From the NCBI RefSeq assembly GCF_008065135.1, contig NZ_CP042914.1, forward strand, positions 6,429,404 to 6,493,403: a stretch of 64,000 nt of DNA. Reading direction: 5' to 3'. The stretch is from Roseimaritima ulvae (lineage in GTDB: Bacteria; Planctomycetota; Planctomycetia; Pirellulales; Pirellulaceae). A program made the translations under genes and the position numbers. Positions 1 through 64,000 of the stretch are shown here, in pieces. The notes beneath the pieces are model-generated. The model was not told where the DNA came from, searched no databases, and was given only the letters and a program-made list of their open reading frames with translations. Numbering within the stretch: position 1 is the stretch's first letter; each line of letters starts with the position of its first letter.

Positions 1-602
1 TGGGAGACATCGCGTGCCATTACTTTGACCCTGTGTTCCGCGCCCTGCAGTTGGGAGCGCCCAGCACGGTGGAAGCATCGTCCACGCAGGTTAATGACGA
101 GACCTACCCGCTGGGTTCGATGATCACGTTCCACTTCCCGGCTCGTGGTGACAAGGCGGCATTGAAACTGGTCTGGTACGATGGAGGCCTGCGTCCGCCG
201 CGTCCCAAAGCGATCCAAGAAGGCGACGTCATGGGCCCCAACGGGATCTTGTTGGTCGGTGAAGACGATGCCGTGCTGATGTCCGACTGGACCCGTTGGA
301 CGATGTATCCCGAACAACGTGCCAAGGATTACGGTGCCCCGCCTAAGAAACTCGAACGCTCCCCCGGCCATCATGTCGAATGGATCGCGGCGTGTAAGGG
401 CGGAGCAGCGGCAGGGTCCAACTTTGACGTGGCGGGCCCCATGACCGAAGCGATTTTGCTGGGGAATGTGGCATTACGGTCCCAAATGCGTGAACCTTTG
501 ACCCGCGCACAGTTAGAATGGGACGCAGAAAAACTGACATTTACGAACAATCCGGCCGCGAACCAATTCCTCCGCAGGGAATATCGAGACGGCTGGGTCT
601 AA
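1..602 (+). CDS. Gfo/Idh/MocA-family oxidoreductase, C-terminal part (cut by window start)
   Basis: The reading frame is already open at base 3 ([12 protein letters not shown]...) and runs to TAA at 602, so the first Met at base 33 is internal and the true start lies outside the window. About 200 C-terminal residues are visible. They resemble the alpha/beta C-terminal domain of planctomycete Gfo/Idh/MocA dehydrogenases: conserved GDIACHY and [15 protein letters not shown] segments, a [11 protein letters not shown] strand and the closing [19 protein letters not shown]. The nucleotide-binding Rossmann domain is not in view. Family members oxidise or epimerise sugars and related compounds with NAD(P); the substrate cannot be told. 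The next gene starts 13 bases downstream, so it is probably co-transcribed with the PSCyt/DUF1501 pair, as often seen in planctomycete catabolic clusters. Confidence 0.85.
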
Positions 603-615
603 TCACGAGGCACGC

Positions 616-2730
616 ATGCTCGACCGCCCCAGTCGACTCATTTTTCCGTTGCGGTTAGTTGTGATCAGCTGCTTGTTTGGCAGCGTGTACGCCCGTGGCG
701 AACCGCCGCGGGAAGAAGTCGATTTCAACCGGGACGTGCGCCCGATCTTGGCGGAAAATTGCTACGCCTGCCACGGGTTTGACGAAGCGGCTCGCGAAGC
801 CGATCTGCGCCTGGATACGTTTGCCGGGGCGATCGGCAGCGACGGCGGCAATGCGGCGATTGTGCCCGGCGAACCAGACGAAAGCGAATTGATCGCTCGC
901 GTGCTGACCGACGACGCGGACCAAATCATGCCGCCTGCCGATTCCGGCAAACGACTCAGCGACGCTCAGCGGGACATTCTGCGACGCTGGGTCCAGCAGG
1001 GCGCCAATTACGAAACCCACTGGGCCTTCGTGCCGCCACAACGAAGCGAACCGCCCCTGGTCGAAGGCGTCTCGCACCCGATCGATCGCTTCATCCAAGC
1101 TCGTCTGGCGAGCGAAGGCATCTCCCCCTCGCCGCGAGCGGACAGCCAAACGCTGATTCGCCGACTCAGCTTGGACCTGACCGGATTGCCTCCCACGCCG
1201 GAACAAGTCGACACCTTCATCACCGCCACCGCCGCGGATCCCGATGCCGCTTATCAGGAACTGACCGAACGCCTGCTGGCCAGCCCGCACTACGGCGAAC
1301 GCTGGGCATTGTGGTGGCTGGACCAAGCTCGTTATGCCGACAGCAACGGCTACTCGGTCGATGCCCCGCGACAGATTTGGGCCTACCGCGACTGGGTGAT
1401 CGACGCGTTCAACCAGGATATGCCCTTCGACACATTCACGATCGAACAACTGGCGGGCGACCTGCTGCCCGAGGCCACGGAAAGTCAAAAGATTGCCACC
1501 GGGTTCCACCGCAATACTCAGATCAACCAAGAAGGCGGGATCGACAAGGAACAGTTTCGCATCGACAGCGTGTTCGATCGCGTGGCGACCACCGGCACCG
1601 TGTGGTTGGGACTGACGATCGGCTGTGCCCAATGCCACGACCACAAGTTCGATCCGATCTCGCAGGTCGAGTATTACCAAATGTTTGCCTTCCTGAATAA
1701 TCAGGATGAACCAGCGATGAAAGTCTATGGACCGGAAGGCGACCCGAGTTCCGACAAGCCGTTGACCACGACGCTGGTCATGCGAGAACGCGGCAAGCCG
1801 CGGGATACACACCTACTAATCAAGGGCGACTTCACGCGCCCCGCACAGCCGGTCACGCCGGCAACGCCCTCGATATTGCATCCATTGGAAAGGGCAGCGG
1901 AGCGAGCAGAGCAACCGCCCAACCGCTTGGATCTAGCCAACTGGATCGTCAGCCCCAACAATCCGCTCACCGCCCGCGTGATCGTCAACCGCCTGTGGCA
2001 GCAATACTTCGGTCGCGGCCTGGCGGAAATCGAAAACGATTTTGGCCTGCAAGGCTCCACGCCGTCCCACCCGGAGTTACTCGACTGGCTGGCGCTGGAA
2101 TTTATCCGTCAGGGCTGGAGTATCAAAGATATGCAGCGGCTGATCGTCAGCTCTCGCACCTATCAGCAAGCCTCGCGGTTGCGGCCGGAACTGAGCGAAA
2201 AAGACCCTGACAACTATCTACTCGGTCGACAGCGACGGTTGCGACTGGATGCGGAAATCGTGCGTGATACGTTGTTGGCAGCCTGTGGACTGTTGTCACC
2301 CAAGCTCGGTGGCCCGCCGGTCTATCCGCCCATTCCCAACGGCGTGATGGGACAGGGACAGGTCAAGCGAGCCTGGAAGACGAGCACGGGCGAAGATCGT
2401 TATCGACGCGGCATTTACACCTTTAAGTTCCGTGCCACACCGCCGCCGGCACTGAGCGTGTTTGATGCTCCGGACGGGTTTAGCACCTGCACGAGACGGC
2501 TCCGCAGCAATACGCCCCTGCAAGCGTTGACGCTGATGAACGACCCGGCGCATGTGGAATTTGCGACGGCAATTGAGAAAATCATTCTTAGCGACGGACT
2601 GGAAACGGCTTTCCGACGCTGTACTTCGCGGACCCCCACGGCTGAAGAGTTGGCCGTATTAGCCCGCCTCGATTCGCTCAGCGCCGCCCGCACGCTGCTG
2701 AACCTCGACGAAACCATCACTCGTGAGTGA
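616..2730 (+). CDS. PSCyt1/DUF1549/DUF1553 secreted cytochrome-like protein
   Basis: A 704-residue protein with an N-terminal signal segment (hydrophobic residues about 9-25). A planctomycete cytochrome C-type domain follows, with a CYACH haem motif at residues 49-53. DUF1549 spans about 153-360, with [14 protein letters not shown] and a second haem motif CAQCH at 337-341. DUF1553 runs from about 435 to the end ([21 protein letters not shown]). It is shorter than many relatives because no lectin-like insert separates DUF1549 from DUF1553. The ATG at 616 has a GAGG Shine-Dalgarno stretch just upstream. The stop codon overlaps the possible GTG start of the DUF1501 gene, which suggests translational coupling. 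The family's biochemical role is unproven; it is thought to act in the periplasm, possibly in redox-dependent polymer breakdown. Confidence 0.9.
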
Positions 2731-4192
2731 AACCAATACGATGTCAAACAAGCTGCGAACCGATAACTTGTTGCGTGAGCAAACGCGTCGACATTTCTTT
2801 TCCCGCTGCTCGATGGGCGTGGGGTCGATGGCCCTGGCATCGCTGATGGCCGAGCAAGGGCAGGCCGCGCCCTCGGCTCACCCGATGCAGCCCAAGACGC
2901 CGCATTTTCCCGCCAAGGCCAAGAACGTCATCTTTCTGTTTATGGCCGGCGGTCCGTCTCAGCTGGAAACGTTTGAATACAAGCCCGAACTAACAAAACG
3001 CAACGGCGAACCGATCCCGCAAAGTTTTGTCGAAGGCAAACGTTTTGCGTTTATGAACAGCAGCCACCGCAGCGACCTGCTGGGCACGACTCGGACCTTC
3101 CAGCGTTACGGTCAAAACGGTACTTGGGTCAGCGATCTGTTGCCGCACACAGCGAACATCGTCGATGAGTTGACGATTGTCAAAACCTGCAAAACGGACT
3201 TGTTCAATCACGCGCCGGCGAAGTTCTTCATGAACACCGGCAGCGGTCTGTTCGGCCGCCCCAGCATGGGCGCCTGGGTGACGTATGGGTTGGGCAGCGA
3301 GTGTGATGACCTGCCAGGTTTCCTAGTGCTGCAAAGCGGCCCGCGTGGACCGCGTGGCGGCGCTGTGTTGTGGGGCAGTGGCGTCCTGCCGACGACATAT
3401 CAAGGCGTCCCGCTGCGCAACCAGGGCGACCCGATCCTGAACCTTTCCACCCCCGATTCGATCGATCCCACACAGCAACGAGCCGTGGTGGATGCGGTGC
3501 GTGAATTGAACCTAAAACGGTTGGTGGAGACCGGTGATGAAGAGATCTCCACACGGATCAACGCTTATGAACTGGCTTACCGAATGCAAAGCTCGGCGCC
3601 GGAGTTGATGGACACGGCCGGGGAGAGCGCCGAGACGTTGGCGATGTACGGGATCAAAGACCCCAACGAATCGAGCTATGCGAGGAACTGTCTGTTAGCG
3701 CGGCGGTTGGTCGAACGCGGCGTGCGGTTCATCCAGTTGTACCACACCAACTGGGACCACCACGGCGGGCCGACGGAGAACCTGCAAGAGCACCTACCGG
3801 CGATCTGTAAAGAGATTGATCAAGCCACCGCAGCGTTGGTGATGGATCTCAAGCGTCGCGGTTTATTGGAGGACACGATCGTGATCTGGGGCGGCGAGTT
3901 TGGCCGCACGCCAATGGGTGAAGTGCGAGCGACGACGGGCCGCAACCATCACATCGACGCGTTCACGATGTGGTTTGCCGGCGGCGGATTCAAAGCCGGT
4001 CATGTATACGGCGAGACGGATGAATTCGGCTTTGGCGCGATCGAGAACCCGGTCCACGTGCACGACCTACACGCCACCATCCTGCACCAACTAGGGCTCG
4101 ACCACCACCGCCTGTCCGTCCGCTTCCAAGGCCTCGACTTCCGTCTGACAGGCGTCGACCCAGCGCACGTGGTGAAAGACCTATTGGCGTAG
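2723..4192 (+). CDS. DUF1501 family protein with Tat signal
   Basis: About 489 residues. It begins with a twin-arginine-type leader ([21 protein letters not shown]), so export in folded form is likely. DUF1501 belongs to the alkaline-phosphatase/sulfatase-like fold. Visible family motifs are [40 protein letters not shown], and the terminal [14 protein letters not shown] and FRLTGVDP segments. Two starts are possible: GTG at 2723, overlapping the upstream stop by 8 bases, or ATG at 2741. It pairs with the preceding PSCyt protein, the standard arrangement in planctomycetes; the partners are presumed to work together in the periplasm. The stop codon is followed directly by the repeat array. Confidence 0.9.
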
Positions 4193-4829
4193 GCCAACAG
4201 CCGCTCCGCGGCTACCTCGTTTGACCCGCAGCCGCAGGAGCCTCGAAACGTCATGCCCCGACCGAATAACGCGACAGGCTCCGCAGGCGTTGTCCGCCGT
4301 AGCGTTGCAATCGAAGCGAACCGGTAGCGTTCATCGTAAGGTACGCAAACAGTAGCGGCAGCCCCGCGCCGGCGCCTGCGGCGTACTCGTTTAACCCGTA
4401 GCCGCAGGAGCCTCGAAACGTATTGCTCCGACCGGACAACGTAACAGGCTCCGCAGGCGCAGGCGTTGTCCGCCGTAGCGTTGCAATCGAAGCGAACCGG
4501 TAGCGTTCATCGTAAGGTACGCAAACAGTAGCGGCAGCCCCGCGCCGGCGCCTGCGGCTACGGGTTAAACGGTTGCGCCGCAGGAGCCTCGAAACGTATT
4601 GCTCCGACCGGACAACGTAACAGGCTCCGCAGGCGCAGACGTTGTCCGCCAGAGCGTTGCAATCGAAGCGAACCGGTAGCGTTCATCGTAAGGTACGCAA
4701 ACAGTAGCGGCAGCCCCGCGCCGGCGCCTGCGGCTACGGGTTAAACGGTTGCGCCGCAGGAGACTCCCCAAACTGCAACACATGACAGGCTCCCCAGGCG
4801 CAGGCGTTGTCCGCTACAGCAAGTTCCGA
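4193..4829. repeat. Tandem array of ~176-bp REP-like units, left side of the RAYT gene
   Basis: Four units begin with GCCGCAGGAG at 4231, 4401, 4577 and 4753, giving periods of 170, 176 and 176 bases. Each carries CCTCGAAACGT, CAGGCTCCGCAGGC, GCAATCGAAGCGAACCGG, TTCATCGTAAGGTACGCAAA and the palindrome-rich GCGGCAGCCCCGCGCCGGCG. The fourth unit is diverged and breaks off towards the transposase gene. The short open frames here change with the unit and look non-coding. The same units reappear at 5576-5830 beyond the transposase. Confidence 0.9.
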
Positions 4830-5453
4830 CTAGTGGTATGTCGTCCAGCCTGCGTCGAGGCCCGTATACGGAGTAATCCAGCTCCAACGCTGCGGTTGCT
4901 TCCCCTCTTTGATGGGATTGTCGAGAACGTAAGCAATTGCGTTTTCTATAGCTTCCTCGCGATCCAGATAGACCTTCCATTGCCGAGACGCCCACATACA
5001 CGGTGGCCGCTGCCCTGGCTTCGCACATTCAGCCAGCGGATGCCGGTGATCTTCGTTCAGTTGACGGGTGGCAGCCCCTTTTAGCAAGTTTGCAAGTTGT
5101 TCCACCTTGTAGGTATGCCGTCCAATCACCAGATGCACGTGCTCAGGCATAATGGAACACGCCCAGATCGAATAGCCATTTTTAGCTGCCGCTGTCGCGA
5201 AACCTTTCGCAATCGATAGGGCTTGCAGACCAGTCAGTCTGACCGGTGGATACAACAAAGCGGCTCGAGCCAATTCACGCTGAGCTCGTTCGTCTTCGGT
5301 AAGATCAATCAACCGGCGTTGTTCTCGCGATTTGGTCGAGCGACCGAATCGAACAAGTTCCCAACGAGCAACAAAATCACTCCAAGACCCTCGCGGATCA
5401 TTGGGTAACCAGAAACCATAGCATGGCAAGATTACGTGATAACCATGAACCAT
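4830..5453 (-). CDS. REP-associated tyrosine transposase (RAYT/Y1 family)
   Basis: A 207-residue Y1 (HUH) transposase-like protein. Visible signatures are GFWLPNDPRGSWSDFV at 13-28, the metal-binding MPEHVHLVI with the HxH pair at 105 and 107, and a candidate catalytic Tyr175 in IAYVLDNPI. ATG at 5453 is preferred over ATG at 5468 because homologous proteins begin near GYHVI. RAYTs are single-copy HUH nucleases thought to mobilise or maintain the REP-type palindromes around them, acting on single-stranded DNA. Both flanks here carry the same ~176-bp repeat family, which fits that role. No frameshift or missing catalytic residue is seen, so the gene looks intact. Confidence 0.85.
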   Translation of the reverse strand: MVHGYHVILPCYGFWLPNDPRGSWSDFVARWELVRFGRSTKSREQRRLIDLTEDERAQRELARAALLYPPVRLTGLQALSIAKGFATAAAKNGYSIWACSIMPEHVHLVIGRHTYKVEQLANLLKGAATRQLNEDHRHPLAECAKPGQRPPCMWASRQWKVYLDREEAIENAIAYVLDNPIKEGKQPQRWSWITPYTGLDAGWTTYH

Positions 5454-5559
5454 CAGTGTGCCCCTCACTTGAAGATTTAAGTATCAATACACCAATAGTG
5501 TATCCCGATGGGGCCAACTCTGTACAACCGCCGATCCTTCCCCCGAGCACTCGCGATCC

Positions 5560-5835
5560 CGCAACTGCAGGAGGCTCGCCCCCAACCGTAGCGGCAGCCC
5601 CGCGCCGGCGCCTGCGGCTACGGGTTAAACGATTGCGCCGCAGGAGCCTCGAAACGTATTGCCCCGACCGTTGGATGCTGCAGGCTCCGCAGGCGCAGGC
5701 GCTGTCAGCCGGAGCGTTGCAATCGAAGCGAACCGGTGGCGTTCATCGTAAGGCACACAAACGGTAGCGGCAGCCCGCGCCGGCGCCTGCGGCTACGGGT
5801 TAAACGATTGCCGCAGGAGCCTCAGAGTGCAACGA
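5560..5835. repeat. REP-like repeat units, right side of the RAYT gene
   Basis: This stretch holds about one and a half more copies of the 4193-4829 unit in the same orientation: GTAGCGGCAGCCCCGCGCC at about 5589, GCCGCAGGAGCCTCGAAACG at 5638, GCAATCGAAGCGAACCGG near 5727, TTCATCGTAAGG near 5742, and a second palindrome near 5768. They are more diverged than the left-hand copies. Bases 5454-5559 carry no recognisable unit or gene. Confidence 0.85.
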
Positions 5836-5887
5836 GCTGGTCGGCACTGGGCAGTGCCCTACCATGCTCTGCGCCGATCGCACCTGG

Positions 5888-7282
5888 TTATGCGATGATC
5901 TCCTTGACCACGCGGCCGTAGACGTCGGTTAGGCGGAAGTCGCGGCCGGCATGACGGTAGGTCAATCGCTCGTGGTCGAGCCCCAGCAGATGCAGGATGG
6001 TGGCGTGCAAGTCGTGCACATGCATCTTATCGACCATGGCTTTGAATCCAAACTCGTCCGTCTCGCCGTAGCTCATCCCGCCCTTCACGCCTCCGCCGGC
6101 CATCCACATCGTAAAGCCGTGATGATTGTGGTCGCGGCCGTTGCCGTTCTCCGACACCGGCGTGCGGCCAAACTCGCCGCCCCAAACCACCAGCGTGTCC
6201 TCCAACAATCCGCGTTGTTTCAGATCCGTCAGCAACGCAGCGATCGGTTGGTCAATGTTCTTACACAACTTGGGCACCTTGTCGTTGTGACCGCTGTGCG
6301 TGTCCCAAGGCTGACCGTTGCCATAATAAACCTGCACAAATCGCACTCCGCGTTCCACCATCCGCCGCGCCAACAAACATCCATTGGCAAAGTGTCCCTC
6401 GCCATAGGCATCGCGTGCGGCTTGCGTTTCACGATTCAGATCAAACGCTTCGTGGGCTTCGAACTGCATGCGAAATGCGGTCTCCATCGCTTCAACCCGG
6501 GCATTCAACGTGGAATCCGCGCCACGCTCGGCGAGGTGCGCGGTATTCAGCTCTGCCAACAAGTCCAACTGGTCGCGTTGCGTGGCGTGGTCCCAGCGCG
6601 AATTTTTTAGATGTGGCAGCATTTCCTCCGGCTGCACGGTGGAATGATTGATATATGTGCCCTGAAACTTCGAGGGCAAGAAGGCACTGTTCCAGAGGAT
6701 CGAAAACCGCACCGGACGACCGGGACACAACACGATGTAGCCGGGCAGGTTTTGGTTTTCGCTGCCCAGTCCGTATAGAAACCAGGCTCCCATGCTGGGA
6801 CGCGTGGGAATGATCGTGCCGTTGTTCATCTGCAGCAGCGCCGGCCCGTGATTGGGGTTGTCGGCATGCATCGAATTCAGCACGCAGATATCGTCGATAT
6901 GTCGGCCCAGCTTGGGCAGCAGTTCACTGACCGGCAAGCCACTTTCGCCCCGTCGATGAAACTTAAAAGGCGAGGGCAACAACCCGCCGGTCGGCCGCTC
7001 GGTGACCAAATCTGCTCCCTCAGGTTTGGTGCCTGCAAATTTCTCCAGCGCCGGCTTGGGATCAAACAGATCGCCCTGATAGGGGCCGCCGTTCATAAAC
7101 AGATGAATCACGCGTTTGGCTTTGGCGGGGAAATGAGGTCCGTCGAAAGCCACCCCCGTGGCGGCGGATGCCTGTGAGGAAGACAACACGTTGGCGGCGG
7201 CCAGCATGCCCAATCCGCCGCCTAGCTGGGACAGCAAGCGGCGACGATCGATAGCAGATGCGTGAGATTGCAGCGGCTTCAT
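5888..7282 (-). CDS. DUF1501 family protein with Tat signal
   Basis: 464 residues. A Tat-like leader (IDRRRLLSQLGGGLGMLAAA) predicts export. DUF1501 motifs include [52 protein letters not shown] and the terminal [17 protein letters not shown] and [14 protein letters not shown]. It is the last gene of a four-gene minus-strand operon (13698 to 5888) made of two PSCyt/DUF1501 pairs, and starts 18 bases after its PSCyt partner. Predicted role: periplasmic member of a PSCyt/DUF1501 pair, enzymatic activity unknown. Confidence 0.9.
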   Translation of the reverse strand: MKPLQSHASAIDRRRLLSQLGGGLGMLAAANVLSSSQASAATGVAFDGPHFPAKAKRVIHLFMNGGPYQGDLFDPKPALEKFAGTKPEGADLVTERPTGGLLPSPFKFHRRGESGLPVSELLPKLGRHIDDICVLNSMHADNPNHGPALLQMNNGTIIPTRPSMGAWFLYGLGSENQNLPGYIVLCPGRPVRFSILWNSAFLPSKFQGTYINHSTVQPEEMLPHLKNSRWDHATQRDQLDLLAELNTAHLAERGADSTLNARVEAMETAFRMQFEAHEAFDLNRETQAARDAYGEGHFANGCLLARRMVERGVRFVQVYYGNGQPWDTHSGHNDKVPKLCKNIDQPIAALLTDLKQRGLLEDTLVVWGGEFGRTPVSENGNGRDHNHHGFTMWMAGGGVKGGMSYGETDEFGFKAMVDKMHVHDLHATILHLLGLDHERLTYRHAGRDFRLTDVYGRVVKEIIA

Positions 7283-7300
7283 TTTCGTTCGGCTCTCGTT

Positions 7301-9670
7301 CTAATCGACAAACGCAAATTCATTGGCCGCCAACAGCACGTGCAGGTAAGCCTGCCAGCGTGTTTGCGAGGGAGCGACGAAGGCCCCCCCCAATTGCAGT
7401 TCGCGTTCGGTCGGTGGTCGGGAAAACAAAAGTTGGTAGGCACGGCGGATGCGTTGAGCGTCATCGCCGGCGACTTCGTGTATCAAACGTTGCTCCAGCG
7501 CCCCCGCATGTTGCAAAAGCAGCGGCCCGTTGAGCGCATACAGGCCCTGCAGCGGCGTGATCGTCGTCGTCCGCATGGGGCTGTGCTGGGTGGGATCGGG
7601 AAAGTCATGCACCATCAACGTGGCCGCCATATCGCGACGATGGACAGTCGCATACAGCGTGCGACGGTGGTTGCCCGCAGCCTCCAAAGCTTGCGATGCA
7701 CCGCCCGTCTGGGCGTTTAACGTTCCGCTGGCCGCCAACATCGCGTCGCGCCATTCTTCAAACGTCAGTCGGCGGCGATTCATCCGTGACAGCCAACGGT
7801 TTTCGGGATCGGCGGCCAGCCGCTGCGGGTCATCTGCCGAGGATTGTTGCCAAGTCGCCGACAACAAGATTTCCCGGTGCAATGATTTGATCGACCAGCC
7901 CTCGGCGATAAACCGAGCCGCCAGGTCATCCAGCAATTCCGGGTGGGTGGGCCGTTCGCCTTGTTGACCAAAGTTGCTGGGAGTGGCCACGATGCCTTGG
8001 TCGAAGTGCGCCAGCCAGACGCGATTGACGATCACCCGAGCGGCCAAGGAGGCGGCGTCGGTGGTGATCGATTCGGCCAACTCCAGGCGGCCGCTACCGT
8101 TTTGAAAAGGTACCGGATCGTCGCTGAGCACCGTCAAAAAGCGACGCGGCACGATTTTTCCCGGCCGATTGGGGTTGCCGCGAATAAACGCCGGCAGGTC
8201 ACGCGGCTGAGCGCGATGTTCAAACTTGGTGCCGTCCTGGGGCGTCTTACCCGCCCGGACCACGTAGGTCGCTTCCTCAACCAACGCGTTGACCATCGGC
8301 GTATCGTACAGCGGCGTAGCGGCTTTGATCTCGTTGATTTCAGCCTGCAACTCAGCGATTTTTTCCTTCGGCTGCGACTTTTCCTTTTTCGCTTTGGCGA
8401 TCGCGGCTTCCAGCTTGGCCACGGCGGCTTTGGCTTCCCGCACCGGTTGGTACGCGGCTTCACCGATCAGCGGGCGTTCTTCGTGTCGGCAGCTCGCAAA
8501 CACGCCGGCAAGCGCGTAGTAGTCCTCGGAGCTGATGGGGTCGAATTTGTGATCGTGGCAGCGAGCACAGGCGACGGTTAGTCCCAAGAAGGTCCGCGAA
8601 ACCGCATCCACGCGTTCCTCCCATTCATCCGCCACGATCGTTTTGATGATCTCGCAGGGTAGCTTCGGCTCTTTCCAATAGGTCGGGCTGAGACTGATGA
8701 AACCCAAAGCGGGTAGGTCGTCAGGCCCGGTCTGGGGCATCAAGTCGGTGGCCAACTGACGGTGCACAAATTGATCGTATGGCATGTCATCATTAAACGC
8801 CTCCACCACCCAGTCACGATAACGGAACGCCTGACCGGTCTTCGACAACCAACTGGCCGTGCGGTCGGTGTAGCGAGCCATGTCCAACCACCAGCGTCCC
8901 CATTTTTCGCCGTACTGCGGGGACTCCAACAGTTGGTTGACCAGCCGCTGGTAGGCGTCGTTGCGTTCGTCATTGACGAACGCTTGCACCTGATCGGGTG
9001 TGGGCGGCAATCCGGTCAGATCGAAATACAGTCGCCGCGCGAGCGTTGCGCGAGCGGCCGCCGGCGAGGGAGACAACCCGTGCTGTTCCATCGCAGCCAA
9101 CACAAACGTATCGGTGCGGGTTCGTGGCCAGTCGCGGTGCTGGACCTCGGGAAGCGGTTGCTGCTGAACGGGCTGGAACGACCAGAAGGTTCGCCCGGCG
9201 TCGAAATCGATGCCGTCTTTGCCTCTCGGTGATGGGGCCGACGAGGGCGGGAAGGGGGCACCGCGGCGAACCCAGTTCGTCAATTCGGCGATCTCGTGTT
9301 TCGCCATCGCCCCTTGCGGCGGCATCTGAATGTCGCCGTCATAGCGGATCGTTTTGATCAGCAAACTTTGCTCTGGCTTGCCGGCGGTCAGCAGCGGTCC
9401 ACTATCACCCCCGGCCGCGATTGCCTGTGCCGAATCGAGCAACAGCCCGGCGTGCACGGTGTCGGCATCCGCGGAGTGACATTCGTAGCAGTGCTGGCTC
9501 AACAGCGGACGAATCTTCCGTTCGAAGTATTCGATATCTTCAGCGGAAAGCGCTGTATCGCCTGCCACAGCAAGCGGTTGTTCAGCGGAAACGGGGGCGG
9601 GCAACCATACCAGGCACCCCGCCAACCAACACCAGCAGACGAGCTGACGATAACAGCGTTGGGAATTCAT
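7301..9670 (-). CDS. PSCyt1/DUF1549/DUF1553 secreted cytochrome-like protein
   Basis: 789 residues from ATG at 9670; an in-frame TTG two codons upstream is less likely. A signal peptide ends near an AEQPLAVAG stretch. The first haem motif CYECH is at 61-65. DUF1549 starts near FVLAAMEQHGLSPSPAAARATLARRL and includes CARCH at 368-372. A Lys/Glu-rich helical segment at roughly 410-440 (KLEAAIAKAKKEK) may form a coiled coil. DUF1553 follows (ASLAARVIVNRVWLAHFDQGI). The gene starts 28 bases after the stop of the upstream DUF1501 gene and is followed after 18 bases by its own DUF1501 partner, so one transcript is likely. Confidence 0.9.
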   Translation of the reverse strand: MNSQRCYRQLVCWCWLAGCLVWLPAPVSAEQPLAVAGDTALSAEDIEYFERKIRPLLSQHCYECHSADADTVHAGLLLDSAQAIAAGGDSGPLLTAGKPEQSLLIKTIRYDGDIQMPPQGAMAKHEIAELTNWVRRGAPFPPSSAPSPRGKDGIDFDAGRTFWSFQPVQQQPLPEVQHRDWPRTRTDTFVLAAMEQHGLSPSPAAARATLARRLYFDLTGLPPTPDQVQAFVNDERNDAYQRLVNQLLESPQYGEKWGRWWLDMARYTDRTASWLSKTGQAFRYRDWVVEAFNDDMPYDQFVHRQLATDLMPQTGPDDLPALGFISLSPTYWKEPKLPCEIIKTIVADEWEERVDAVSRTFLGLTVACARCHDHKFDPISSEDYYALAGVFASCRHEERPLIGEAAYQPVREAKAAVAKLEAAIAKAKKEKSQPKEKIAELQAEINEIKAATPLYDTPMVNALVEEATYVVRAGKTPQDGTKFEHRAQPRDLPAFIRGNPNRPGKIVPRRFLTVLSDDPVPFQNGSGRLELAESITTDAASLAARVIVNRVWLAHFDQGIVATPSNFGQQGERPTHPELLDDLAARFIAEGWSIKSLHREILLSATWQQSSADDPQRLAADPENRWLSRMNRRRLTFEEWRDAMLAASGTLNAQTGGASQALEAAGNHRRTLYATVHRRDMAATLMVHDFPDPTQHSPMRTTTITPLQGLYALNGPLLLQHAGALEQRLIHEVAGDDAQRIRRAYQLLFSRPPTERELQLGGAFVAPSQTRWQAYLHVLLAANEFAFVD

Positions 9671-9698
9671 AAGCAATCAGAAACAAGCCATTGGTGGA

Positions 9699-11138
9699 TC
9701 AAGCGATGATGTCTTCTACGACTCGGCCCGCGACATCGGTCAAGCGGAAATCACGCCCAGCGTGTCGATAGGTTAACCGCAAATGGTCCACGCCCATCAG
9801 ATGCAATAGCGTGGCGTGCAGGTCGTGCACATGCACTTTGTTGACCGTGGCGTAATAGCCGTACTCGTCGGTTTCGCCGTACTGAATACCGCTGCGCACG
9901 CCCCCGCCGGCCATCCACATCGTAAAGCCTTCGGGGTTGTGATCACGCCCGTCACGACCGCTGCCCTGACAGGTGGGCGTGCGTCCAAATTCGCCGCCCC
10001 ACAGCACCAGCGTATCGTGCAGCAGGCCTCGTGCTTTGAGATCTCGCAGCAGGCCCGCGATCGGTTTATCCACTTCGGCGGCGTTTTGTTCATGTCCTTT
10101 GCGAAGGTTACCGTGCTGATCCCATTGGACTTCGGTATTGCTGTGCGTGACTTGGACAAACCGCACGCCACGTTCGACGAATCGTCGAGCCATCAGGCAT
10201 TGGCGACCGAAGTCCGCCGTTTTTTCCTCGTCGATTCCGTACAGCCGATGCATGTGTTGGGTTTCATCGGCCAGGTCCAGGGCGTCGGGCATTTCGGTCT
10301 GCATGCGAAACGCCAACTCAAAGGATTTGATACGGGCTTCGAGGGCAGAGTCGGGGCCGGTCGAAGCCAGAAATTCGCGATTCAGCGATTGCGTCAGATC
10401 CAACTGCACGCGTTGGGATGCCAGAGACAGCCGAGCGTTATGCACGTATTTGACGCGGGCTTGTTCGGAGGACAGGCTGGCATTGCCCAGCGGGGTTCCG
10501 GCGCAACTGGCCGGCAGGAACGCGGAGCCCCAGTTTTTGGTGCCGCCGTGTGCCAGGGTTGGGCAGATGGTGATAAAGCCTGGCAGGTTTTCGTTTTCGG
10601 TTCCCAATCCATAGTTCACCCAGGCGCCCATACTGGGCCGCACAAACACGTCGCTGCCGGTGTGCAGTTTCAAACACGCGCCCCCGTGGGCCGGATTGGT
10701 GCCGTGCAGCGAATTGATAATGCACAGATCATCAACACACTCGGCGACATGCGGGAACAGTTCGCTGACGGCGATCCCACTTTCACCGTAGCGTTTGAAT
10801 TTCCAGGGCGACCCCAACAACTCGCTGGTCGGGGCAAATTGCACGCGAGGTTTTTCGAACGGCAGTGGCTTGCCGTCGTCTTTTTGCAATTGCGGCTTGT
10901 AGTCGAAGGTGTCCATATGCGAAGGACCGCCCTTCATGAACAGAAAGATGACCCGTTTGGCCTTAGCCGCAAAATGGGGCAGGGGGGATGCCTCCGCGGT
11001 CGAGGGGCTGGCCGGTTTAACCGACGCAGCTCGAGCCTCGTCAGCCAACATGGCGTTCAACGCCAGCGAGCCGAAGCCAGCGCCGGTGGTCTGCAGCAAC
11101 CGCCGACGTGAAAGGAAAGGTTGTGAATGCACCATCAT
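9699..11138 (-). CDS. DUF1501 family protein with Tat signal
   Basis: 479 residues from ATG at 11138; a start at 11171 would overlap the upstream stop, whereas 11138 leaves a 10-base gap. The leader [18 protein letters not shown] is Tat-like. Family motifs are [71 protein letters not shown] and FRLTDVAG. It is the second gene of the four-gene operon and the partner of the PSCyt protein encoded just upstream. It closely resembles the DUF1501 protein at 5888-7282 and is presumably exported and functionally linked to it. Confidence 0.9.
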
Positions 11139-11148
11139 CGAATCCTGG

Positions 11149-13698
11149 TTACCGCAAATAAACAAACTCACTGGACGAAATCACCGCCTGGCACAACGCC
11201 TGCCAGGCCATTTGCTGAGGATCGTCCGCACCGTCGGCGTCGGCCTGTTGTTCAAGCACGGTTTGAAAATGCTCGAGAAACTGTGTGGCCGTGGAAACTT
11301 CATCGGTCGTGGGGCGTCGGCCGTAGGCCTGCCGGTACAAGCGTTGGACTCGGGCCTCAACCGCGTCGTCATGAGTCAGCAACCGCTCGGCCATCGCCGT
11401 CGTGATCTCGTCGATCCACTGCGAGTTCATCATGAACAGAGCCTGCGGCGCCAACGTGCTGGTGTTGCGGTCACCCGTCAGCACACTGGCGTCGGTGTAG
11501 TCGAACAGTTTGAACATGTCGTACAGGTGATTGCGAATCACGGGTACGTAGATCGAACGCCGGTGGATGCCGTAGGTCGAGCGATCCTGCGAGGTATGGT
11601 TGAACACGTACTCGCGGCTTTTTAATTGCAACAGGCTGCCGCCCAACGTGGGGTCCAAGTTTCCGCTGATCGCCAACAGACCATCGCGGATCGCTTCGGC
11701 TTCCAAACGCCGCAGGTCGTAACGCCAGTAGAGCTGGTTGTCGGGATCCAGCGCGGCGTTGTCGGCGTCGTATCGACTGCTCGTTTGATAGGTCTCCGAG
11801 AGCATGATCATGCGGTGCATGGCTTTGATCGACCATCCTTGTTCAACAAACCGCACAGCCAACCAGTCCAGCAATTCCGGGTGCGTGGGCGGATCACCTT
11901 GCAGCCCAAAGTTGTCGACCGTGCCGACCAACCCCTTGCCGAAATGCCCCCGCCAAATGCGATTGACCATCACCCGAGCGGTCAGGGGATGTTTGCCATC
12001 GGTCAGCCAACGAGCGAACTCCAACCGTCCGCTGCGGTCATCCGGCAGCGGAGGCAGGGGCTCGGGCGTGAGCACTTCGGGAAAGCGACGCGGCACGATA
12101 TCGCCGAGCGTGAGATGGCTGCCACGCAGGTGCACGGCCGTGTCCGCAACCTCGCCCTCGACGACGCCCATCGCCATCGGTCGCTCCGGAGCCGCGTCCT
12201 GCAACTTTTTCAGTTCCTCACGCAACGTTTTGAGCGTCGCTTGGGTGTCGGCGGGAAAGTGTTTCTCGCGTTCGGCGGGTTTCCACTTTTCGTCGTTCGT
12301 TTCCAGCGCGGCAGTGGCCGCGGCGACCGTTTGATCGATTTGTTTCTGTTTATCGGCGACCCGTTGCTGGTGTTGTTCGAAAGCGGCCGTTTGCTGTGGC
12401 GTTTCGACCAGGTTTTCGTGCCACTGAGCCACGGTCTTGTAGCTGTCCATCGTGCGGGTGCTTTTAAAAATCCCCGCCAACGCGTAGTAGTCGCGGTGAC
12501 TGATCGGATCAAACTTGTGCGTGTGGCAGCGAGCACAGCCCAGGGTCAGCCCCATGATGCTGCGTCCCAGCGTGTCGAGCTGTTCGTCGATAATGTCCAT
12601 TTCCATTTTGGCTTCATCTTTTTCCGCCAACACTTTGGGACCGAGCACCAGAAAACCGGTGGCGATCAAACGTTCGTTGCGGAGGTTGATGTCGTCACCC
12701 GAATCAAGCAGGTCGCCGGCCAACTGTTCGACGATAAAGTCGCTGTAAGGTTTGTCGTCGTTCAGCGACTGCACCACGTAGTCGCGATACCGCCAGGCGT
12801 GAGCGTGCACGACGTTTTCATCCAAGCCGTTGGAGTCGGCATAGCGAGCGATGTCCAACCAGTGCCGTCCCCAACGTTCACCGTAGTGTGGCGAACTGAG
12901 CAAGCGATCGACGACTTTGGCAAAGGCGTCCTCGGAATCGTCGGCCAAAAACGCATCGATCTCCGCCGGTGTGGGAGGCAAACCGGTCAGGTCAAATGTG
13001 GCGCGACGCAGCAACGTCGCCTTGTCGGCCGGCGGAACGCGCTGCAAGCCCGCGTCTTGCAGTCGAGCCAGCACAAAGGCATCGATGGGATCGACCATAC
13101 CGGCGTCCAAGGTCGGCGGTTCGGATTTTTGCGGCCGCTGAAACGCCCAATGCTGACGCCCGGCTTGCAGGTCGATTTCCGAGCCCCTTTGCACCGGCTG
13201 GACCGAGTCGCTGTCGGGATGCGGCGCCCCGATTTCCACCCACCGCGTTATGTCGGCAATTTCGGTATCCGACAGTTTTTGCTCGGGCGGCATTTTGAGG
13301 TCGTTGTCGCGATAACCGATCGCCGTCACCAGCAAACTGCCGGCGGGCTTGCCTGGCACCAAAGACGGTCCCGCGTGGCCACCGCGGAGCAAGCCTTCGA
13401 GCGTATCGACGCGGAGTTCTGACTCCTGCTCATCGGCGGCGTGGCATTCATAGCAATGCTGGGCCAACACCGGACGGACCTTGGTTTCGAAAAACCGCAC
13501 GCCTTCGGCATGGTCCAGTTCTGTTGCATGGTCCACGTCATCAGCCGGTTCGGTCGCCTGGACCGTTGCACCGGCGCCTAGCAGCGCGATTACCGATGCG
13601 AGGAGCGACAGGTTGCGCGAGAAGCGGCTAAAGCCTGGACTCCAACGATACCATCGGCTGCGAAACCGGGCGGGGCAGCATGGCGCAATTTGCAGCAT
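11149..13698 (-). CDS. PSCyt1/DUF1549/DUF1553 secreted cytochrome-like protein
   Basis: 849 residues from ATG at 13698, chosen because GAAAGGA lies eight bases upstream; the longer open frame to 13905 adds a low-complexity segment with no family similarity. A signal segment ([19 protein letters not shown]) precedes the PSCyt1 domain with CYECH at 82-86. DUF1549 has [10 protein letters not shown]-type [16 protein letters not shown] and CARCH at 388-392. A charged helical linker about 430-500 separates it from DUF1553 ([21 protein letters not shown]). It opens the four-gene operon. The histidine kinase gene at 13816 is divergent, with only 117 bases between the starts, so control regions may be shared. 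Confidence 0.9.
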
Positions 13699-13815
13699 GA
13701 CGAAGATCCTTTCGTTTCGTCGCACGGGGCGGGAGCACCGCCGGGGGTGCGAGGGCGGCGAAATTGGCGGCGGGAATCGGCGTATGGGTGCCGCCGACGG
13801 TGGTTCCATGATAGC

Positions 13816-16722
13816 ATGTTTACAGGCAAGTATTTGCAAAAAGGCTGTGCTGTGGTGGAATTTCAGGACCCCCAGATAATCGCCAGATTCCGCAAGGCGT
13901 CCCACGTGGCCGCCTTGCTGGTGACGATTGTCAGCGTGACTGTGTTGCTGGGATGGCTGCTGGACTCCGAAGCCCTCAAGGCCCTACTGCCCGGCAAGGT
14001 AGCGATGAACCCCGGCGGGACAGCGATTGGGTTCTTATTGTGCGGGGCCGCGTTGTGGCTATCGCGTTGCCCCCCCAGCGGTGAACATAGCCGGGCACGA
14101 AGGACGGCCGTCGTTTTGGCTTGGCTGGTTGTGCTGATGGCCGGCTTTCGCATCCTGGCCTACCAAGCCGACTTCGATGCCGGGCCCGACCGCTGGTTGT
14201 TTCCCGACAAACTGGCCGCGTACGAAATTCCCAACCGCATGGCGCCCAACACGGCCCTGAATTTTTTGCTCTGTGGTCTGGCGCTGGTGCTGTTGGATGT
14301 CCGCTGGCGATGGCGTGCCCAACCCGCGGAAATCCTCTCCCTGGGCGCGGCCCTGATCGCGCTCTTGGCGATCGTAGGGTACGCCTACAGTTCGGTGGAT
14401 TTGATTGGCATGGAGAGCTACATCCCGATGGCACTGAACACCGCCGTCAGTTTTGCGATCCTCTGCGTCGGCATTTTTTGCGTGCGTCCCACCGACGGCT
14501 TGATGGCCATCGCCAGCGATCGTGGCGCCGGCGGTGTGATGCTGCGGCGATTGCTGCCGGGCGCGTTGTTCGTGCCGGCGGTAATCGGCTGGTTGGGAAT
14601 TTGGGGCCAACACCAAGGCTGGTACCAACAAGTCATGGGCTTGTCGATCTTTGCCCTTGCCAACATCGTCGTATTCAGCGTCCTGTTTTGGATCAGCGCC
14701 GCATCGCTGAATCGCACCGACGCGGCGCTGCGAAAAGCTCAACTGGAATCGGAAGCGGCGAACCGGGCCAAGAGCGAATTTCTGGCCAACATGAGCCACG
14801 AAATTCGCACGCCCATGAACGGCATCATTGGGATGGCCAAATTGCTTTCCGACACCTCGCTGGAAAAACCGCAACGCGAATTCTTGGGTCTGGTTCAACA
14901 GTCCGCCGATTCGCTGCTGCGACTGCTGAACGACATCTTGGACTTTTCCAAGATCGAAGCAGATCGGCTGGAACTGGAAGAAATCGAATTTGACCTCCGC
15001 GACTGCGTGGGCAAAGCGATGAAACTGTTCGCTTTGAAAGCCGACGAGAAAGGGCTGGAACTGGCCGTAAGGATCGCGCCCCAGACGCCTCACCGCCTGA
15101 TCGGCGACCCCGGACGACTTCGGCAAATCATCGTCAACTTTGTCGGTAACGCGATCAAGTTTACTGAAACCGGCGAAGTGGTCGTGGACGTCAATCCCGA
15201 CCAGATCACCACCGATTCGGTGTGCCTGCAGTTCAGCGTCCGCGACACCGGCATCGGCATCCCGGCGGACAAGCAGGCGCAGGTGTTCAATGCGTTCAGC
15301 CAAGTCGATTCGTCGACGACGCGACGATTCGGCGGCACCGGATTAGGACTGACGATTTCCGCTCGACTGATCGAGATGATGGGCGGTCAGGTCAGCCTGG
15401 ACAGCCAGCCAAATGTTGGCACCACCTTTCATTTTCAGATTCACTTGGGGGTCGCGGCCGACCAAACTCCGCGGCAGCCCACCGAATTATCTCGCCTGGA
15501 AGGCACTCGGGTGTTGGTCGTCGACGATAACTCCACCAACCGCCGGATCCTCAAGGAGATCCTCACGCAGTGGAAACTGTCGGCCCACGAAACCTGCGAT
15601 GGACAACAAGCCCTGGAAGCGTTCGCCGAAGCCCAGCAGGCGGGCCGTCCGTACCGATTGATCTTGCTGGACTATCACATGCCCCACATGGATGGTTTGC
15701 AGTTCGCCGCCGAACTCTCCCGCCGCGAGTCCTCGACGCCCTACCAGATTGTGATGCTGTCCTCTTCGGTCAGCGGACTTGATCCGAGCAAGTTGCGAGA
15801 GGTGGGCGTGGCACGGTTCATGACCAAACCGGTGATCGCTCATGAATTACTGGAAGTGGTGCTGGACCTGATGGGCTTTGTTGCGCCCCCGCGTGAGGCC
15901 GACGAGGCCGTTGACTTAGTGCCCGAGCACCCTCCGCGGCGCATTCTGTTGGCGGAAGACGGGATCGTCAACCAGCGTGTGGCGGTCGGATTTCTGCAAA
16001 AGTGGGGACACTCGGTGGTGGTCGCAAACAATGGGCTCGAAGCCGTCGAAGCGACGCGGCGCGAAGCGTTTGATCTGATCCTGATGGATATCCAAATGCC
16101 CGAGATGAACGGCATGGAAGCCACCGCGGTGATCCGCCAAGAGGAAGCCGGCAGTGGACGCCATCAGCACATCGTGGCCATGACCGCCAACGCCATGAAA
16201 GGCGATCGTGAACGTTTCTTAGCGGGCGGGATCGACGACTACATCGCCAAACCTTTTGATCCGGTCGACCTGCAAAGGGTCCTGGCTCGGGCTCCCACGC
16301 CGACCGCCCCAGCCAACGATAACTCACCGCCCAACGATAACTCACACGACAATGCTTCGCCGCCCGACGATGCCCCGCCCGATGATGTTTCGCCGTTGGA
16401 CTGGCAGCGGACGCTCCAGCAAACCGGCGGCGACGAAGCATTGGCGCAAGAATTGGCCGACGCTTATATGACCGAAGCGGATGGTTTGATTGAGAATATG
16501 CGTACGGCGTTGGCCGAGGAGGATTCGGAAACGCTATCGCGGGCCGCGCATACGCTGAAGAGCGCCTCCAGCTACTTCGGCGGCCAGCAAGTGGTCGAAG
16601 GCGCCCGTGACCTGGAACAGCACGGCAGCAACGGCGACTTGACGTCCGCCAAAGATCTCTTCGAACGTTTGGCCCGCGATACCGCTCAGCTGGTCGCGGC
16701 CATCCGCCGCCAGCTTCAATGA
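13816..16722 (+). CDS. Hybrid sensor histidine kinase with two receivers and HPt domain
   Basis: 968 residues from ATG at 13816; a start at 13690 would run into the divergent gene and lacks family-like sequence. Roughly eight hydrophobic segments fill residues 1-300, with no recognised extracellular sensor domain. HisKA follows, with His328 in [13 protein letters not shown], then HATPase_c ([25 protein letters not shown]). Receiver 1 has Asp619 in [11 protein letters not shown] and receiver 2 has Asp758 in [12 protein letters not shown] linker rich in Asp, Pro and Asn repeats ([13 protein letters not shown]) leads to an HPt domain with His912 in AAHTLKSAS. All phosphotransfer residues are present, so a complete His-Asp-His relay is expected. 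The partner regulator is unknown; the receiver protein at 18403 is a nearby candidate. Confidence 0.93.
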
Positions 16723-16807
16723 CGTGGGCTGTCTTTAACCGGTAATGGCTCGGCCAGCTGGTTATACTGCTGGGTTTCGATCCTTCCCTTCTCCCACACC
16801 ATTGATT

Positions 16808-17857
16808 ATGAAAAACATCGTTTGCTCCATGCTTCGTTCTCACTCCTTTGCGCTGTCCCTAGCCGTCCTTCCCTTGGCCGGCCTGTTGCTCGCCACGTCC
16901 CCGCTTCACGCCCAGCTCGCCAACGGCGACTTTGTCGTGGGCCCCGACTACAGGATCGACCCCGATCTAACCGACCGCGGCAATCCTCAAGGGAAGTCTT
17001 TTGAATTTTCGTTGCGGTTGGCGGACAGCCAGATCTTTCGCGGCGACGACACGACGCTGAACCCCAAGAAAACGGTTCGCCAGCAGCGAAAGATTTTTGT
17101 TTACATTCCGGCGGCTTATCAGGACGGCACCAAGGCGCCGATCCTGGTCATGCATGACGGCCCCAGTCGACTTGATCTGGTCCGTCGTGCGCTGGACAAC
17201 CTGACGATTTCCAAAGATCCTCAGCGACGTCTGCCCGCCTTCATCGCGATCGCGGTGCAAAACGGCGGCAACGACGGTAAGGGCAGCCAACGCGGACTGG
17301 AATACGACACGATGAGCGATCGCGAGGCGCGGTTTATCAACGATGAAGTATTGCCGGCAGTGCTGAACAACGCGGACATCCGAGCGGCTTACCCCAAGCT
17401 GGCCTTGACCGACGATCCCTGGGGCCGAGCCGTGATGGGCTGCAGCTCCGGCGGAGCCGCGGCGTTGACGATGGGCTGGTTCCGTCCCGATTTATTTCGT
17501 CGCCTGATCACCTACTCCGGCACCTTCGTCGACCAACAGGACGACGACGCCCCGGAAGAAGCCGACTATCCGCTGGGCGCCTGGGAATACCACTCCAGTA
17601 TGGAACTGATCAAGAACAGTGAAAAGAAGCCGCTGCGGATCTTCACCCATGTGTCCGAACACGACAACCGCGCCAATGATCCGGAAGAGACGTATCACAA
17701 CTGGGTGATGGCCAACCAGCGGACCGCCGCGGCGCTAAAAGCCAAGGGCTACGACTACCGCTATGTGTTCAGCCGAGACACGCGGCACTGTGACCGCCGC
17801 GTGTTCGAACATACGTTGGCCGACACCCTGGTCTGGATGTGGCAAGGTTACGAGTGA
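16808..17857 (+). CDS. Secreted esterase D-like alpha/beta hydrolase
   Basis: 349 residues from ATG at 16808, giving a clean signal peptide (LAVLPLAGLLLATSPLHAQ). The sequence fits the putative esterase family (PF00756): KIFVYIPAAYQ, ILVMHDGP, and a nucleophile elbow GCSSGG with Ser213. A candidate acid lies in HVSEHDNRAND and a candidate His in RDTRHCDRRVFEHTLADTLVWMWQGY. Such enzymes cleave ester bonds, for example of feruloyl or acetyl groups or ferric siderophores; the real substrate is not evident. The neighbouring decayed acetylxylan esterase suggests plant- or algal-polysaccharide de-esterification, but this is inference. Confidence 0.85.
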   Translation: MKNIVCSMLRSHSFALSLAVLPLAGLLLATSPLHAQLANGDFVVGPDYRIDPDLTDRGNPQGKSFEFSLRLADSQIFRGDDTTLNPKKTVRQQRKIFVYIPAAYQDGTKAPILVMHDGPSRLDLVRRALDNLTISKDPQRRLPAFIAIAVQNGGNDGKGSQRGLEYDTMSDREARFINDEVLPAVLNNADIRAAYPKLALTDDPWGRAVMGCSSGGAAALTMGWFRPDLFRRLITYSGTFVDQQDDDAPEEADYPLGAWEYHSSMELIKNSEKKPLRIFTHVSEHDNRANDPEETYHNWVMANQRTAAALKAKGYDYRYVFSRDTRHCDRRVFEHTLADTLVWMWQGYE

Positions 17858-17873
17858 AACGTACGATTGAGCC

Positions 17874-18253
17874 TCAAGGGGCAGGAACCGCTGCAGGCCG
17901 CTGCACGCGTTCCAGGATGTAGTCCATGAACGCTTTATGAATATGCGCCGGCGCGGCGTGTGCCATCGTCGGTTCATTGATAATGGTTTTGTCGCCCCGC
18001 AGCGAATTGTAAGCCGCATAACAGCTGGACGGCGGGCATACCGAATCGATAAACCCGACGCTCATGATCGCGTCGGCGCGACATTGCGAAGCGAAGTTAA
18101 CGGCTTGCCTTCAGCGGGAGTAAACGTCACCTGGCAGCGTAAGAACCCCGGCTGTTGTCCGGTTACCACGACGCGTGTGGGCCGATCACCTAAGGCTTGC
18201 TGTCCCGCGAGCAGACCGGCCGCCTTGCCGGTGACAGATTTCTCGACCGACCT
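17874..18253 (-). pseudogene. Acetylxylan esterase (AXE1-like) remnant with internal deletion
   Basis: The C-terminal part reads NFASQCRADAIMSVGFID, then SVCPPSSCYAAYN, and ends after HIHKAFMDYILERV, matching the end of planctomycete AXE1-type esterases. Directly upstream (about 18100-18253), in another frame, is VVVTGQQPGFLRCQVTF followed by TPAEGKPL, which resembles the N-terminal beta-sandwich of the same family. The two parts meet near 18098-18105, so the whole catalytic middle with the nucleophile is missing and the frames do not match. The upstream part is closed by a TAA at 18254-18256. A 63-codon open frame from ATG at 18065 exists but would not fold into an enzyme. Confidence 0.65.
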
Positions 18254-18402
18254 TTATAGGCTTACAGTAGCGAACGACAGCGTCCTGCCCGGTGACGGGG
18301 TGGTACACCTAGCCCCTGGGGGGGCGTACCATAGAGGTGAGCTTTCCCGGACGACCGGAGAAAGGCGAAGCGTTCCCAGACCGGACAGCGAACGGAATAG
18401 CC

Positions 18403-19314
18403 ATGACAACTCTGACTCGAGTATTGGTCGCCGAGGATAGTCCCACCCAAGCATTTCAGATCCGGGCCCAGTTGGAAGAGGAAGGTTATGAGGTCCACGT
18501 GGCACAAAACGGGCAAATCGCCTTGCAGCTACTCGACGGGTTTCAGCCCCATTTGATCCTGACGGATATGGAAATGCCCGTCTTAAACGGACTGGAATTA
18601 GTTACCGCTTCGCGGGCCGAGCATCCTGCGATTCCGATTATTTTGATCACCGCCCAAGGCAACGATGAATCGGCGATCGAAGCGTTGCAGCGAGGGGCAG
18701 CGGCCTATCTGCCCAAATCGCAACTCGCCGACCGCCTGCTTGCCACGATCGATCAAGTGCTGGACTTGAAGAAATCCGACCGGTCATATGCAGAACTGCT
18801 GCATTCGATGGAGTACAACGAATTTCGGTTTGCCCTGAGAAGCGACGCCGAACTGATCAGTCCGCTGGTCGAATTGATGCAACAAATGACCGCTGGCGTC
18901 GCCTTGTGTGACGAAACCGGAAGGGTACGCGTGGGTATGGCGCTCGATTGTGCGATCCGCAACGCCATGTTCCATGGCAACCTAGAACTCTCTCGCGAGC
19001 AACTTGAGGCCGACCGCGAATTGGTTGTGGAAGGTGAACCGACGATGCTCGAACAACGCTTGTCGGAGAAGCCGTATTGTGACCGCCAAACGCGCATCAC
19101 CCTCAAGCTCACGCCAGAGGAAGCCCGCATCGTCGTACGGGACGAAGGCCCCGGTTTTGACACTTCCATCGTCCCCAGCATCGAAGACACTCAAGTTCTC
19201 AACGAAGAGTGGGGGCGAGGGCTCGTGCTGATCCGTTCATTTATGGATGAAGTGACGTTCAACGATCGCGGCAACGAAATCACCATGGTCAAACGCAGCT
19301 CCCCCACCGGATAG
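18403..19314 (+). CDS. Response regulator receiver fused to RsbW-like serine kinase/ATPase domain
   Basis: 303 residues from ATG at 18403; the upstream in-frame Met at 18337 adds an unconserved tail. Residues 4-120 form a CheY-like receiver (VLVAEDSPTQ, Asp55 in LTDMEMPVLNG, LITA, conserved Lys in LPKSQ). Residues about 155-300 are an RsbW/SpoIIAB-type HATPase: LDCAIRNAMFHGN (N box), VVRDEGPGFD (G1 box) and WGRGLVLIRSFMDEV (G2 box). Proteins of this design link two-component phosphorylation to partner-switching control of sigma factors or PP2C phosphatases. No anti-sigma-antagonist gene is adjacent. The upstream hybrid kinase is a plausible phosphodonor, but that is inference. Confidence 0.9.
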   Translation: MTTLTRVLVAEDSPTQAFQIRAQLEEEGYEVHVAQNGQIALQLLDGFQPHLILTDMEMPVLNGLELVTASRAEHPAIPIILITAQGNDESAIEALQRGAAAYLPKSQLADRLLATIDQVLDLKKSDRSYAELLHSMEYNEFRFALRSDAELISPLVELMQQMTAGVALCDETGRVRVGMALDCAIRNAMFHGNLELSREQLEADRELVVEGEPTMLEQRLSEKPYCDRQTRITLKLTPEEARIVVRDEGPGFDTSIVPSIEDTQVLNEEWGRGLVLIRSFMDEVTFNDRGNEITMVKRSSPTG

Positions 19315-19325
19315 CCATGGTCGTC

Positions 19326-19423
19326 GTTCGCTCCGCGAACGCATGGTCGTTGTTCGCTCCGCGAACATAACGTTGCGTTCGCGGAGCGAACAATGAACAT
19401 AACGTTGCGTTCGCGGAGCGAAC
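19326..19423. repeat. Cluster of four GTTCGC-GGA-GCGAAC palindromes
   Basis: Copies lie at 19326-19340 and 19352-19366 (GTTCGCTCCGCGAAC), then at 19377-19391 and 19409-19423 in the opposite sense (GTTCGCGGAGCGAAC). Each is a six-base-pair hairpin with a three-base loop, and the set forms a larger inverted repeat. It begins right after the stop codon of the receiver/RsbW gene. The same element flanks the MITE-like segment at 34466-34722. Confidence 0.9.
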
Positions 19424-19531
19424 GACGACCTTTTTGCGCAGCGCTTTTGAATGGATGGTCTTTGGGGGCATTGGAGCCCCAAACATGAAAACTTTCTCCT
19501 CTTCCCCTCGTCCAATATCGGAACTGAAACC

Positions 19532-22500
19532 ATGACTCTGCCCAACCGTTCCGCTGGCGGGACCACCGTCCTGACCATGCTTGCACTGGTTAGCCTGCTG
19601 ACGTGCCCGTCCCAGCCGCTGCGAGCCCAGGATCCGGCCGAGCAACCGCAGCCCGCCGAGTGGTCGCTTGACGAGGCGTTGGAGCAACTCCAGCTGTACC
19701 CGCGTGACGCTTATCTGCAATACGCGGTGTTGCAAATGGCTCGCGGCACCGATCGCTTTCAGGAGGTTTCTCGCCAAGTCGAACGCATCGCCCGACCGGC
19801 GAATTTGAGCAGGCGACCGGGCCAACAAGCCACCAATGCCTTTGGCATCTTCAGCGGCGCCTTGGCAATCCAGGAGAGCCTGCAACTGGATCGACTGACG
19901 GCCGATACCAATCCCCAGCAAACCAGCTCTACACAGCTGTCTAACGTGCCGATCACTTCGCTGACCGGGCCCACGATCAAGAGCCATCCTTGGGAAGAGA
20001 TGCTGGCGGGGAAAACACCAGAAGTTTCGCGGTTGTCGCAAAGCGTGCCGGCGGACTTCTTTTTCGTCGAAGCCGCGTCGGTATCGAAACTACTGGAGCT
20101 GAAGGACGTCGCCGATCTGTGGGGGCAACACGCCTTCACCCAATCCACGCAAACCGCCCGTAAGCAATTGACCGTCGACCGGCTGCTGCAGCAACTGGCC
20201 GTCGACGCCAACGGCCCGCTGCGTGCCTTTTACGACACAGCCGTCAGCCGCATCGCGATCACCGGCAGCGACCTGTTCTTCCGCAGCGGCACCGATGTAT
20301 CGCTGCTGTTTGAAGTCAAACAACGGGTTCTGTTTCGCGCTCGCATGGAACTGTTCCTGCAAGCCGCCGCCCAACCATATCCCGATGCCGTCCGCAGCGA
20401 GGGCACGCTGAACGGTGTTCCGTACACCAAACTGGCAACGCCCGACCGACGAGTACACGTGCTGGAAGCCGAGTTGGCCCCCAACCTGTTCGTCCGCAGC
20501 AATTCGCTGGCCGCGCTGCGTCGCATCATCGAAGTCCATCAGGGCAGGAACGCTGCCGGGTCGCTGGGCGAGTCGCTGGAGTTTCAGTACATCCGCACCT
20601 TGATGGAAACCGACGCAGATGACGAAGACGTGTTTGTCTACCTGAGCGATCCGTTTATCCGCCGCTTGGTAGGCCCGCAACTGAAACTAACCGTGCTGCG
20701 ACGCATGCACTGCTACAACCACATGCGGATGATGGCGCACGCCAGCTTGCTGTACCGCACTCGGTTTGGCAGCCAGCCGGAATCGATCGCCCAGTTGGTG
20801 GACACAGGCTGTGCTCCCAAAGATTTCGCCTCCCAGCGTTGGGCTTGCCCCGAGGGCGGACGCTATACCCTATCCGATGCAGGCGTTTGTTCGTGCTCGC
20901 ATCACGGCAACGCTCAAGCCATGACGCCCTGTTTGGAAATCCCCGTCGAACAAGTGACGCGGCAGGAAGCTGAGGCGTACAAGGTGTTTTTGGATCAATA
21001 CAACCAATACTGGCGACGCTTCTTTGACCCCATCGCCTTGCAAATCAAGGTTTCACCCGAGCAATACCGCGCCGAAACGATCATCCTGCCACTGATCGAC
21101 AATACGTTGTACAGCGGGTTGGCCTCGGCCTTTAACGGAGAACCCGAACACCTGGACGCCGCGCCGGTTCCGTCGCGAAACATTTTCACGACTTCGGTAC
21201 GCCTGAATAAAATGCAACTGGCCCGTTCATTCGGCGCCGCTCATCTGCTTCCCGCCACCGACCAAGCCGAGTCCGAATTGGCGAGCGGCAGCGCCGCGGC
21301 GGTCGGCGGCAAGATGCGTGAACTGGGCATCGCGCTGCACAACTACCACGATACATTTGCATCCTTCCCACCCGCCAACCGTCCCACCGTTCATCGTCAA
21401 TTAAGTTGGCGAGTGCATCTGTTGCCGTTCCTGGGAGAAAATGCGTTATACGAACAGTTCCACCTGAGCGAACCCTGGGACAGCCCACACAATAAGACGC
21501 TGATCGACAAAATCCCCGATGTCTACCGATCCGGCGACGCGGCCCTGACGGCGGCAGGCAAGACGTTAATCATGCAACCGACCGGCGAGGGACTGTTCCG
21601 ACCGGCGGGCGAACAACCGCAGCGTTTCCGAAACATCCTCGATGGACTCAGCAATACGATCATGCTGGTCGAAGCTTCCGGCGAACATGCCGACATCTGG
21701 ACCAAACCCGCGGATCTGAAGGTCGACTTGCAAGCCCCGACCGCGAAACTAAACATACAACAACCCGAGGGTTTTTTAGCCTTGTTTGGCGATGGTCAAG
21801 TGCGACTGCTACGTCGCACCACGCCCTCCGCATCCTTCGCCGCCTTACTGACGATCAACGGCCGCGAGCGGATCGACGATCTCGAAGCCAACACGATAAG
21901 GTTGCAATTGTCGCCACGGCGGCGGCCCCGCAGCCGAACCCTGGCCATGCAAGAAGAATTGCTGCGACTGGGGCTGGGGGAATTCCTCATCAACGGAATC
22001 GGTAATCAGGTCAGCATGAACCTGTACGACGGCGATCCCCTGGTGGGCTTCAATACCCTTGAATACATGGGCCAGACCATCCGAGGCATGTCGCGTCGCG
22101 GCGGCATCGGCGACAATTGGTTGATGTGGACGCCGCTGATCGCTTCCTTCAATTCGCCGGTATACGTCTCGGTGCCGGTTCAAGACCAACAGATCGTCGA
22201 CGATTTTCTGCAAAACCTCGACACCTGGCTGGCTAGCTACACTCGCCAGAGCGATCAAGACACCGGCTGGTTTCGCATCAAACAGGAATTTTATCGCTGG
22301 GATACCGCCCAGGATGTCCAGCCGCGAGCGGTGTCACTGCAATTCGGCCCGATCACGTTTCGCTTCTTCTGGGCGCGGATCGGCGACCATCTGCACCTCG
22401 CCAGCAAGCCTTTCATCCTGGACGATTTAGCTGCCCTGCAAGCGGAACAAGACGACGCCAAGGTTTCCGGTACGGACGAAGCCGCCCACGGTCACGCTAT

Positions 22501-22936
22501 GCTCCGCTTGCGTCCCGAACACTGGGATCAGGTGCTACCCAGTTTCCACCTGGGTTGGTCCGAATCACACCGCGAAGCCTGCCTGGACAATCTAGGCCCG
22601 CTGAGCAGTGTGCAACGGGCGCTGCGAAGCGGGGATGGAAATGAACACGAGCACGGCGATGAGCATGGCGAGCAGCAGCATGCAATGGAAGCATTGGCGG
22701 CCAAGGTTTACGACACGCATTACTTCTGTCCCGCTGGTGGCCGTTATGTCCCCACTGCGGACGGCAAGCGCGTGGTCTGCACGGAGCATGGTTCGGCGCT
22801 GGCGCCGCGGCAGCCGGTGCGTCTGGGCGAACACACGGCCTTGGGGGAATTCATGAAAGAGTTCGAGCTGCTAACGATGACGCTGACGTTCCTCGAAGAC
22901 GGCCTGCACGCGGTCGTTACGATCGATCGGAAGTAA
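19532..22936 (+). CDS. Large secreted DUF1559-like protein
   Basis: 1134 residues from ATG at 19532, which gives a signal peptide (VLTMLALVSLLTCPSQPLRAQ). Residues about 590-790 carry the planctomycete DUF1559 pattern: KMRELGIALHNYHDTFASFP, SWRVHLLPFLGE, ALYEQFHLSEPWDSPHNK, and a late DGQVRLLRR resembling the H-x9-DG element. Two Cys/His motifs of the form CPxGGxY...C...HG occur near 440-465 (CPEGGRYTL) and near 1070-1095 (CPAGGRYVP); they could bind metal. Many DUF1559 proteins are short pseudopilin-like proteins, so this long, multidomain version without a clear N-terminal pilin signal is unusual. It ends in a 20-base tail-to-tail overlap with the metallophosphoesterase gene. Function unknown; probably envelope-associated. 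Confidence 0.75.
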   Translation: MTLPNRSAGGTTVLTMLALVSLLTCPSQPLRAQDPAEQPQPAEWSLDEALEQLQLYPRDAYLQYAVLQMARGTDRFQEVSRQVERIARPANLSRRPGQQATNAFGIFSGALAIQESLQLDRLTADTNPQQTSSTQLSNVPITSLTGPTIKSHPWEEMLAGKTPEVSRLSQSVPADFFFVEAASVSKLLELKDVADLWGQHAFTQSTQTARKQLTVDRLLQQLAVDANGPLRAFYDTAVSRIAITGSDLFFRSGTDVSLLFEVKQRVLFRARMELFLQAAAQPYPDAVRSEGTLNGVPYTKLATPDRRVHVLEAELAPNLFVRSNSLAALRRIIEVHQGRNAAGSLGESLEFQYIRTLMETDADDEDVFVYLSDPFIRRLVGPQLKLTVLRRMHCYNHMRMMAHASLLYRTRFGSQPESIAQLVDTGCAPKDFASQRWACPEGGRYTLSDAGVCSCSHHGNAQAMTPCLEIPVEQVTRQEAEAYKVFLDQYNQYWRRFFDPIALQIKVSPEQYRAETIILPLIDNTLYSGLASAFNGEPEHLDAAPVPSRNIFTTSVRLNKMQLARSFGAAHLLPATDQAESELASGSAAAVGGKMRELGIALHNYHDTFASFPPANRPTVHRQLSWRVHLLPFLGENALYEQFHLSEPWDSPHNKTLIDKIPDVYRSGDAALTAAGKTLIMQPTGEGLFRPAGEQPQRFRNILDGLSNTIMLVEASGEHADIWTKPADLKVDLQAPTAKLNIQQPEGFLALFGDGQVRLLRRTTPSASFAALLTINGRERIDDLEANTIRLQLSPRRRPRSRTLAMQEELLRLGLGEFLINGIGNQVSMNLYDGDPLVGFNTLEYMGQTIRGMSRRGGIGDNWLMWTPLIASFNSPVYVSVPVQDQQIVDDFLQNLDTWLASYTRQSDQDTGWFRIKQEFYRWDTAQDVQPRAVSLQFGPITFRFFWARIGDHLHLASKPFILDDLAALQAEQDDAKVSGTDEAAHGHAMLRLRPEHWDQVLPSFHLGWSESHREACLDNLGPLSSVQRALRSGDGNEHEHGDEHGEQQHAMEALAAKVYDTHYFCPAGGRYVPTADGKRVVCTEHGSALAPRQPVRLGEHTALGEFMKEFELLTMTLTFLEDGLHAVVTIDRK

Positions 22937-23810
22937 GCTCGCGCGATTGCTGCTTGCGGAATCCAGCTAACCGGATTGTGCCGTTGGCTTCGATGTTCAG
23001 CAGCGAGTACCCATTGCTCGCTGCTCCGCTGCCTTCGACCATGGCCACCATCGTGCAGTAATGAATCCCCTCGATGGTATTCAGATCATTCTGATGGCTG
23101 TGCCCTTGGAACACGGCCAGCACGTTGCCAGCGGCTTCGAACAGTTTGCGAACCGCGGCGTTGTTTTTCACGCCATGATGATTGGCTACATCCAGCCGTT
23201 GATGAGCAAACACGATCACCGGTTTATCGTTGGCCTTCAGATCGGCTTCCAACCATTCCAGTTCCGCGGCCGGGATGTTGGCATCGGTCCAAGTAAAATT
23301 CTTGCGGCTGTAGGGCACTCCGTCGCTGCGGAAGCAGGAGTCCAAGACGATGAAATGGAAGCCTTTGCGGTCGAACGAATAATACGATTTTTCCTGCTCG
23401 ACTTTGCCCAGGAACTCTTCCTTTTTAAGCGTGTCGACGCAGTGATTGCCCAACACGTAATGCCGATCCGGGTGGATCGCCGCAAACTGGCGATTGACCG
23501 TACTGAGGTAGCCAAGTTCGGTGTCGACCGAATCGGCGGCATCGATCAGGTCGCCCAGTTCGACCAGAAACGTCGGCTTGGAACGCTCGAACTCCGTGCC
23601 CGCTTCGGCCAGCTTGTCCAGCGTTTCGCGGTAGTGTCGCGAGCCGCCTGGCGGTTTGTCCGCATAGTGTAGGTCGGTGATGATGCCGACCTTGAGGCCA
23701 TCGGCCGGTGTTTCGGCGGGCGCGTCGGCCAACAGCGAAGCGGGATGCAGCGAGGAAGCGGCCAGGATCAGCGTGCCGTTTTTTAAGAAAGCGCGTCGTG
23801 GTGAAGTCAT
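22917..23810 (-). CDS. Secreted calcineurin-like metallophosphoesterase
   Basis: 297 residues from ATG at 23810, which begins a Tat-like leader (MTSPRRAFLKNGTLILAA). Metallophosphoesterase motifs are all present: GIITDLHYAD, ELGDLID, VLGNHC, VFAHQRLD and FQGHSHQND, supplying the Asp, Asn and His ligands of the di-metal centre. Such exported enzymes cleave phosphomonoesters or phosphodiesters; the substrate is unknown. The last 20 bases overlap the convergent DUF1559-like gene. The start lies 12 bases beyond the stop of the Uma2 gene on the same strand, so both may share a transcript. Confidence 0.9.
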   Translation of the reverse strand: MTSPRRAFLKNGTLILAASSLHPASLLADAPAETPADGLKVGIITDLHYADKPPGGSRHYRETLDKLAEAGTEFERSKPTFLVELGDLIDAADSVDTELGYLSTVNRQFAAIHPDRHYVLGNHCVDTLKKEEFLGKVEQEKSYYSFDRKGFHFIVLDSCFRSDGVPYSRKNFTWTDANIPAAELEWLEADLKANDKPVIVFAHQRLDVANHHGVKNNAAVRKLFEAAGNVLAVFQGHSHQNDLNTIEGIHYCTMVAMVEGSGAASNGYSLLNIEANGTIRLAGFRKQQSRELTSDRS

Positions 23811-23821
23811 ATTACTAATTA

Positions 23822-24358
23822 CTAGAACAATTTTTCTGGTTCGATTCGTAACCGGCAGTCCTCGCACACCCGCAAGTCTTGCTCTTCAGCGGTCGCCCGG
23901 CGGTAAACTCGTTTTTCCGTCAGCGTCCAGATTTCCAGGGTCGCCGTTTCCGGATCGAGGATCAAGTAGTAGGGAACTTGCTGTTGCTGATAAAGCTGAA
24001 ACTTAACCGTGCGGTCACGCTGCGCCGTCGATTCGGAAAGCACTTCAGCAACCAGTGCGGGGGGACGCATGACATGCCGCTGAGGAACTTCGCCGCACAG
24101 TACCACGAGGTCCGGGCGGACCACGGTATCGTTGGCAACGACCCAGTCAATTTCATGCAAAACCTGCGCGTCACACTGCTGCTGATTGCGTTGGACCAGT
24201 AACTGGCTCAGCAGGTTGGCGGCGACTTGTTGATGACGACCAAATGGGCTGGGGGTCATCGCCACGGCAATCCCATCCCATAACTCCCAGTCACCTTGCC
24301 ACTGGCTGAAGTCGTCTACGGTGTAGTGCGGCAAATAGCGAGGGGAGGCGGATGACAT
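23822..24358 (-). CDS. Uma2 family putative PD-(D/E)XK endonuclease (DUF820)
   Basis: 178 residues from ATG at 24358. The Uma2 pattern is clear: YTVDDFSQWQGDWELWDG near the start, GRHQQVAANLL, VVRPDLVVLCGE (catalytic Asp), PALVAEVLSEST (Glu), RDRTVKFQLYQQQQVPYYLILDPE. These match a PD-(D/E)XK nuclease core. Uma2 proteins are numerous in cyanobacteria and planctomycetes, often near transposon-like repeats; their function is not established. The gene lies 54 bases downstream of the Dnmt2-like methyltransferase on the same strand, and the two might be co-expressed. Confidence 0.88.
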   Translation of the reverse strand: MSSASPRYLPHYTVDDFSQWQGDWELWDGIAVAMTPSPFGRHQQVAANLLSQLLVQRNQQQCDAQVLHEIDWVVANDTVVRPDLVVLCGEVPQRHVMRPPALVAEVLSESTAQRDRTVKFQLYQQQQVPYYLILDPETATLEIWTLTEKRVYRRATAEEQDLRVCEDCRLRIEPEKLF

Positions 24359-24412
24359 GGCAACAACATTGTAAAGAGAAAATGGCGGCAAACGCTTCCC
24401 GCCACGTGTACG

Positions 24413-25345
24413 TTAATTGTACATCAGCGATGCCAGCACGTCGCGCACGACCGGAAGCGCCAGACTGTTGCCCAACATCTTCCATCGACGTCGCAAAGGA
24501 ATATCGTCCGGCCAAGTAAAGGCGTGGGCGTCGAACCCCAGCAAGCGTTGGATTTCGTTCGGCGAAAAACGTCGCAGACGGCCGCCGACGCGAAGGTACG
24601 AACCGGCTTGCTTGATCGATTTGCCGTAGCCGCCGGTGAAACAAGCTGTGCAAGCCTGCTCGTCATCGGCGTCGACAATGTGCAGGGCGCCGGCCTGCAG
24701 AGCGGTCGCGAACGCGCCGGGCTGAGTATCGTCGATCCATAAATTGTCATCCACCTCCGCATCCAGATAAGTCGACAGTGGGTCGACGGGCAGGGAACCC
24801 GGTGACGGGGTGACGGGGGGAGGCGGCTGTTCGCAAATATCGCTTCGCCACGCGGTCACGTAATATCTCAGCCGTCGATTGGGCCGCTGCCATGCCGAGG
24901 GACACAGGCATTGTTCGGTGACCCGATAGCCCAGCTCGTTCAGCAGTCGCAGCCATTGCTGATGGTCGTCGCTGCCACGGAACTCGGGCACGTTTTCCAT
25001 GGCGATCCGCTGCGGAACAGCGTCGCCAGCGGACTGCAGGACTCGCATGACTTGCTGAAACGCCGCCCGTCGCGGGTCGTCCGCTGCTTGCCGGCCACGT
25101 CGGCAATAGGGTTGGCAGGGGGGCGACAACCACCAAGCGTCGGCGGACCGCCAATCGATATTTGTTTGCCAGCTGTGCGGCGACTCGATCGTGGCCACCA
25201 CGGGCGAGTCACCAAAGTTGTGGGCATACACGCGAGCGCACTGTTGGTCGATATCAACGGCTTGGTGGATTCGCCCCAACTGCGGCGATTGCCGAACCGC
25301 TTCGGCCACCCCTCCGATGCCAGAAAACAGTTCGAGGATCTGCAT
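24413..25345 (-). CDS. Dnmt2-like tRNA (cytosine-C5) methyltransferase
   Basis: 310 residues from ATG at 25345; ATG at 25348 is also possible. C5-methyltransferase motifs: LELFSGIGG (SAM binding, 4-12), PPCQP with catalytic Cys77, ENV at 117-119, and RLRYY near 158-162. Three features match eukaryotic Dnmt2/TRDMT1 rather than restriction-modification enzymes: the CFT box at 235-237 followed by GGYGKSIKQAGSYL, the RRFSPNEIQRLLGF segment, and the closing MLGNSLALPVV. Length is also close to Dnmt2, with only a small target-recognition region. Dnmt2 methylates C38 in the tRNA-Asp anticodon loop, and a bacterial form is known from Geobacter. The start lies 43 bases downstream of a tandem hairpin repeat. 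Activity on tRNA here is inferred. Confidence 0.8.
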   Translation of the reverse strand: MQILELFSGIGGVAEAVRQSPQLGRIHQAVDIDQQCARVYAHNFGDSPVVATIESPHSWQTNIDWRSADAWWLSPPCQPYCRRGRQAADDPRRAAFQQVMRVLQSAGDAVPQRIAMENVPEFRGSDDHQQWLRLLNELGYRVTEQCLCPSAWQRPNRRLRYYVTAWRSDICEQPPPPVTPSPGSLPVDPLSTYLDAEVDDNLWIDDTQPGAFATALQAGALHIVDADDEQACTACFTGGYGKSIKQAGSYLRVGGRLRRFSPNEIQRLLGFDAHAFTWPDDIPLRRRWKMLGNSLALPVVRDVLASLMYN

Positions 25346-25387
25346 CATTTTTCGACTCTTCGTAGCTACCTTCGCCAGAAGGTGGTT

Positions 25388-25657
25388 CCTCGTGCCCAGG
25401 CTCTGCCTGGGTACGCAATGCATCGGAGGCTCCGCCTCCACCTTCACTTACTGACCCTCACTTACTGGCAGGCAGAGCCTGCGGGACAGGGTGTTACCAG
25501 GCGGAGCCTGGTAACAAGACTACCTCGTGCCCAGGCTCTGCCTGGGTACGTAATGCATCGGAGGCTCCGCCTCCACCTTCACTTACTGTCCCTCACTTGC
25601 TGGCAGGCAGAGCCTGCGGGACAGGGTGTTACCAGGCGGAGCCTGGTAACAAGACTA
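25388..25657. repeat. Two tandem copies of a 135-bp hairpin-rich repeat
   Basis: Copies span 25388-25522 and 25523-25657 and differ at only a few bases. Each holds four small hairpins with three-base loops around an AGGC-N3-GCCT core: CCCAGGCTCTGCCTGGG, GGAGGCTCCGCCTCC, GCAGGCAGAGCCTGC and TTACCAGGCGGAGCCTGGTAA (the last nine base pairs long). The second copy ends exactly on the lpxI stop codon, so the repeat supplies that stop. Confidence 0.92.
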
Positions 25658-26551
25658 GGCGGCGGCTTGGGCCGCGTTGCGTTTCACCGCAACGATGGCG
25701 ATGCCGGCGGCTTCGGCGGCTTGAATCACTTGCTGTTGGTCGACCACGATCGTCATCTCCGCTTCGATGGCGATGGCCGTTCCGCCGGCAGCCCGTACGC
25801 GTTCGATGGTTTGGGGGCCGATGGTGGGCACGTCAAACCGCATATCCTGATTCGGCTTGGCGACCTTGACCAGCGTCCAGCCTCCTTTGCGGCACAGGGT
25901 TCCGGTGCGTTCGATACAGGCGTCCGTACCTTCGACCGCTTCGACAGCCAGCACCGTACCGTCTTTGACCGTGATACTTTGGCCGATATCCAGGCCGCCC
26001 ATTTGTTTGGCGATCTGCCAACCGAATTCGATATCGCGTTGTTGAGCGGGTTTGACGCTGTGCCGCGTTAACAGGCCTTCTTTCACGAGCAGCTCCGGAG
26101 CGATGTCGGTGGCCGGGCAGACATCGATGCCCCGTGCCAGGTAGGTATCTGTAATACGAGTTAACAGGCTATCGTCGCGTGTATCGCGTTGGCGGGAGAG
26201 CAACAGCGGAGCCAGCGACCGCAGGCAGGTGTAGTCCGGCAGGTGCCGCCACAGCACGGACCCGGAAAACAAAATTTGCGATTTGAACAGCTTGCCGGCC
26301 ATTGTGATTTGCGAAACGCCGTGTTGGCGAAAGTACCGGATGTGACCGCCAAATTTGGCCACGCCCATCCACCGCACATCGTCGCAGACTTGTTCCAATC
26401 GCCGGTCCGCGTGATCACGGATGGCGACACACACCACCCGCAACCCGTCACGCTTGGCCGCTTCGGCGACCAGCACGGGAAAGCGTCCCCAACCGGCGAT
26501 GATACCGATGGTTTTCGCAGCGCAGGAATCCGGCCCGATGGATGGTTGCAT
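25655..26551 (-). CDS. lpxI: UDP-2,3-diacylglucosamine pyrophosphatase LpxI-type
   Basis: 298 residues from ATG at 26551, seven bases after the lpxD stop; ATG at 26584 is an alternative that overlaps lpxD. The protein follows the LpxI (DUF1009) family: GIIAGWGRFPVLVAEAAKRDG at the start, WMGVAKFGGHIRYFRQHGV, AGKLFKSQILF, DIEFGWQIAKQMGGLDIGQS, VEAVEGTDACIERTG, KPNQDMRFDVPTIGPQT and EAEMTIVVD. LpxI hydrolyses UDP-2,3-diacylglucosamine to lipid X in lipid A synthesis and replaces LpxH in many bacteria. Together with lpxD directly upstream it supports a lipid A pathway and a true outer membrane. The stop codon lies in the 135-bp repeat. Confidence 0.92.
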   Translation of the reverse strand: MQPSIGPDSCAAKTIGIIAGWGRFPVLVAEAAKRDGLRVVCVAIRDHADRRLEQVCDDVRWMGVAKFGGHIRYFRQHGVSQITMAGKLFKSQILFSGSVLWRHLPDYTCLRSLAPLLLSRQRDTRDDSLLTRITDTYLARGIDVCPATDIAPELLVKEGLLTRHSVKPAQQRDIEFGWQIAKQMGGLDIGQSITVKDGTVLAVEAVEGTDACIERTGTLCRKGGWTLVKVAKPNQDMRFDVPTIGPQTIERVRAAGGTAIAIEAEMTIVVDQQQVIQAAEAAGIAIVAVKRNAAQAAA

Positions 26552-26558
26552 CACGCTC

Positions 26559-27656
26559 TCAGGCGGCCCGAGAATCACGGTCATCTTGTTTGGTCTGCTC
26601 GGCTTGCTCGGCCTGTTCAACTCGAGCAGCCAGCTTTTCGACTTGCCGCACTAGCCGCTGCAGCGATTTACGCATTTCCGGCAAGCGACGTTGGACGGCC
26701 ATGATTTGCATCTGATCGCGTTGGGACGTAGCTGGACTGCCCAGGTAGACTTCGCCACCCGACAGATCTTCCATCACGCCGGCTTGCGCCCCGACGATCG
26801 CTCCATCGCCCAGGCGGACGTGATCCTTTAATCCCACCTGCCCGGCCATCACGACGTAGTCGCCGGTGGAACAGCTGCCGGCAACGCCGACCTGGGAACA
26901 GATCAGGTTGTGGCGTCCGATTTGGCAGTTGTGGGCGATCATCACCTGGTTGTCGACTTTGGTTCCGGTGCCGATGCGGGTGGTACCATAGGTCCCCCGG
27001 TCGACCGTCACCGCGGCGCCCAGCTCCACATCCGACTCGATATGCACATATCCCAATTGCGCGGTGCGGATGTGCCGGCCCCCTTCCTGACGGTAGCCAA
27101 ACCCATAGGCGCCGATCACCGAACCGACGTGGATCACCACGCGATCTTCCAGCACGCTGTAGGGATACAGCACCACATTGGGGAACAAATGGCAATCGCT
27201 GCCCACGCGGCAGTGCGGCATGATCACCACTCCGGGCATCAGCGTGGTGCCGGAACCGATTTTGGCGCCGGCACCGATATGCACGCCGGGATGGATCGTG
27301 CAGTGTTCGCCGATCTCCGCTTGGGGGCTAATCCGAGCCTGATCGCTAATGCCTTGAAAGACATCATCGATATCGGGGCGAAACTGGCGAATAATTTGGG
27401 CAAACGCGGCGTGAATGTCCGACACGACTAATTGCGGGGTGGTTGCCTCGGCAACCGGCTGCTCAACCACGACCGCGGCGGCTTGGCTGCGAGCGACCTG
27501 AGCGATCCGCTTGGGATCGTCCAGCAATGTGATGTGTCCGACGGCGGCTTCCTGCAATGGTCGCGCCTCGACGCACTCGGTCGAACCGTTGCCCACCACC
27601 CGGCCGCCAACTAGGTCGGCCAGTGTTTGTAGGGTAAAGACGGTTGTATTGGTCAC
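26559..27656 (-). CDS. lpxD: UDP-3-O-acylglucosamine N-acyltransferase LpxD
   Basis: 365 residues, somewhat longer than the E. coli protein. The start is GTG at 27656, fixed by an AAGGAGG Shine-Dalgarno seven bases upstream. An N-terminal uridine-binding domain (about 1-110) precedes a left-handed beta-helix of hexapeptide repeats (IGEHCTIHPGVHIGAGAKIG onward), with the likely catalytic His in MIAHNCQIGRHN. A C-terminal helix (LQRLVRQVEKLAARVEQAEQ) may be a trimer coiled coil. LpxD adds the second, N-linked acyl chain to UDP-GlcN in lipid A synthesis. The stop is followed after seven bases by lpxI. Confidence 0.94.
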   Translation of the reverse strand: MTNTTVFTLQTLADLVGGRVVGNGSTECVEARPLQEAAVGHITLLDDPKRIAQVARSQAAAVVVEQPVAEATTPQLVVSDIHAAFAQIIRQFRPDIDDVFQGISDQARISPQAEIGEHCTIHPGVHIGAGAKIGSGTTLMPGVVIMPHCRVGSDCHLFPNVVLYPYSVLEDRVVIHVGSVIGAYGFGYRQEGGRHIRTAQLGYVHIESDVELGAAVTVDRGTYGTTRIGTGTKVDNQVMIAHNCQIGRHNLICSQVGVAGSCSTGDYVVMAGQVGLKDHVRLGDGAIVGAQAGVMEDLSGGEVYLGSPATSQRDQMQIMAVQRRLPEMRKSLQRLVRQVEKLAARVEQAEQAEQTKQDDRDSRAA

Positions 27657-27819
27657 CAGAGCCCTCCTTGGCTATCTGTTTTGATGGAAATCCATCACCG
27701 AAACGGCAGGCCTTGGTTTAGCGGATCGGGCGCGATAAAAACAAGAGGAAATTACCGGACGTTTTGGCGGATTGCTGTTACGCACTCGCCCCGCTCCGGC
27801 TACACTTTCCGCAATGCCC

Positions 27820-27848
27820 TTGACAAGGTTCCGGCGATGGCGATACTT
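27820..27848 (+). promoter_or_regulatory. Candidate sigma70-type promoter for rpsL-rpsG
   Basis: TTGACA at 27820-27825 is followed after exactly 17 bases by ATACTT at 27843-27848, 82 bases before the rpsL start. A perfect -35 box with consensus spacing is plausible for a ribosomal protein operon; the -10 box is imperfect. Confidence 0.5.
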
Positions 27849-27929
27849 GCCCGCTGGTTTTGCCGTGTCAAAGCCACCGATCTCCTGATTGTTACACGCG
27901 ATTTTTCGCAACTTGAACGAATTTAGCCG

Positions 27930-28298
27930 ATGCCCACAATTAACCAATTGGTTCGTAAATCCCGGAAACGTCAGCGGAAGATGAGCAAATCGCCGGTGCT
28001 GGAAAAGTGCCCGCAGAAGCAAGGCGTTTGCTTGCAAGTCCGCACGATGACGCCCAAGAAACCTAACTCGGCCCTGCGTAAAATCACCCGTGTCCGGCTG
28101 AGTAACGGTAAAGAAGTCACCGTTTACATCCCCGGCGAAGGCCACAACCTGCAAGAACACTCGATCGTGCTCGTCCGTGGTGGCCGTGTGCGTGACCTTC
28201 CGGGTGTGCGTTACCAGGTAGTCCGCGGATCGCGTGACACACTGGGTGTGGATAACCGCAAGCAGGCTCGCAGCCGCTACGGTGCCAAAAAGAGCTAG
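27930..28298 (+). CDS. rpsL: 30S ribosomal protein S12
   Basis: 122 residues beginning [15 protein letters not shown], full length for bacterial S12. The conserved [11 protein letters not shown] loop (site of streptomycin-resistance changes in other bacteria) carries the wild-type Lys, and [10 protein letters not shown] and RYGAKKS are present. S12 sits at the decoding centre of the 30S subunit. rpsG follows after 58 bases. The lpxD gene is divergent upstream. Confidence 0.98.
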
Positions 28299-28356
28299 AA
28301 ACTCTGCTGACAAAACACATTACTCGATCAAAAACAAAAAGCGTTAGAGACCACGA

Positions 28357-28827
28357 ATGGGACGTATCACTGCCAGCCGCTCGCACTTCAAGCCTGATCC
28401 TCGGTTCAATTCCGCTCTGGCTAGCAAGTTCATCAACTGCCTGATGCTGGACGGCAAAAAGACGGTCGCCCAGAACGTGTTCTACAACGCGCTGGAAGAA
28501 ATCGGCCGCCGCATGCCCGACGCAACGCCGATCGAAGTCTTCGAAGAAGCGATCGAAAACGTCAAACCGTACGTCGAAGTTCGCAGTAAGCGAGTCGGTG
28601 GTGCCAGCTACCAAGTGCCGATGCAGGTCAACCGCAGCCGGCAGCAAAGCTTGGCGATCCGCTGGGTGCTGAGCGCCATCCGCGACAAGAAGGGTCGCCC
28701 GACCCACCTCAAGCTGGCCGACGAAATTCTGGCTGCCTACAAAAAAGAAGGCAACGCCTACACCAAACGCGAAAACACCCACCGCATGGCCGACGCCAAC
28801 AAAGCGTTCTCGCACTTCGCTTGGTAA
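28357..28827 (+). CDS. rpsG: 30S ribosomal protein S7
   Basis: 156 residues, the usual S7 length. Conserved segments: [56 protein letters not shown]7 nucleates assembly of the 30S head by binding the 3' domain of 16S rRNA. The usual str operon continues with fusA and tuf, but here a strong terminator follows within 60 bases, so the operon is split. Confidence 0.98.
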
Positions 28828-28856
28828 CTCCAGCGGTTGCAAAGCACTGACCATCC

Positions 28857-28892
28857 AAAAAAGCCTCGGACCAAACGTCCGGGGCTTTTTTT
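28857..28892 (+). terminator. Rho-independent terminator of rpsL-rpsG
   Basis: Stem GCCTCGGAC (28863-28871) pairs with GTCCGGGGC (28877-28885) around loop CAAAC, with one G-T pair, followed by seven T at 28886-28892. A run of A on the other side makes it usable in both directions. Confidence 0.92.
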
Positions 28893-29543
28893 GTGCCTGG
28901 GCAATGTTGACCTCCCCCCAGGCCCGGAGTGCCGACACAGCCCCTGCCGATCCGCGCCGCCGCCCAGAATCCCTTTGTGTCGGCCCTCCGGGCCTTTGTT
29001 TTGACGAGGGCATTTACCGGGGGTTTCACCCCCGGCAAGGGCTGTGTCGGCCCTCCGGGCCTAACTCGCCGAACGCTCCCAGGAGCGCCGCGCGGGGAGG
29101 GAGCGCCGCGCGGGGACTGCCGCGCTTTTCTTTCCCCAGGCACGGAGTGCCGCGCGGAGACTGTCCCCGCGCGTGTCTGTCCCTAGGCACGGAGTGCCGA
29201 CACAGCCCCTGCCGGGGGCGAAAGCCCCCGGACCGGAGACAACAGAAGACACAAGGCCCGGAGTGCCGACACAGTCTCTGCCGATCCGCGCCGCCGCCCA
29301 GGATCCCTTTGCGTCGGCCCTCCGGGCCTTTGTTTTGATGAGGGCGTTTACCGGGGGTTTCACCCCCGGCAAGGGCTGTGCCGGCCCTCCGGGCCTAACT
29401 CGCCGACCGCTCCCAGGAGGATGCAAAACAGCTAAGCCAGGCGTTGCCCGGGCCGTGTGCAGCAGGATTCGCCGGTCCCACACGGGCCGGGGGCCCATGC
29501 TACGGATGGGACACGGGCCGGGGGGGCCATACTACGTGGGGAC
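28893..29543. repeat. 650-bp non-coding region: duplicated ~165-bp hairpin-rich repeat plus GGGCC elements
   Basis: A ~165-bp unit occurs at 28921-29084 and again at 29255-29419, starting GGCCCGGAGTGCCGACACAG and ending CGCTCCCAGGAG. It contains GGCCCTCCGGGCC (TCC loop) twice and CCGGGGGTTTCACCCCCGG. Between the copies, CCGGGGGCGAAAGCCCCCGG near 29213-29232 is an eight-base-pair stem with a GAAA tetraloop. Two copies of the dispersed CACGGGCC...CCCATGCTACG element close the region at 29481-29505 and 29512-29537. The open frames on both strands are repeat-derived, and I see no gene. Confidence 0.85.
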
Positions 29544-31040
29544 TTAGGCTACCGGGAACGGAATCGTGGCTGGGATGGTTTCGCGGCGGGTCGTGGGTTG
29601 CTGTCGAGCGGCCGTGACGATTTTTCGATCCGCTTCGATCGAGGCCCGGTGCGCGTGGGGGCTGGTCGATGCGAACCCGCCCACGACCACAATCGTGTCC
29701 TGCGGCGCGGCATGGGCGATGGCCCACTCGATCGCTCGTCGCCGGCCGGCCACCAATCGCGGACAGGCGGGCTTGTTCACACCGTCGAGCATGGCGTGAG
29801 CCGATTGCAAAAACGACTCCTTGCCGGCTTCGCCCGAGGTATAGATGACTTGATCGGCGAACCGTTCGGCCGCGCGGCCCATCGCCGCACATTCCATCTC
29901 CGGCGCATTCGCTGGTGCGGCCATTACACACCACAACCGGCCTCCCTGTCGCTCGCGCCGCAGCCCACGCAGCGTCTCCGACAATCGCGAAGCGGAATCG
30001 GCCACGTCCAAGACCACCGAAGCGGCATCGTAGCCGGGGATGCGATCCATCCGGCCGGGGATCTGCTTGACCGAGCGGATCGCTTCGATCGCGGCCGGCA
30101 GCGTCAATTCAGTCAGCATCCCGACCGCGACGGCAGCCAACTGATTGGCGGCCATCGCCGCGCCGGTCAGGCCGGTTTCCATCGTCGCCGTGGTATCGCC
30201 AGCGGTCACCAACAAGGTGGTTTCGCCAGGCATCTGTTCAAAGATTTTGCCGCTCACGTCGGCATCGTTTCGCATCCCATAGGTCAGCCGCTGCACGCCG
30301 GCGTCGGTCACCATCCGCAACGCTTGCGGACTGTCGGCTGAAACGACCGCCATCCCGCTGGGGCTCAGATGATCCAGGGCGGCCTGCAGCTGATGGGGTC
30401 CAAAGTCGCCGGTGCGGCCCGGGTTTCCGGTGACCACCAACAGATCCAACCGCAGCGGTTCCAAACAATGGTTCGCCAACATCGTGTCGGACAGTTCCAG
30501 CACGGCCGTGGCACAGCCACAGTCCCGCGTGTCGGCCAGCCACTGCGTGTATTGCGTCGGCGTTTGAGCAGGCTGCTTGGGCGTCATCTGCAGGACCCCA
30601 TCGCAGCTACCTAGATCAGTGCAGTAGGCCGTCCGAATTCCGGCGGCCCGCAGCGCGGCAGCCACCAACAGGGCCGTGGTCGTCTTGCCGGCTTGGCCGA
30701 TCACGCCCACGGTGAACACGTCGCGGGTGGGGTTGCCGGCGATCGCATCGGCGACCAACGCCGTGGCGGCCAAGGCATCGGGGACCAGACATTGCGGCAG
30801 CGGACAGGGCATCAGCTGCTCGCACAAGATCCCGGCGGCACCGCGAGCAAGGGCATCAGCGATCCGTTGCTGGGGATCGACCGTCGCACAATCGATCACC
30901 ACCAGATCTCCGCGGCGACAAGGCGTCGCACCGGTGGCCAAGCGAGACACCAAGATGTCCTCCCCACCGATAAAACGAGCGGTGGGAAACAACTGACGAA
31001 GACTTGCGGGACGCAAGTTGCTTGAATCCGTTCCAACCAT
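29544..31040 (-). CDS. Mur ligase family protein (MurE-like paralogue)
   Basis: 498 residues from ATG at 31040, fixed by AAGGAGG seven bases upstream; the longer frame to 31433 is not conserved-looking. It has a MurE-like N-terminal domain, a P-loop VIGQAGKTTT at 113-122 where typical MurE has GTNGKTT, a central domain with VVTGNPGRTGDF, and a C-terminal ligase domain (GRMDRIPG, VVLDVADSASRL, VVVGGFAST). Mur ligases join an amino acid or peptide to a UDP-sugar carboxylate using ATP. This protein is diverged: the usual DNPR-type diaminopimelate motif is replaced, and HHD-type metal residues are not obvious. Its substrate may not be UDP-MurNAc-dipeptide. Confidence 0.8.
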   Translation of the reverse strand: MVGTDSSNLRPASLRQLFPTARFIGGEDILVSRLATGATPCRRGDLVVIDCATVDPQQRIADALARGAAGILCEQLMPCPLPQCLVPDALAATALVADAIAGNPTRDVFTVGVIGQAGKTTTALLVAAALRAAGIRTAYCTDLGSCDGVLQMTPKQPAQTPTQYTQWLADTRDCGCATAVLELSDTMLANHCLEPLRLDLLVVTGNPGRTGDFGPHQLQAALDHLSPSGMAVVSADSPQALRMVTDAGVQRLTYGMRNDADVSGKIFEQMPGETTLLVTAGDTTATMETGLTGAAMAANQLAAVAVGMLTELTLPAAIEAIRSVKQIPGRMDRIPGYDAASVVLDVADSASRLSETLRGLRRERQGGRLWCVMAAPANAPEMECAAMGRAAERFADQVIYTSGEAGKESFLQSAHAMLDGVNKPACPRLVAGRRRAIEWAIAHAAPQDTIVVVGGFASTSPHAHRASIEADRKIVTAARQQPTTRRETIPATIPFPVA

Positions 31041-31350
31041 GTCCGGCCTCCTTGCCGCAGATTTGGAATGTCGATCTGGGTATCTGATAAACGACCCGCA
31101 GGGCATCAGCGACAATCCGTCATGGACAAGCTGATTCTGGGTTGCGAGCGAAAACGATTGTCCGCCTGACCAGGATTTGGTCAAGCCGAAAAATGCGACT
31201 CCAACCGTGTTTCCAATGCTTGCAAAAGCCCTGCAACCCTGGACAGCCCGGCGTTTGCCTGCCACCATGCTTTGATATTCACTTGGATATTTGCTGAAAG
31301 ATTTATCTGTCTGGTTATTTGCTAGCACTGAAAAAAACGAGTTTCTCCCG
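31041..31350. other. Divergent intergenic region
   Basis: 310 bases separate the Mur-ligase paralogue and the HTH-EIIA operon, which are transcribed away from each other. The first bases hold the AAGGAGG site of the minus-strand gene. An AT-rich block around 31270-31340 probably contains the plus-strand promoter, but I cannot assign boxes with confidence. No gene or repeat is seen. Confidence 0.5.
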
Positions 31351-32058
31351 ATGGAAGATTTTGACGTCGGACATTTAGCGGCTTTTCTGCGAATGACCCC
31401 CGACCAGGTCATCAAGTTGGCCGAACGAGGCAAGCTGCCGGGCCGCCGGGTGCAGGGAGAGTGGCGATTTTCCGAAGCCGAAATCCACCACTACATGGAA
31501 GACCGGATCGGCGACAGCGACGAAGAGCAACTGGACCAGGTCGAAAAGATGCTGGACCAGACCAAGACCGTTCAGGAACCGATCGGTCGCATCATCGATC
31601 TCTGTCCGGTGGAAGCGATCGCGGTGCCGTTGAACGCCCGCACCCGCGGCTCGGTGATCCGTTCAATGGCCGATCTGGCGGCCACCACCGGCCTGCTGTG
31701 GGACGCTCCGGCGATGGCCGAAGCGGTGCGACAACGTGAAGACCTGCATCCCACGGCGTTGGATTGTGGCGTGGCGCTGTTGCACCCTCGACGCCCCCAG
31801 ACATCGATCCTGGCGCAGTCGCTGATGGCCGTGGGCGTCTGCTCCGCACCGATTCCGTTTTCCGATCAGGGCCACCTGACGGACGTGTTTTTTCTGCTTT
31901 GCAGTTACGACGATCGATCTCACTTAAAAATCCTCGCTCGGCTCAGCCGCTTGCTGTCGGTCCAGGACATGCTGCCGCAGATCCGCGCGGCCCAATCGCC
32001 AGCGGATGTCCGCGCGGCGTTGGAAGACGCCGAAGCGATCATCGAGGACGACGAATGA
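31351..32058 (+). CDS. HTH DNA-binding domain fused to PTS EIIA-type domain
   Basis: 235 residues from ATG at 31351. Residues 1-50 form an excisionase/MerR-like helix-turn-helix (VGHLAAFLRMTPDQVIKLAE, then GKLPGRRVQGEWRF). After an acidic linker, residues about 80-220 resemble PTS EIIA of the fructose/nitrogen type: REDLHPTALDCGVALLHPR, with the likely phospho-acceptor His145 in LLHPR. This matches the active-site His of PtsN. No EIIB, EIIC, HPr or EI gene is nearby, so a regulatory rather than transport role is likely. It leads a chain of genes coupled by ATGA overlaps. Confidence 0.8.
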   Translation: MEDFDVGHLAAFLRMTPDQVIKLAERGKLPGRRVQGEWRFSEAEIHHYMEDRIGDSDEEQLDQVEKMLDQTKTVQEPIGRIIDLCPVEAIAVPLNARTRGSVIRSMADLAATTGLLWDAPAMAEAVRQREDLHPTALDCGVALLHPRRPQTSILAQSLMAVGVCSAPIPFSDQGHLTDVFFLLCSYDDRSHLKILARLSRLLSVQDMLPQIRAAQSPADVRAALEDAEAIIEDDE

Positions 32059-32816
32059 CCGCGTCGCCCGGGACGTTGATCTGGATCGGCTCGCGGACCG
32101 GCGGTGAAACCCGCGACGCGTTTGCGTACTGCCAACAACACGCCGCCCAACTGGCAGTGCGAGAAAGTTTGCAGGACGCTGTCGAACGGCCGGCCGACGC
32201 GGTCAGCGGTATCCTGATCTCGCGGCAGTCCCGCCACAGTGTTGACGCGGACCACGTCGAGGCCCTTGCCCAACAGTACCCGACGGCCCGGCGCACGGTC
32301 CTGATCGGCAGCAACGCCGAGGGTGAAGGTCGCACGGGGTTGGCTTGGCCGGGTTGGCAGCGCGTCGCTTGGCACGCCTGGAACCAGGTTCTGCCCGACT
32401 GGTTTTCGCCCGCGCCGCCGCTGGAACCCGCGGCGGTTGCCGATGCGCTTCAGCCGGTGGGCCTGACGCTGGTGGTGGCCGCAACCCTATCTCACGCCGA
32501 AGCGCTGCTGGACACGCTGGAGCAGTGGTCGGTGGCCGCGCTGTGGCAGCGACAACCCTCGCCGACGACGGCCCGGCATATCCATCGTGTGATCTGGGAC
32601 GATTCGGCGGCGCCGGCGACCACGGCCGCTCTGTGGCAACAACGATTGCAGTCGGTCCACCTGGCGGACGACGCGCGGCATGCCTGGACGGTGCATTACC
32701 CTCGGGTGGAACAGTTAACCGCGGCCAGGCGGGGCGGCGTCGATGTCACAATCAGCAAACCCTACCTGCAGGCTTCCCTGTTTCGATTCCTTTCTCCCGC
32801 GACCCCTTGCTCATGA
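32055..32816 (+). CDS. Conserved-looking protein of unknown function
   Basis: 253 residues. ATG at 32055 overlaps the preceding stop in an ATGA, so translation is probably coupled. I do not recognise the family. The N-terminal half (TLIWIGSRTGG...GILISRQSRHS...RRTVLIGSNAEG) has the strand-helix rhythm of an alpha/beta fold. The C-terminal end (GGVDVTISKPYLQASLFRFL) recalls the last strand and Lys-Pro turn of a response-regulator receiver, but no phospho-acceptor Asp is evident. It may be a degenerate receiver-like regulator. Its fixed place between the HTH-EIIA fusion and the flavin reductase suggests a shared pathway. Confidence 0.7.
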   Translation: MTASPGTLIWIGSRTGGETRDAFAYCQQHAAQLAVRESLQDAVERPADAVSGILISRQSRHSVDADHVEALAQQYPTARRTVLIGSNAEGEGRTGLAWPGWQRVAWHAWNQVLPDWFSPAPPLEPAAVADALQPVGLTLVVAATLSHAEALLDTLEQWSVAALWQRQPSPTTARHIHRVIWDDSAAPATTAALWQQRLQSVHLADDARHAWTVHYPRVEQLTAARRGGVDVTISKPYLQASLFRFLSPATPCS

Positions 32817-33358
32817 TCTTAGTCGTTAGCGCCAGCCTTCATCCTCGCAGTCGTAGTCGCTTGTTGGCGCAAGCGGCCTGCCAACGGCTGGAAAAACTGG
32901 AGCGTCCCTACGAACTGCTCGACCTGAACGAACATCCCTTGCCGCTTTGCGATGGCGATGCCGCGTACGGGGATCCGGCGGTCGGTCGAGCCATCGAATT
33001 GGGCAACGATGCGACGGCCATCCTGCTGGCGGCTCCGGTATATAATTACGACGTCAACGCGGCGGCCAAGAATCTGGTCGAACTGACCGGGCGTTCCTGG
33101 ACGGGCAAGGTGGTGGGCATGCTGCTGGCCGCCGGAGGGCAGGGCAGTTACATGTCGGGCATGGGCTTGGCCAACAGTTTGATGCTGGACTTCCGCTGCC
33201 TGGTGGTGCCGCGATTCGTGTACGCGGTGGGCGACGCGTTCGAAGGCGATCAGATCACCGACGAAAACGCCTTGGTGCGATTGGATCAATTGGTCGAAGA
33301 AACCCTGCGGATCTCCGACGCGGTCCGCGCCGCGGAACCCAAGAAAGAAAACAGCTAA
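32813..33358 (+). CDS. NADPH-dependent FMN reductase-like flavoprotein
   Basis: 181 residues; ATG at 32813 again overlaps the preceding stop as ATGA. The flavodoxin-like fold is clear: ILVVSASLHPRSRSR (phosphate loop for FMN), LDLNEHPLPLCDGD, AAPVYNYDVNAAAKNLVEL (flavin-binding motif) and AAGGQGSYMSGMGLANSLML. Relatives reduce FMN, quinones, azo compounds or chromate with NAD(P)H in the cytoplasm. It is the third gene of the coupled operon, with moxR starting four bases after its stop. Confidence 0.9.
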   Translation: MILVVSASLHPRSRSRLLAQAACQRLEKLERPYELLDLNEHPLPLCDGDAAYGDPAVGRAIELGNDATAILLAAPVYNYDVNAAAKNLVELTGRSWTGKVVGMLLAAGGQGSYMSGMGLANSLMLDFRCLVVPRFVYAVGDAFEGDQITDENALVRLDQLVEETLRISDAVRAAEPKKENS

Positions 33359-33362
33359 CTTG

Positions 33363-34364
<1,002 letters not shown>

Positions 34365-34465
34365 CCCTCCGCTGGCCGATATCGGCAAACTGATCTCACG
34401 ACTCGGCCTCATCTTCTTCGTAATCGCCTACCTGCTAGGACGTTGATGGTCGTCCATGGTCGTCC

Positions 34466-34722
34466 ATGGTCGTTGTTCGCTCCGCGAACACAACGTCTTG
34501 GGTTCCGTATTCGAAGTCGCCAGACTTTGAACGCCAACGCCAAGCATCCAAACTCTGGTGAGTTCGGCTACGGAAATTTCGTTGCGTTCGCGGGGGGCGT
34601 GAAATGTTTTACTGAGCGATCTTGCGCTCCTGCTTCCACCGGGCTTGCCCCGGTTGGGGCGACAACTGGACACTAACAGGCTAGCCCCCCGACGTTATGT
34701 TCGCGGAGCGAACAACGACCAT
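34466..34722. mobile_element. MITE-like element with 32-bp terminal inverted repeats
   Basis: The 32 bases at 34466-34497 are the inverse complement of 34691-34722 with one mismatch. Each arm contains the GTTCGC-GGA-GCGAAC palindrome (34475-34489 and 34699-34713). The 193-bp interior is non-coding and carries one copy of the dispersed CCAAACTCTGG...GTTCGGCTACG element. The right arm ends on the first base of the stop codon of the next gene. No transposase and no clear target duplication is seen. Confidence 0.75.
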
Positions 34723-35465
34723 TACTTCAGGGCGATGGCTTGCTGCAGGGGTCGCAGCACGTTGGTCACCAGGTAGCCGTCGGCGATCTCGCGGCACAGC
34801 CCGGCCAGACGATTGAATTCGCCGGTGTAGCCTTCGTCGGAATCGAGCGAATCGAAACGTCGCACCGTCAGGTAGACACTTAGCTGATCTTCGGGAAATT
34901 CTTGCGTACGCACATGGTATGCCGTGGTCCGGGTTTCGAAACCGATCCGGCACTGCGTACGACATTCGTCATCCAGAGCGAACTGCAGCGAGGGCTCGTT
35001 GCACAACACCCGGCTGTGCGGGATGTCGAGCATTTTTTCGAACCCCGGGATGACGCCCAAGGCTTCGGTCATGACGGCGTTCTGATCGCCGCGGAAGGTA
35101 AAGTCAAAGCCCATCATGACGCTCAGCGATTCGCAGTCGAGCGGGCTGACAGAGAGCGTGTAGGGGACCAGGTCGAGGACACTGCGATGCAGCTCCAGAG
35201 CGGCGTCGAAAGAGGCTGGATTGACCGCCCCGCTGTTGACCCGGCGTTGTTCGATCGATGTCCAGCGATACGCGCCGTGCTCCTTCTCCTCCTCCAACAC
35301 GTACTCGTTCGACTCACGCGAATAAAAGTTCTGCATGGTCGAGAAGCGACGCTTGAGTTGTTCAAAGTGATGCAGCACCGTCTCACGATTCTGGGGCAGA
35401 TCCATTTCCGTGCCCAGATTCATGTTCAAGTAAAAGTCGTCACTGAAGGCGCCGTACCCTTCCAT
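34722..35465 (-). CDS. Hypothetical protein, probably planctomycete-conserved
   Basis: 247 residues, no signal peptide or membrane segment. I do not recognise a family. The composition is that of a soluble alpha/beta protein with many aromatic and acidic residues (YGAFSDDFYLNMNLG, MGFDFTFRGDQNAVMTEALG, LSVYLTVRRFDSLDSDEGYTGEF). Codon use and length match the neighbours, so it is very likely a real gene. It stands alone between the MITE-like element and the divergent ogt gene. Its stop codon overlaps the right end of that element. Confidence 0.75.
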   Translation of the reverse strand: MEGYGAFSDDFYLNMNLGTEMDLPQNRETVLHHFEQLKRRFSTMQNFYSRESNEYVLEEEKEHGAYRWTSIEQRRVNSGAVNPASFDAALELHRSVLDLVPYTLSVSPLDCESLSVMMGFDFTFRGDQNAVMTEALGVIPGFEKMLDIPHSRVLCNEPSLQFALDDECRTQCRIGFETRTTAYHVRTQEFPEDQLSVYLTVRRFDSLDSDEGYTGEFNRLAGLCREIADGYLVTNVLRPLQQAIALK

Positions 35466-35630
35466 TCACAAACTCCAGGTTGGTAGCATATTGATGGTCC
35501 GCATCCCGATATCGGCCCGGAGTCAGTATAGGTCAGTTGCCCCATGACGGCCAACCAGCCGCCCGGCGGGGAACCGCTCTGGCCCCTCCCCGGGTCCCAT
35601 AACCTATTACAGCGAAAGGGGTTAGCAGCC

Positions 35631-36164
35631 ATGCCCAAGCTCAAACCTGCCGTCGCGTCGGCCATCGTTCTGTGGCGTCCCCATTCGTCTCCGCTGGGAA
35701 CGCTGTACTCGCAGTGGACCGCGGCGGGACTTGCCCACCTGGGCTGGCAGCGTCCGCCACTGGAGGACCTGGATGTGGCAACGGACCAGGTGCAGCGTCA
35801 GGCGGAGCATTTGGATGAATGTATGCAGCGTTTTTTTGCCGACGGCGATGGCGACGTGTTCGCCGACGTGACGCTCGACACCACCGGCTGGCCCCCGTTT
35901 TTTGCCGACGTGTACCGCGCCTGCCGCCGGATCCCCAGCGGCCAAACGATCTCTTACGCCGCGTTGGCGGCCGCCGCTGGACGACCAGCCGCGGTGCGTG
36001 CCGCCGGCCAAGCGATGGCTCGCAATCGCGTGCCGCTGATCGTTCCCTGCCACCGCGTCGTCAGTCGCCAAGGACTGCGAGGCTTTAGCGCTCCCGGTGG
36101 CCTGGCCACCAAGCAGTGGTTGCTGGATCTGGAACAGCAAGGCGCAACCACGGCGAAGATCTAA
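35631..36164 (+). CDS. ogt: Methylated-DNA--protein-cysteine methyltransferase
   Basis: 177 residues from ATG at 35631, preceded by GAAAGGGG; an earlier ATG at 35544 lacks a site. The catalytic PCHRVV motif has Cys140, with the helix-turn-helix (YAALAAAAGRPAAVRAAGQAMARN) and the final GLRGFSAPGGLATKQWLLDLE. The enzyme moves the alkyl group from O6-methylguanine in DNA to its own cysteine in a single-use repair reaction. The N-terminal domain is short and diverged, as in Ogt-type proteins. It appears to be a single-gene unit. Confidence 0.93.
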   Translation: MPKLKPAVASAIVLWRPHSSPLGTLYSQWTAAGLAHLGWQRPPLEDLDVATDQVQRQAEHLDECMQRFFADGDGDVFADVTLDTTGWPPFFADVYRACRRIPSGQTISYAALAAAAGRPAAVRAAGQAMARNRVPLIVPCHRVVSRQGLRGFSAPGGLATKQWLLDLEQQGATTAKI

Positions 36165-36264
36165 CGCCCCCACGTAGCATGGTCCCCCCGGGCCGTGCAT
36201 TGCGAAGATTTTTTTAAGACGTTAGCTCTCCCCACACAGGGCAGGGGCCCATGCTACGGCTTGG
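36165..36264. repeat. Two inverted copies of the dispersed GGGCC-CATGCTACG element
   Basis: Copies at 36173-36197 (CGTAGCATGG...GGGCCGTG) and about 36234-36259 (CAGGGGCCCATGCTACGG) face each other between the convergent ogt and secreted-protein genes. Base pairing between them could act as a transcription stop for both. Confidence 0.7.
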
Positions 36265-37281
36265 TTAACGTGAAAAGGGCGCGGCCGCTTCGGCGATCCG
36301 AATCCCTTCGTCGATGTCCAACACTTCGGCATCCAACCCGATCCCGCAGACCCGTTGCACGTACTGGTCGGCCAACACGCGTTGCGCCGGCGACCAGTGC
36401 ACCGCGGCCAGGTTCCAATAGTCGCGGTCGGTCGACAACCAACTGGCTAACCGGCTGGGCGAATCGCTCTGCTGTGGACGCAGGGTCCACCGCACGCGAC
36501 GAATCCGACTGCGCTGTTCAGCGTCCAAAAACTCGTTGTCCAACCGATCCAGGTGCCGCAGCACGGGCAAGCCCATCGCCAGCAATTCGGCTTCAGCCGC
36601 CCTGCGGACTTTGCTTTGCGGTGAGCGGATACGATCCAACGCATCGCGGACATCGTCCAAGCTGGGGATGGGCCGTTCACAAGCCACACGAAGCAAGCGT
36701 TGTTCCGCTGCGGCGGTGATCGTCTCCAACGTCGGCCCGTCCAATAAATAAGGCATGAGATGATGCAGGTGCGTCTCAAAGAGGACGGGATGACTGGCTC
36801 GCAGATGGATCAAGCTGGGAGATTGGAAAGACTGCTTGTCCGACGGGTGGTCGAGCTGAATTTCCAGAGGGCCGGAGACCGGCTGGGTCAGAGTGACACG
36901 CTGTTGGCGATCGACCCGGTGAGAGAGAATTTGCACTCTTTGTGCATCGACCACATCAACGATGACGTGCTGTTGGTCGGTTTGGAAGGTGTAGTGCAGC
37001 GAAGGGACGCCGCGTCTTGAGCTGACCGTGAGGGTCTCGGAAAGTGGAAAGGGTAACTCCTGTCTGGCCGCCTTGGTCCCCTTTCGATGGCGGGGTGGGT
37101 CCAGTTCGAGTCTACCGAGCACTAAGCGAAAATGAGCCATTCCCGATTGTCGAATCAAACCCTGCTCCCCGGGTGGGGGCGGTGGCGGCGGCTCGAACGC
37201 TCGCACCGGTTTCCTTTCGACAGCCAGACTTGCAATAATAGCGATGCCAAGCAAGACGCTCAGCCGCGGTCGCCTAATCAT
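36265..37281 (-). CDS. Secreted hypothetical protein with proline-rich segment
   Basis: 338 residues. An N-terminal signal peptide (RLSVLLGIAIIASLAV) is followed by FEPPPPPPPGEQ. The middle (about 90-170) looks like beta strands that may form an immunoglobulin-like domain. The last third (DDVRDALDRIRSPQSKVRRAAEAELLAMGLPVLRHLDRL) resembles the helical repeat seen in planctomycete proteins that assess HEAT-like units. No catalytic motif is visible. It is probably periplasmic or envelope-bound. The gene stands alone, convergent with ogt. Confidence 0.7.
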   Translation of the reverse strand: MIRRPRLSVLLGIAIIASLAVERKPVRAFEPPPPPPPGEQGLIRQSGMAHFRLVLGRLELDPPRHRKGTKAARQELPFPLSETLTVSSRRGVPSLHYTFQTDQQHVIVDVVDAQRVQILSHRVDRQQRVTLTQPVSGPLEIQLDHPSDKQSFQSPSLIHLRASHPVLFETHLHHLMPYLLDGPTLETITAAAEQRLLRVACERPIPSLDDVRDALDRIRSPQSKVRRAAEAELLAMGLPVLRHLDRLDNEFLDAEQRSRIRRVRWTLRPQQSDSPSRLASWLSTDRDYWNLAAVHWSPAQRVLADQYVQRVCGIGLDAEVLDIDEGIRIAEAAAPFSR

Positions 37282-37475
37282 TGCCTTCCCTCCCTTTACT
37301 GGGGTGAGTCACACCGCAAGTGTGACGGGACGCAAAACGTTGGACGGCCGGGCTGGCCCGGTAGCACGGGGCAAAGCCCGACTGTTTCCAATCTCTAGAT
37401 ATCGGCAATCGATTTCCGAATCTAGAGCAATTCGCGCGATCCACTAATAATTCATTCATCTCCCGTTAACAGGCC

Positions 37476-37633
37476 ATGATTTCTCATAGTCAAGATGTCG
37501 CCGATATCGAAGGCATACTCGATCGACAACAATCCCAATTGGACCAACGGTGCATTTATCAACGTTGAAAGATTTTTGTGATCTGCTGGAAAACGACGAC
37601 CCGCTGCGGTTACTGGAAAAACATTGGGAGTAG
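37476..37633 (+). pseudogene. Remnant of a nucleotidyltransferase (DUF6036-like) C-terminus
   Basis: From 37476 the frame reads SQDVADIEGILDRQQSQLDQ and CIYQR before a stop; from about 37565 the next frame continues LKDFCDLLENDDPLRLLEKH and WE, then TAG. Joined, these look like the helical C-terminal end of nucleotidyltransferases related to AbiEii/DUF6036 (D(V/L)xDIEGIxxRQ...LD...I...L..F). One base appears lost near 37565. The front of the gene, with the catalytic GSxxxD motif, is missing. Family assignment is from memory of the pattern only. Confidence 0.5.
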
Positions 37634-37660
37634 CTGTTTCGCCGCAGCTTTGTCGAAATC

Positions 37661-39160
37661 GTGATTGCTGGAATCCTGTGGGTGGTGGTGTGGTTGTTGG
37701 CGGCCCTGGTCGTCCGCGCCGCGTTTCCGCTGTTTGCCGCCGTTCGCATCCCGGCCTCGCTGATCGCCGGGGCGATTGGATTGGCGGTCCTGCAGTTTGC
37801 CGGCTGGGTCCAGCGAACGCCCACCGCCGCAGATCGTTTGCGACAGTGGAGCGAGTCCATGGCCGCCTGCAGCGACACCTTGGCGTCCTGGCCGGGCGTG
37901 CTGATCGCGGTGGTGTTTGCCGGTCTGTTGCTGGCCAAATCCGACAGCGGTAGCCACGACGCGGCGGCTCACGGCACCAGTGCGCGACAAGTCGGACGCG
38001 CCGGGTTGATGGTCTGGATCATCGTGCTGGGACAAACCGCCGTGGGCTTGTGGATCACCTGGCTGGTGATCCAACCGATCTACGACCTGCCCAACGCTAC
38101 GGGGATGTTGATTGAAACCGGTTTTGCCGGCGGACATGGCACCGCCGCCGCCATGGGCACCGTGTTCGAACATCCCAGTATTAATCTGCCGGCCGGCTTG
38201 GACTTGGGCCTGCTGATGGCCACGGCCGGTTTAGCTTTCGGCCTGGTGTCGGGCATCGCCTGGATCAATCTGGCTATCTGGCTGCGTTGGTACACGCCCG
38301 CCGAGTCCGACGCACCGGACGCTTTCCAAGGCGGCGCTGACCAATCCGACGCTGCTTCCCCCGGATCGGACGCCCCGTCGACGGTGGTTGTCGGCCCGGA
38401 TCTGGGCAAGCCACGGGTCGACGGCAACGTGTTGGATCCGCTGTTGCTGCAAGCGGCTTGGCTGATGCTGGCCTTTGGCATCGGACTGGCGCTGCAACAA
38501 CTTGTTTCCTGGGCGGGTCTGTACGTCGATGACTGGCGGGGCTATGCCGCGGATTCACAGTCCAATGGAAACGTGGCCTTGCGGGAACGGATGTCCGTCG
38601 CGGGGGTGTTAAGCAGTTTCCCGCTGTTCATCTACACGTTGTTTGGCGGAGCGATCGTGCGTGGCGGGTTGCGGCTGGTCGGCCGGAGTCACTTGATCGA
38701 TAGCCACACCATCGCTCGACTGGTCGCCGCTTCGATGGACGTGTTGGTCGTGGCGGCCGTGGCCACGCTGAACCTGACCGCGGTCGCCGCTTTGTGGGTG
38801 CCGTTTACGTGCTTGTTTATCGGCGGAGCGGTGTGGTCGTCGTTTTGCCTGCTGGGATTGTCGCGTTGGATCTTGCCCGCCCGGATGTGGTTTCCTTTGG
38901 GCTTGATCAACTACGGCATGTCGACCGGCACCACGGCGACCGGGTTTGTGTTGCTGCGAGTGGTGGATCCGAATTTGAAAAGCGGAGCAGGGGAAGTCTA
39001 CGCGTTGGCGGCCCCGCTTTCGGCGCCCTTCATCGGCGGCGGGATGCTGACGGTCGCGCTGCCGTTGCTGGTGCTGCAAAGCGTCCCCATCGCGGCGTCC
39101 ACGATTGGGATAACCGCCGTCGTGCTGGTGTTGATCATGGTCGGAATCCGGCGCCCGTAG
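37661..39160 (+). CDS. GltS-like sodium:carboxylate symporter family membrane protein
   Basis: 499 residues from GTG at 37661; the frame is closed by TAG at 37631-37633, so the start cannot lie far upstream. About 11-12 hydrophobic segments are visible. GGHGTAAAMGTVF (about 160-172) matches the core GGHGTAAA motif of the ESS glutamate symporter family, and IPASLIAGAIGLAVLQ fits the first helix. Family members move glutamate with Na+ through the inner membrane. A polar loop (about 215-245) is rich in Asp and Ser. The substrate here is unproven because the sequence is diverged from E. coli GltS. Confidence 0.75.
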   Translation: MIAGILWVVVWLLAALVVRAAFPLFAAVRIPASLIAGAIGLAVLQFAGWVQRTPTAADRLRQWSESMAACSDTLASWPGVLIAVVFAGLLLAKSDSGSHDAAAHGTSARQVGRAGLMVWIIVLGQTAVGLWITWLVIQPIYDLPNATGMLIETGFAGGHGTAAAMGTVFEHPSINLPAGLDLGLLMATAGLAFGLVSGIAWINLAIWLRWYTPAESDAPDAFQGGADQSDAASPGSDAPSTVVVGPDLGKPRVDGNVLDPLLLQAAWLMLAFGIGLALQQLVSWAGLYVDDWRGYAADSQSNGNVALRERMSVAGVLSSFPLFIYTLFGGAIVRGGLRLVGRSHLIDSHTIARLVAASMDVLVVAAVATLNLTAVAALWVPFTCLFIGGAVWSSFCLLGLSRWILPARMWFPLGLINYGMSTGTTATGFVLLRVVDPNLKSGAGEVYALAAPLSAPFIGGGMLTVALPLLVLQSVPIAASTIGITAVVLVLIMVGIRRP

Positions 39161-39162
39161 CT

Positions 39163-39215
39163 GAACTAGCCAGAGTTTGGACGGCGCGAGCGGACATCCA
39201 AACTCTGGCTAGTTC
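39163..39215. terminator. Perfect 19-bp inverted repeat between convergent genes
   Basis: GAACTAGCCAGAGTTTGGA (39163-39181) pairs perfectly with 39197-39215 around a 15-base loop. It starts two bases after the GltS-like stop and lies before the end of the convergent HIT gene. There is no T run, so it may act as a bidirectional stop or only as a copy of the dispersed CCAAACTCTGG...GTTCGGCTACG element. Confidence 0.6.
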
Positions 39216-39233
39216 GGCTACGGAGGCTGCGTT

Positions 39234-41020
<1,787 letters not shown>

Positions 41021-41138
41021 CTACCGTCGCCAAACGGTGGGTTGTGAGCATCCCCACGCTCTGGCGAGCGTAGCTACGAAAACTGCGGACGAGAACTTCT
41101 ACACGGGCTCTACACGGGCCAGGGGCCCATGCTACGTA

Positions 41139-42611
41139 TTACGCGAACAGGCTGGTGACCGCTTGGGCTTTGACGATTTCGCGGGGTTGGTTCAGGTGGT
41201 TGTAGACCATGGTTTCGGGATCGATACCGAAACCGTGATAGATCGTGGCCAACAGTTCGCCGGGATGCACCGGGTTTTCTAACGGTGCGCTGGCCGTCTT
41301 GTCGCTTTTGCCGTACACCACGCCGCGGCCGATGCCGGCACCGGCCATGATGCCGGTGTAACAATACGGCCAATGGTCGCGTCCATCGTCGGAATTATTA
41401 TTCCCGCTAGTGCTGACCCCGCGCTGTGGGCTACGGCCAAACTCGCCCACCGCAACCACCATCGTGTCTTCCAACATACCACGATCGTCGAGGTCTTCGA
41501 TCAACGTTGATAGCCCGGAATCGAGCATCGGCGCCGATTGGTTCTTCATGCGTTTGCTCAGCCCCGTATGATGGTCCCAAGAATGATTGTCGCTATTGGC
41601 AACCTTGGGCCAAATCACTTCCACCACCCGCGTGCCGGCTTCGACCAAGCGTCGCGCCAACAGACAGCTCTGACCAAACGTGTTGCGTCCGTACTGATCG
41701 CGGAGCGCCTCGGGTTCCGCCGATAGTTCAAAGGCGTCGCGAGCTCGACCCGACACGATCAGCGATAGCGCTCGATCGTAATACTCGTCCAGCTCGAACG
41801 ACTCGACGGCTTTGTTGATTTCCGGCATTTTTTGGTTCAGCAGATCCCGCAACTTGGCGCGGCGTTGCAGTCGTACGCTAAACACTTCTGGCCGCAACTT
41901 TAGATCGTCGATTTTGATGCGAGACATCTTGTCCATGTCCATGTCATCGCCGCTGGGATACAGCGTGTAGGGATCAAAAGCTTTGCCCAGGAAGCCGGCC
42001 GTGCCACCTTTGCCCACGACGTTGGATTCCTGCAGTGGTCGCGGCAACATCACAAACGGCAACATCGGTTCGTCGACCGGTCGCAGGCGGATCAGGTTGC
42101 TGCCGAAGTTGGGAAAATCTTTGGGGTTGGGCGGTTCCAACTGCCCCGACGGGCTGACCTTGTCGGTCGTGTAACCGGTCATCATCTGATAGATCGCCGC
42201 GGTATGGTTGAACAAACCGTTGGGCGTGTAGGACATCGACCGGATCATCGTAAAGCGATCGTTGATCTGCGACAGCTTGGGCAGGTTTTCGGTGTACTGC
42301 ACGCCCGGCAGCTTGGTACTGATCGGCGAAAACACGCTCTTCACATTGTCCGGCAGATTCTCCTTGGGATCCCACAAATCCAAATGGCTCGGTCCGCCCT
42401 GCAGGTACACCAGGATGATACTCTTGGCTTTGCCCCAGCCCGGTCCGCCGCCCAGATTGGCTTCGGAAGCCTGAGCCTGCATCCGCAGCATCGACCCCAG
42501 CGACATGCCCAACATTCCACAACCGCCAACTCGCAGGATATCCCGGCGTGACGCTTTCAGATGGGGATCACACAGATCGCGTGCGACGGCGGCACCTTTG
42601 AAGGACAACAT
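41139..42611 (-). CDS. DUF1501 family protein, divergent clade
   Basis: 490 residues with a leader containing [20 protein letters not shown], Tat-like but with a Cys. Motifs are those of the second DUF1501 clade: [96 protein letters not shown] and [18 protein letters not shown]. It follows its PSCyt partner, the 1685-residue protein, after 62 bases on the same strand. The pair should act together in the periplasm. A dispersed GGGCC element lies just beyond the stop. Confidence 0.9.
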
Positions 42612-42673
42612 GGCGACTTCCTTTGGGAAAAACGGTGGGTTGCGACAAACGTTGCCGGCGAACGATTGGGGTA

Positions 42674-45600
42674 CTAACGATTGAACAAAAACGCGGGGCT
42701 GTTGATCAGCGCCCAGGTCAGGTCTTCGGCTGCGGTCAGACGCAGATTTTCAAGTTGCGTTTGACTCTGTTTGATATCGGCCCGCAGCTGCACCAGCAGC
42801 GGATCGTCGGGGGTTTCCTGTTTCCAGAATTCCAACCGACGTTTGAGCGTGGTCACACGTGGGTCTTCGGGTACCGGAGTCTTGGCGGCCGCCAGGGCGG
42901 CGCGTTTGACGGGCAGGTCGGCATCGATTTTTTCGAAATACGTAAGCAGCGTTTTCTGCTCGGCTTCGCTGCGTTCCGCTTCCGGCGCGAGCTGCGTGGC
43001 TTGGAAAGATTCGGGCAGCCCCAGCGGCAGTTCGCCGGCATCGGTGGTCGCACTGATGCGGAAGCGAGCCAACCGATGCTCCTTGGCGTTATGGAACTGG
43101 TGCAGTTTAAATGTCAGCACCGTGCCCGCGGGGTGCGAGATCGGTTCGGCGGTTTGCAGCGTGGCCCAGTGCACATGTCCACCGGCGGGCGAAACGGCCC
43201 AGCCTCCCTGGTCATTGGTTTTGCCGTCGACCATGGCCGCCGGTGAGAACCCGTTCTGCGAAAAATCCGCCGCCGTCGTTTTGAACTTCACCGCTACGGC
43301 TTTGTCAGGTTGGTCGGCCGGGGCTGCGGTGGCTTGAAATTCCGTGACCACAAAATTCCCGTTGGCTGGCAAACCGGGGCCGCCGCCGGGCAGTTCCGGT
43401 ACGGGCAAGGCTTCCAGTCGAAAGCCGGTGATCCCGCTCAGCTGGGTCTTTACGGTGACGGTGTAGATGCCTTTCTCTTTAGAACCTTCCGCGGTGATCG
43501 AACGATCTTGCCCGCTGCGGAGCACGGCCTTGTTGGACGCGGCCAACGCGGTCGCTCGTAAGGGGTGCCATTCGGCGGATGTGGCGTGTTCGTCCAACCA
43601 CTGCTGCAGACGTGTTTGCAGTTGCTGCTGCGACTCCTCCAAAGCCACCGTGGCGGCATCGATCTTGGCCTGCCGTTCGGCCGCCAGACGATCCATTTCG
43701 GGTTGGATGCTGGCCAATAACTCGGTCATCTGGTTATCAAAATCGGCGATATTTTCCAGACGCTTCGCTTCGCGCAGGGCCCGTTCTTCTTTCCACCAAG
43801 CCTCTTTGGCTTGCAACTTTTCGGCAAGCATCCGATGGTCGGCTTCGATCTGTTCGCGAACCATGGCGAAAGCCTCGTGATCATCAGCGGTGGGCATGCG
43901 TCCCAAAATCCGCAGAAACAGTTCCTCGACCAAAGCTTGATCGTCGGACAGAGTTTCCACCAAGTTGGCCAGATCATTTTCTTGGTCGGCAATCGCTTGG
44001 CCCACGGTGGGTCCGCTGACCAACGCCATGATCGGTCCTAACTGCAAATCCGTGGAACGCTCACATTCACAGGCGCTCTCTCGAACCGGACGGCCCAGGT
44101 TACCCAAAAATCCATCGGGCAACTCCACGCCGGCGTCCGACAACGCCGCGGCTCGCGTTCCTTTCGGCACTCCAGGAATCTGCGACGTGGCGCCCGTCAC
44201 AGCGTGCACCGCGTCAAACAAGACTTCAGCCGGCAAGCGACGCGGCGTGGCATGGGCGTAGTTCTGTGTGTCATCGGCGTTCCAGCGATGCGTGGCCACC
44301 GACAATTGATACGTCCGACTGGTACAGATCTCTCGCATCAGTTTGCGAACGTTAAACTCACTGGCGACGAACTGCTGCGTGAGGTAATCGAGCAATTCTG
44401 GGTTGGTGGGCGGATTGCCGGCGCGGATGTCATCGATCGGTTCGATCAGGCCTACACCGGTCAAATAGCCCCACATCCGGTTGGCATAGCTGCGGGCGAA
44501 GTAGCGGTTGTCCGGCGAAGTCATCCAAGCGGCTAAGCGCTGGCGACGGGTGGCATTCTCATCAACGGTGTATTCCGCTTCGTAGGGGAAGATGGCTTCC
44601 ACCGGTTGATTAGTGCGCGCATGCAGCACTTCGCCGCTGGGTTTGTCAAACACCTCTTCGTACAGCGGCTTGGCTCCCTCGACCGCCGTACCACCGATCT
44701 TTCGATCCTTGCTGACCGGATCCTTTTTCAGGCCCACATGCCCGAAGAATGCCGCCGTTTGGTAGTACTGATCCTGCGTCCAACGTTCAAACGGGTGGTC
44801 ATGGCATTTATTGCAATTGAAACGGATGCCAAGAAACAGGTGGGTGGTGTTTTCGACGGTCGCTTCGGGATCGCGCAGAATCTTGTAATAGGACGCGGCG
44901 GGGTTTTCGTTGTTGGATCCGCTGGCTGTGACGATCTGGGCGGCGAATTCGTCATAGGGGCGATTCTCCTTCACCGCAGCTTCGATCCAGGCTCGAAATT
45001 TGGTGGAGCCCTCCACGCCCAAGAACTTGCGATTGACCTGCAACAGGTCTGCCCACTTGTTGGTCCAATACTGGATAAACGCCGGGTTGCCGATCAATTG
45101 ATCGATCAAGGCTTCGCGTTTTTCCCGCGTCGGCCGTTCGTCTTGCAGGAAAGCCCGGACCTCATCCGAGGTCGGCGGCAAACCGGTCAGGTCCAAGGTG
45201 ACGCGGCGGATAAATTCTTCGTCGCTGCACAGCTCGCTGGGCAAGATTTTCATTCGCTGCCATTTTGCAGCGACCAGTTCGTCGATGCGGCCCCAGGTTT
45301 CCGGCGGCTGCCACTCGAACCCCTCGCGGTCGCCCATCACCGTTAAGGTGGTGGCCGCGTAAGCGCCTTCGTAACGTGCCAGCACGGGAGCTTCGCCGCG
45401 CCGCAAGGTTGTCAGCAGGGCCTGGCGATCCGTCGTAGCGATTTCGGTGTTGCCGCTATCGATAAACGCCTCACGCGTCACATCGCGGCGGCTGCCATCG
45501 GGGTAATACGCGATGACTTGCATCTGTTGCCGCGAGCCGATCCGTTCGACGATGGGGTTTTCGGGCAGCAGTTCGATGCGTTCGACTCGCTTGGATTGCA

Positions 45601-47731
45601 GATCCAGTTTGGCTCCGTCAGAAATCCAGCGACGCAGGATGGCATGATTGGGATCCCCCAGTTTCATCACCGCACCGCCTTCGTGCGGTGCCAAGCCCAG
45701 CGGTTTGCGGAGCATCAAACTGTCATCGGGGGAAACCGAATTCAGCCGCCGACCGGCCAGGTCGTCCGACAACGCTCGCACATCAAAGATCGGATCATAA
45801 CCGCGGAGCGAAAGCTTGAAGCCGTTTTTGCCCTTGGCCGCCCCATGGCAGGTACCCTGGTTACAGCCCAACCGTGACAGCACGGGGTTCACGTCGCGAA
45901 TGAAATCAACCGCCCGAGTGGACTGCAGTCCCGCGGCCTTGACGCCGGCTTCGGCCACGGCATTGCCCAACGCAAACCGAATCACGCCGCTGCCATTGGC
46001 GGCCGGTCGCAGCAAGCCGTGGGTTTCGAGGGTAACAAAGGGTGGCACCTCGATTTCGCAAATCCGCGTGACATCGATCCGCCGGCCATCGGCCATTTCC
46101 GCCGTGACCAATAACTGGGAATACGCGAACGAGCCGTTTAATTCGATCGCCGAGGGCGAGACATGCAGAGCCTGGATGTCGGTGCTGGGCGGGACCACCT
46201 CGGCCGCCGGAGCGTCTTGGTTCTCGGCTGCCTGCTGCTGCGCGGCCACACGCTGCGTCCAAGCCGCGGCATCAAAGTCGGCGATTTGCTGCGCCGCTTC
46301 GGGCGTGATCGGCGCGGGCTGCCAAGTTGCCGCGATGGCCGGAGCTTCACCGGCAACGATCCGCACCGTGCCGTCGGAAGCCGCAATGCCCAGTCGATTG
46401 TTGGCATCAAAGGCGATGGCGAATACCGAAGCGTCGTCGATCGGCAGCGTCGCCAACGGCTCGTACTTTTCGGGTTCATACTTCCAGATCCGCACTTCGC
46501 TGCTACCGTCGATGGTCGCGGCGGCGGCGATGCGAGAACCATCGGGGCTGATGTCGACGCTGAAGATCCGTCCCGGCATGGCTGGCAGTTTGTAGATTAA
46601 GTTGGCATCGTCGCCGATCTTGCGAGCCGTCTGCCGAAACACGCGATAGATTTTGGCAACCCCGTCGGCGCCGCCCACGAGCACTTCGTCACGTTCGGGA
46701 TGTCGATCGATCGAATTGACTCCCCCGGCCAACGCTCCCGGCGTGATCGAGGTAACGTTGTCAATAAACCGTTCGGTGGCGACTTCGATCAACTTCACCG
46801 TCATGTCGCGGCCGACGGTGATCAGGTGCGAACCATCGTGCGAATAGACCGTGTCACGAACCCAATCGTCGTGGGCGCTCTGGTACAGCACCTGCTCGCC
46901 GCTGGTCGTATCGATGGCACGGACCGTCGTATCGGCACAGGCAAAAGCAAGTTGCTGGCCGTCGGGTGACCAGCTAAGTCCCGTCAGCGTGTCGTAGGTA
47001 AACGGCCGCGACAATTGCAGCGACCGATCCTGAACGTTCCAAATCTGAATTTCACCGCGTGTCGCCGGCGAGCCCCCGGCCACCGCCAGTCGACTGCCAT
47101 CGGGTGAAAACGCGAGCGAATTAATCCGCTCGCTCAAGCCCACCAGTCGCGCCACCCGCTGGCCCGTTTTCGCGTCCAACAGCAACACCTCGTGAAACCC
47201 GGCCACCGCACAGAGGCTGGCGTCGGGCGAAAAAGCCAGCGACGCGATCACCGGAGCGCGGGGGTAAACCGGTGGCTGGGCGGCGCTGTACCTCGGTCCG
47301 CTGGCAGCTTGGTCGTTGTGTGCGCCGGCGGCAATCCAGTTGCGGACCTGCTCGATCTCGATCTTCGACAACGGTGGCAGGTTGCCCTTGGGCATCTCCG
47401 CATGCCCGTCGACCGGAGTGATCTGTTCGATCAAGTAACTGTCGTCGGGTTGGCCCGGCACGATCGCCGCCTGACCGCTTTCTCCACCGGCCAACATGGC
47501 GGCAAAGTCCGTCATCAGGTACTCGCCCTGCTGCTTCGCACCTTGGTGGCAACCGTAACAGTGGGAGCGAAAAATCGGCTCGATGTGCTTGGCAAAACTG
47601 ACCGCCGGCACGCCGCTCGACGACTCCACGTCCGACGTATCCTCCGCCACCGCCAAAGATGGACCGATCGGCGACCAAGCCAACAGTAAACAAAGTGCCC
47701 CGATGCCCCTCAAAAACAATCGAACCAGCAT
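42674..47731 (-). CDS. Giant PSCyt1-WD40-DUF1549-DUF1553 secreted protein
   Basis: 1685 residues from ATG at 47731; a TTG five codons earlier is possible. Signal peptide, then a PSCyt1 domain with CYGCH at 58-62. A WD40-type propeller covers about 150-490 ([24 protein letters not shown]). A BIG2-like beta domain follows, then CNQGTCHG (623-629), an unusual CX4CH haem-type motif. DUF1549 has CNKCH at 973-977. DUF1553 is split: after [17 protein letters not shown] comes a coiled-coil (about 1330-1440) and a lectin-like domain ([20 protein letters not shown]), and only at the very end the usual [15 protein letters not shown]. Three haem-type sites suggest electron transfer. It leads the operon with the DUF1501 gene. 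Confidence 0.9.
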
Positions 47732-48131
47732 GCGAAAATACCTCAACGTTGCCCTCGGAACTCGGCCCAGGGAAACTCAAATCGGTGGTGGAGAGAACAG
47801 CGAGACCGCACTCGAACGCCTCCGCCGTACATCGCCGATCCATTCCAGGTAGGACGGCCGACGTTTGACAGGGCGACGCAAAGACGCAGAAAGTCGCTTA
47901 ATAGGCAGGGTAAAGGGGATCTCTTCGTTAGAAAAAGTCTACTGGTGCCGTGGAGCGTCGTCAACGAAATTGTTGCCCACGAACTCACTGCCCGCCGAAT
48001 CATGGACCAAGAAAGCCCCCCGGTTGCGGGAGGGGCCCGTCAGCTATTTCCCATATGCTGCTTACCGATCCAAGCCCCCGCATGGTAAAATAGCGGCAGT
48101 TCCCTGACTTCTCTCCTGCTACTGAACGCGA
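47732..48131. other. Divergent intergenic region without recognisable gene
   Basis: 400 bases between the giant PSCyt gene (minus) and the aspartoacylase-like gene (plus). Short open frames on both strands lack start sites and family likeness. Promoters for both directions must lie here, but I cannot place them. The GTAAAATAG stretch near 48084 is the only -10-like block. No repeat copy is present. Confidence 0.5.
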
Positions 48132-49211
48132 ATGCCCGCATCGCCCGATTTGCAACATTGGTATGGCCACGACGTGGCCCCCGGCCAAAGCGTCAACACC
48201 GAATTGGTGGTGACCGAAAGTTACAGCAGTCGCGACGTGGTGATCCCGATTCAAGTCCGGCGGGGCGCCAAACCCGGCCCCACCATGTTCGTCTCGGCCG
48301 CCTTGCACGGCGACGAGCTGAACGGCACCGGGGCAATCCGCAGCATGCTGGCCGATCCCGATTGGACGCTCACCGCCGGCACCTTATTGATGATCCCGGT
48401 GATGAATGTGCTGGGATTCGAGCGGCATTCACGCTACCTTCCCGATCGCCGCGACCTGAACCGCTGCTTCCCGGGTACGGCCGGCGGATCGATGGCGTCA
48501 CGGCTGGCAAAAGTCATTTTTGATTCGCTGCTCCAACGCTGCGACTACGGCGTGGACCTGCATACCGCAGCGGTCCGCCGCACCAACTTTCCCAATGTCC
48601 GTGCGGACCTAAACCATCCCGATTGCCTACGGATGGCGGAAGCCTTTGGGGCGGGGATCATCTTGCATGGCAAAGGCCCCAAGGGTTCGTTGCGACGGGA
48701 GGCCACCAAAGCGGGCTGCCCGACGATCATTATCGAAGGCGGCGAAGTCTGGAAAGTCGAATCCTCGGTTGCCGACTGCATGACCCGCGGTGTGTATAAC
48801 GTGCTGAAAGAGCTGGACATGATGGACGGGGAACCGGACATCCCCGATACCCAGGCCACGATCCGCGAAACCAAATGGGTGCGTGCCGAACGCGGCGGCT
48901 TTATCGCCATGCACGTGGCCCCCGGCGACAGCATCGTCAAGGGCCAAGCCATCGCCACCAACAGCAACCTGCTGGCGGAAGATCAAAACCGCTTGGAAGC
49001 TCCGTTCTCCGGCATCATCATCGGCATGACCACGCTGCCCGCCGTGCAACCCGGCGAACCGGTTGTGCACATCGGCCGACTGTCCAGCCCCAAGTCGGCG
49101 CGGCGTCACACCAAACAAGTCGCCGGCGACGAAATTCAACGCACCGCCCACGAACACCTGGCCACCAACATCCAAGTTGTCGAAGCCTCCGAACCGGAAG
49201 ACGAATCGTAG
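48132..49211 (+). CDS. Succinylglutamate desuccinylase/aspartoacylase family zinc hydrolase
   Basis: 359 residues. Zinc ligands lie in SAALHGDELNG (His59, Glu62) and GVDLHTA. Other family segments: NVLGFERHSRYLPDRRDLNRCFPG (substrate-binding Arg/Asn) and TIIIEGGEVWKVE. The C-terminal 100 residues form a beta domain with GDSIVKGQAIATN and LEAPFSGIIIGMT. The family removes acyl groups from N-acyl amino acids such as N-acetylaspartate, or from peptides. Relatives are often next to a RimK-like ATP-grasp ligase gene; none is seen here because the IS element follows 110 bases later. Probably cytoplasmic; no signal peptide. Confidence 0.88.
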   Translation: MPASPDLQHWYGHDVAPGQSVNTELVVTESYSSRDVVIPIQVRRGAKPGPTMFVSAALHGDELNGTGAIRSMLADPDWTLTAGTLLMIPVMNVLGFERHSRYLPDRRDLNRCFPGTAGGSMASRLAKVIFDSLLQRCDYGVDLHTAAVRRTNFPNVRADLNHPDCLRMAEAFGAGIILHGKGPKGSLRREATKAGCPTIIIEGGEVWKVESSVADCMTRGVYNVLKELDMMDGEPDIPDTQATIRETKWVRAERGGFIAMHVAPGDSIVKGQAIATNSNLLAEDQNRLEAPFSGIIIGMTTLPAVQPGEPVVHIGRLSSPKSARRHTKQVAGDEIQRTAHEHLATNIQVVEASEPEDES

Positions 49212-49226
49212 GCAAAGTCTTCCGGA

Positions 49227-49321
49227 GTAGCATGGGCCCCCGGCCCGTGTCCGACAAAGATGATCGCAATTTAAATTTTGCAAATTGCAATTTGCAATCG
49301 CGCGGCACGGGCCGGGGACCC
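49227..49321. repeat. Facing copies of the dispersed GGGCC element, left of the IS
   Basis: One copy at 49227-49250 (GTAGCATGGGCCCCCGGCCC) faces a half copy at 49306-49321 (CACGGGCCGGGGACCC). An AT-rich, partly palindromic centre (AAATTTTGCAAATTGCAATT) lies between. The second copy continues after the IS at 50761 (ATGCTACGG from 50774). Confidence 0.85.
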
Positions 49322-50760
49322 AGGGCTGTAAGGGTATCCCTGAACATCGATTTTCGTGTATTTTCGTGTTTTTCGCTACACGGAGGTTCGCGATGTCACC
49401 CAAGGTTTTTGATCGTTTCGTTGACAAGGCACCATTTGCTGTCATGACCAGGATCCTCGCACAAGATTTTATCGGGAGCGATCTGAATCGAATCTTTGAT
49501 GACAATCGTGAGCTGCAGTACGACTACATTGCGACGTTTCAGGCAGTGGCAGCGACCGTCGCCGATGTAGCCCTCAATTTCAGCGAAAACTTTAACCAAG
49601 CGTATAAAGAACACAAAGAGGAACTTGGGGTAAGCCGGCAGTCCTTTTATGCCAAGACCAGAGGCATCGAGCCAGCGGTCAGCGAAGCCATGGTGGCACA
49701 TTCCGCAGAGCGGGCGGCCAAAATGCATGATGCCTTGGGATTTGAACCCTGGGAGGTGCTGCCCGGTTATCGGTGCCTAAGCATTGATGGGAATGTGCTG
49801 GCGAAGTCTGACAAACGATTGAAAGAGCTCAGGGAAGTCAAAGGCGCTCCCATGCCCGGCAAGATCGTCGCGAGATTTGATTTGCAACGACAGATCTTTG
49901 ATCGCACATACGTACTGCTTGACGGCCACTCGCAGGAGTCGAAGTGTTGCGACCGGATCGTCGATGATCTTGTTGCCAAGGATGTGATCATCGCCGATCG
50001 CCATTACTGCGTTGTTTCGTTTATGGTCAAGATCGCAGCAGCCAGTGGCTTCTTTGTGATTCGCCAACACGGGCGTTTGAAAGGCGTTTTATTGGGGAAA
50101 CGTAAACGTATTGGTCGTATCAGCACCGGAGTAGTCTATGAACAAAAGATGAAACTCACTGCTGCGGATGACGCCATGGTGGTTCGTCGAATGACTGTCG
50201 AACTTGACCAACCGACCCGCGACGGTGACCAAGTGATTCACGTACTAACCAACCTCCCCAATGACGTCCTGGCTACGGATGTAGCTGAACTGTATCGCCA
50301 TCGCTGGGAAGTAGAAACCGCGTTTAACGTGCTGCAGATGACACTCACTTGTGAGCACTCAGGGATCGGTCACCCTTGCGCAGCGACATTTCTATTCTGC
50401 TCGTCCGTCCTTGCGTTCAATTTGCGGCAAACGATCTTTGCCACTTTGTTTTCAACTCACGACGAAGAAGATGTTGAAGAAGTAAGCCACTTTCATCTTT
50501 CGAAGAACGTTTCCGATAAAACCGAAGGCATGCTCATTGCGATTACCGAAGACGAATGGACCGAACTAATTCCATCAACAATCAAAGGAGTTGTCACGTT
50601 GCTAACAAGGATCGCAAGCAAAATCGCCCTAGCTGACTTTCGCAAATCCAGACGTGCCCCAAAGAAGAAAAAGCCGCACCGATCAAGGAACGTTGCTTCA
50701 TCGCACGTTTCTACGGCTAAACTACTTGGCTTGACATAATCAATGTACCCTTACAGCCCT
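49322..50760 (+). mobile_element. Complete IS4-family insertion sequence with 13-bp target duplication
   Basis: The element is 1439 bp. Its ends are AGGGCTGTAAGGGTA (49322-49336) and the inverse complement at 50746-50760, perfect over 15 bases. The 13 bases GGGCCGGGGACCC lie directly outside both ends (49309-49321 and 50761-50773), which is the length expected of IS4-type target duplications. Removing the IS and one duplication restores a normal copy of the dispersed repeat. Its base composition is more AT-rich than the flanks, which fits recent arrival. Confidence 0.95.
49393..50739 (+). CDS. IS4-family DDE transposase
   Basis: 448 residues from ATG at 49393 preceded by ACGGAGG. DDE residues are visible in LSIDGNVLAKSDKR (first Asp), VIIADRHYCVVSF (second Asp) and YRHRWEVETAFNVLQM, which fits the Y-(2)-R-(3)-E-(6)-K type signature of IS4 except at the last position. 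The N-terminal part would bind the terminal repeats, and the C-terminal tail is very basic (SRRAPKKKKPHRSR). No frameshift or stop interrupts it, so the IS may still be active. An in-frame extension to 49285 runs outside the IS and is rejected. Confidence 0.93.
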   Translation: MSPKVFDRFVDKAPFAVMTRILAQDFIGSDLNRIFDDNRELQYDYIATFQAVAATVADVALNFSENFNQAYKEHKEELGVSRQSFYAKTRGIEPAVSEAMVAHSAERAAKMHDALGFEPWEVLPGYRCLSIDGNVLAKSDKRLKELREVKGAPMPGKIVARFDLQRQIFDRTYVLLDGHSQESKCCDRIVDDLVAKDVIIADRHYCVVSFMVKIAAASGFFVIRQHGRLKGVLLGKRKRIGRISTGVVYEQKMKLTAADDAMVVRRMTVELDQPTRDGDQVIHVLTNLPNDVLATDVAELYRHRWEVETAFNVLQMTLTCEHSGIGHPCAATFLFCSSVLAFNLRQTIFATLFSTHDEEDVEEVSHFHLSKNVSDKTEGMLIAITEDEWTELIPSTIKGVVTLLTRIASKIALADFRKSRRAPKKKKPHRSRNVASSHVSTAKLLGLT

Positions 50761-50852
50761 GGGCCGGGGACCCATGCTACGGATAGGCGCGGCACGGGCC
50801 GGGGACCCATGCTACAGATAGGCGCGGCACGGGCCGGGGCCCCATGCTACGT
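50761..50852. repeat. Three tandem copies of the dispersed GGGCC-CATGCTACG element
   Basis: Copies at 50761-50782 (the right half of the IS-interrupted copy), 50793-50815 and 50828-50852. They are joined by GGATAGGCGCGG-type spacers, giving a period of about 35 bases. They lie just beyond the stop of the S46 peptidase gene. Confidence 0.88.
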
Positions 50853-50862
50853 GCGCCGGCCG

Positions 50863-52917
50863 TTAACGTCCCAGGGCGTCGGCAAGTTCCGGGGCTTTGT
50901 AGATCGAGCGGAGGGCTTCACGGATGCCCACCGCGGCTACCGAAACGGCTCGTCCCTGCACGTCGCTATACAGGTAGTCGCTGGTCAGGCTTTGGATATT
51001 GCCGTCGAAGATCAAGCCCACCAGTTCGCCCTCGCGATTGACCACCGGGCTGCCACTGTTGCCGCCGATGATGTCCGCGGTGCAGACAAAGTTCAGCTGC
51101 GTATCACCGTCGACTTGGTCTTCCGCATCCATCCAGCTTTCCGGCAGATCAAAATCTTCTTGCCCCTTGTGCTGCCGGGCATGCTCGTAAGCGCCCGACA
51201 TCACGGTCCAGGGGTGGATCGTTTCCCCGTTTTCCTCATAGCCGCTGACGGTGCCAAAGGCCAGTCGTAGCGTGAAGGTGGCATCGGGATAAGTATCGGT
51301 GCCTTCGACGGCCGCTACGGCTTCGGTGATCGCCGCGTAAGCTTGCCGTTCCTGCTCTTCCAGCTCTTCGCGACGTTTCCGCAGCTTGCGGTATTCGGGC
51401 TCCAGCAAGAGCGCCAAGCCGATCAGCGGATCTTCGCTGGCCAGCACCGCGGCACGCCCCCCATCGACCAAGGCCTGCCGGACTTTGACATCGCCCAGCG
51501 TGGTCGCCGCCACCAAGTCGCCCGCTCGTTCGCGGGGGCTTTTGCCGGCCAGCACCTGCGTGACCAGCAGATTGTCCGCCCCACGCTGCTCCACAAACCG
51601 GCTCAATTCATCCGCCAGTTTGGCGCGTTCCAGATCGTCATAGATCGGTGCTTCGCTCAGCACCCCCTGCAGCAGCGACTCGCGACCGGCGTCGCCGTAT
51701 TCGCGGAGTCGCTGGGCATTGGGCTTTTGATCTTCGGCGGCGAGCAAAACGAGCGTCTCTGCCAGATCGTACAGACGCGATTGGAATCCGGTCGTTTGCC
51801 CCAACAGCTTGGCCTTCTCCTGCTGCAGTCGCGAGATTTCCTCCCAAGCGGCGGCCTTGGACTGCAAACTTTCATCGGCGCCGATGGCTGCCAACAAGCG
51901 GTCTTCGCGGCCGCGTTTGCTGGCGATGGTGGCCGGATCTTGCAAGCCCGCCAGCATCCCCGTGTAGGCCTTGCGAGCGTTCTGAATGCCGAACAATTCA
52001 TCGCGGGCGCGGCGTTTCTGTTCGGCCCCTTCCAAACTGTATTGCTGCAACATGATCTCTTTGCGACGCAGGTAGTCCAGCACGTAAGGCAGTCGCTGGT
52101 CGCGGAGATATTTTAGTGCGTCAACGGTAAAGATTCGTTGCGTGCGGCCGGGGTTGCCGGCCACAAACACCAAATCACCATCAGCCACCGGCGTCTCGCT
52201 CCAGTGCAAGAAGTTGTCTAATTGCGCCGGTTTGCCGTCTTCGTAGACTCGCATCAAGGTGGCGTCCAAGTTGTAACGGGGATATTCAAAGTTATCCGCG
52301 TCGCCACCAAAGAACGCCGCCTTGGTTTCCGGAGCCCACACCAGCCGCACGTCGGTGTATTTCTTGTAGCGATACAGATGGTATTCAGCGCCTCCGTACA
52401 ACGTGACCACATCGCTGCGCAGTCCGGTGTCGTCGAGCGACTCCTTTTCGATGGTCGAAATCACCGCGCGGCGAGCTTGCGCGGCGTCGTCGGCCGACAT
52501 CTCGTCGTTGACCGCGGACCGAACCCGCTGAGTGACGTCTTCGATGGCTACCAACTGATTCAGTTCCAGGTCGGGCGCTGCCAACTCCTCTTCAATCGAC
52601 CGGGCCAGAAAGCCGTCTTCGATGATGTTCCGTTCGGGCGTGCTGAGCTTGTGCAGCGTATCGGCAGCCACATGGTGGTTGGTCAGCACCAAGCCGTCAC
52701 TGGAAACAAAGGATCCGGAACCGCCGGAGTTGAACCGCACGGCCGACAACCGCAGATGCTCGGCCCACTGGTCGCTGGGCTGAAATCCATATTTGGTCTT
52801 TAAATGCTTCAGCGGCAGGTCGTTAAACAACCACATGCCTTCATCAGCAGATACCCAAGAAGGGACCGCGGCCACAGCCAACAGACCGGTTAGCAACAAC
52901 GTTTGACAATTCAGCAT
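50863..52917 (-). CDS. S46 family serine peptidase (dipeptidyl-peptidase 7/11-like)
   Basis: 684 residues with a signal peptide (LLLTGLLAVAAVPSWVSA) followed by DEGMWLFNDLP, the typical S46 start. Catalytic His lies in TNHH (81/82) and Ser621 in GGNSGSP; the Asp is in the middle region (WAPETKAAFFGGDADNFEYPR). A long helical domain (about 280-520) is also family-typical. S46 peptidases cut dipeptides from the N-terminus of periplasmic oligopeptides and are known from Bacteroidetes such as Porphyromonas. This suggests growth on protein. The gene is single, with repeats downstream and a 346-base gap upstream. Confidence 0.93.
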   Translation of the reverse strand: MLNCQTLLLTGLLAVAAVPSWVSADEGMWLFNDLPLKHLKTKYGFQPSDQWAEHLRLSAVRFNSGGSGSFVSSDGLVLTNHHVAADTLHKLSTPERNIIEDGFLARSIEEELAAPDLELNQLVAIEDVTQRVRSAVNDEMSADDAAQARRAVISTIEKESLDDTGLRSDVVTLYGGAEYHLYRYKKYTDVRLVWAPETKAAFFGGDADNFEYPRYNLDATLMRVYEDGKPAQLDNFLHWSETPVADGDLVFVAGNPGRTQRIFTVDALKYLRDQRLPYVLDYLRRKEIMLQQYSLEGAEQKRRARDELFGIQNARKAYTGMLAGLQDPATIASKRGREDRLLAAIGADESLQSKAAAWEEISRLQQEKAKLLGQTTGFQSRLYDLAETLVLLAAEDQKPNAQRLREYGDAGRESLLQGVLSEAPIYDDLERAKLADELSRFVEQRGADNLLVTQVLAGKSPRERAGDLVAATTLGDVKVRQALVDGGRAAVLASEDPLIGLALLLEPEYRKLRKRREELEEQERQAYAAITEAVAAVEGTDTYPDATFTLRLAFGTVSGYEENGETIHPWTVMSGAYEHARQHKGQEDFDLPESWMDAEDQVDGDTQLNFVCTADIIGGNSGSPVVNREGELVGLIFDGNIQSLTSDYLYSDVQGRAVSVAAVGIREALRSIYKAPELADALGR

Positions 52918-53263
52918 CGATCAACCCCATCGCACTAGCGAGAAACAGAATGGTGTCCGTCCAGGATATGCGGTGACCGCAAAGGTGGGGAGAGCGGGCA
53001 CCAAAACGCCTCCCTTGGCTTGAAGGCCCCGCCGCCTGCCAGCGAGGGGCAGCGGCCGCGGAGGGCTGCCCAATTACCATGCGGGCCTCAATCCAAACGC
53101 ACACAATAACAGCATCCACGCCATTCCAGCGACCTTCACCCCGGTTAACGGCGACCAAAAGCCCTCAAGCAATTGGCTCGAGATTTGCTTAAGCGGTGGC
53201 TACGTAATACCGCAGTGGTCACGTATGTCCACTAACCACGCCCAGTTTCTGGAGACGAGTTTG
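52918..53263. other. Divergent intergenic region without recognisable gene
   Basis: 346 bases between the S46 peptidase (minus) and HAD phosphatase (plus). I see no repeat copy, RNA gene or conserved open frame. GGAG at about 53250 serves the downstream gene. Promoter boxes cannot be placed with confidence. Confidence 0.5.
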
Positions 53264-54100
53264 ATGAGTGTAGGATTTTTAATCGACATGGATGGAGTGA
53301 TTTACCGCGGCGGCGAGTTAATCGATGGCGCCGATCGCTTCATCAACGCGCTACTGCGGGAGCAGATCCCGTTTATCTTTTTGACCAATAACAGCCAGCG
53401 GGCCCGCCGCGACGTGGCCACCAAGCTGCAGCGGATGGGAATCTTTGTGGAAGAGCAACACATCTTTACCTGCGCCATGGCGACCGCCCGGTTCCTGGCT
53501 CAGAAGAAACCCAACGGCACGGCTTACGTGATCGGCGAAGGCGGCTTGCTGCAGGCCCTGCACCGCAACGGCTACTCGATCGTCGACCACGAACCCGACT
53601 TTGTGGTTGTCGGCGAAGGCCGCACCGTAACGCTGGACGCGCTCGAACAGGCGGTCCGCTTGATCATGAACGGCGCCAAACTGATCGCCACCAATCTGGA
53701 TCCCAATTGTCCCACCAAGAACGGTACCCGCCCGGGATGTGGGGCCACGGTCGCGTATCTGGAAACCGTCACCGGCATCAAAGCCTTCAGCGTCGGCAAA
53801 CCCAGCCCGATCATGATGCGAGCCGCACGCAAAGAACTTGGGCTGCTGACTTCGGAAACCGTGATGGTCGGCGATACCATGGAGACCGATATCTTGGGCG
53901 GCGCCCAGATGGGCTACCGCACCGTGCTGACGCTGACCGGCAGCACCCGCCGCGAAGACCTGGATCACTTCGCCTACGCTCCCGACGCGATCGTCGAATC
54001 GGTGGCTGAAATGGAAGATCCGCTGGCCTTCATTCGCTCGCGGCTGCCGCGAGGCAAATCCGAAGACGACACGGTGCGCCTGACCGCCATGGCCCGCTGA
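53264..54100 (+). CDS. HAD-IIA (NagD-like) phosphatase
   Basis: 278 residues from ATG at 53264, which has GGAG nine bases upstream; ATG at 53225 is the alternative. HAD motifs: DMDGVIYRGG (Asp8 and Asp10), FLTNNSQR, KPSPIMMRAA (Lys), and VGDTMETDILGG. The large C2-type cap between motifs II and III (LQALHRNGYSIVDHEPDFVVVGEGRT) marks the NagD/p-nitrophenylphosphatase branch. Such enzymes dephosphorylate nucleotides, sugar phosphates or glycolate phosphate in the cytoplasm. It is a single-gene unit; the stop is followed by a fragment of another gene on the other strand. Confidence 0.93.
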   Translation: MSVGFLIDMDGVIYRGGELIDGADRFINALLREQIPFIFLTNNSQRARRDVATKLQRMGIFVEEQHIFTCAMATARFLAQKKPNGTAYVIGEGGLLQALHRNGYSIVDHEPDFVVVGEGRTVTLDALEQAVRLIMNGAKLIATNLDPNCPTKNGTRPGCGATVAYLETVTGIKAFSVGKPSPIMMRAARKELGLLTSETVMVGDTMETDILGGAQMGYRTVLTLTGSTRREDLDHFAYAPDAIVESVAEMEDPLAFIRSRLPRGKSEDDTVRLTAMAR

Positions 54101-54109
54101 GCGTTGTCA

Positions 54110-54240
54110 CGGCAATAACACTGCAGTGCGAAGACTAACTCGTTTTCGCCGGACGGAATCGTCGCAGTCAGTTCGCTGGTTTCGGGGTTCGCGTACTTGG
54201 CAGGCAACAGGTTCTTGGGGATGGTCATCCCCAAGAGCCC
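54110..54240 (-). pseudogene. Possible 3' remnant of a carboxypeptidase-regulatory-like protein gene
   Basis: The minus strand reads MTIPKNLLPAKYANPETSEL followed by TATIPSGENELVFALQ. This recalls the end of small planctomycete proteins whose last strands read (I/L)PxKYxxPxTSxLxxxxxxGxNxxxFxL. No start, signal peptide or upstream domain accompanies it, and the frame then runs antisense into the HAD gene. It is either a decayed end or a chance match. Confidence 0.35.
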
Positions 54241-54276
54241 GCCAGGTGCGCGTAAGGTTAAGACGCTGAGACGCAA

Positions 54277-54486
54277 TCACTCACTTTTTTCCAACGCCAA
54301 TTCACTTACATCCGTGTCGTCGGCCGGACGATCACGGCCCTGCTCCCCAGCGTCGCAACCGGCAACATGGGATTGCACATCTGGCAAAGCAAGATCGTCC
54401 ACGGCATCGACGCTGCCGAGCAGGACCATCAACTCGTCGATGGCTGCGATGGATAGTTCGATTCGGTCTTGAAGGGGCTCGGGCAT
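54277..54486 (-). CDS. Small acidic hypothetical protein
   Basis: 69 codons from ATG at 54486. The protein is strongly acidic (QDRIELSIAAIDELMVLLGS, DAVDDLALPDVQSH, DDTDVSELALEKSE) with no signal peptide, no membrane segment and one Cys. I do not recognise it. Its amino-acid make-up is more protein-like than the opposite-strand reading. It is isolated, and the surrounding 54101-54737 region holds only fragments, so it could itself be a remnant. Confidence 0.4.
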   Translation of the reverse strand: MPEPLQDRIELSIAAIDELMVLLGSVDAVDDLALPDVQSHVAGCDAGEQGRDRPADDTDVSELALEKSE

Positions 54487-54737
54487 GACAACTCTCGATC
54501 CGCAAGTATCGCAGAATGCGTATGTAGATTAGCGAAGACCTGCCACGCTCGGTCGCTGAATTTCTAGCCACCGAGCCACCGCTGCGTCTCCAACCTAAAC
54601 CCTACTGCGATTTCACGATGGAGGCCGGAACGGATCGTTTGCCGAACGCAATTCGACCGTCAGGGGGTACTGGTTGTGCGAAAACCGATGAATATGTCAA
54701 TGCAGGGGATTAACCCGATACCAGCCGAGCCCCACGC

Positions 54738-55289
54738 CTAGAATACAAATCCGCAGATGCTTGCCGTGACACCCGCCGCTGCGGGATCTTGGGAGATCAC
54801 TCCAAAGGGATCATCCACGCCGTCGGCAATCGCCAAACCGGCGAACCGCCCCTGCGTATCGCGGAACACAACCAGCAGGGTGATTTCAAAAGCGAGCGGT
54901 TGACCATCGGGCGCGAATAAAAACGGCGCTTTGTCCACGCCGCAAAAGGATCCAGACAAAGTCCGGCCGTCTTCGGTTTCCCAACTGAAGGAACCGGAAA
55001 CCTGAGCATACACACCCGACACTGGCGTGAAATACACGCACGTATCTGCGGTTCCCTGACCGGTGAAGGATCCGATCCCGGTCGCCTGACCGTCAAATTC
55101 ACCATGCACGTCGTTGAAAGCGAGACCGGGTATCGGCCACAAACACAACGTCGCGCTGGACGGGTCGGGCGCGGAATGCGAGAACTGCAGTTCACCAGAA
55201 ATTTCATCCGGCCCTGCACACCTGGCTTGTCCCGCGGTGATTCCCACGCACACCAACACACCTGCAAACAACGACAACCAACGAATCAT
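54738..55289 (-). CDS. Small secreted protein of unknown function
   Basis: 183 residues from ATG at 55289, chosen because it starts a signal peptide (MIRWLSLFAGVLVCVGITAG); the longer frame to 55571 is not protein-like. The mature part is beta-rich, with Gly, Phe, Ser and Thr alternation (GEFDGQATGIGSFTGQGTAD, VSGSFSWETEDGRTLSGSF) and four or more cysteines. No family is recognised. The pattern suggests an extracellular beta-barrel or sandwich. Bases 54487-54737 downstream hold no gene I can support. Confidence 0.6.
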   Translation of the reverse strand: MIRWLSLFAGVLVCVGITAGQARCAGPDEISGELQFSHSAPDPSSATLCLWPIPGLAFNDVHGEFDGQATGIGSFTGQGTADTCVYFTPVSGVYAQVSGSFSWETEDGRTLSGSFCGVDKAPFLFAPDGQPLAFEITLLVVFRDTQGRFAGLAIADGVDDPFGVISQDPAAAGVTASICGFVF

Positions 55290-55639
55290 CCTGATTCCCC
55301 AAGGCAATAGAAGTACTACAAAGTTGCGATGGATCGCCCCATCGCGTCGCCGCGGACCATAACAGCAGCAGGGGGGCCAGGAACATGCCAACAGCAGGAT
55401 ACCCCGCAATTTATCACTTGAATAATCCAGGCCGAAGATGAAAGTGGCAACAGAGGCGAAGCGGATTCCCAAATACAGCCTGCGCTCGCTGCTTCTTTTT
55501 ACAGGCGCAAGGGGCGCCGGAGTGGGGATGTTGGTTCGATTGGTACTACCGGTCTGGCGGAGCCATTGCAAACAGACATGCAGGCTGTCGATTCAATCGA
55601 CAGCCTGCATTTTGTTCCGGGCTATAGAAAGAAAACTTT
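55290..55639. other. Intergenic region with a strong hairpin
   Basis: 350 bases between two minus-strand genes. Apart from the hairpin at 55578-55610 I see no gene, known repeat copy or promoter. The promoter of the small secreted protein should lie in its left part. Confidence 0.5.
55578..55610. terminator. Hairpin downstream of cysK, candidate terminator
   Basis: ATGCAGGCTGTCGATT (55578-55593) is perfectly complementary to 55595-55610, giving at least a 14-bp stem with a TTCAA loop. TTTTG follows on the plus strand; on the minus strand, the direction of cysK, the trailing bases are only weakly T-rich. It lies 30 bases after the cysK stop. Confidence 0.65.
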
Positions 55640-56578
55640 TTAGATGCCGAGGTCGCCGAATAGCGGCGTGCTGAGATAGCGTTCACCCAGGCTGCACATG
55701 ATCGTGACGATGCGTTTGCCTTTGTACTCGGGACGGCTGGCAATTTGGGTCGCGGCCCACATATTGGCTCCGCTGCTGATGCCCGCCATGATGCCTTCCT
55801 GCTTGGCCAGCTGACGGCCGTATTCGAACGCATCTTCGTCGTCGACCAAGACCACATCATCGATCAGCGAGGTGTCGAGGTTCTTGGGCACAAACCCCGC
55901 TCCGATGCCTTGGATGCGATGCTTGCCAGGCGAGCCGCCGCTGATCACGGGCGAATGTTTGGGTTCAACGGCGATGGCTTTAAAGTCGGGATTCATTTTC
56001 TTCAGATACCGGGTGGCCCCGGTGATCGTGCCGCCGGTGCCCACGCCGGAGACCAGCACATCGATATTGTGTCCACTGTCTTCCCAGATTTCGGGACCGG
56101 TGGTGGCTTCGTGAATCGCCGGGTTGGCCGGGTTTTCAAATTGTTGCGGCATGAAGGAGTTCTCGGTTTTCTCCACCATCTCGCCCGCCGCCTTGATGGC
56201 CCCGTTCATGCCTTCGCCGGCAGGCGTCAGAACCAGATTGGCGCCCATCGCGCGGAGCAAAGCGCGGCGTTCGACGGACATCGATTCGGGCATCGTCAGC
56301 GTCAATTTGTAGCCTTTGGCCGCACATACAAAGGCCAAGGCGATACCCGTGTTGCCGCTGGTCGGTTCGATAATGTGGGTGTCCTGGTTAATTCTGCCAT
56401 CACGCTCGCCAGCTTCGATCATGGCCACACCAATCCGGTCCTTGACGCTGTTAAGCGGCTGAAAGAACTCGCACTTGGCAAAGATCTGCGCGCCTTCAGG
56501 CGCCAACCGATTGACCTGAATCATCGGCGTATCACCGATCGCTTGAGCGGCGTTGGAATAGGTTTTCCCGCGTGGCAT
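55640..56578 (-). CDS. cysK: Cysteine synthase (O-acetylserine sulfhydrylase)
   Basis: 312 residues, normal for the family. The PLP lysine is Lys46 in NSVKDR. The substrate loop PTSGNTG is at 72-78, the PLP phosphate loop is GVGTGGTITG, and IQGIGAGFVP and GISSGAN are conserved. The enzyme makes cysteine from O-acetylserine and sulfide in the cytoplasm. It appears monocistronic: a hairpin follows, and upstream is a long inverted repeat that separates it from korB. Confidence 0.95.
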   Translation of the reverse strand: MPRGKTYSNAAQAIGDTPMIQVNRLAPEGAQIFAKCEFFQPLNSVKDRIGVAMIEAGERDGRINQDTHIIEPTSGNTGIALAFVCAAKGYKLTLTMPESMSVERRALLRAMGANLVLTPAGEGMNGAIKAAGEMVEKTENSFMPQQFENPANPAIHEATTGPEIWEDSGHNIDVLVSGVGTGGTITGATRYLKKMNPDFKAIAVEPKHSPVISGGSPGKHRIQGIGAGFVPKNLDTSLIDDVVLVDDEDAFEYGRQLAKQEGIMAGISSGANMWAATQIASRPEYKGKRIVTIMCSLGERYLSTPLFGDLGI

Positions 56579-56677
56579 AGTTACATCCTTTGTAAGTAGT
56601 GAGCGTTGAGCGGTTTATTCTAAACACAGCCATCGGCGCTGTGTGAACGCCGCTGGAGGGCGGTCGATTAGAGCAAT

Positions 56678-56766
56678 GTAGGCCGGAACAAGCCATGCGC
56701 CGTTCCGGCACGGGCAACCAAACGGCAACACCCTGCCGGAACGGCGCACGGCTTGTTCCGGCCTAC
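56678..56766. repeat. Long inverted repeat with 33-base arms
   Basis: Arms at 56678-56710 and 56734-56766 are complementary with a single mismatch, around a 23-base loop. They begin with GTAGGCCGGAACAAGCC and contain the CCGGAACGGCG/CGCCGTTCCGG core. A copy of the dispersed CCAAACTCTGG...GTTCGGCTACG element follows immediately (56778-56803). Located between korB and cysK, it could stop korB transcription or be a small mobile element. Confidence 0.9.
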
Positions 56767-56820
56767 GAATCACGTATTTCCCAAACTCTGGCGAGTTCGG
56801 CTACGTGGCGCGGGTCGCGA

Positions 56821-57831
56821 TTAGGCGACTTCCCAGGTGTCGCCGGAATTGAACAGGGCCTGCAAATCCCCTTCGCCTTTGGCGCCCCGGGCGGCTTCCA
56901 CCTGCTGGTTGATCTGGTCGTCATAGGTGGCCACGTCCTGAACATCGCGAAAGACCCCGATCGGTTCGGGGAATTCGGGATACCGCATGCGGCTGAGCAT
57001 GAAGTGCTGAGTGGAATCGAGCGAACGTTCGTCGTGGATCAGCAGATCATCGGCGGGCACGTCGGCCGTGTTGACGATCTCCAAGCGGTTGCCGACCATG
57101 CGAATGCCTTTGTCGCGGTTTTTGCCGTAGATCAACGGCTTGCCGTGCTCCAGTTCAATCGTATTTTCCGGCCGCTGGGTGCGGTCTTGCGCGTAAGACA
57201 TGGCGCCGTCGTTGAACACGTTACAGTTCTGGTAGACCTCAACCAACGAGGTACCTTTGTGCTCGGCCGCGCGTTTGAGGGTTGCTTCGAGGTGTTTAAC
57301 GTGGGCGTCGATGCTGCGAGCCACAAACGTGGCTTCGGCGGCGAGGGCCACGCTGAGCGGGTTCAGCGGATGGTCGATCGATCCCATCGGCGTGCTCTTG
57401 GTGACTTGCCCTTCGCCGCTGGTCGGGCTGTACTGGCCCTTGGTCAAGCCGTAGATGCGATTATTGAACAACACGATATTGATGTCCAAATTGCGTCGCA
57501 AGACGTGGATGAAGTGGTTCCCGCCAATCGACAGGGCGTCGCCGTCGCCGGTGATCACCCACACCATCAGATCGGGGCGAGTGGCTTTCAGGCCGGTGGC
57601 AAAGGTGGGCGCCCGGCCGTGAATGCTGTGCATGCCGTAGGTGTTCATGTAATACGGAAACCGACTGCTGCAGCCGATGCCGCTGACGAACACGGTCTTT
57701 TCGCGAGGCACGCCCAGTTGCGGCAGTACCTTTTTCATCTGAGCGAGGATCGAGTAGTCGCCGCACCCAGGGCACCAACGTACATCCTGGTCGCTGGCAA
57801 AATCGGCTGCTTTTAAAACCGGTAAATTCAT
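56821..57831 (-). CDS. korB: 2-oxoacid:ferredoxin oxidoreductase, beta subunit
   Basis: 336 residues. Thiamine-diphosphate binding is shown by GDGDALSIGGNH followed by NNRIYGLTKGQYSPTS. Cysteines for the [4Fe-4S] cluster lie in WCPGCGDYSI and GIGCSSRF. HSIHGRAPTFATGLK matches the family's active-site loop. With the alpha subunit it would convert 2-oxoglutarate (or another 2-oxoacid) and CoA to acyl-CoA, CO2 and reduced ferredoxin in the cytoplasm. It follows korA after 82 bases. Substrate choice between 2-oxoglutarate and pyruvate cannot be settled by eye. Confidence 0.93.
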   Translation of the reverse strand: MNLPVLKAADFASDQDVRWCPGCGDYSILAQMKKVLPQLGVPREKTVFVSGIGCSSRFPYYMNTYGMHSIHGRAPTFATGLKATRPDLMVWVITGDGDALSIGGNHFIHVLRRNLDINIVLFNNRIYGLTKGQYSPTSGEGQVTKSTPMGSIDHPLNPLSVALAAEATFVARSIDAHVKHLEATLKRAAEHKGTSLVEVYQNCNVFNDGAMSYAQDRTQRPENTIELEHGKPLIYGKNRDKGIRMVGNRLEIVNTADVPADDLLIHDERSLDSTQHFMLSRMRYPEFPEPIGVFRDVQDVATYDDQINQQVEAARGAKGEGDLQALFNSGDTWEVA

Positions 57832-57913
57832 TTCAGTTCGCTAGACAAAGAGATACGGAGTAACAATCGGCGGCGGCACCGGGGTGTGCCGCCTGACGCC
57901 TACCGGCGGCCGT

Positions 57914-59854
57914 TCAACCGACGCGGATTTTTAATTTCTGGTCCACCACCGTGCAGTCCCTACCGACGCAGGCTTGATCACGAATCGCTTCCACCAGTTC
58001 GGTCACCGTAAACGGCTTGCCTTGGATCTTGTTGATCCCGATGCAGTCGACCAGGTACTGGTGTCGCAGCAGCATTCGCAGCTGTCCAGTGTTCAATTCC
58101 GGCACCAACACGGTCTTGAACTGTTTGAGCAGCTGGCCGAGGTTGCGGGGCAGGGGATTGAGGTAGCGAACGTGGGCGTGGCTGACGGCCAGCCCAGCGC
58201 GTTGACAGCGACTGACGGCCGTGTGGCAAGCTCCATAGGTCCCGCCCCAACTGACCACCAACACGTCGCCTTCGGGCTCGCCGAACACATCCTGCTCGGG
58301 GATCCGATCGGCGACCAACGCCACCTTTTTGGCGCGGGTGTCGGTCATATGTTGGTGATTGGCCGGATCGTAGCTGACGTTGCCGGTACCGTCTTCTTTT
58401 TCCAACCCGCCCAGACGATGCATCAGGCCTTCGGTCCCCGGAATGGCCCAGGGGCGAGCCAGATTTTCGTCGCGTTGATAGGGCAGGTAGGGCTGATCGC
58501 CGGCTTCGGTGCCCTCGGGATGCTGCACCACGATGGGTTCCATCGAAGCCACATCGGGAATTTTCCAGGGTTCGCTACCGTTGGCGATGTAGCCGTCGGA
58601 CAACACCACCACGGGCGTCATGCATTCGACGGCCAACCGCCAAGCTTCCTGAGCGATTTCGAAACAGTCGCCGGGGCTACACGGCGCCAAAATCGGCAGC
58701 GGTGCTTCGCCGTTGCGGCCGAACATGGCCTGCAGCAAATCGCTCTGCTCGGTCTTGGTCGGCAACCCGGTACTGGGTCCGCCGCGTTGGACGTTGATCA
58801 CCACCATGGGCAATTCCATGATCATGCCCAAGCCCATGGCTTCGGCTTTCAGCGCGATCCCGGGGCCACTGCTGGCGGTGACCGCCATCGAGCCCCCGAA
58901 GGACGCTCCGACCGTGGCTCCCATGGCCGCGATTTCGTCTTCGGCTTGGAACGTCCGCACGCCAAAGTTCTTGTATTTTGTCAGCTCATGCAAAATGTCG
59001 CTGGCCGGCGTGATCGGGTAGGTGCCGTAGAACAGCTCTTTGCCGCTGCGGTGGGCGGCGGCCAACAGGCCCCAAGCCATGGCTTGGTTGCCCATCACGT
59101 TTTTGTAGGTGCCCGGTTCCAGTTCTGCGGCTTCGACGCGGTAGCTGACGCCAAACGCTTCGGTGGTTTCACCAAACGCCCAGCCGGCTCGCAGCGCCGA
59201 TTCGTTGGCCTGAGCGACTTCCGGTTTTTTGCCGAATTTGGCCTGAATGAAGCGCAGCGTGGGTTCCAGCGAGCGGCCGAACAGCCAGTACACCAGGCCC
59301 ATGGCGAAAAAGTTCTTGCAGCGATCGGCGATCTTGACACTTAGTCCGTGTTCGGACACCGCGTCACGGGTCATCTTGGTCATCGAGACCTTCACGACCC
59401 GGTAGGTGGACTCGAGGATTTCATCCTCCAGCGGGTTTTTGTCGATCTTGGCCAGCTTGAATTCTTTTTCGTTGAATCCGTCCTCATTGACGACCAGAAT
59501 GCCGCCTTTGCGGAGGTCGGCCAGATTCGTCACCAGGGCTGCGGGGTTCATCACCACCAAGCAGTCCAGCGTGTCGCCGGGCGTGAAAATCTCTTCGGCG
59601 GCAAACTGCACCTGAAAGCCGCTGACCCCGGCGCGGGTCCCGCGTGGAGCCCGGATTTCGGCGGGAAAATCAGGAAAAGTGGCGACGTCGTTGCCGGCCA
59701 ACGCGCTGGTATTAGTCAGCTGCGTGCCCAACAACTGCATCCCGTCCCCGGAGTCACCGGCCAGACGGACCGTGATCCCGGAAACGTGTTCGACACTCTG
59801 TTTTGAAGATTCTGGTGAGGTTTCCACAGCAAAATGATCCGCAATTGTGCGCAA
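57914..59854 (-). CDS. korA: 2-oxoacid:ferredoxin oxidoreductase, fused gamma-alpha subunit
   Basis: 646 residues. The start is non-ATG: TTG at 59854, or GTG at 59827; no upstream ATG exists in frame. The gamma domain (about 24-210) opens with GITVRLAGDSGDGMQLLGTQ. The alpha domain starts near 245 (GNQAMAWGLLAAAHRSGKELFYGTYPITPASDILHEL) with EDEIAAMGATVGASFGG and GGPSTGLPTKTEQSDL. A C-terminal domain follows (DVLVVSWGGTYGACHTAV). This gamma-alpha fusion is typical of KorA in oxygen-tolerant bacteria. Together with korB it would replace or support 2-oxoglutarate dehydrogenase in the TCA cycle. Confidence 0.93.
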   Translation of the reverse strand: MRTIADHFAVETSPESSKQSVEHVSGITVRLAGDSGDGMQLLGTQLTNTSALAGNDVATFPDFPAEIRAPRGTRAGVSGFQVQFAAEEIFTPGDTLDCLVVMNPAALVTNLADLRKGGILVVNEDGFNEKEFKLAKIDKNPLEDEILESTYRVVKVSMTKMTRDAVSEHGLSVKIADRCKNFFAMGLVYWLFGRSLEPTLRFIQAKFGKKPEVAQANESALRAGWAFGETTEAFGVSYRVEAAELEPGTYKNVMGNQAMAWGLLAAAHRSGKELFYGTYPITPASDILHELTKYKNFGVRTFQAEDEIAAMGATVGASFGGSMAVTASSGPGIALKAEAMGLGMIMELPMVVINVQRGGPSTGLPTKTEQSDLLQAMFGRNGEAPLPILAPCSPGDCFEIAQEAWRLAVECMTPVVVLSDGYIANGSEPWKIPDVASMEPIVVQHPEGTEAGDQPYLPYQRDENLARPWAIPGTEGLMHRLGGLEKEDGTGNVSYDPANHQHMTDTRAKKVALVADRIPEQDVFGEPEGDVLVVSWGGTYGACHTAVSRCQRAGLAVSHAHVRYLNPLPRNLGQLLKQFKTVLVPELNTGQLRMLLRHQYLVDCIGINKIQGKPFTVTELVEAIRDQACVGRDCTVVDQKLKIRVG

Positions 59855-60340
59855 TTTGATCGGCGAGTCCTGCGACCGCGTGTCACCGGGGACGAGTGCG
59901 ACCGAAGGGGGAGGGTCTGTAGGGGTTATATCGAGTCGGAGGTCCGCGACGGGTTAGCAAAAGTGTAGGAATCTAAGAGACTCCGGATAGCACTAACGAT
60001 CCGCAAAACTGTCGCAGACCCGTCATTTTCCCACAGTCCCCCCGTTTCGTCAGCACCAAATTGCCCGCTGTGGCAATTTTTCCGGCCTGCCCACCCGCCC
60101 AGGCACCCCAAGTGTCGGCCTAAAAAGGAGGACGCGCGTCCAGTAGGTTTGGTTTTCCCGCCTGGCCCGCGGAGTCCAACCGCCACACCACCAGGGGGAC
60201 CTAACGACCATCTAACCACCCTTAGATGAAATTCTTAACAACCGTGCTACGTTCGGCACTTGGTTTCCACTAGGCTATCGGTTGGGTTGGATTAGGCGGA
60301 AACTTGCCCACTTCTCTACCGTCTTGCCGTTCGGTGATTA
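59855..60340. other. Divergent intergenic region
   Basis: 486 bases between korA (minus) and the ATP-grasp gene (plus). Open frames on both strands are short and not protein-like. No copy of the window's repeat families is present. Promoters for both operons must lie here; none can be assigned with confidence. Confidence 0.5.
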
Positions 60341-61900
60341 ATGAACACCCCGTCGCAGCAGCAGTCCCAATCACAACCCGCATCCTCCCCGCTCGCGGCC
60401 AAGCGGCCTGTACCGTCGGCGGACGATGTGCTTTTGCCCGAGTACAGCACCGACGCATTTTACGACGAACTGGTCGAACCGGACGGCCGCGCCCGCCCTG
60501 ATGCCCGCGCGTTGCTGGACTTGATCAATCATCTGCCGACCGGCGAGTTGCTCCGCCGCCAACAGTCGATCGAGCAGTCGCTGTACCGCATGGGCATCAC
60601 CTTTACGGTGTACAGCGACCAACAGGGCACCGAAAAGATCATGCCCTTCGATATCGTGCCGCGGATCGTCAACGCGATGACCTGGCAGCACATCGAAGTC
60701 GGTCTGAAGCAGCGGATTCACGCGCTGAACCTATTCCTGGACGACATCTATAACGACCAACACATCCTCCGCGACGGCATTATCCCAGAGGAATTAATCC
60801 AATCGGCCGGCACCCTGCTGCCGGCTTGCCGCGGGCTGAAACCGCCGCGTGGCGTGTGGAGCCATATCTCGGGCACCGACCTGGTGCGTGACGGGCAAGG
60901 CGCGATGCTGGTGTTGGAAGATAACCTGCGTTGTCCTTCAGGCGTGTCGTACGTGCTGCAAAACCGCATGGTCATGAAACGCAACTTCCCGCAGGTCTTC
61001 AAAGCCTCCTGCGTGCGGCCGGTCAATCACTACGCCGACAAGATGTACAAAATGTTGTGCACGATGTCGCCGCGGCAAGACGAACCGCCCGTGGTCGTGG
61101 TGTTAACGCCCGGCGTGTTCAACAGCGCCTACTACGAACACTCCTTCCTGGCTCAGCAGATGGGCGTCGAATTGGTCGAAGGTCGCGATCTGTTGGTCGA
61201 CGACAAGGACCGGTTGATGATGCGAACCACGCGGGGCCTGCAGCAAGTGGACGTGATCTACCGCCGCATCGACGATATCTTCATGGACCCCGAAGCGTTC
61301 CGTGAAGACAGTTTGCTGGGAGTCCCCGGCTTGATGCGAGCCTATCGCGCGGGCAACGTGGCGCTGGCCAACGCGCCGGGCACCGGCATCGCCGACGACA
61401 AGGTGATCTACGCCTACGTGCCCGACATCGTTCGCTACTACCTGAAAGAAGACATCCGCCTGCCGAACGTCGAGACGTATGTTTGCGTCCGCGAACAGGA
61501 TCGGCAGCACGTGCTGGCCAACCTGGACAAGCTGGTCGTCAAAGCGGCCAATGAGTCGGGCGGCTACGGGATGCTGATCGGTCCGGCGTCGACGAAAGCC
61601 GAGCAGCAGGAATTCGCCGAAGCGATCAAAAAGAACCCCCGCAACTACATCGCCCAACCGACCTTGGACCTGTCGCGGGTGCCGACGATGATCGACGGCA
61701 AACTGGAGGGCCGGCATGTGGACCTGCGGCCCTACATCCTCAGCTCCGCCCCCGACGACGTCTGGGTACTGCCCGGCGGCTTGACTCGCGTGGCCCTAAA
61801 GAAGGGCTCCCTGGTCGTAAACTCCTCCCAGGGCGGCGGCAGTAAAGACACCTGGGTCGTCGCTCAACCAGGCGACCAAACGGCCAGCTTGAGAGATTAG
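60341..61900 (+). CDS. Circularly permuted ATP-grasp protein (DUF404/DUF407 family)
   Basis: 519 residues from ATG at 60341. Family signatures: MPFDIVPRIV, LKQRIHALNLFLDDIYNDQHIL, GVWSHISGTDLVRDGQGAMLVLEDNLRCPSGVSYVL, LTPGVFNSAYYEHSFLAQQMGVELVEG, KAANESGGYGMLIGP and VDLRPYIL. The ATP-grasp fold in this family is circularly permuted. Such proteins are predicted to ligate amino groups to peptides or proteins, and usually sit with alpha-E, transglutaminase and DUF2126 genes, as here. The role is unproven. It opens an operon of at least three genes; the second follows after a stretch of microsatellites. Confidence 0.93.
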   Translation: MNTPSQQQSQSQPASSPLAAKRPVPSADDVLLPEYSTDAFYDELVEPDGRARPDARALLDLINHLPTGELLRRQQSIEQSLYRMGITFTVYSDQQGTEKIMPFDIVPRIVNAMTWQHIEVGLKQRIHALNLFLDDIYNDQHILRDGIIPEELIQSAGTLLPACRGLKPPRGVWSHISGTDLVRDGQGAMLVLEDNLRCPSGVSYVLQNRMVMKRNFPQVFKASCVRPVNHYADKMYKMLCTMSPRQDEPPVVVVLTPGVFNSAYYEHSFLAQQMGVELVEGRDLLVDDKDRLMMRTTRGLQQVDVIYRRIDDIFMDPEAFREDSLLGVPGLMRAYRAGNVALANAPGTGIADDKVIYAYVPDIVRYYLKEDIRLPNVETYVCVREQDRQHVLANLDKLVVKAANESGGYGMLIGPASTKAEQQEFAEAIKKNPRNYIAQPTLDLSRVPTMIDGKLEGRHVDLRPYILSSAPDDVWVLPGGLTRVALKKGSLVVNSSQGGGSKDTWVVAQPGDQTASLRD

Positions 61901-61936
61901 CGGTTGGTTGGTGGTTGGTCGTAAGGACGGGGCCCT

Positions 61937-62091
61937 AAGGGACGAAAGGGACTTAAGGGACTTAAGGGACGAAAGGGACCTAAGGGACTTAAGTGAGAGG
62001 GCGGCCCTTTCAGATTTCAGATTTCAGATTTCAGATTTCAGATTTCAGATTTCAGATTGCAAACTTCAAACTTCAAACTTCAAACTTCAAA
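61937..62091. repeat. Three consecutive short tandem repeats before the alpha-E gene
   Basis: First, six 9-base units of the type AAGGGACTT or AAGGGACGA at 61937-61990. Then seven perfect 7-base units TTTCAGA at 62008-62056. Then four perfect 7-base units CTTCAAA at 62064-62091, ending six bases before the alpha-E ATG. They fill the ribosome-binding region, and no AGGAGG-like site is seen. Confidence 0.95.
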
Positions 62092-62097
62092 CTTCCC

Positions 62098-63042
62098 ATG
62101 CTGTCCCGCGTTGCCGAAAGTATTTACTGGATGAGTCGTCAGGTGGAACGGGCGGAGAACCTGGCTCGGTTCCTGGAGATCACGCACGAATTCACGCTCG
62201 ACCAGCCCCAGAACATGGTCAATTCCTGGGACGCCTTGCTGCGGATCACCGGCGACGAAGCGTTGTTCAAGGAGCGTTACGACGAGGCCAACGCGGACAG
62301 CGTGAGTCGTTTTTTGGCGTTCGACGAAGACTACCCGAATTCGATGTTGTCCTCGCTGCGACTGGCTCGCCAAAACGCTCGTAGCGTCCGCGAATCACTG
62401 TCCTCCGAAGTGTTCGAGCAGGTCAATGAGTTTTACCACTTGGTCAATCACGCGGCGGCTCAACCGGCCTTGTCCTCGCCGACGAATTTTCTAAACGAAG
62501 TTCGCTTGCTGGCGATCCAGTGGACCGGCGTGCTGGACAGCACGATGCCCCAGGACGACGGCTGGCACTTTTTTAACGTCGGGCGGATGACCGAACGGGC
62601 CGACAAAACGTCACGGATCCTGGACGTCAAATATTTTAATCTGCTGCCCAACGTGACCGACGTGGGCACGGCCGTCGACGACCTGCAGTGGGCTTCGCTG
62701 CTGAAAGCGATCAGCGGCATCGAAGCCTACCGGCGAAAATACCGCGTCCTGCACATCCCCAATGTCGTGCGGTTCTTCCTGTTTGATGAAACCTTTCCGC
62801 GGAGCGTGATCTACTGCGCCAAATCCGCCTTTTGGTCGATCCGTCGCATCCATGAATCGGCCGATCTGCCGCCCGGTGAGGCCTACGAGCGGGCGGAACA
62901 ACTCTGCCGACGCCTGTCTCTGACGTCGGCCGAAGAAGTGATCGCGGGCAACATGCACGAAGCCATCGATCGCTTGCAGACAGAGTTGAATCAGTTGGGC
63001 GACGCCATTTTCCGAGACTTCTTCCACCACGAGCTTGTTTAA
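62098..63042 (+). CDS. Alpha-E domain protein (DUF403)
   Basis: 314 residues from ATG at 62098. An in-frame ATG at 61993 would translate the 7-base repeats into a repetitive FRFQISD/NFKLQTS tail and is rejected. The start MLSRVAESIYWMSRQVERAENLARFLE is the family signature; SLLKAISGIEAYRRKYR, VVRFFLFDETFPRSVIYC and LPPGEAYERAEQLCRRL follow. The protein is all-helical, cytoplasmic and of unknown activity, always linked to the permuted ATP-grasp protein. Translation may depend on coupling or on the repeat length upstream. The next gene starts four bases after its stop. Confidence 0.93.
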   Translation: MLSRVAESIYWMSRQVERAENLARFLEITHEFTLDQPQNMVNSWDALLRITGDEALFKERYDEANADSVSRFLAFDEDYPNSMLSSLRLARQNARSVRESLSSEVFEQVNEFYHLVNHAAAQPALSSPTNFLNEVRLLAIQWTGVLDSTMPQDDGWHFFNVGRMTERADKTSRILDVKYFNLLPNVTDVGTAVDDLQWASLLKAISGIEAYRRKYRVLHIPNVVRFFLFDETFPRSVIYCAKSAFWSIRRIHESADLPPGEAYERAEQLCRRLSLTSAEEVIAGNMHEAIDRLQTELNQLGDAIFRDFFHHELV

Positions 63043-63046
63043 CACC

Positions 63047-64000
63047 ATGCCGATCCGCGTCGCTCTTCATCACCAGACCGAATACCGCTACGACCGCCGG
63101 GTGAACCTGGGCCCTCAACTGGTTCGTTTGCGTCCGGCATACCACGCCCGCACGCCGATCCCGGCTTACAGCCTGAAAGTTTCGCCGGGGGACCATTTTG
63201 TCAACTGGCAACAGGACCCGTTTGGCAATCCCAATGCGCGGTACGTGTTCCATAAACCCACCGACCATCTGCGGATCACGGTGGACCTGATCGCGGAAAT
63301 GACGGTCATCAATCCGTTTGACTTCTTCGTGGAAGAATCCGCCGAGGAGTTTCCGTTTTCTTACGACGACGAAACCCGTGTCCAGTTGGCGCCATACCTG
63401 CGCCCCCACGCCCAGGGCCCCGGGTTTGAGAAATGGTTGGCCACGCTGCCCACCAAACCGATGCGGACGATCGACTTTCTGGTCGACGTCAACAGCCGCC
63501 TGCAGCAGCGCATCGATTACCTGGTGCGGATGGAACCGGGCGTGCAAACGCCCGAAGAAACGCTTACCAAATGCAGCGGTTCCTGCCGCGACTCGGCTTG
63601 GCTGTTCGTGGAAACCCTGCGGCACATGGGGCTGGCGGCACGCTTCGTCTCCGGTTACTTGATCCAATTGACCGCCGACGAAAAACCCGTCGATGGACCG
63701 GCCGGGCCGAGCGAAGATTTCTGTGACCTGCACGCCTGGACCGAGGTCTACCTGCCCGGCGCAGGTTGGATCGGACTGGACGCCACCAGCGGCCTGTTTG
63801 CCGGGGAAGGGCACATCCCGCTGGCCTGCACACCTTCTTACACCGGAGCGGCGCCGATCACCGGGGCGCACGAACCCTGCGAAGTCGAGTTCCATCACAC
63901 GATGTCGGTGGAGCGGGTGCACGAAGATCCCCGCGTCACCAAGCCCTACACCGAATCACAATGGGCGGAAATCCTCAAAGTCGGCCAGGCCGTCGACCAG
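63047..64000 (+). CDS. Transglutaminase-like / DUF2126 protein, N-terminal part (cut by window end)
   Basis: ATG at 63047 follows the alpha-E stop by four bases; 318 codons are open to the window end. The N-terminal beta domain (RVALHHQTEYRYDRRVNLGPQLVRLRP) is the bacterial transglutaminase N-terminal region. A transglutaminase core follows: Cys in CSGSCRDSAWLFVETLRHMGL, His in DLHAWTEVYLPGAGWIGLD, and the Asp of that segment. The segment VSPGDHFVNWQQDPFGNPNA through INPFDFFVEESAEEFPF is typical of the ~1100-residue DUF2126 proteins, so a C-terminal amidoligase-type DUF2126 part probably lies beyond the window. It is likely a peptide amidase or crosslinking enzyme of the ATP-grasp system. Confidence 0.9.
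   Translation, partial: MPIRVALHHQTEYRYDRRVNLGPQLVRLRPAYHARTPIPAYSLKVSPGDHFVNWQQDPFGNPNARYVFHKPTDHLRITVDLIAEMTVINPFDFFVEESAEEFPFSYDDETRVQLAPYLRPHAQGPGFEKWLATLPTKPMRTIDFLVDVNSRLQQRIDYLVRMEPGVQTPEETLTKCSGSCRDSAWLFVETLRHMGLAARFVSGYLIQLTADEKPVDGPAGPSEDFCDLHAWTEVYLPGAGWIGLDATSGLFAGEGHIPLACTPSYTGAAPITGAHEPCEVEFHHTMSVERVHEDPRVTKPYTESQWAEILKVGQAVDQ

Follow-up and report, generated by a model that had tools for sequence, protein, structure and literature searches.

Dnmt2, an enzyme that resembles DNA methyltransferases and works on tRNA, has long been puzzling, and an open frame within a 64,000-nucleotide stretch of the Roseimaritima ulvae genome (the whole stretch analysed here, referred to as the window) raises the question of whether this planctomycete encodes a genuine member of the family and, if so, which of its tRNAs may be methylated.

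Reading frame and catalytic motifs

The dnmt2-like frame occupies positions 24413-25345 of the window on the minus strand (ATG at 25345, stop at 24413) and encodes 310 aa plus stop, beginning with MQILELF and ending with SLMYN; stops are present in the same register on the plus strand. An alternative longer start is available (GTG at 25447, giving 344 aa), but ATG 25345 is the better start because the 34 extra residues enter a tandem repeat and fall outside the alignable part of the relatives. At E ≤ 0.001, the gene is the sole match in the 8,212,515-base single-contig genome. With PF00145 matched at 4.4e-29 and human DNMT2 in the PDB at 3.1e-31, chance can be dismissed as the source of the resemblance.

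The C5-methyltransferase core of the protein is intact and comprises motif IV SPPCQPY (25106-25126, codons 74-80, coordinates derived from codon numbers) with the catalytic Cys77 in SPPCQP, motif VI ENV (24989-24997, codons 117-119, E117-N118-V119) and motif VIII RLR (24866-24874, codons 158-160, R158 and R160), all on the minus strand, as is the Dnmt2-specific CFT box (24635-24643, codons 235-237). The box (C235-F236-T237) lies within TACFTGGYGKSIKQAGSYL, and the protein also carries RRFSPNEIQRLLGF and MLGNSLALPVV, so that every sequence sign on which the earlier note had relied (the C5 core, the CFT box, the glycine motif following it and the last of these stretches) was recovered in the 310-aa frame. 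Catalytic roles of the Cys, Glu and Arg residues in these motifs are established for the C5-methyltransferase superfamily. The motif IV Cys is present in all 95 bacterial Dnmt2-like rows compared (86 distinct genes), 4/4 eukaryotic Dnmt2 and 21/21 presumed DNA C5-methyltransferases, and ENV and both Arg residues of motif VIII are invariant in the same three groups. One locus outside the 95-row set (L017 in genome G068; methyltransferase at 1486-2412, plus strand) has PPVLP in place of PPCQP, ECV in place of ENV and CFM in place of CFT in a frame that is still open, and judging from these substitutions it is likely an inactive Dnmt2-like protein that has lost its catalytic Cys.

Assignment to the Dnmt2 family

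The window gene is a bacterial member of the Dnmt2/TRDMT1 family with intact catalytic motifs and one chromosomal copy. The earlier note had made the same assignment, and it was borne out by phmmer, profile, CF box, tree and fold, all of which place the protein nearer to Dnmt2 than to DNA C5-methyltransferases. In a phmmer search of the PDB the five top chains were all Dnmt2 (human 3.1e-31 and 5.9e-31, Spodoptera 1.5e-27, S. pombe 2.6e-24, Entamoeba 1.4e-22), and the best HhaI chain followed at 8.1e-11. A family profile (A1) built from 27 planctomycete relatives, with L017, L024 and L026 omitted, scored Dnmt2 chains of the PDB at 212-257 bits versus ≤133 bits for HhaI. When the collected loci were scanned with this profile, Dnmt2-like frames scored 298-428 bits and the rest 57-135 bits with an empty gap between them, and the lower-scoring frames were taken as DNA C5-methyltransferases; two further presumed DNA enzymes (L135 and L136) reached 133 and 132 bits, and a truncated Dnmt2-like row (L133) reached 248.

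The CFT box is given as a criterion for Dnmt2 in the available text of PMC3227630. The CFx..Y box was found in 83/86 distinct bacterial Dnmt2-like genes (92/95 by row, before removal of nine genes held twice), 4/4 eukaryotic Dnmt2 and 0/21 presumed DNA C5-methyltransferases, M.HhaI and its relatives having no CF box, and exact CFT was found in 69 of the 86 genes (77/95 by row). Three exceptions to CFx..Y (L035, L050 and L054) have TFT instead. Among the 30 loci from the window's family (L001-L030), CFx..Y is universal and CFT occurs in 20.

An AlphaFold2 model based on input alignment A1 (mean pLDDT 94.5, pTM 0.92) shows a single-domain Dnmt2-like fold for the 310-aa protein, without a large N-terminal regulatory domain, and the nine top Foldseek chains were all Dnmt2. 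VIA-align 2 gave Z scores of 33.9 for S. pombe (rmsd 2.1, 292 aligned), 33.8 for Entamoeba, 32.2 for human 1g55 and 31.4 for Spodoptera; HhaI reached up to 30.9 (rmsd 2.5, 287 aligned), and another human Dnmt2 entry, 9hgm, ranks among the HhaI rows at 30.5. The modelled fold agrees with Dnmt2, but its separation from HhaI is modest, and by itself it does not exclude a DNA enzyme. Compared with the eukaryotic Dnmt2/TRDMT1 set (human 1g55/9hgm, S. pombe Pmt1 6fdf, Spodoptera 4h0n and Entamoeba EhMeth 3qv2), the window protein has the same catalytic motifs, CFT box, fold (Z 30.5-33.9), single catalytic domain and similar length, but only 28-32% identity over the alignment. M.HhaI and related DNA C5-methyltransferases likewise share the catalytic motifs and the fold.

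Genomic neighbourhood and a possible role in DNA methylation

A different reading is that the gene encodes a DNA C5-methyltransferase that merely resembles Dnmt2, either as an orphan or paired with a putative restriction endonuclease. The Pfam domain matched by the protein (PF00145, 4.4e-29) is labelled DNA methylase, the NCBIfam dcm model matches below its cut-off (85.8 vs 100.65 bits), PADLOC type II methyltransferase models match as well (best 3.4e-25), and the abstract of PMC5456315 states that the DNMT2 of bacteria works as a DNA methyltransferase, counting HhaI-type enzymes as DNMT2. Moreover, the next gene downstream, in the same orientation, is a Uma2-family gene (23822-24391, minus strand; PF05685, 3.2e-29; putative restriction endonuclease in Pfam). 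Against these points stand the grouping with Dnmt2 in phmmer, profile and tree, the missing CFx..Y box in all of the presumed DNA C5-methyltransferases, and the surroundings of related loci. A tblastn search (1e-5) of loci L002-L144, which cover R. sediminicola as well, recovered nothing similar to the window's Uma2 protein, and phmmer found no counterpart of it in the ORFs flanking 80 other loci. Furthermore, with neighbours picked by a rough procedure, none of the PADLOC type II restriction endonuclease models matched at 1e-5 among 141 adjacent proteins of 80 other loci (proteins under 900 aa, with five larger ones omitted), and only single adjacent proteins matched the RtcR, mad2, SduA (Shedu nuclease) and PDC-M37B models. 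Among the matches listed for plasmids (10 of 13 matching records) and phages (10 of 34), only distant C5-methyltransferases appeared, with 21-30% identity and ≤76 bits (full-length ones 23-26% in plasmids and 21-25% in phages). Hence, we regard a DNA-methylating role as improbable. Uma2 was dropped as a restriction partner, given that it has no counterpart beside other loci and that no type II restriction endonuclease was found among the 141 neighbours, and is judged to be an unrelated neighbour. Since the domain goes by the name of DNA methylase in general profile models, many proteins of this kind are probably annotated as DNA methylases.

On the minus strand of the window the gene order is lpxD-like, lpxI, dnmt2-like, Uma2 and metallophosphatase. 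The lpxI gene (25655-26620, minus strand, with LpxI_N and LpxI_C domains) lies upstream of the dnmt2-like gene and is also found just upstream in two of three other genomes of the same genus (G083, which is R. sediminicola with L002 = L031, and G028 with L003); in the third (G109, L004 = L032) the surroundings of the gene showed no lpxI. The lpxI gene is a context common to same-genus relatives and not part of the mechanism. Across phyla, no conserved gene neighbourhood was found beyond near relatives (neighbour Pfam comparison among the 25 listed of 122 families), the largest cluster being HAD hydrolases at 8/81 loci; this absence is soft, since ORFs were chosen by length and some shadow frames were taken in high-GC DNA (lpxI of L031 was missed in this way). 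A direct tandem repeat of 2 x 135 bp (25388-25657, 98% identical) separates lpxI from the dnmt2-like gene in the window, whereas in R. sediminicola the methyltransferase starts directly after the lpxI stop. Each copy of the repeat contains a 25-nt imperfect palindrome.

Distribution of bacterial Dnmt2-like genes

In 2011 Dnmt2 was considered generally not to be found in bacteria outside Geobacter, according to the available text of PMC3227630, and the earlier note had likewise described the family as rare in bacteria with Geobacter as the known case. Such a view is outdated: of the 149 genomes searched in the window's family, 43, including the window's own, gave strong matches (E < 1e-15), and a species-level genome collection contains relatives at 166 loci. 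This patchy distribution within the family indicates that Dnmt2-like function is dispensable. Another 21 genomes of the family have weak matches only (E 5.6e-10 or worse), which are probably DNA C5-methyltransferases. Among 392 genomes of the phylum, 34 pass E 1e-20; four exceed 300 bits (two from the window's family and two from another family, f24), and the other 30 score ≤132.5 bits. In the order of a Geobacter relative (G550), 12/141 genomes carry a relative; the Geobacterales proteins have the CF box and the WW-SPPCQP core in common with the window protein.

The best 80 of the 166 loci all score as Dnmt2-like, and their titles include Planctomycetota, Geobacteraceae, Desulfuromonas, Syntrophales, Acidobacteriota and Myxococcales, as well as Lujinxingia vulgaris (Bradymonadales) and two Actinomycetota MAGs. 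Named strains with relatives are Roseimaritima sediminicola, Rhodopirellula solitaria, Geobacter argillaceus and Lujinxingia vulgaris. A single-sequence scan of this collection found no relative; the relatives were recovered by an alignment-based scan via one pattern, WW[ML]SPPC[QT], and the WW seen in these rows is a selection effect since the pattern itself contains it. Among family loci found without the pattern, WW is present in 29/30 (the exception being L026). The pattern scan of viral contigs found no relative. A literature search, with most subscription papers beyond its reach, found no paper on Dnmt2 in planctomycetes. Two loci from MAGs titled "Klebsiella pneumoniae" (L079 and L081) cluster with Myxococcota-titled rows in the tree and are probably mislabelled bins. 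In another planctomycete family, a Dnmt2-like domain was observed at the C-terminus of a 1076-aa open frame (L127 in G167, 465-3692, plus strand) in which the methylase is the only Pfam domain; the frame may be either a fusion or a chance open frame.

Phylogeny and origin

Phylogenetic analysis was based on 64 rows and 298 columns under LG+C20+F+G4. A set of 99 Dnmt2-like rows was reduced at a threshold of 55% identity, and L031, L138 and L127 were put back; the eukaryotic rows were four only, taken from PDB alignments and two of them with a missing stretch, and the 12 DNA C5-methyltransferase rows comprised 10 from planctomycete genomes chosen by their resemblance to the query, L135 and M.HhaI, the only characterised enzyme among them. 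A fully supported split (100/100) separates 48 bacterial Dnmt2-like and four eukaryotic Dnmt2 rows from the 12 DNA C5-methyltransferases, M.HhaI and its relatives being on the opposite side from the window gene. Thus, the gene groups with Dnmt2, and the clustering with restriction-modification methyltransferases that the earlier note had named as a refutation was not seen. The window gene is placed with Roseimaritima sediminicola (100/97) within an eight-row Pirellulaceae group of Roseimaritima, Rhodopirellula and Rubripirellula (100/99).

The earlier note had also suggested that the gene might have been acquired by transfer, and the idea that this planctomycete lineage recently received its Dnmt2 gene from a eukaryote has a precedent in the eukaryote-to-bacterium transfer that Jurkowski and Jeltsch suggested for Geobacter in 2011 (available text of PMC3227630). 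In our tree, the four eukaryotic Dnmt2 rows form their own clade (100/100), and recent transfer from the sampled eukaryotic lineages is therefore unsupported, though a clade of Roseimaritima plus eukaryotes is not formally rejected by the AU test (p 0.11, 18.6 log units worse); the same is true of Geobacter plus eukaryotes (p 0.128, 20.9 log units worse). The bacterial rows are many and deep and come from several phyla, the nesting of the window gene among Pirellulaceae also argues against a eukaryotic source, and constraining all 48 bacterial rows to one clade gave a log-likelihood 2.41 above that of the free tree (p 0.586), which means that a single bacterial clade fits equally well. Taken together, these results make a recent eukaryotic donor very improbable. 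With a broad bacterial Dnmt2 clade that includes named strains, the origin of eukaryotic Dnmt2 becomes testable.

Candidate tRNA substrate

ARAGORN was run at all places of 68 RF00005 hits and yielded 69 distinct tRNA sequences in the window's genome. Both tRNA-Asp(GUC) genes have A38, with the loops CUGUCGA (chromosome) and UUGUCUA (a tRNA array), and the chromosomal tRNA-Glu(UUC) has the loop CUUUCAC with C38 followed by G39. The array copy of tRNA-Glu(UUC) (loop CUUUCUA) has A38, and the two tRNA-Glu(CUC) genes have A38 and G38. C38 was also found in tRNA-Val(UAC), tRNA-Val(CAC), tRNA-Ser(GGA) and three array tRNAs (Cys, Leu and Ala). The array itself (L175, G000:C1:1934500-1953500) consists of two clusters with 24 distinct tRNAs for many amino acids, most of them with low covariance scores, and is possibly located on a mobile element.

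Since C38 occurs in the chromosomal tRNA-Glu(UUC) but in neither of the tRNA-Asp genes, tRNA-Glu is the likely target. Of the tRNA-Asp/tRNA-Glu pair proposed in the earlier note, the tRNA-Glu half is consistent with the genome and the tRNA-Asp half is not. The main target of eukaryotic Dnmt2, C38 of tRNA-Asp, is unavailable here, and its absence removes tRNA-Asp as a target in this genome without proving tRNA-Glu. For the Dnmt2 of Geobacter sulfurreducens (GsDnmt2, GSU0227), a bacterial family member whose reported substrate coincides with the best candidate in the window's genome, tRNA-Glu is listed in Table 1 of PMC5372726, and the available text of PMC5456315 describes a preference for tRNA-Glu with low activity on tRNA-Asp (the position being printed as 28). 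A CACGCG context for DNMT2 sites is reported in the available text of PMC6409601; C36-A37-C38-G39, which corresponds to its start, occurs among the C38 tRNAs of the window's genome only in tRNA-Glu(UUC).

It is also conceivable that an enzyme of the same family and chemistry acts on a different tRNA with C38, for example tRNA-Val(UAC/CAC), or on more than one tRNA. Besides the Val and Ser carriers in the window's genome, C38 is likewise seen in tRNA-Val(UAC) of two genomes from other phyla that carry the gene (G534 and G535), and tRNA-Val and tRNA-Gly are additional substrates of the mouse and Drosophila enzymes (Table 1 of PMC5372726). However, the CACG context is unique to tRNA-Glu(UUC) among the C38 tRNAs of the window's genome, the characterised bacterial Dnmt2 uses tRNA-Glu, and tRNA-Val(UAC) has A38 in 9/9 gene-bearing Geobacterales in which ARAGORN found one near tRNA-Asp, so it is not a target shared with them. 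A target other than tRNA-Glu thus seems unlikely.

Our preferred reading, to which we give a probability of roughly 75%, is that the gene (24413-25345), annotated from its frame, best PDB matches, tree and AlphaFold model with structural matches as a predicted tRNA (cytosine-38-C5)-methyltransferase, encodes a Dnmt2-family enzyme that acts on tRNA, most likely at C38 of the chromosomal tRNA-Glu(UUC). Such an AdoMet-dependent enzyme would use the fold and chemistry of DNA C5-methyltransferases on tRNA: Cys77 would attack C6 of the target cytosine to form a covalent adduct, Glu117 and Arg158/Arg160 would assist catalysis, and the methyl group would pass from AdoMet to C5 of the target base, giving m5C38 in the anticodon loop of this tRNA-Glu(UUC), a mark that may tune or protect the tRNA. 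We infer activity, RNA instead of DNA as the substrate (from family membership), tRNA-Glu as the target and a physiological benefit. In comparison with the earlier note, the bacterial family is wider and the predicted substrate sharper (m5C38 on tRNA-Glu, not on tRNA-Asp).

Position 38 was then compared between genomes with and without the gene (gene-less meaning no dnmt2-like match at E < 1e-15), covering 90/149 genomes of the window's family for tRNA-Asp and 128/149 for tRNA-Glu (15 without a Glu match and six with weak matches left out). The best-matching tRNA-Asp has A38 in 38/40 gene-bearing and 50/50 gene-less family genomes, the two C38 exceptions (G047 and G117) being gene-bearing and from one genus, and the best-matching tRNA-Glu(UUC) has C38 in all 128 (38/38 gene-bearing and 90/90 gene-less); this survey favours look-alikes, since each other genome contributed just the one tRNA most similar to that of the window's genome. 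Outside the family, where tRNA-Asp was sought by a pattern leaving position 38 free, C38 was found in 16/18 gene-bearing genomes (16 non-planctomycete and two f24), the pattern detecting no tRNA-Asp in the other two, and also in 8/8 gene-less Geobacterales. Hence, unlike the window's genome, the Geobacterales genomes read have C38 in tRNA-Asp, and A38 in tRNA-Asp looks like a trait of the window's family that is independent of the dnmt2-like gene. Because C38 in tRNA-Glu and A38 in tRNA-Asp are as common without the gene as with it, the tRNA data permit a tRNA-Glu substrate and do not prove it.

It is possible, and we propose this only tentatively, that Dnmt2 is an old multi-phylum bacterial family of tRNA-Glu methyltransferases with the tRNA-Asp-preferring eukaryotic Dnmt2 as one descendant, and that the window's family, having mostly lost the cytosine of tRNA-Asp, amounts to a natural experiment in which tRNA-Glu remains as the conserved target. 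Such natural tRNA backgrounds without C38 in tRNA-Asp should allow an alternative target to be read cleanly. A CGAC variable loop of tRNA-Glu was considered as a gene-linked feature (8/32 gene-less vs 0/38 gene-bearing genomes) and was rejected after the full census (8/90 vs 0/38, Fisher p 0.10). The best-matching tRNA-Asp(GUC) carries G37-A38 in 88/90 genomes of the window's family, whereas A37-C38 is seen in Geobacterales and others.
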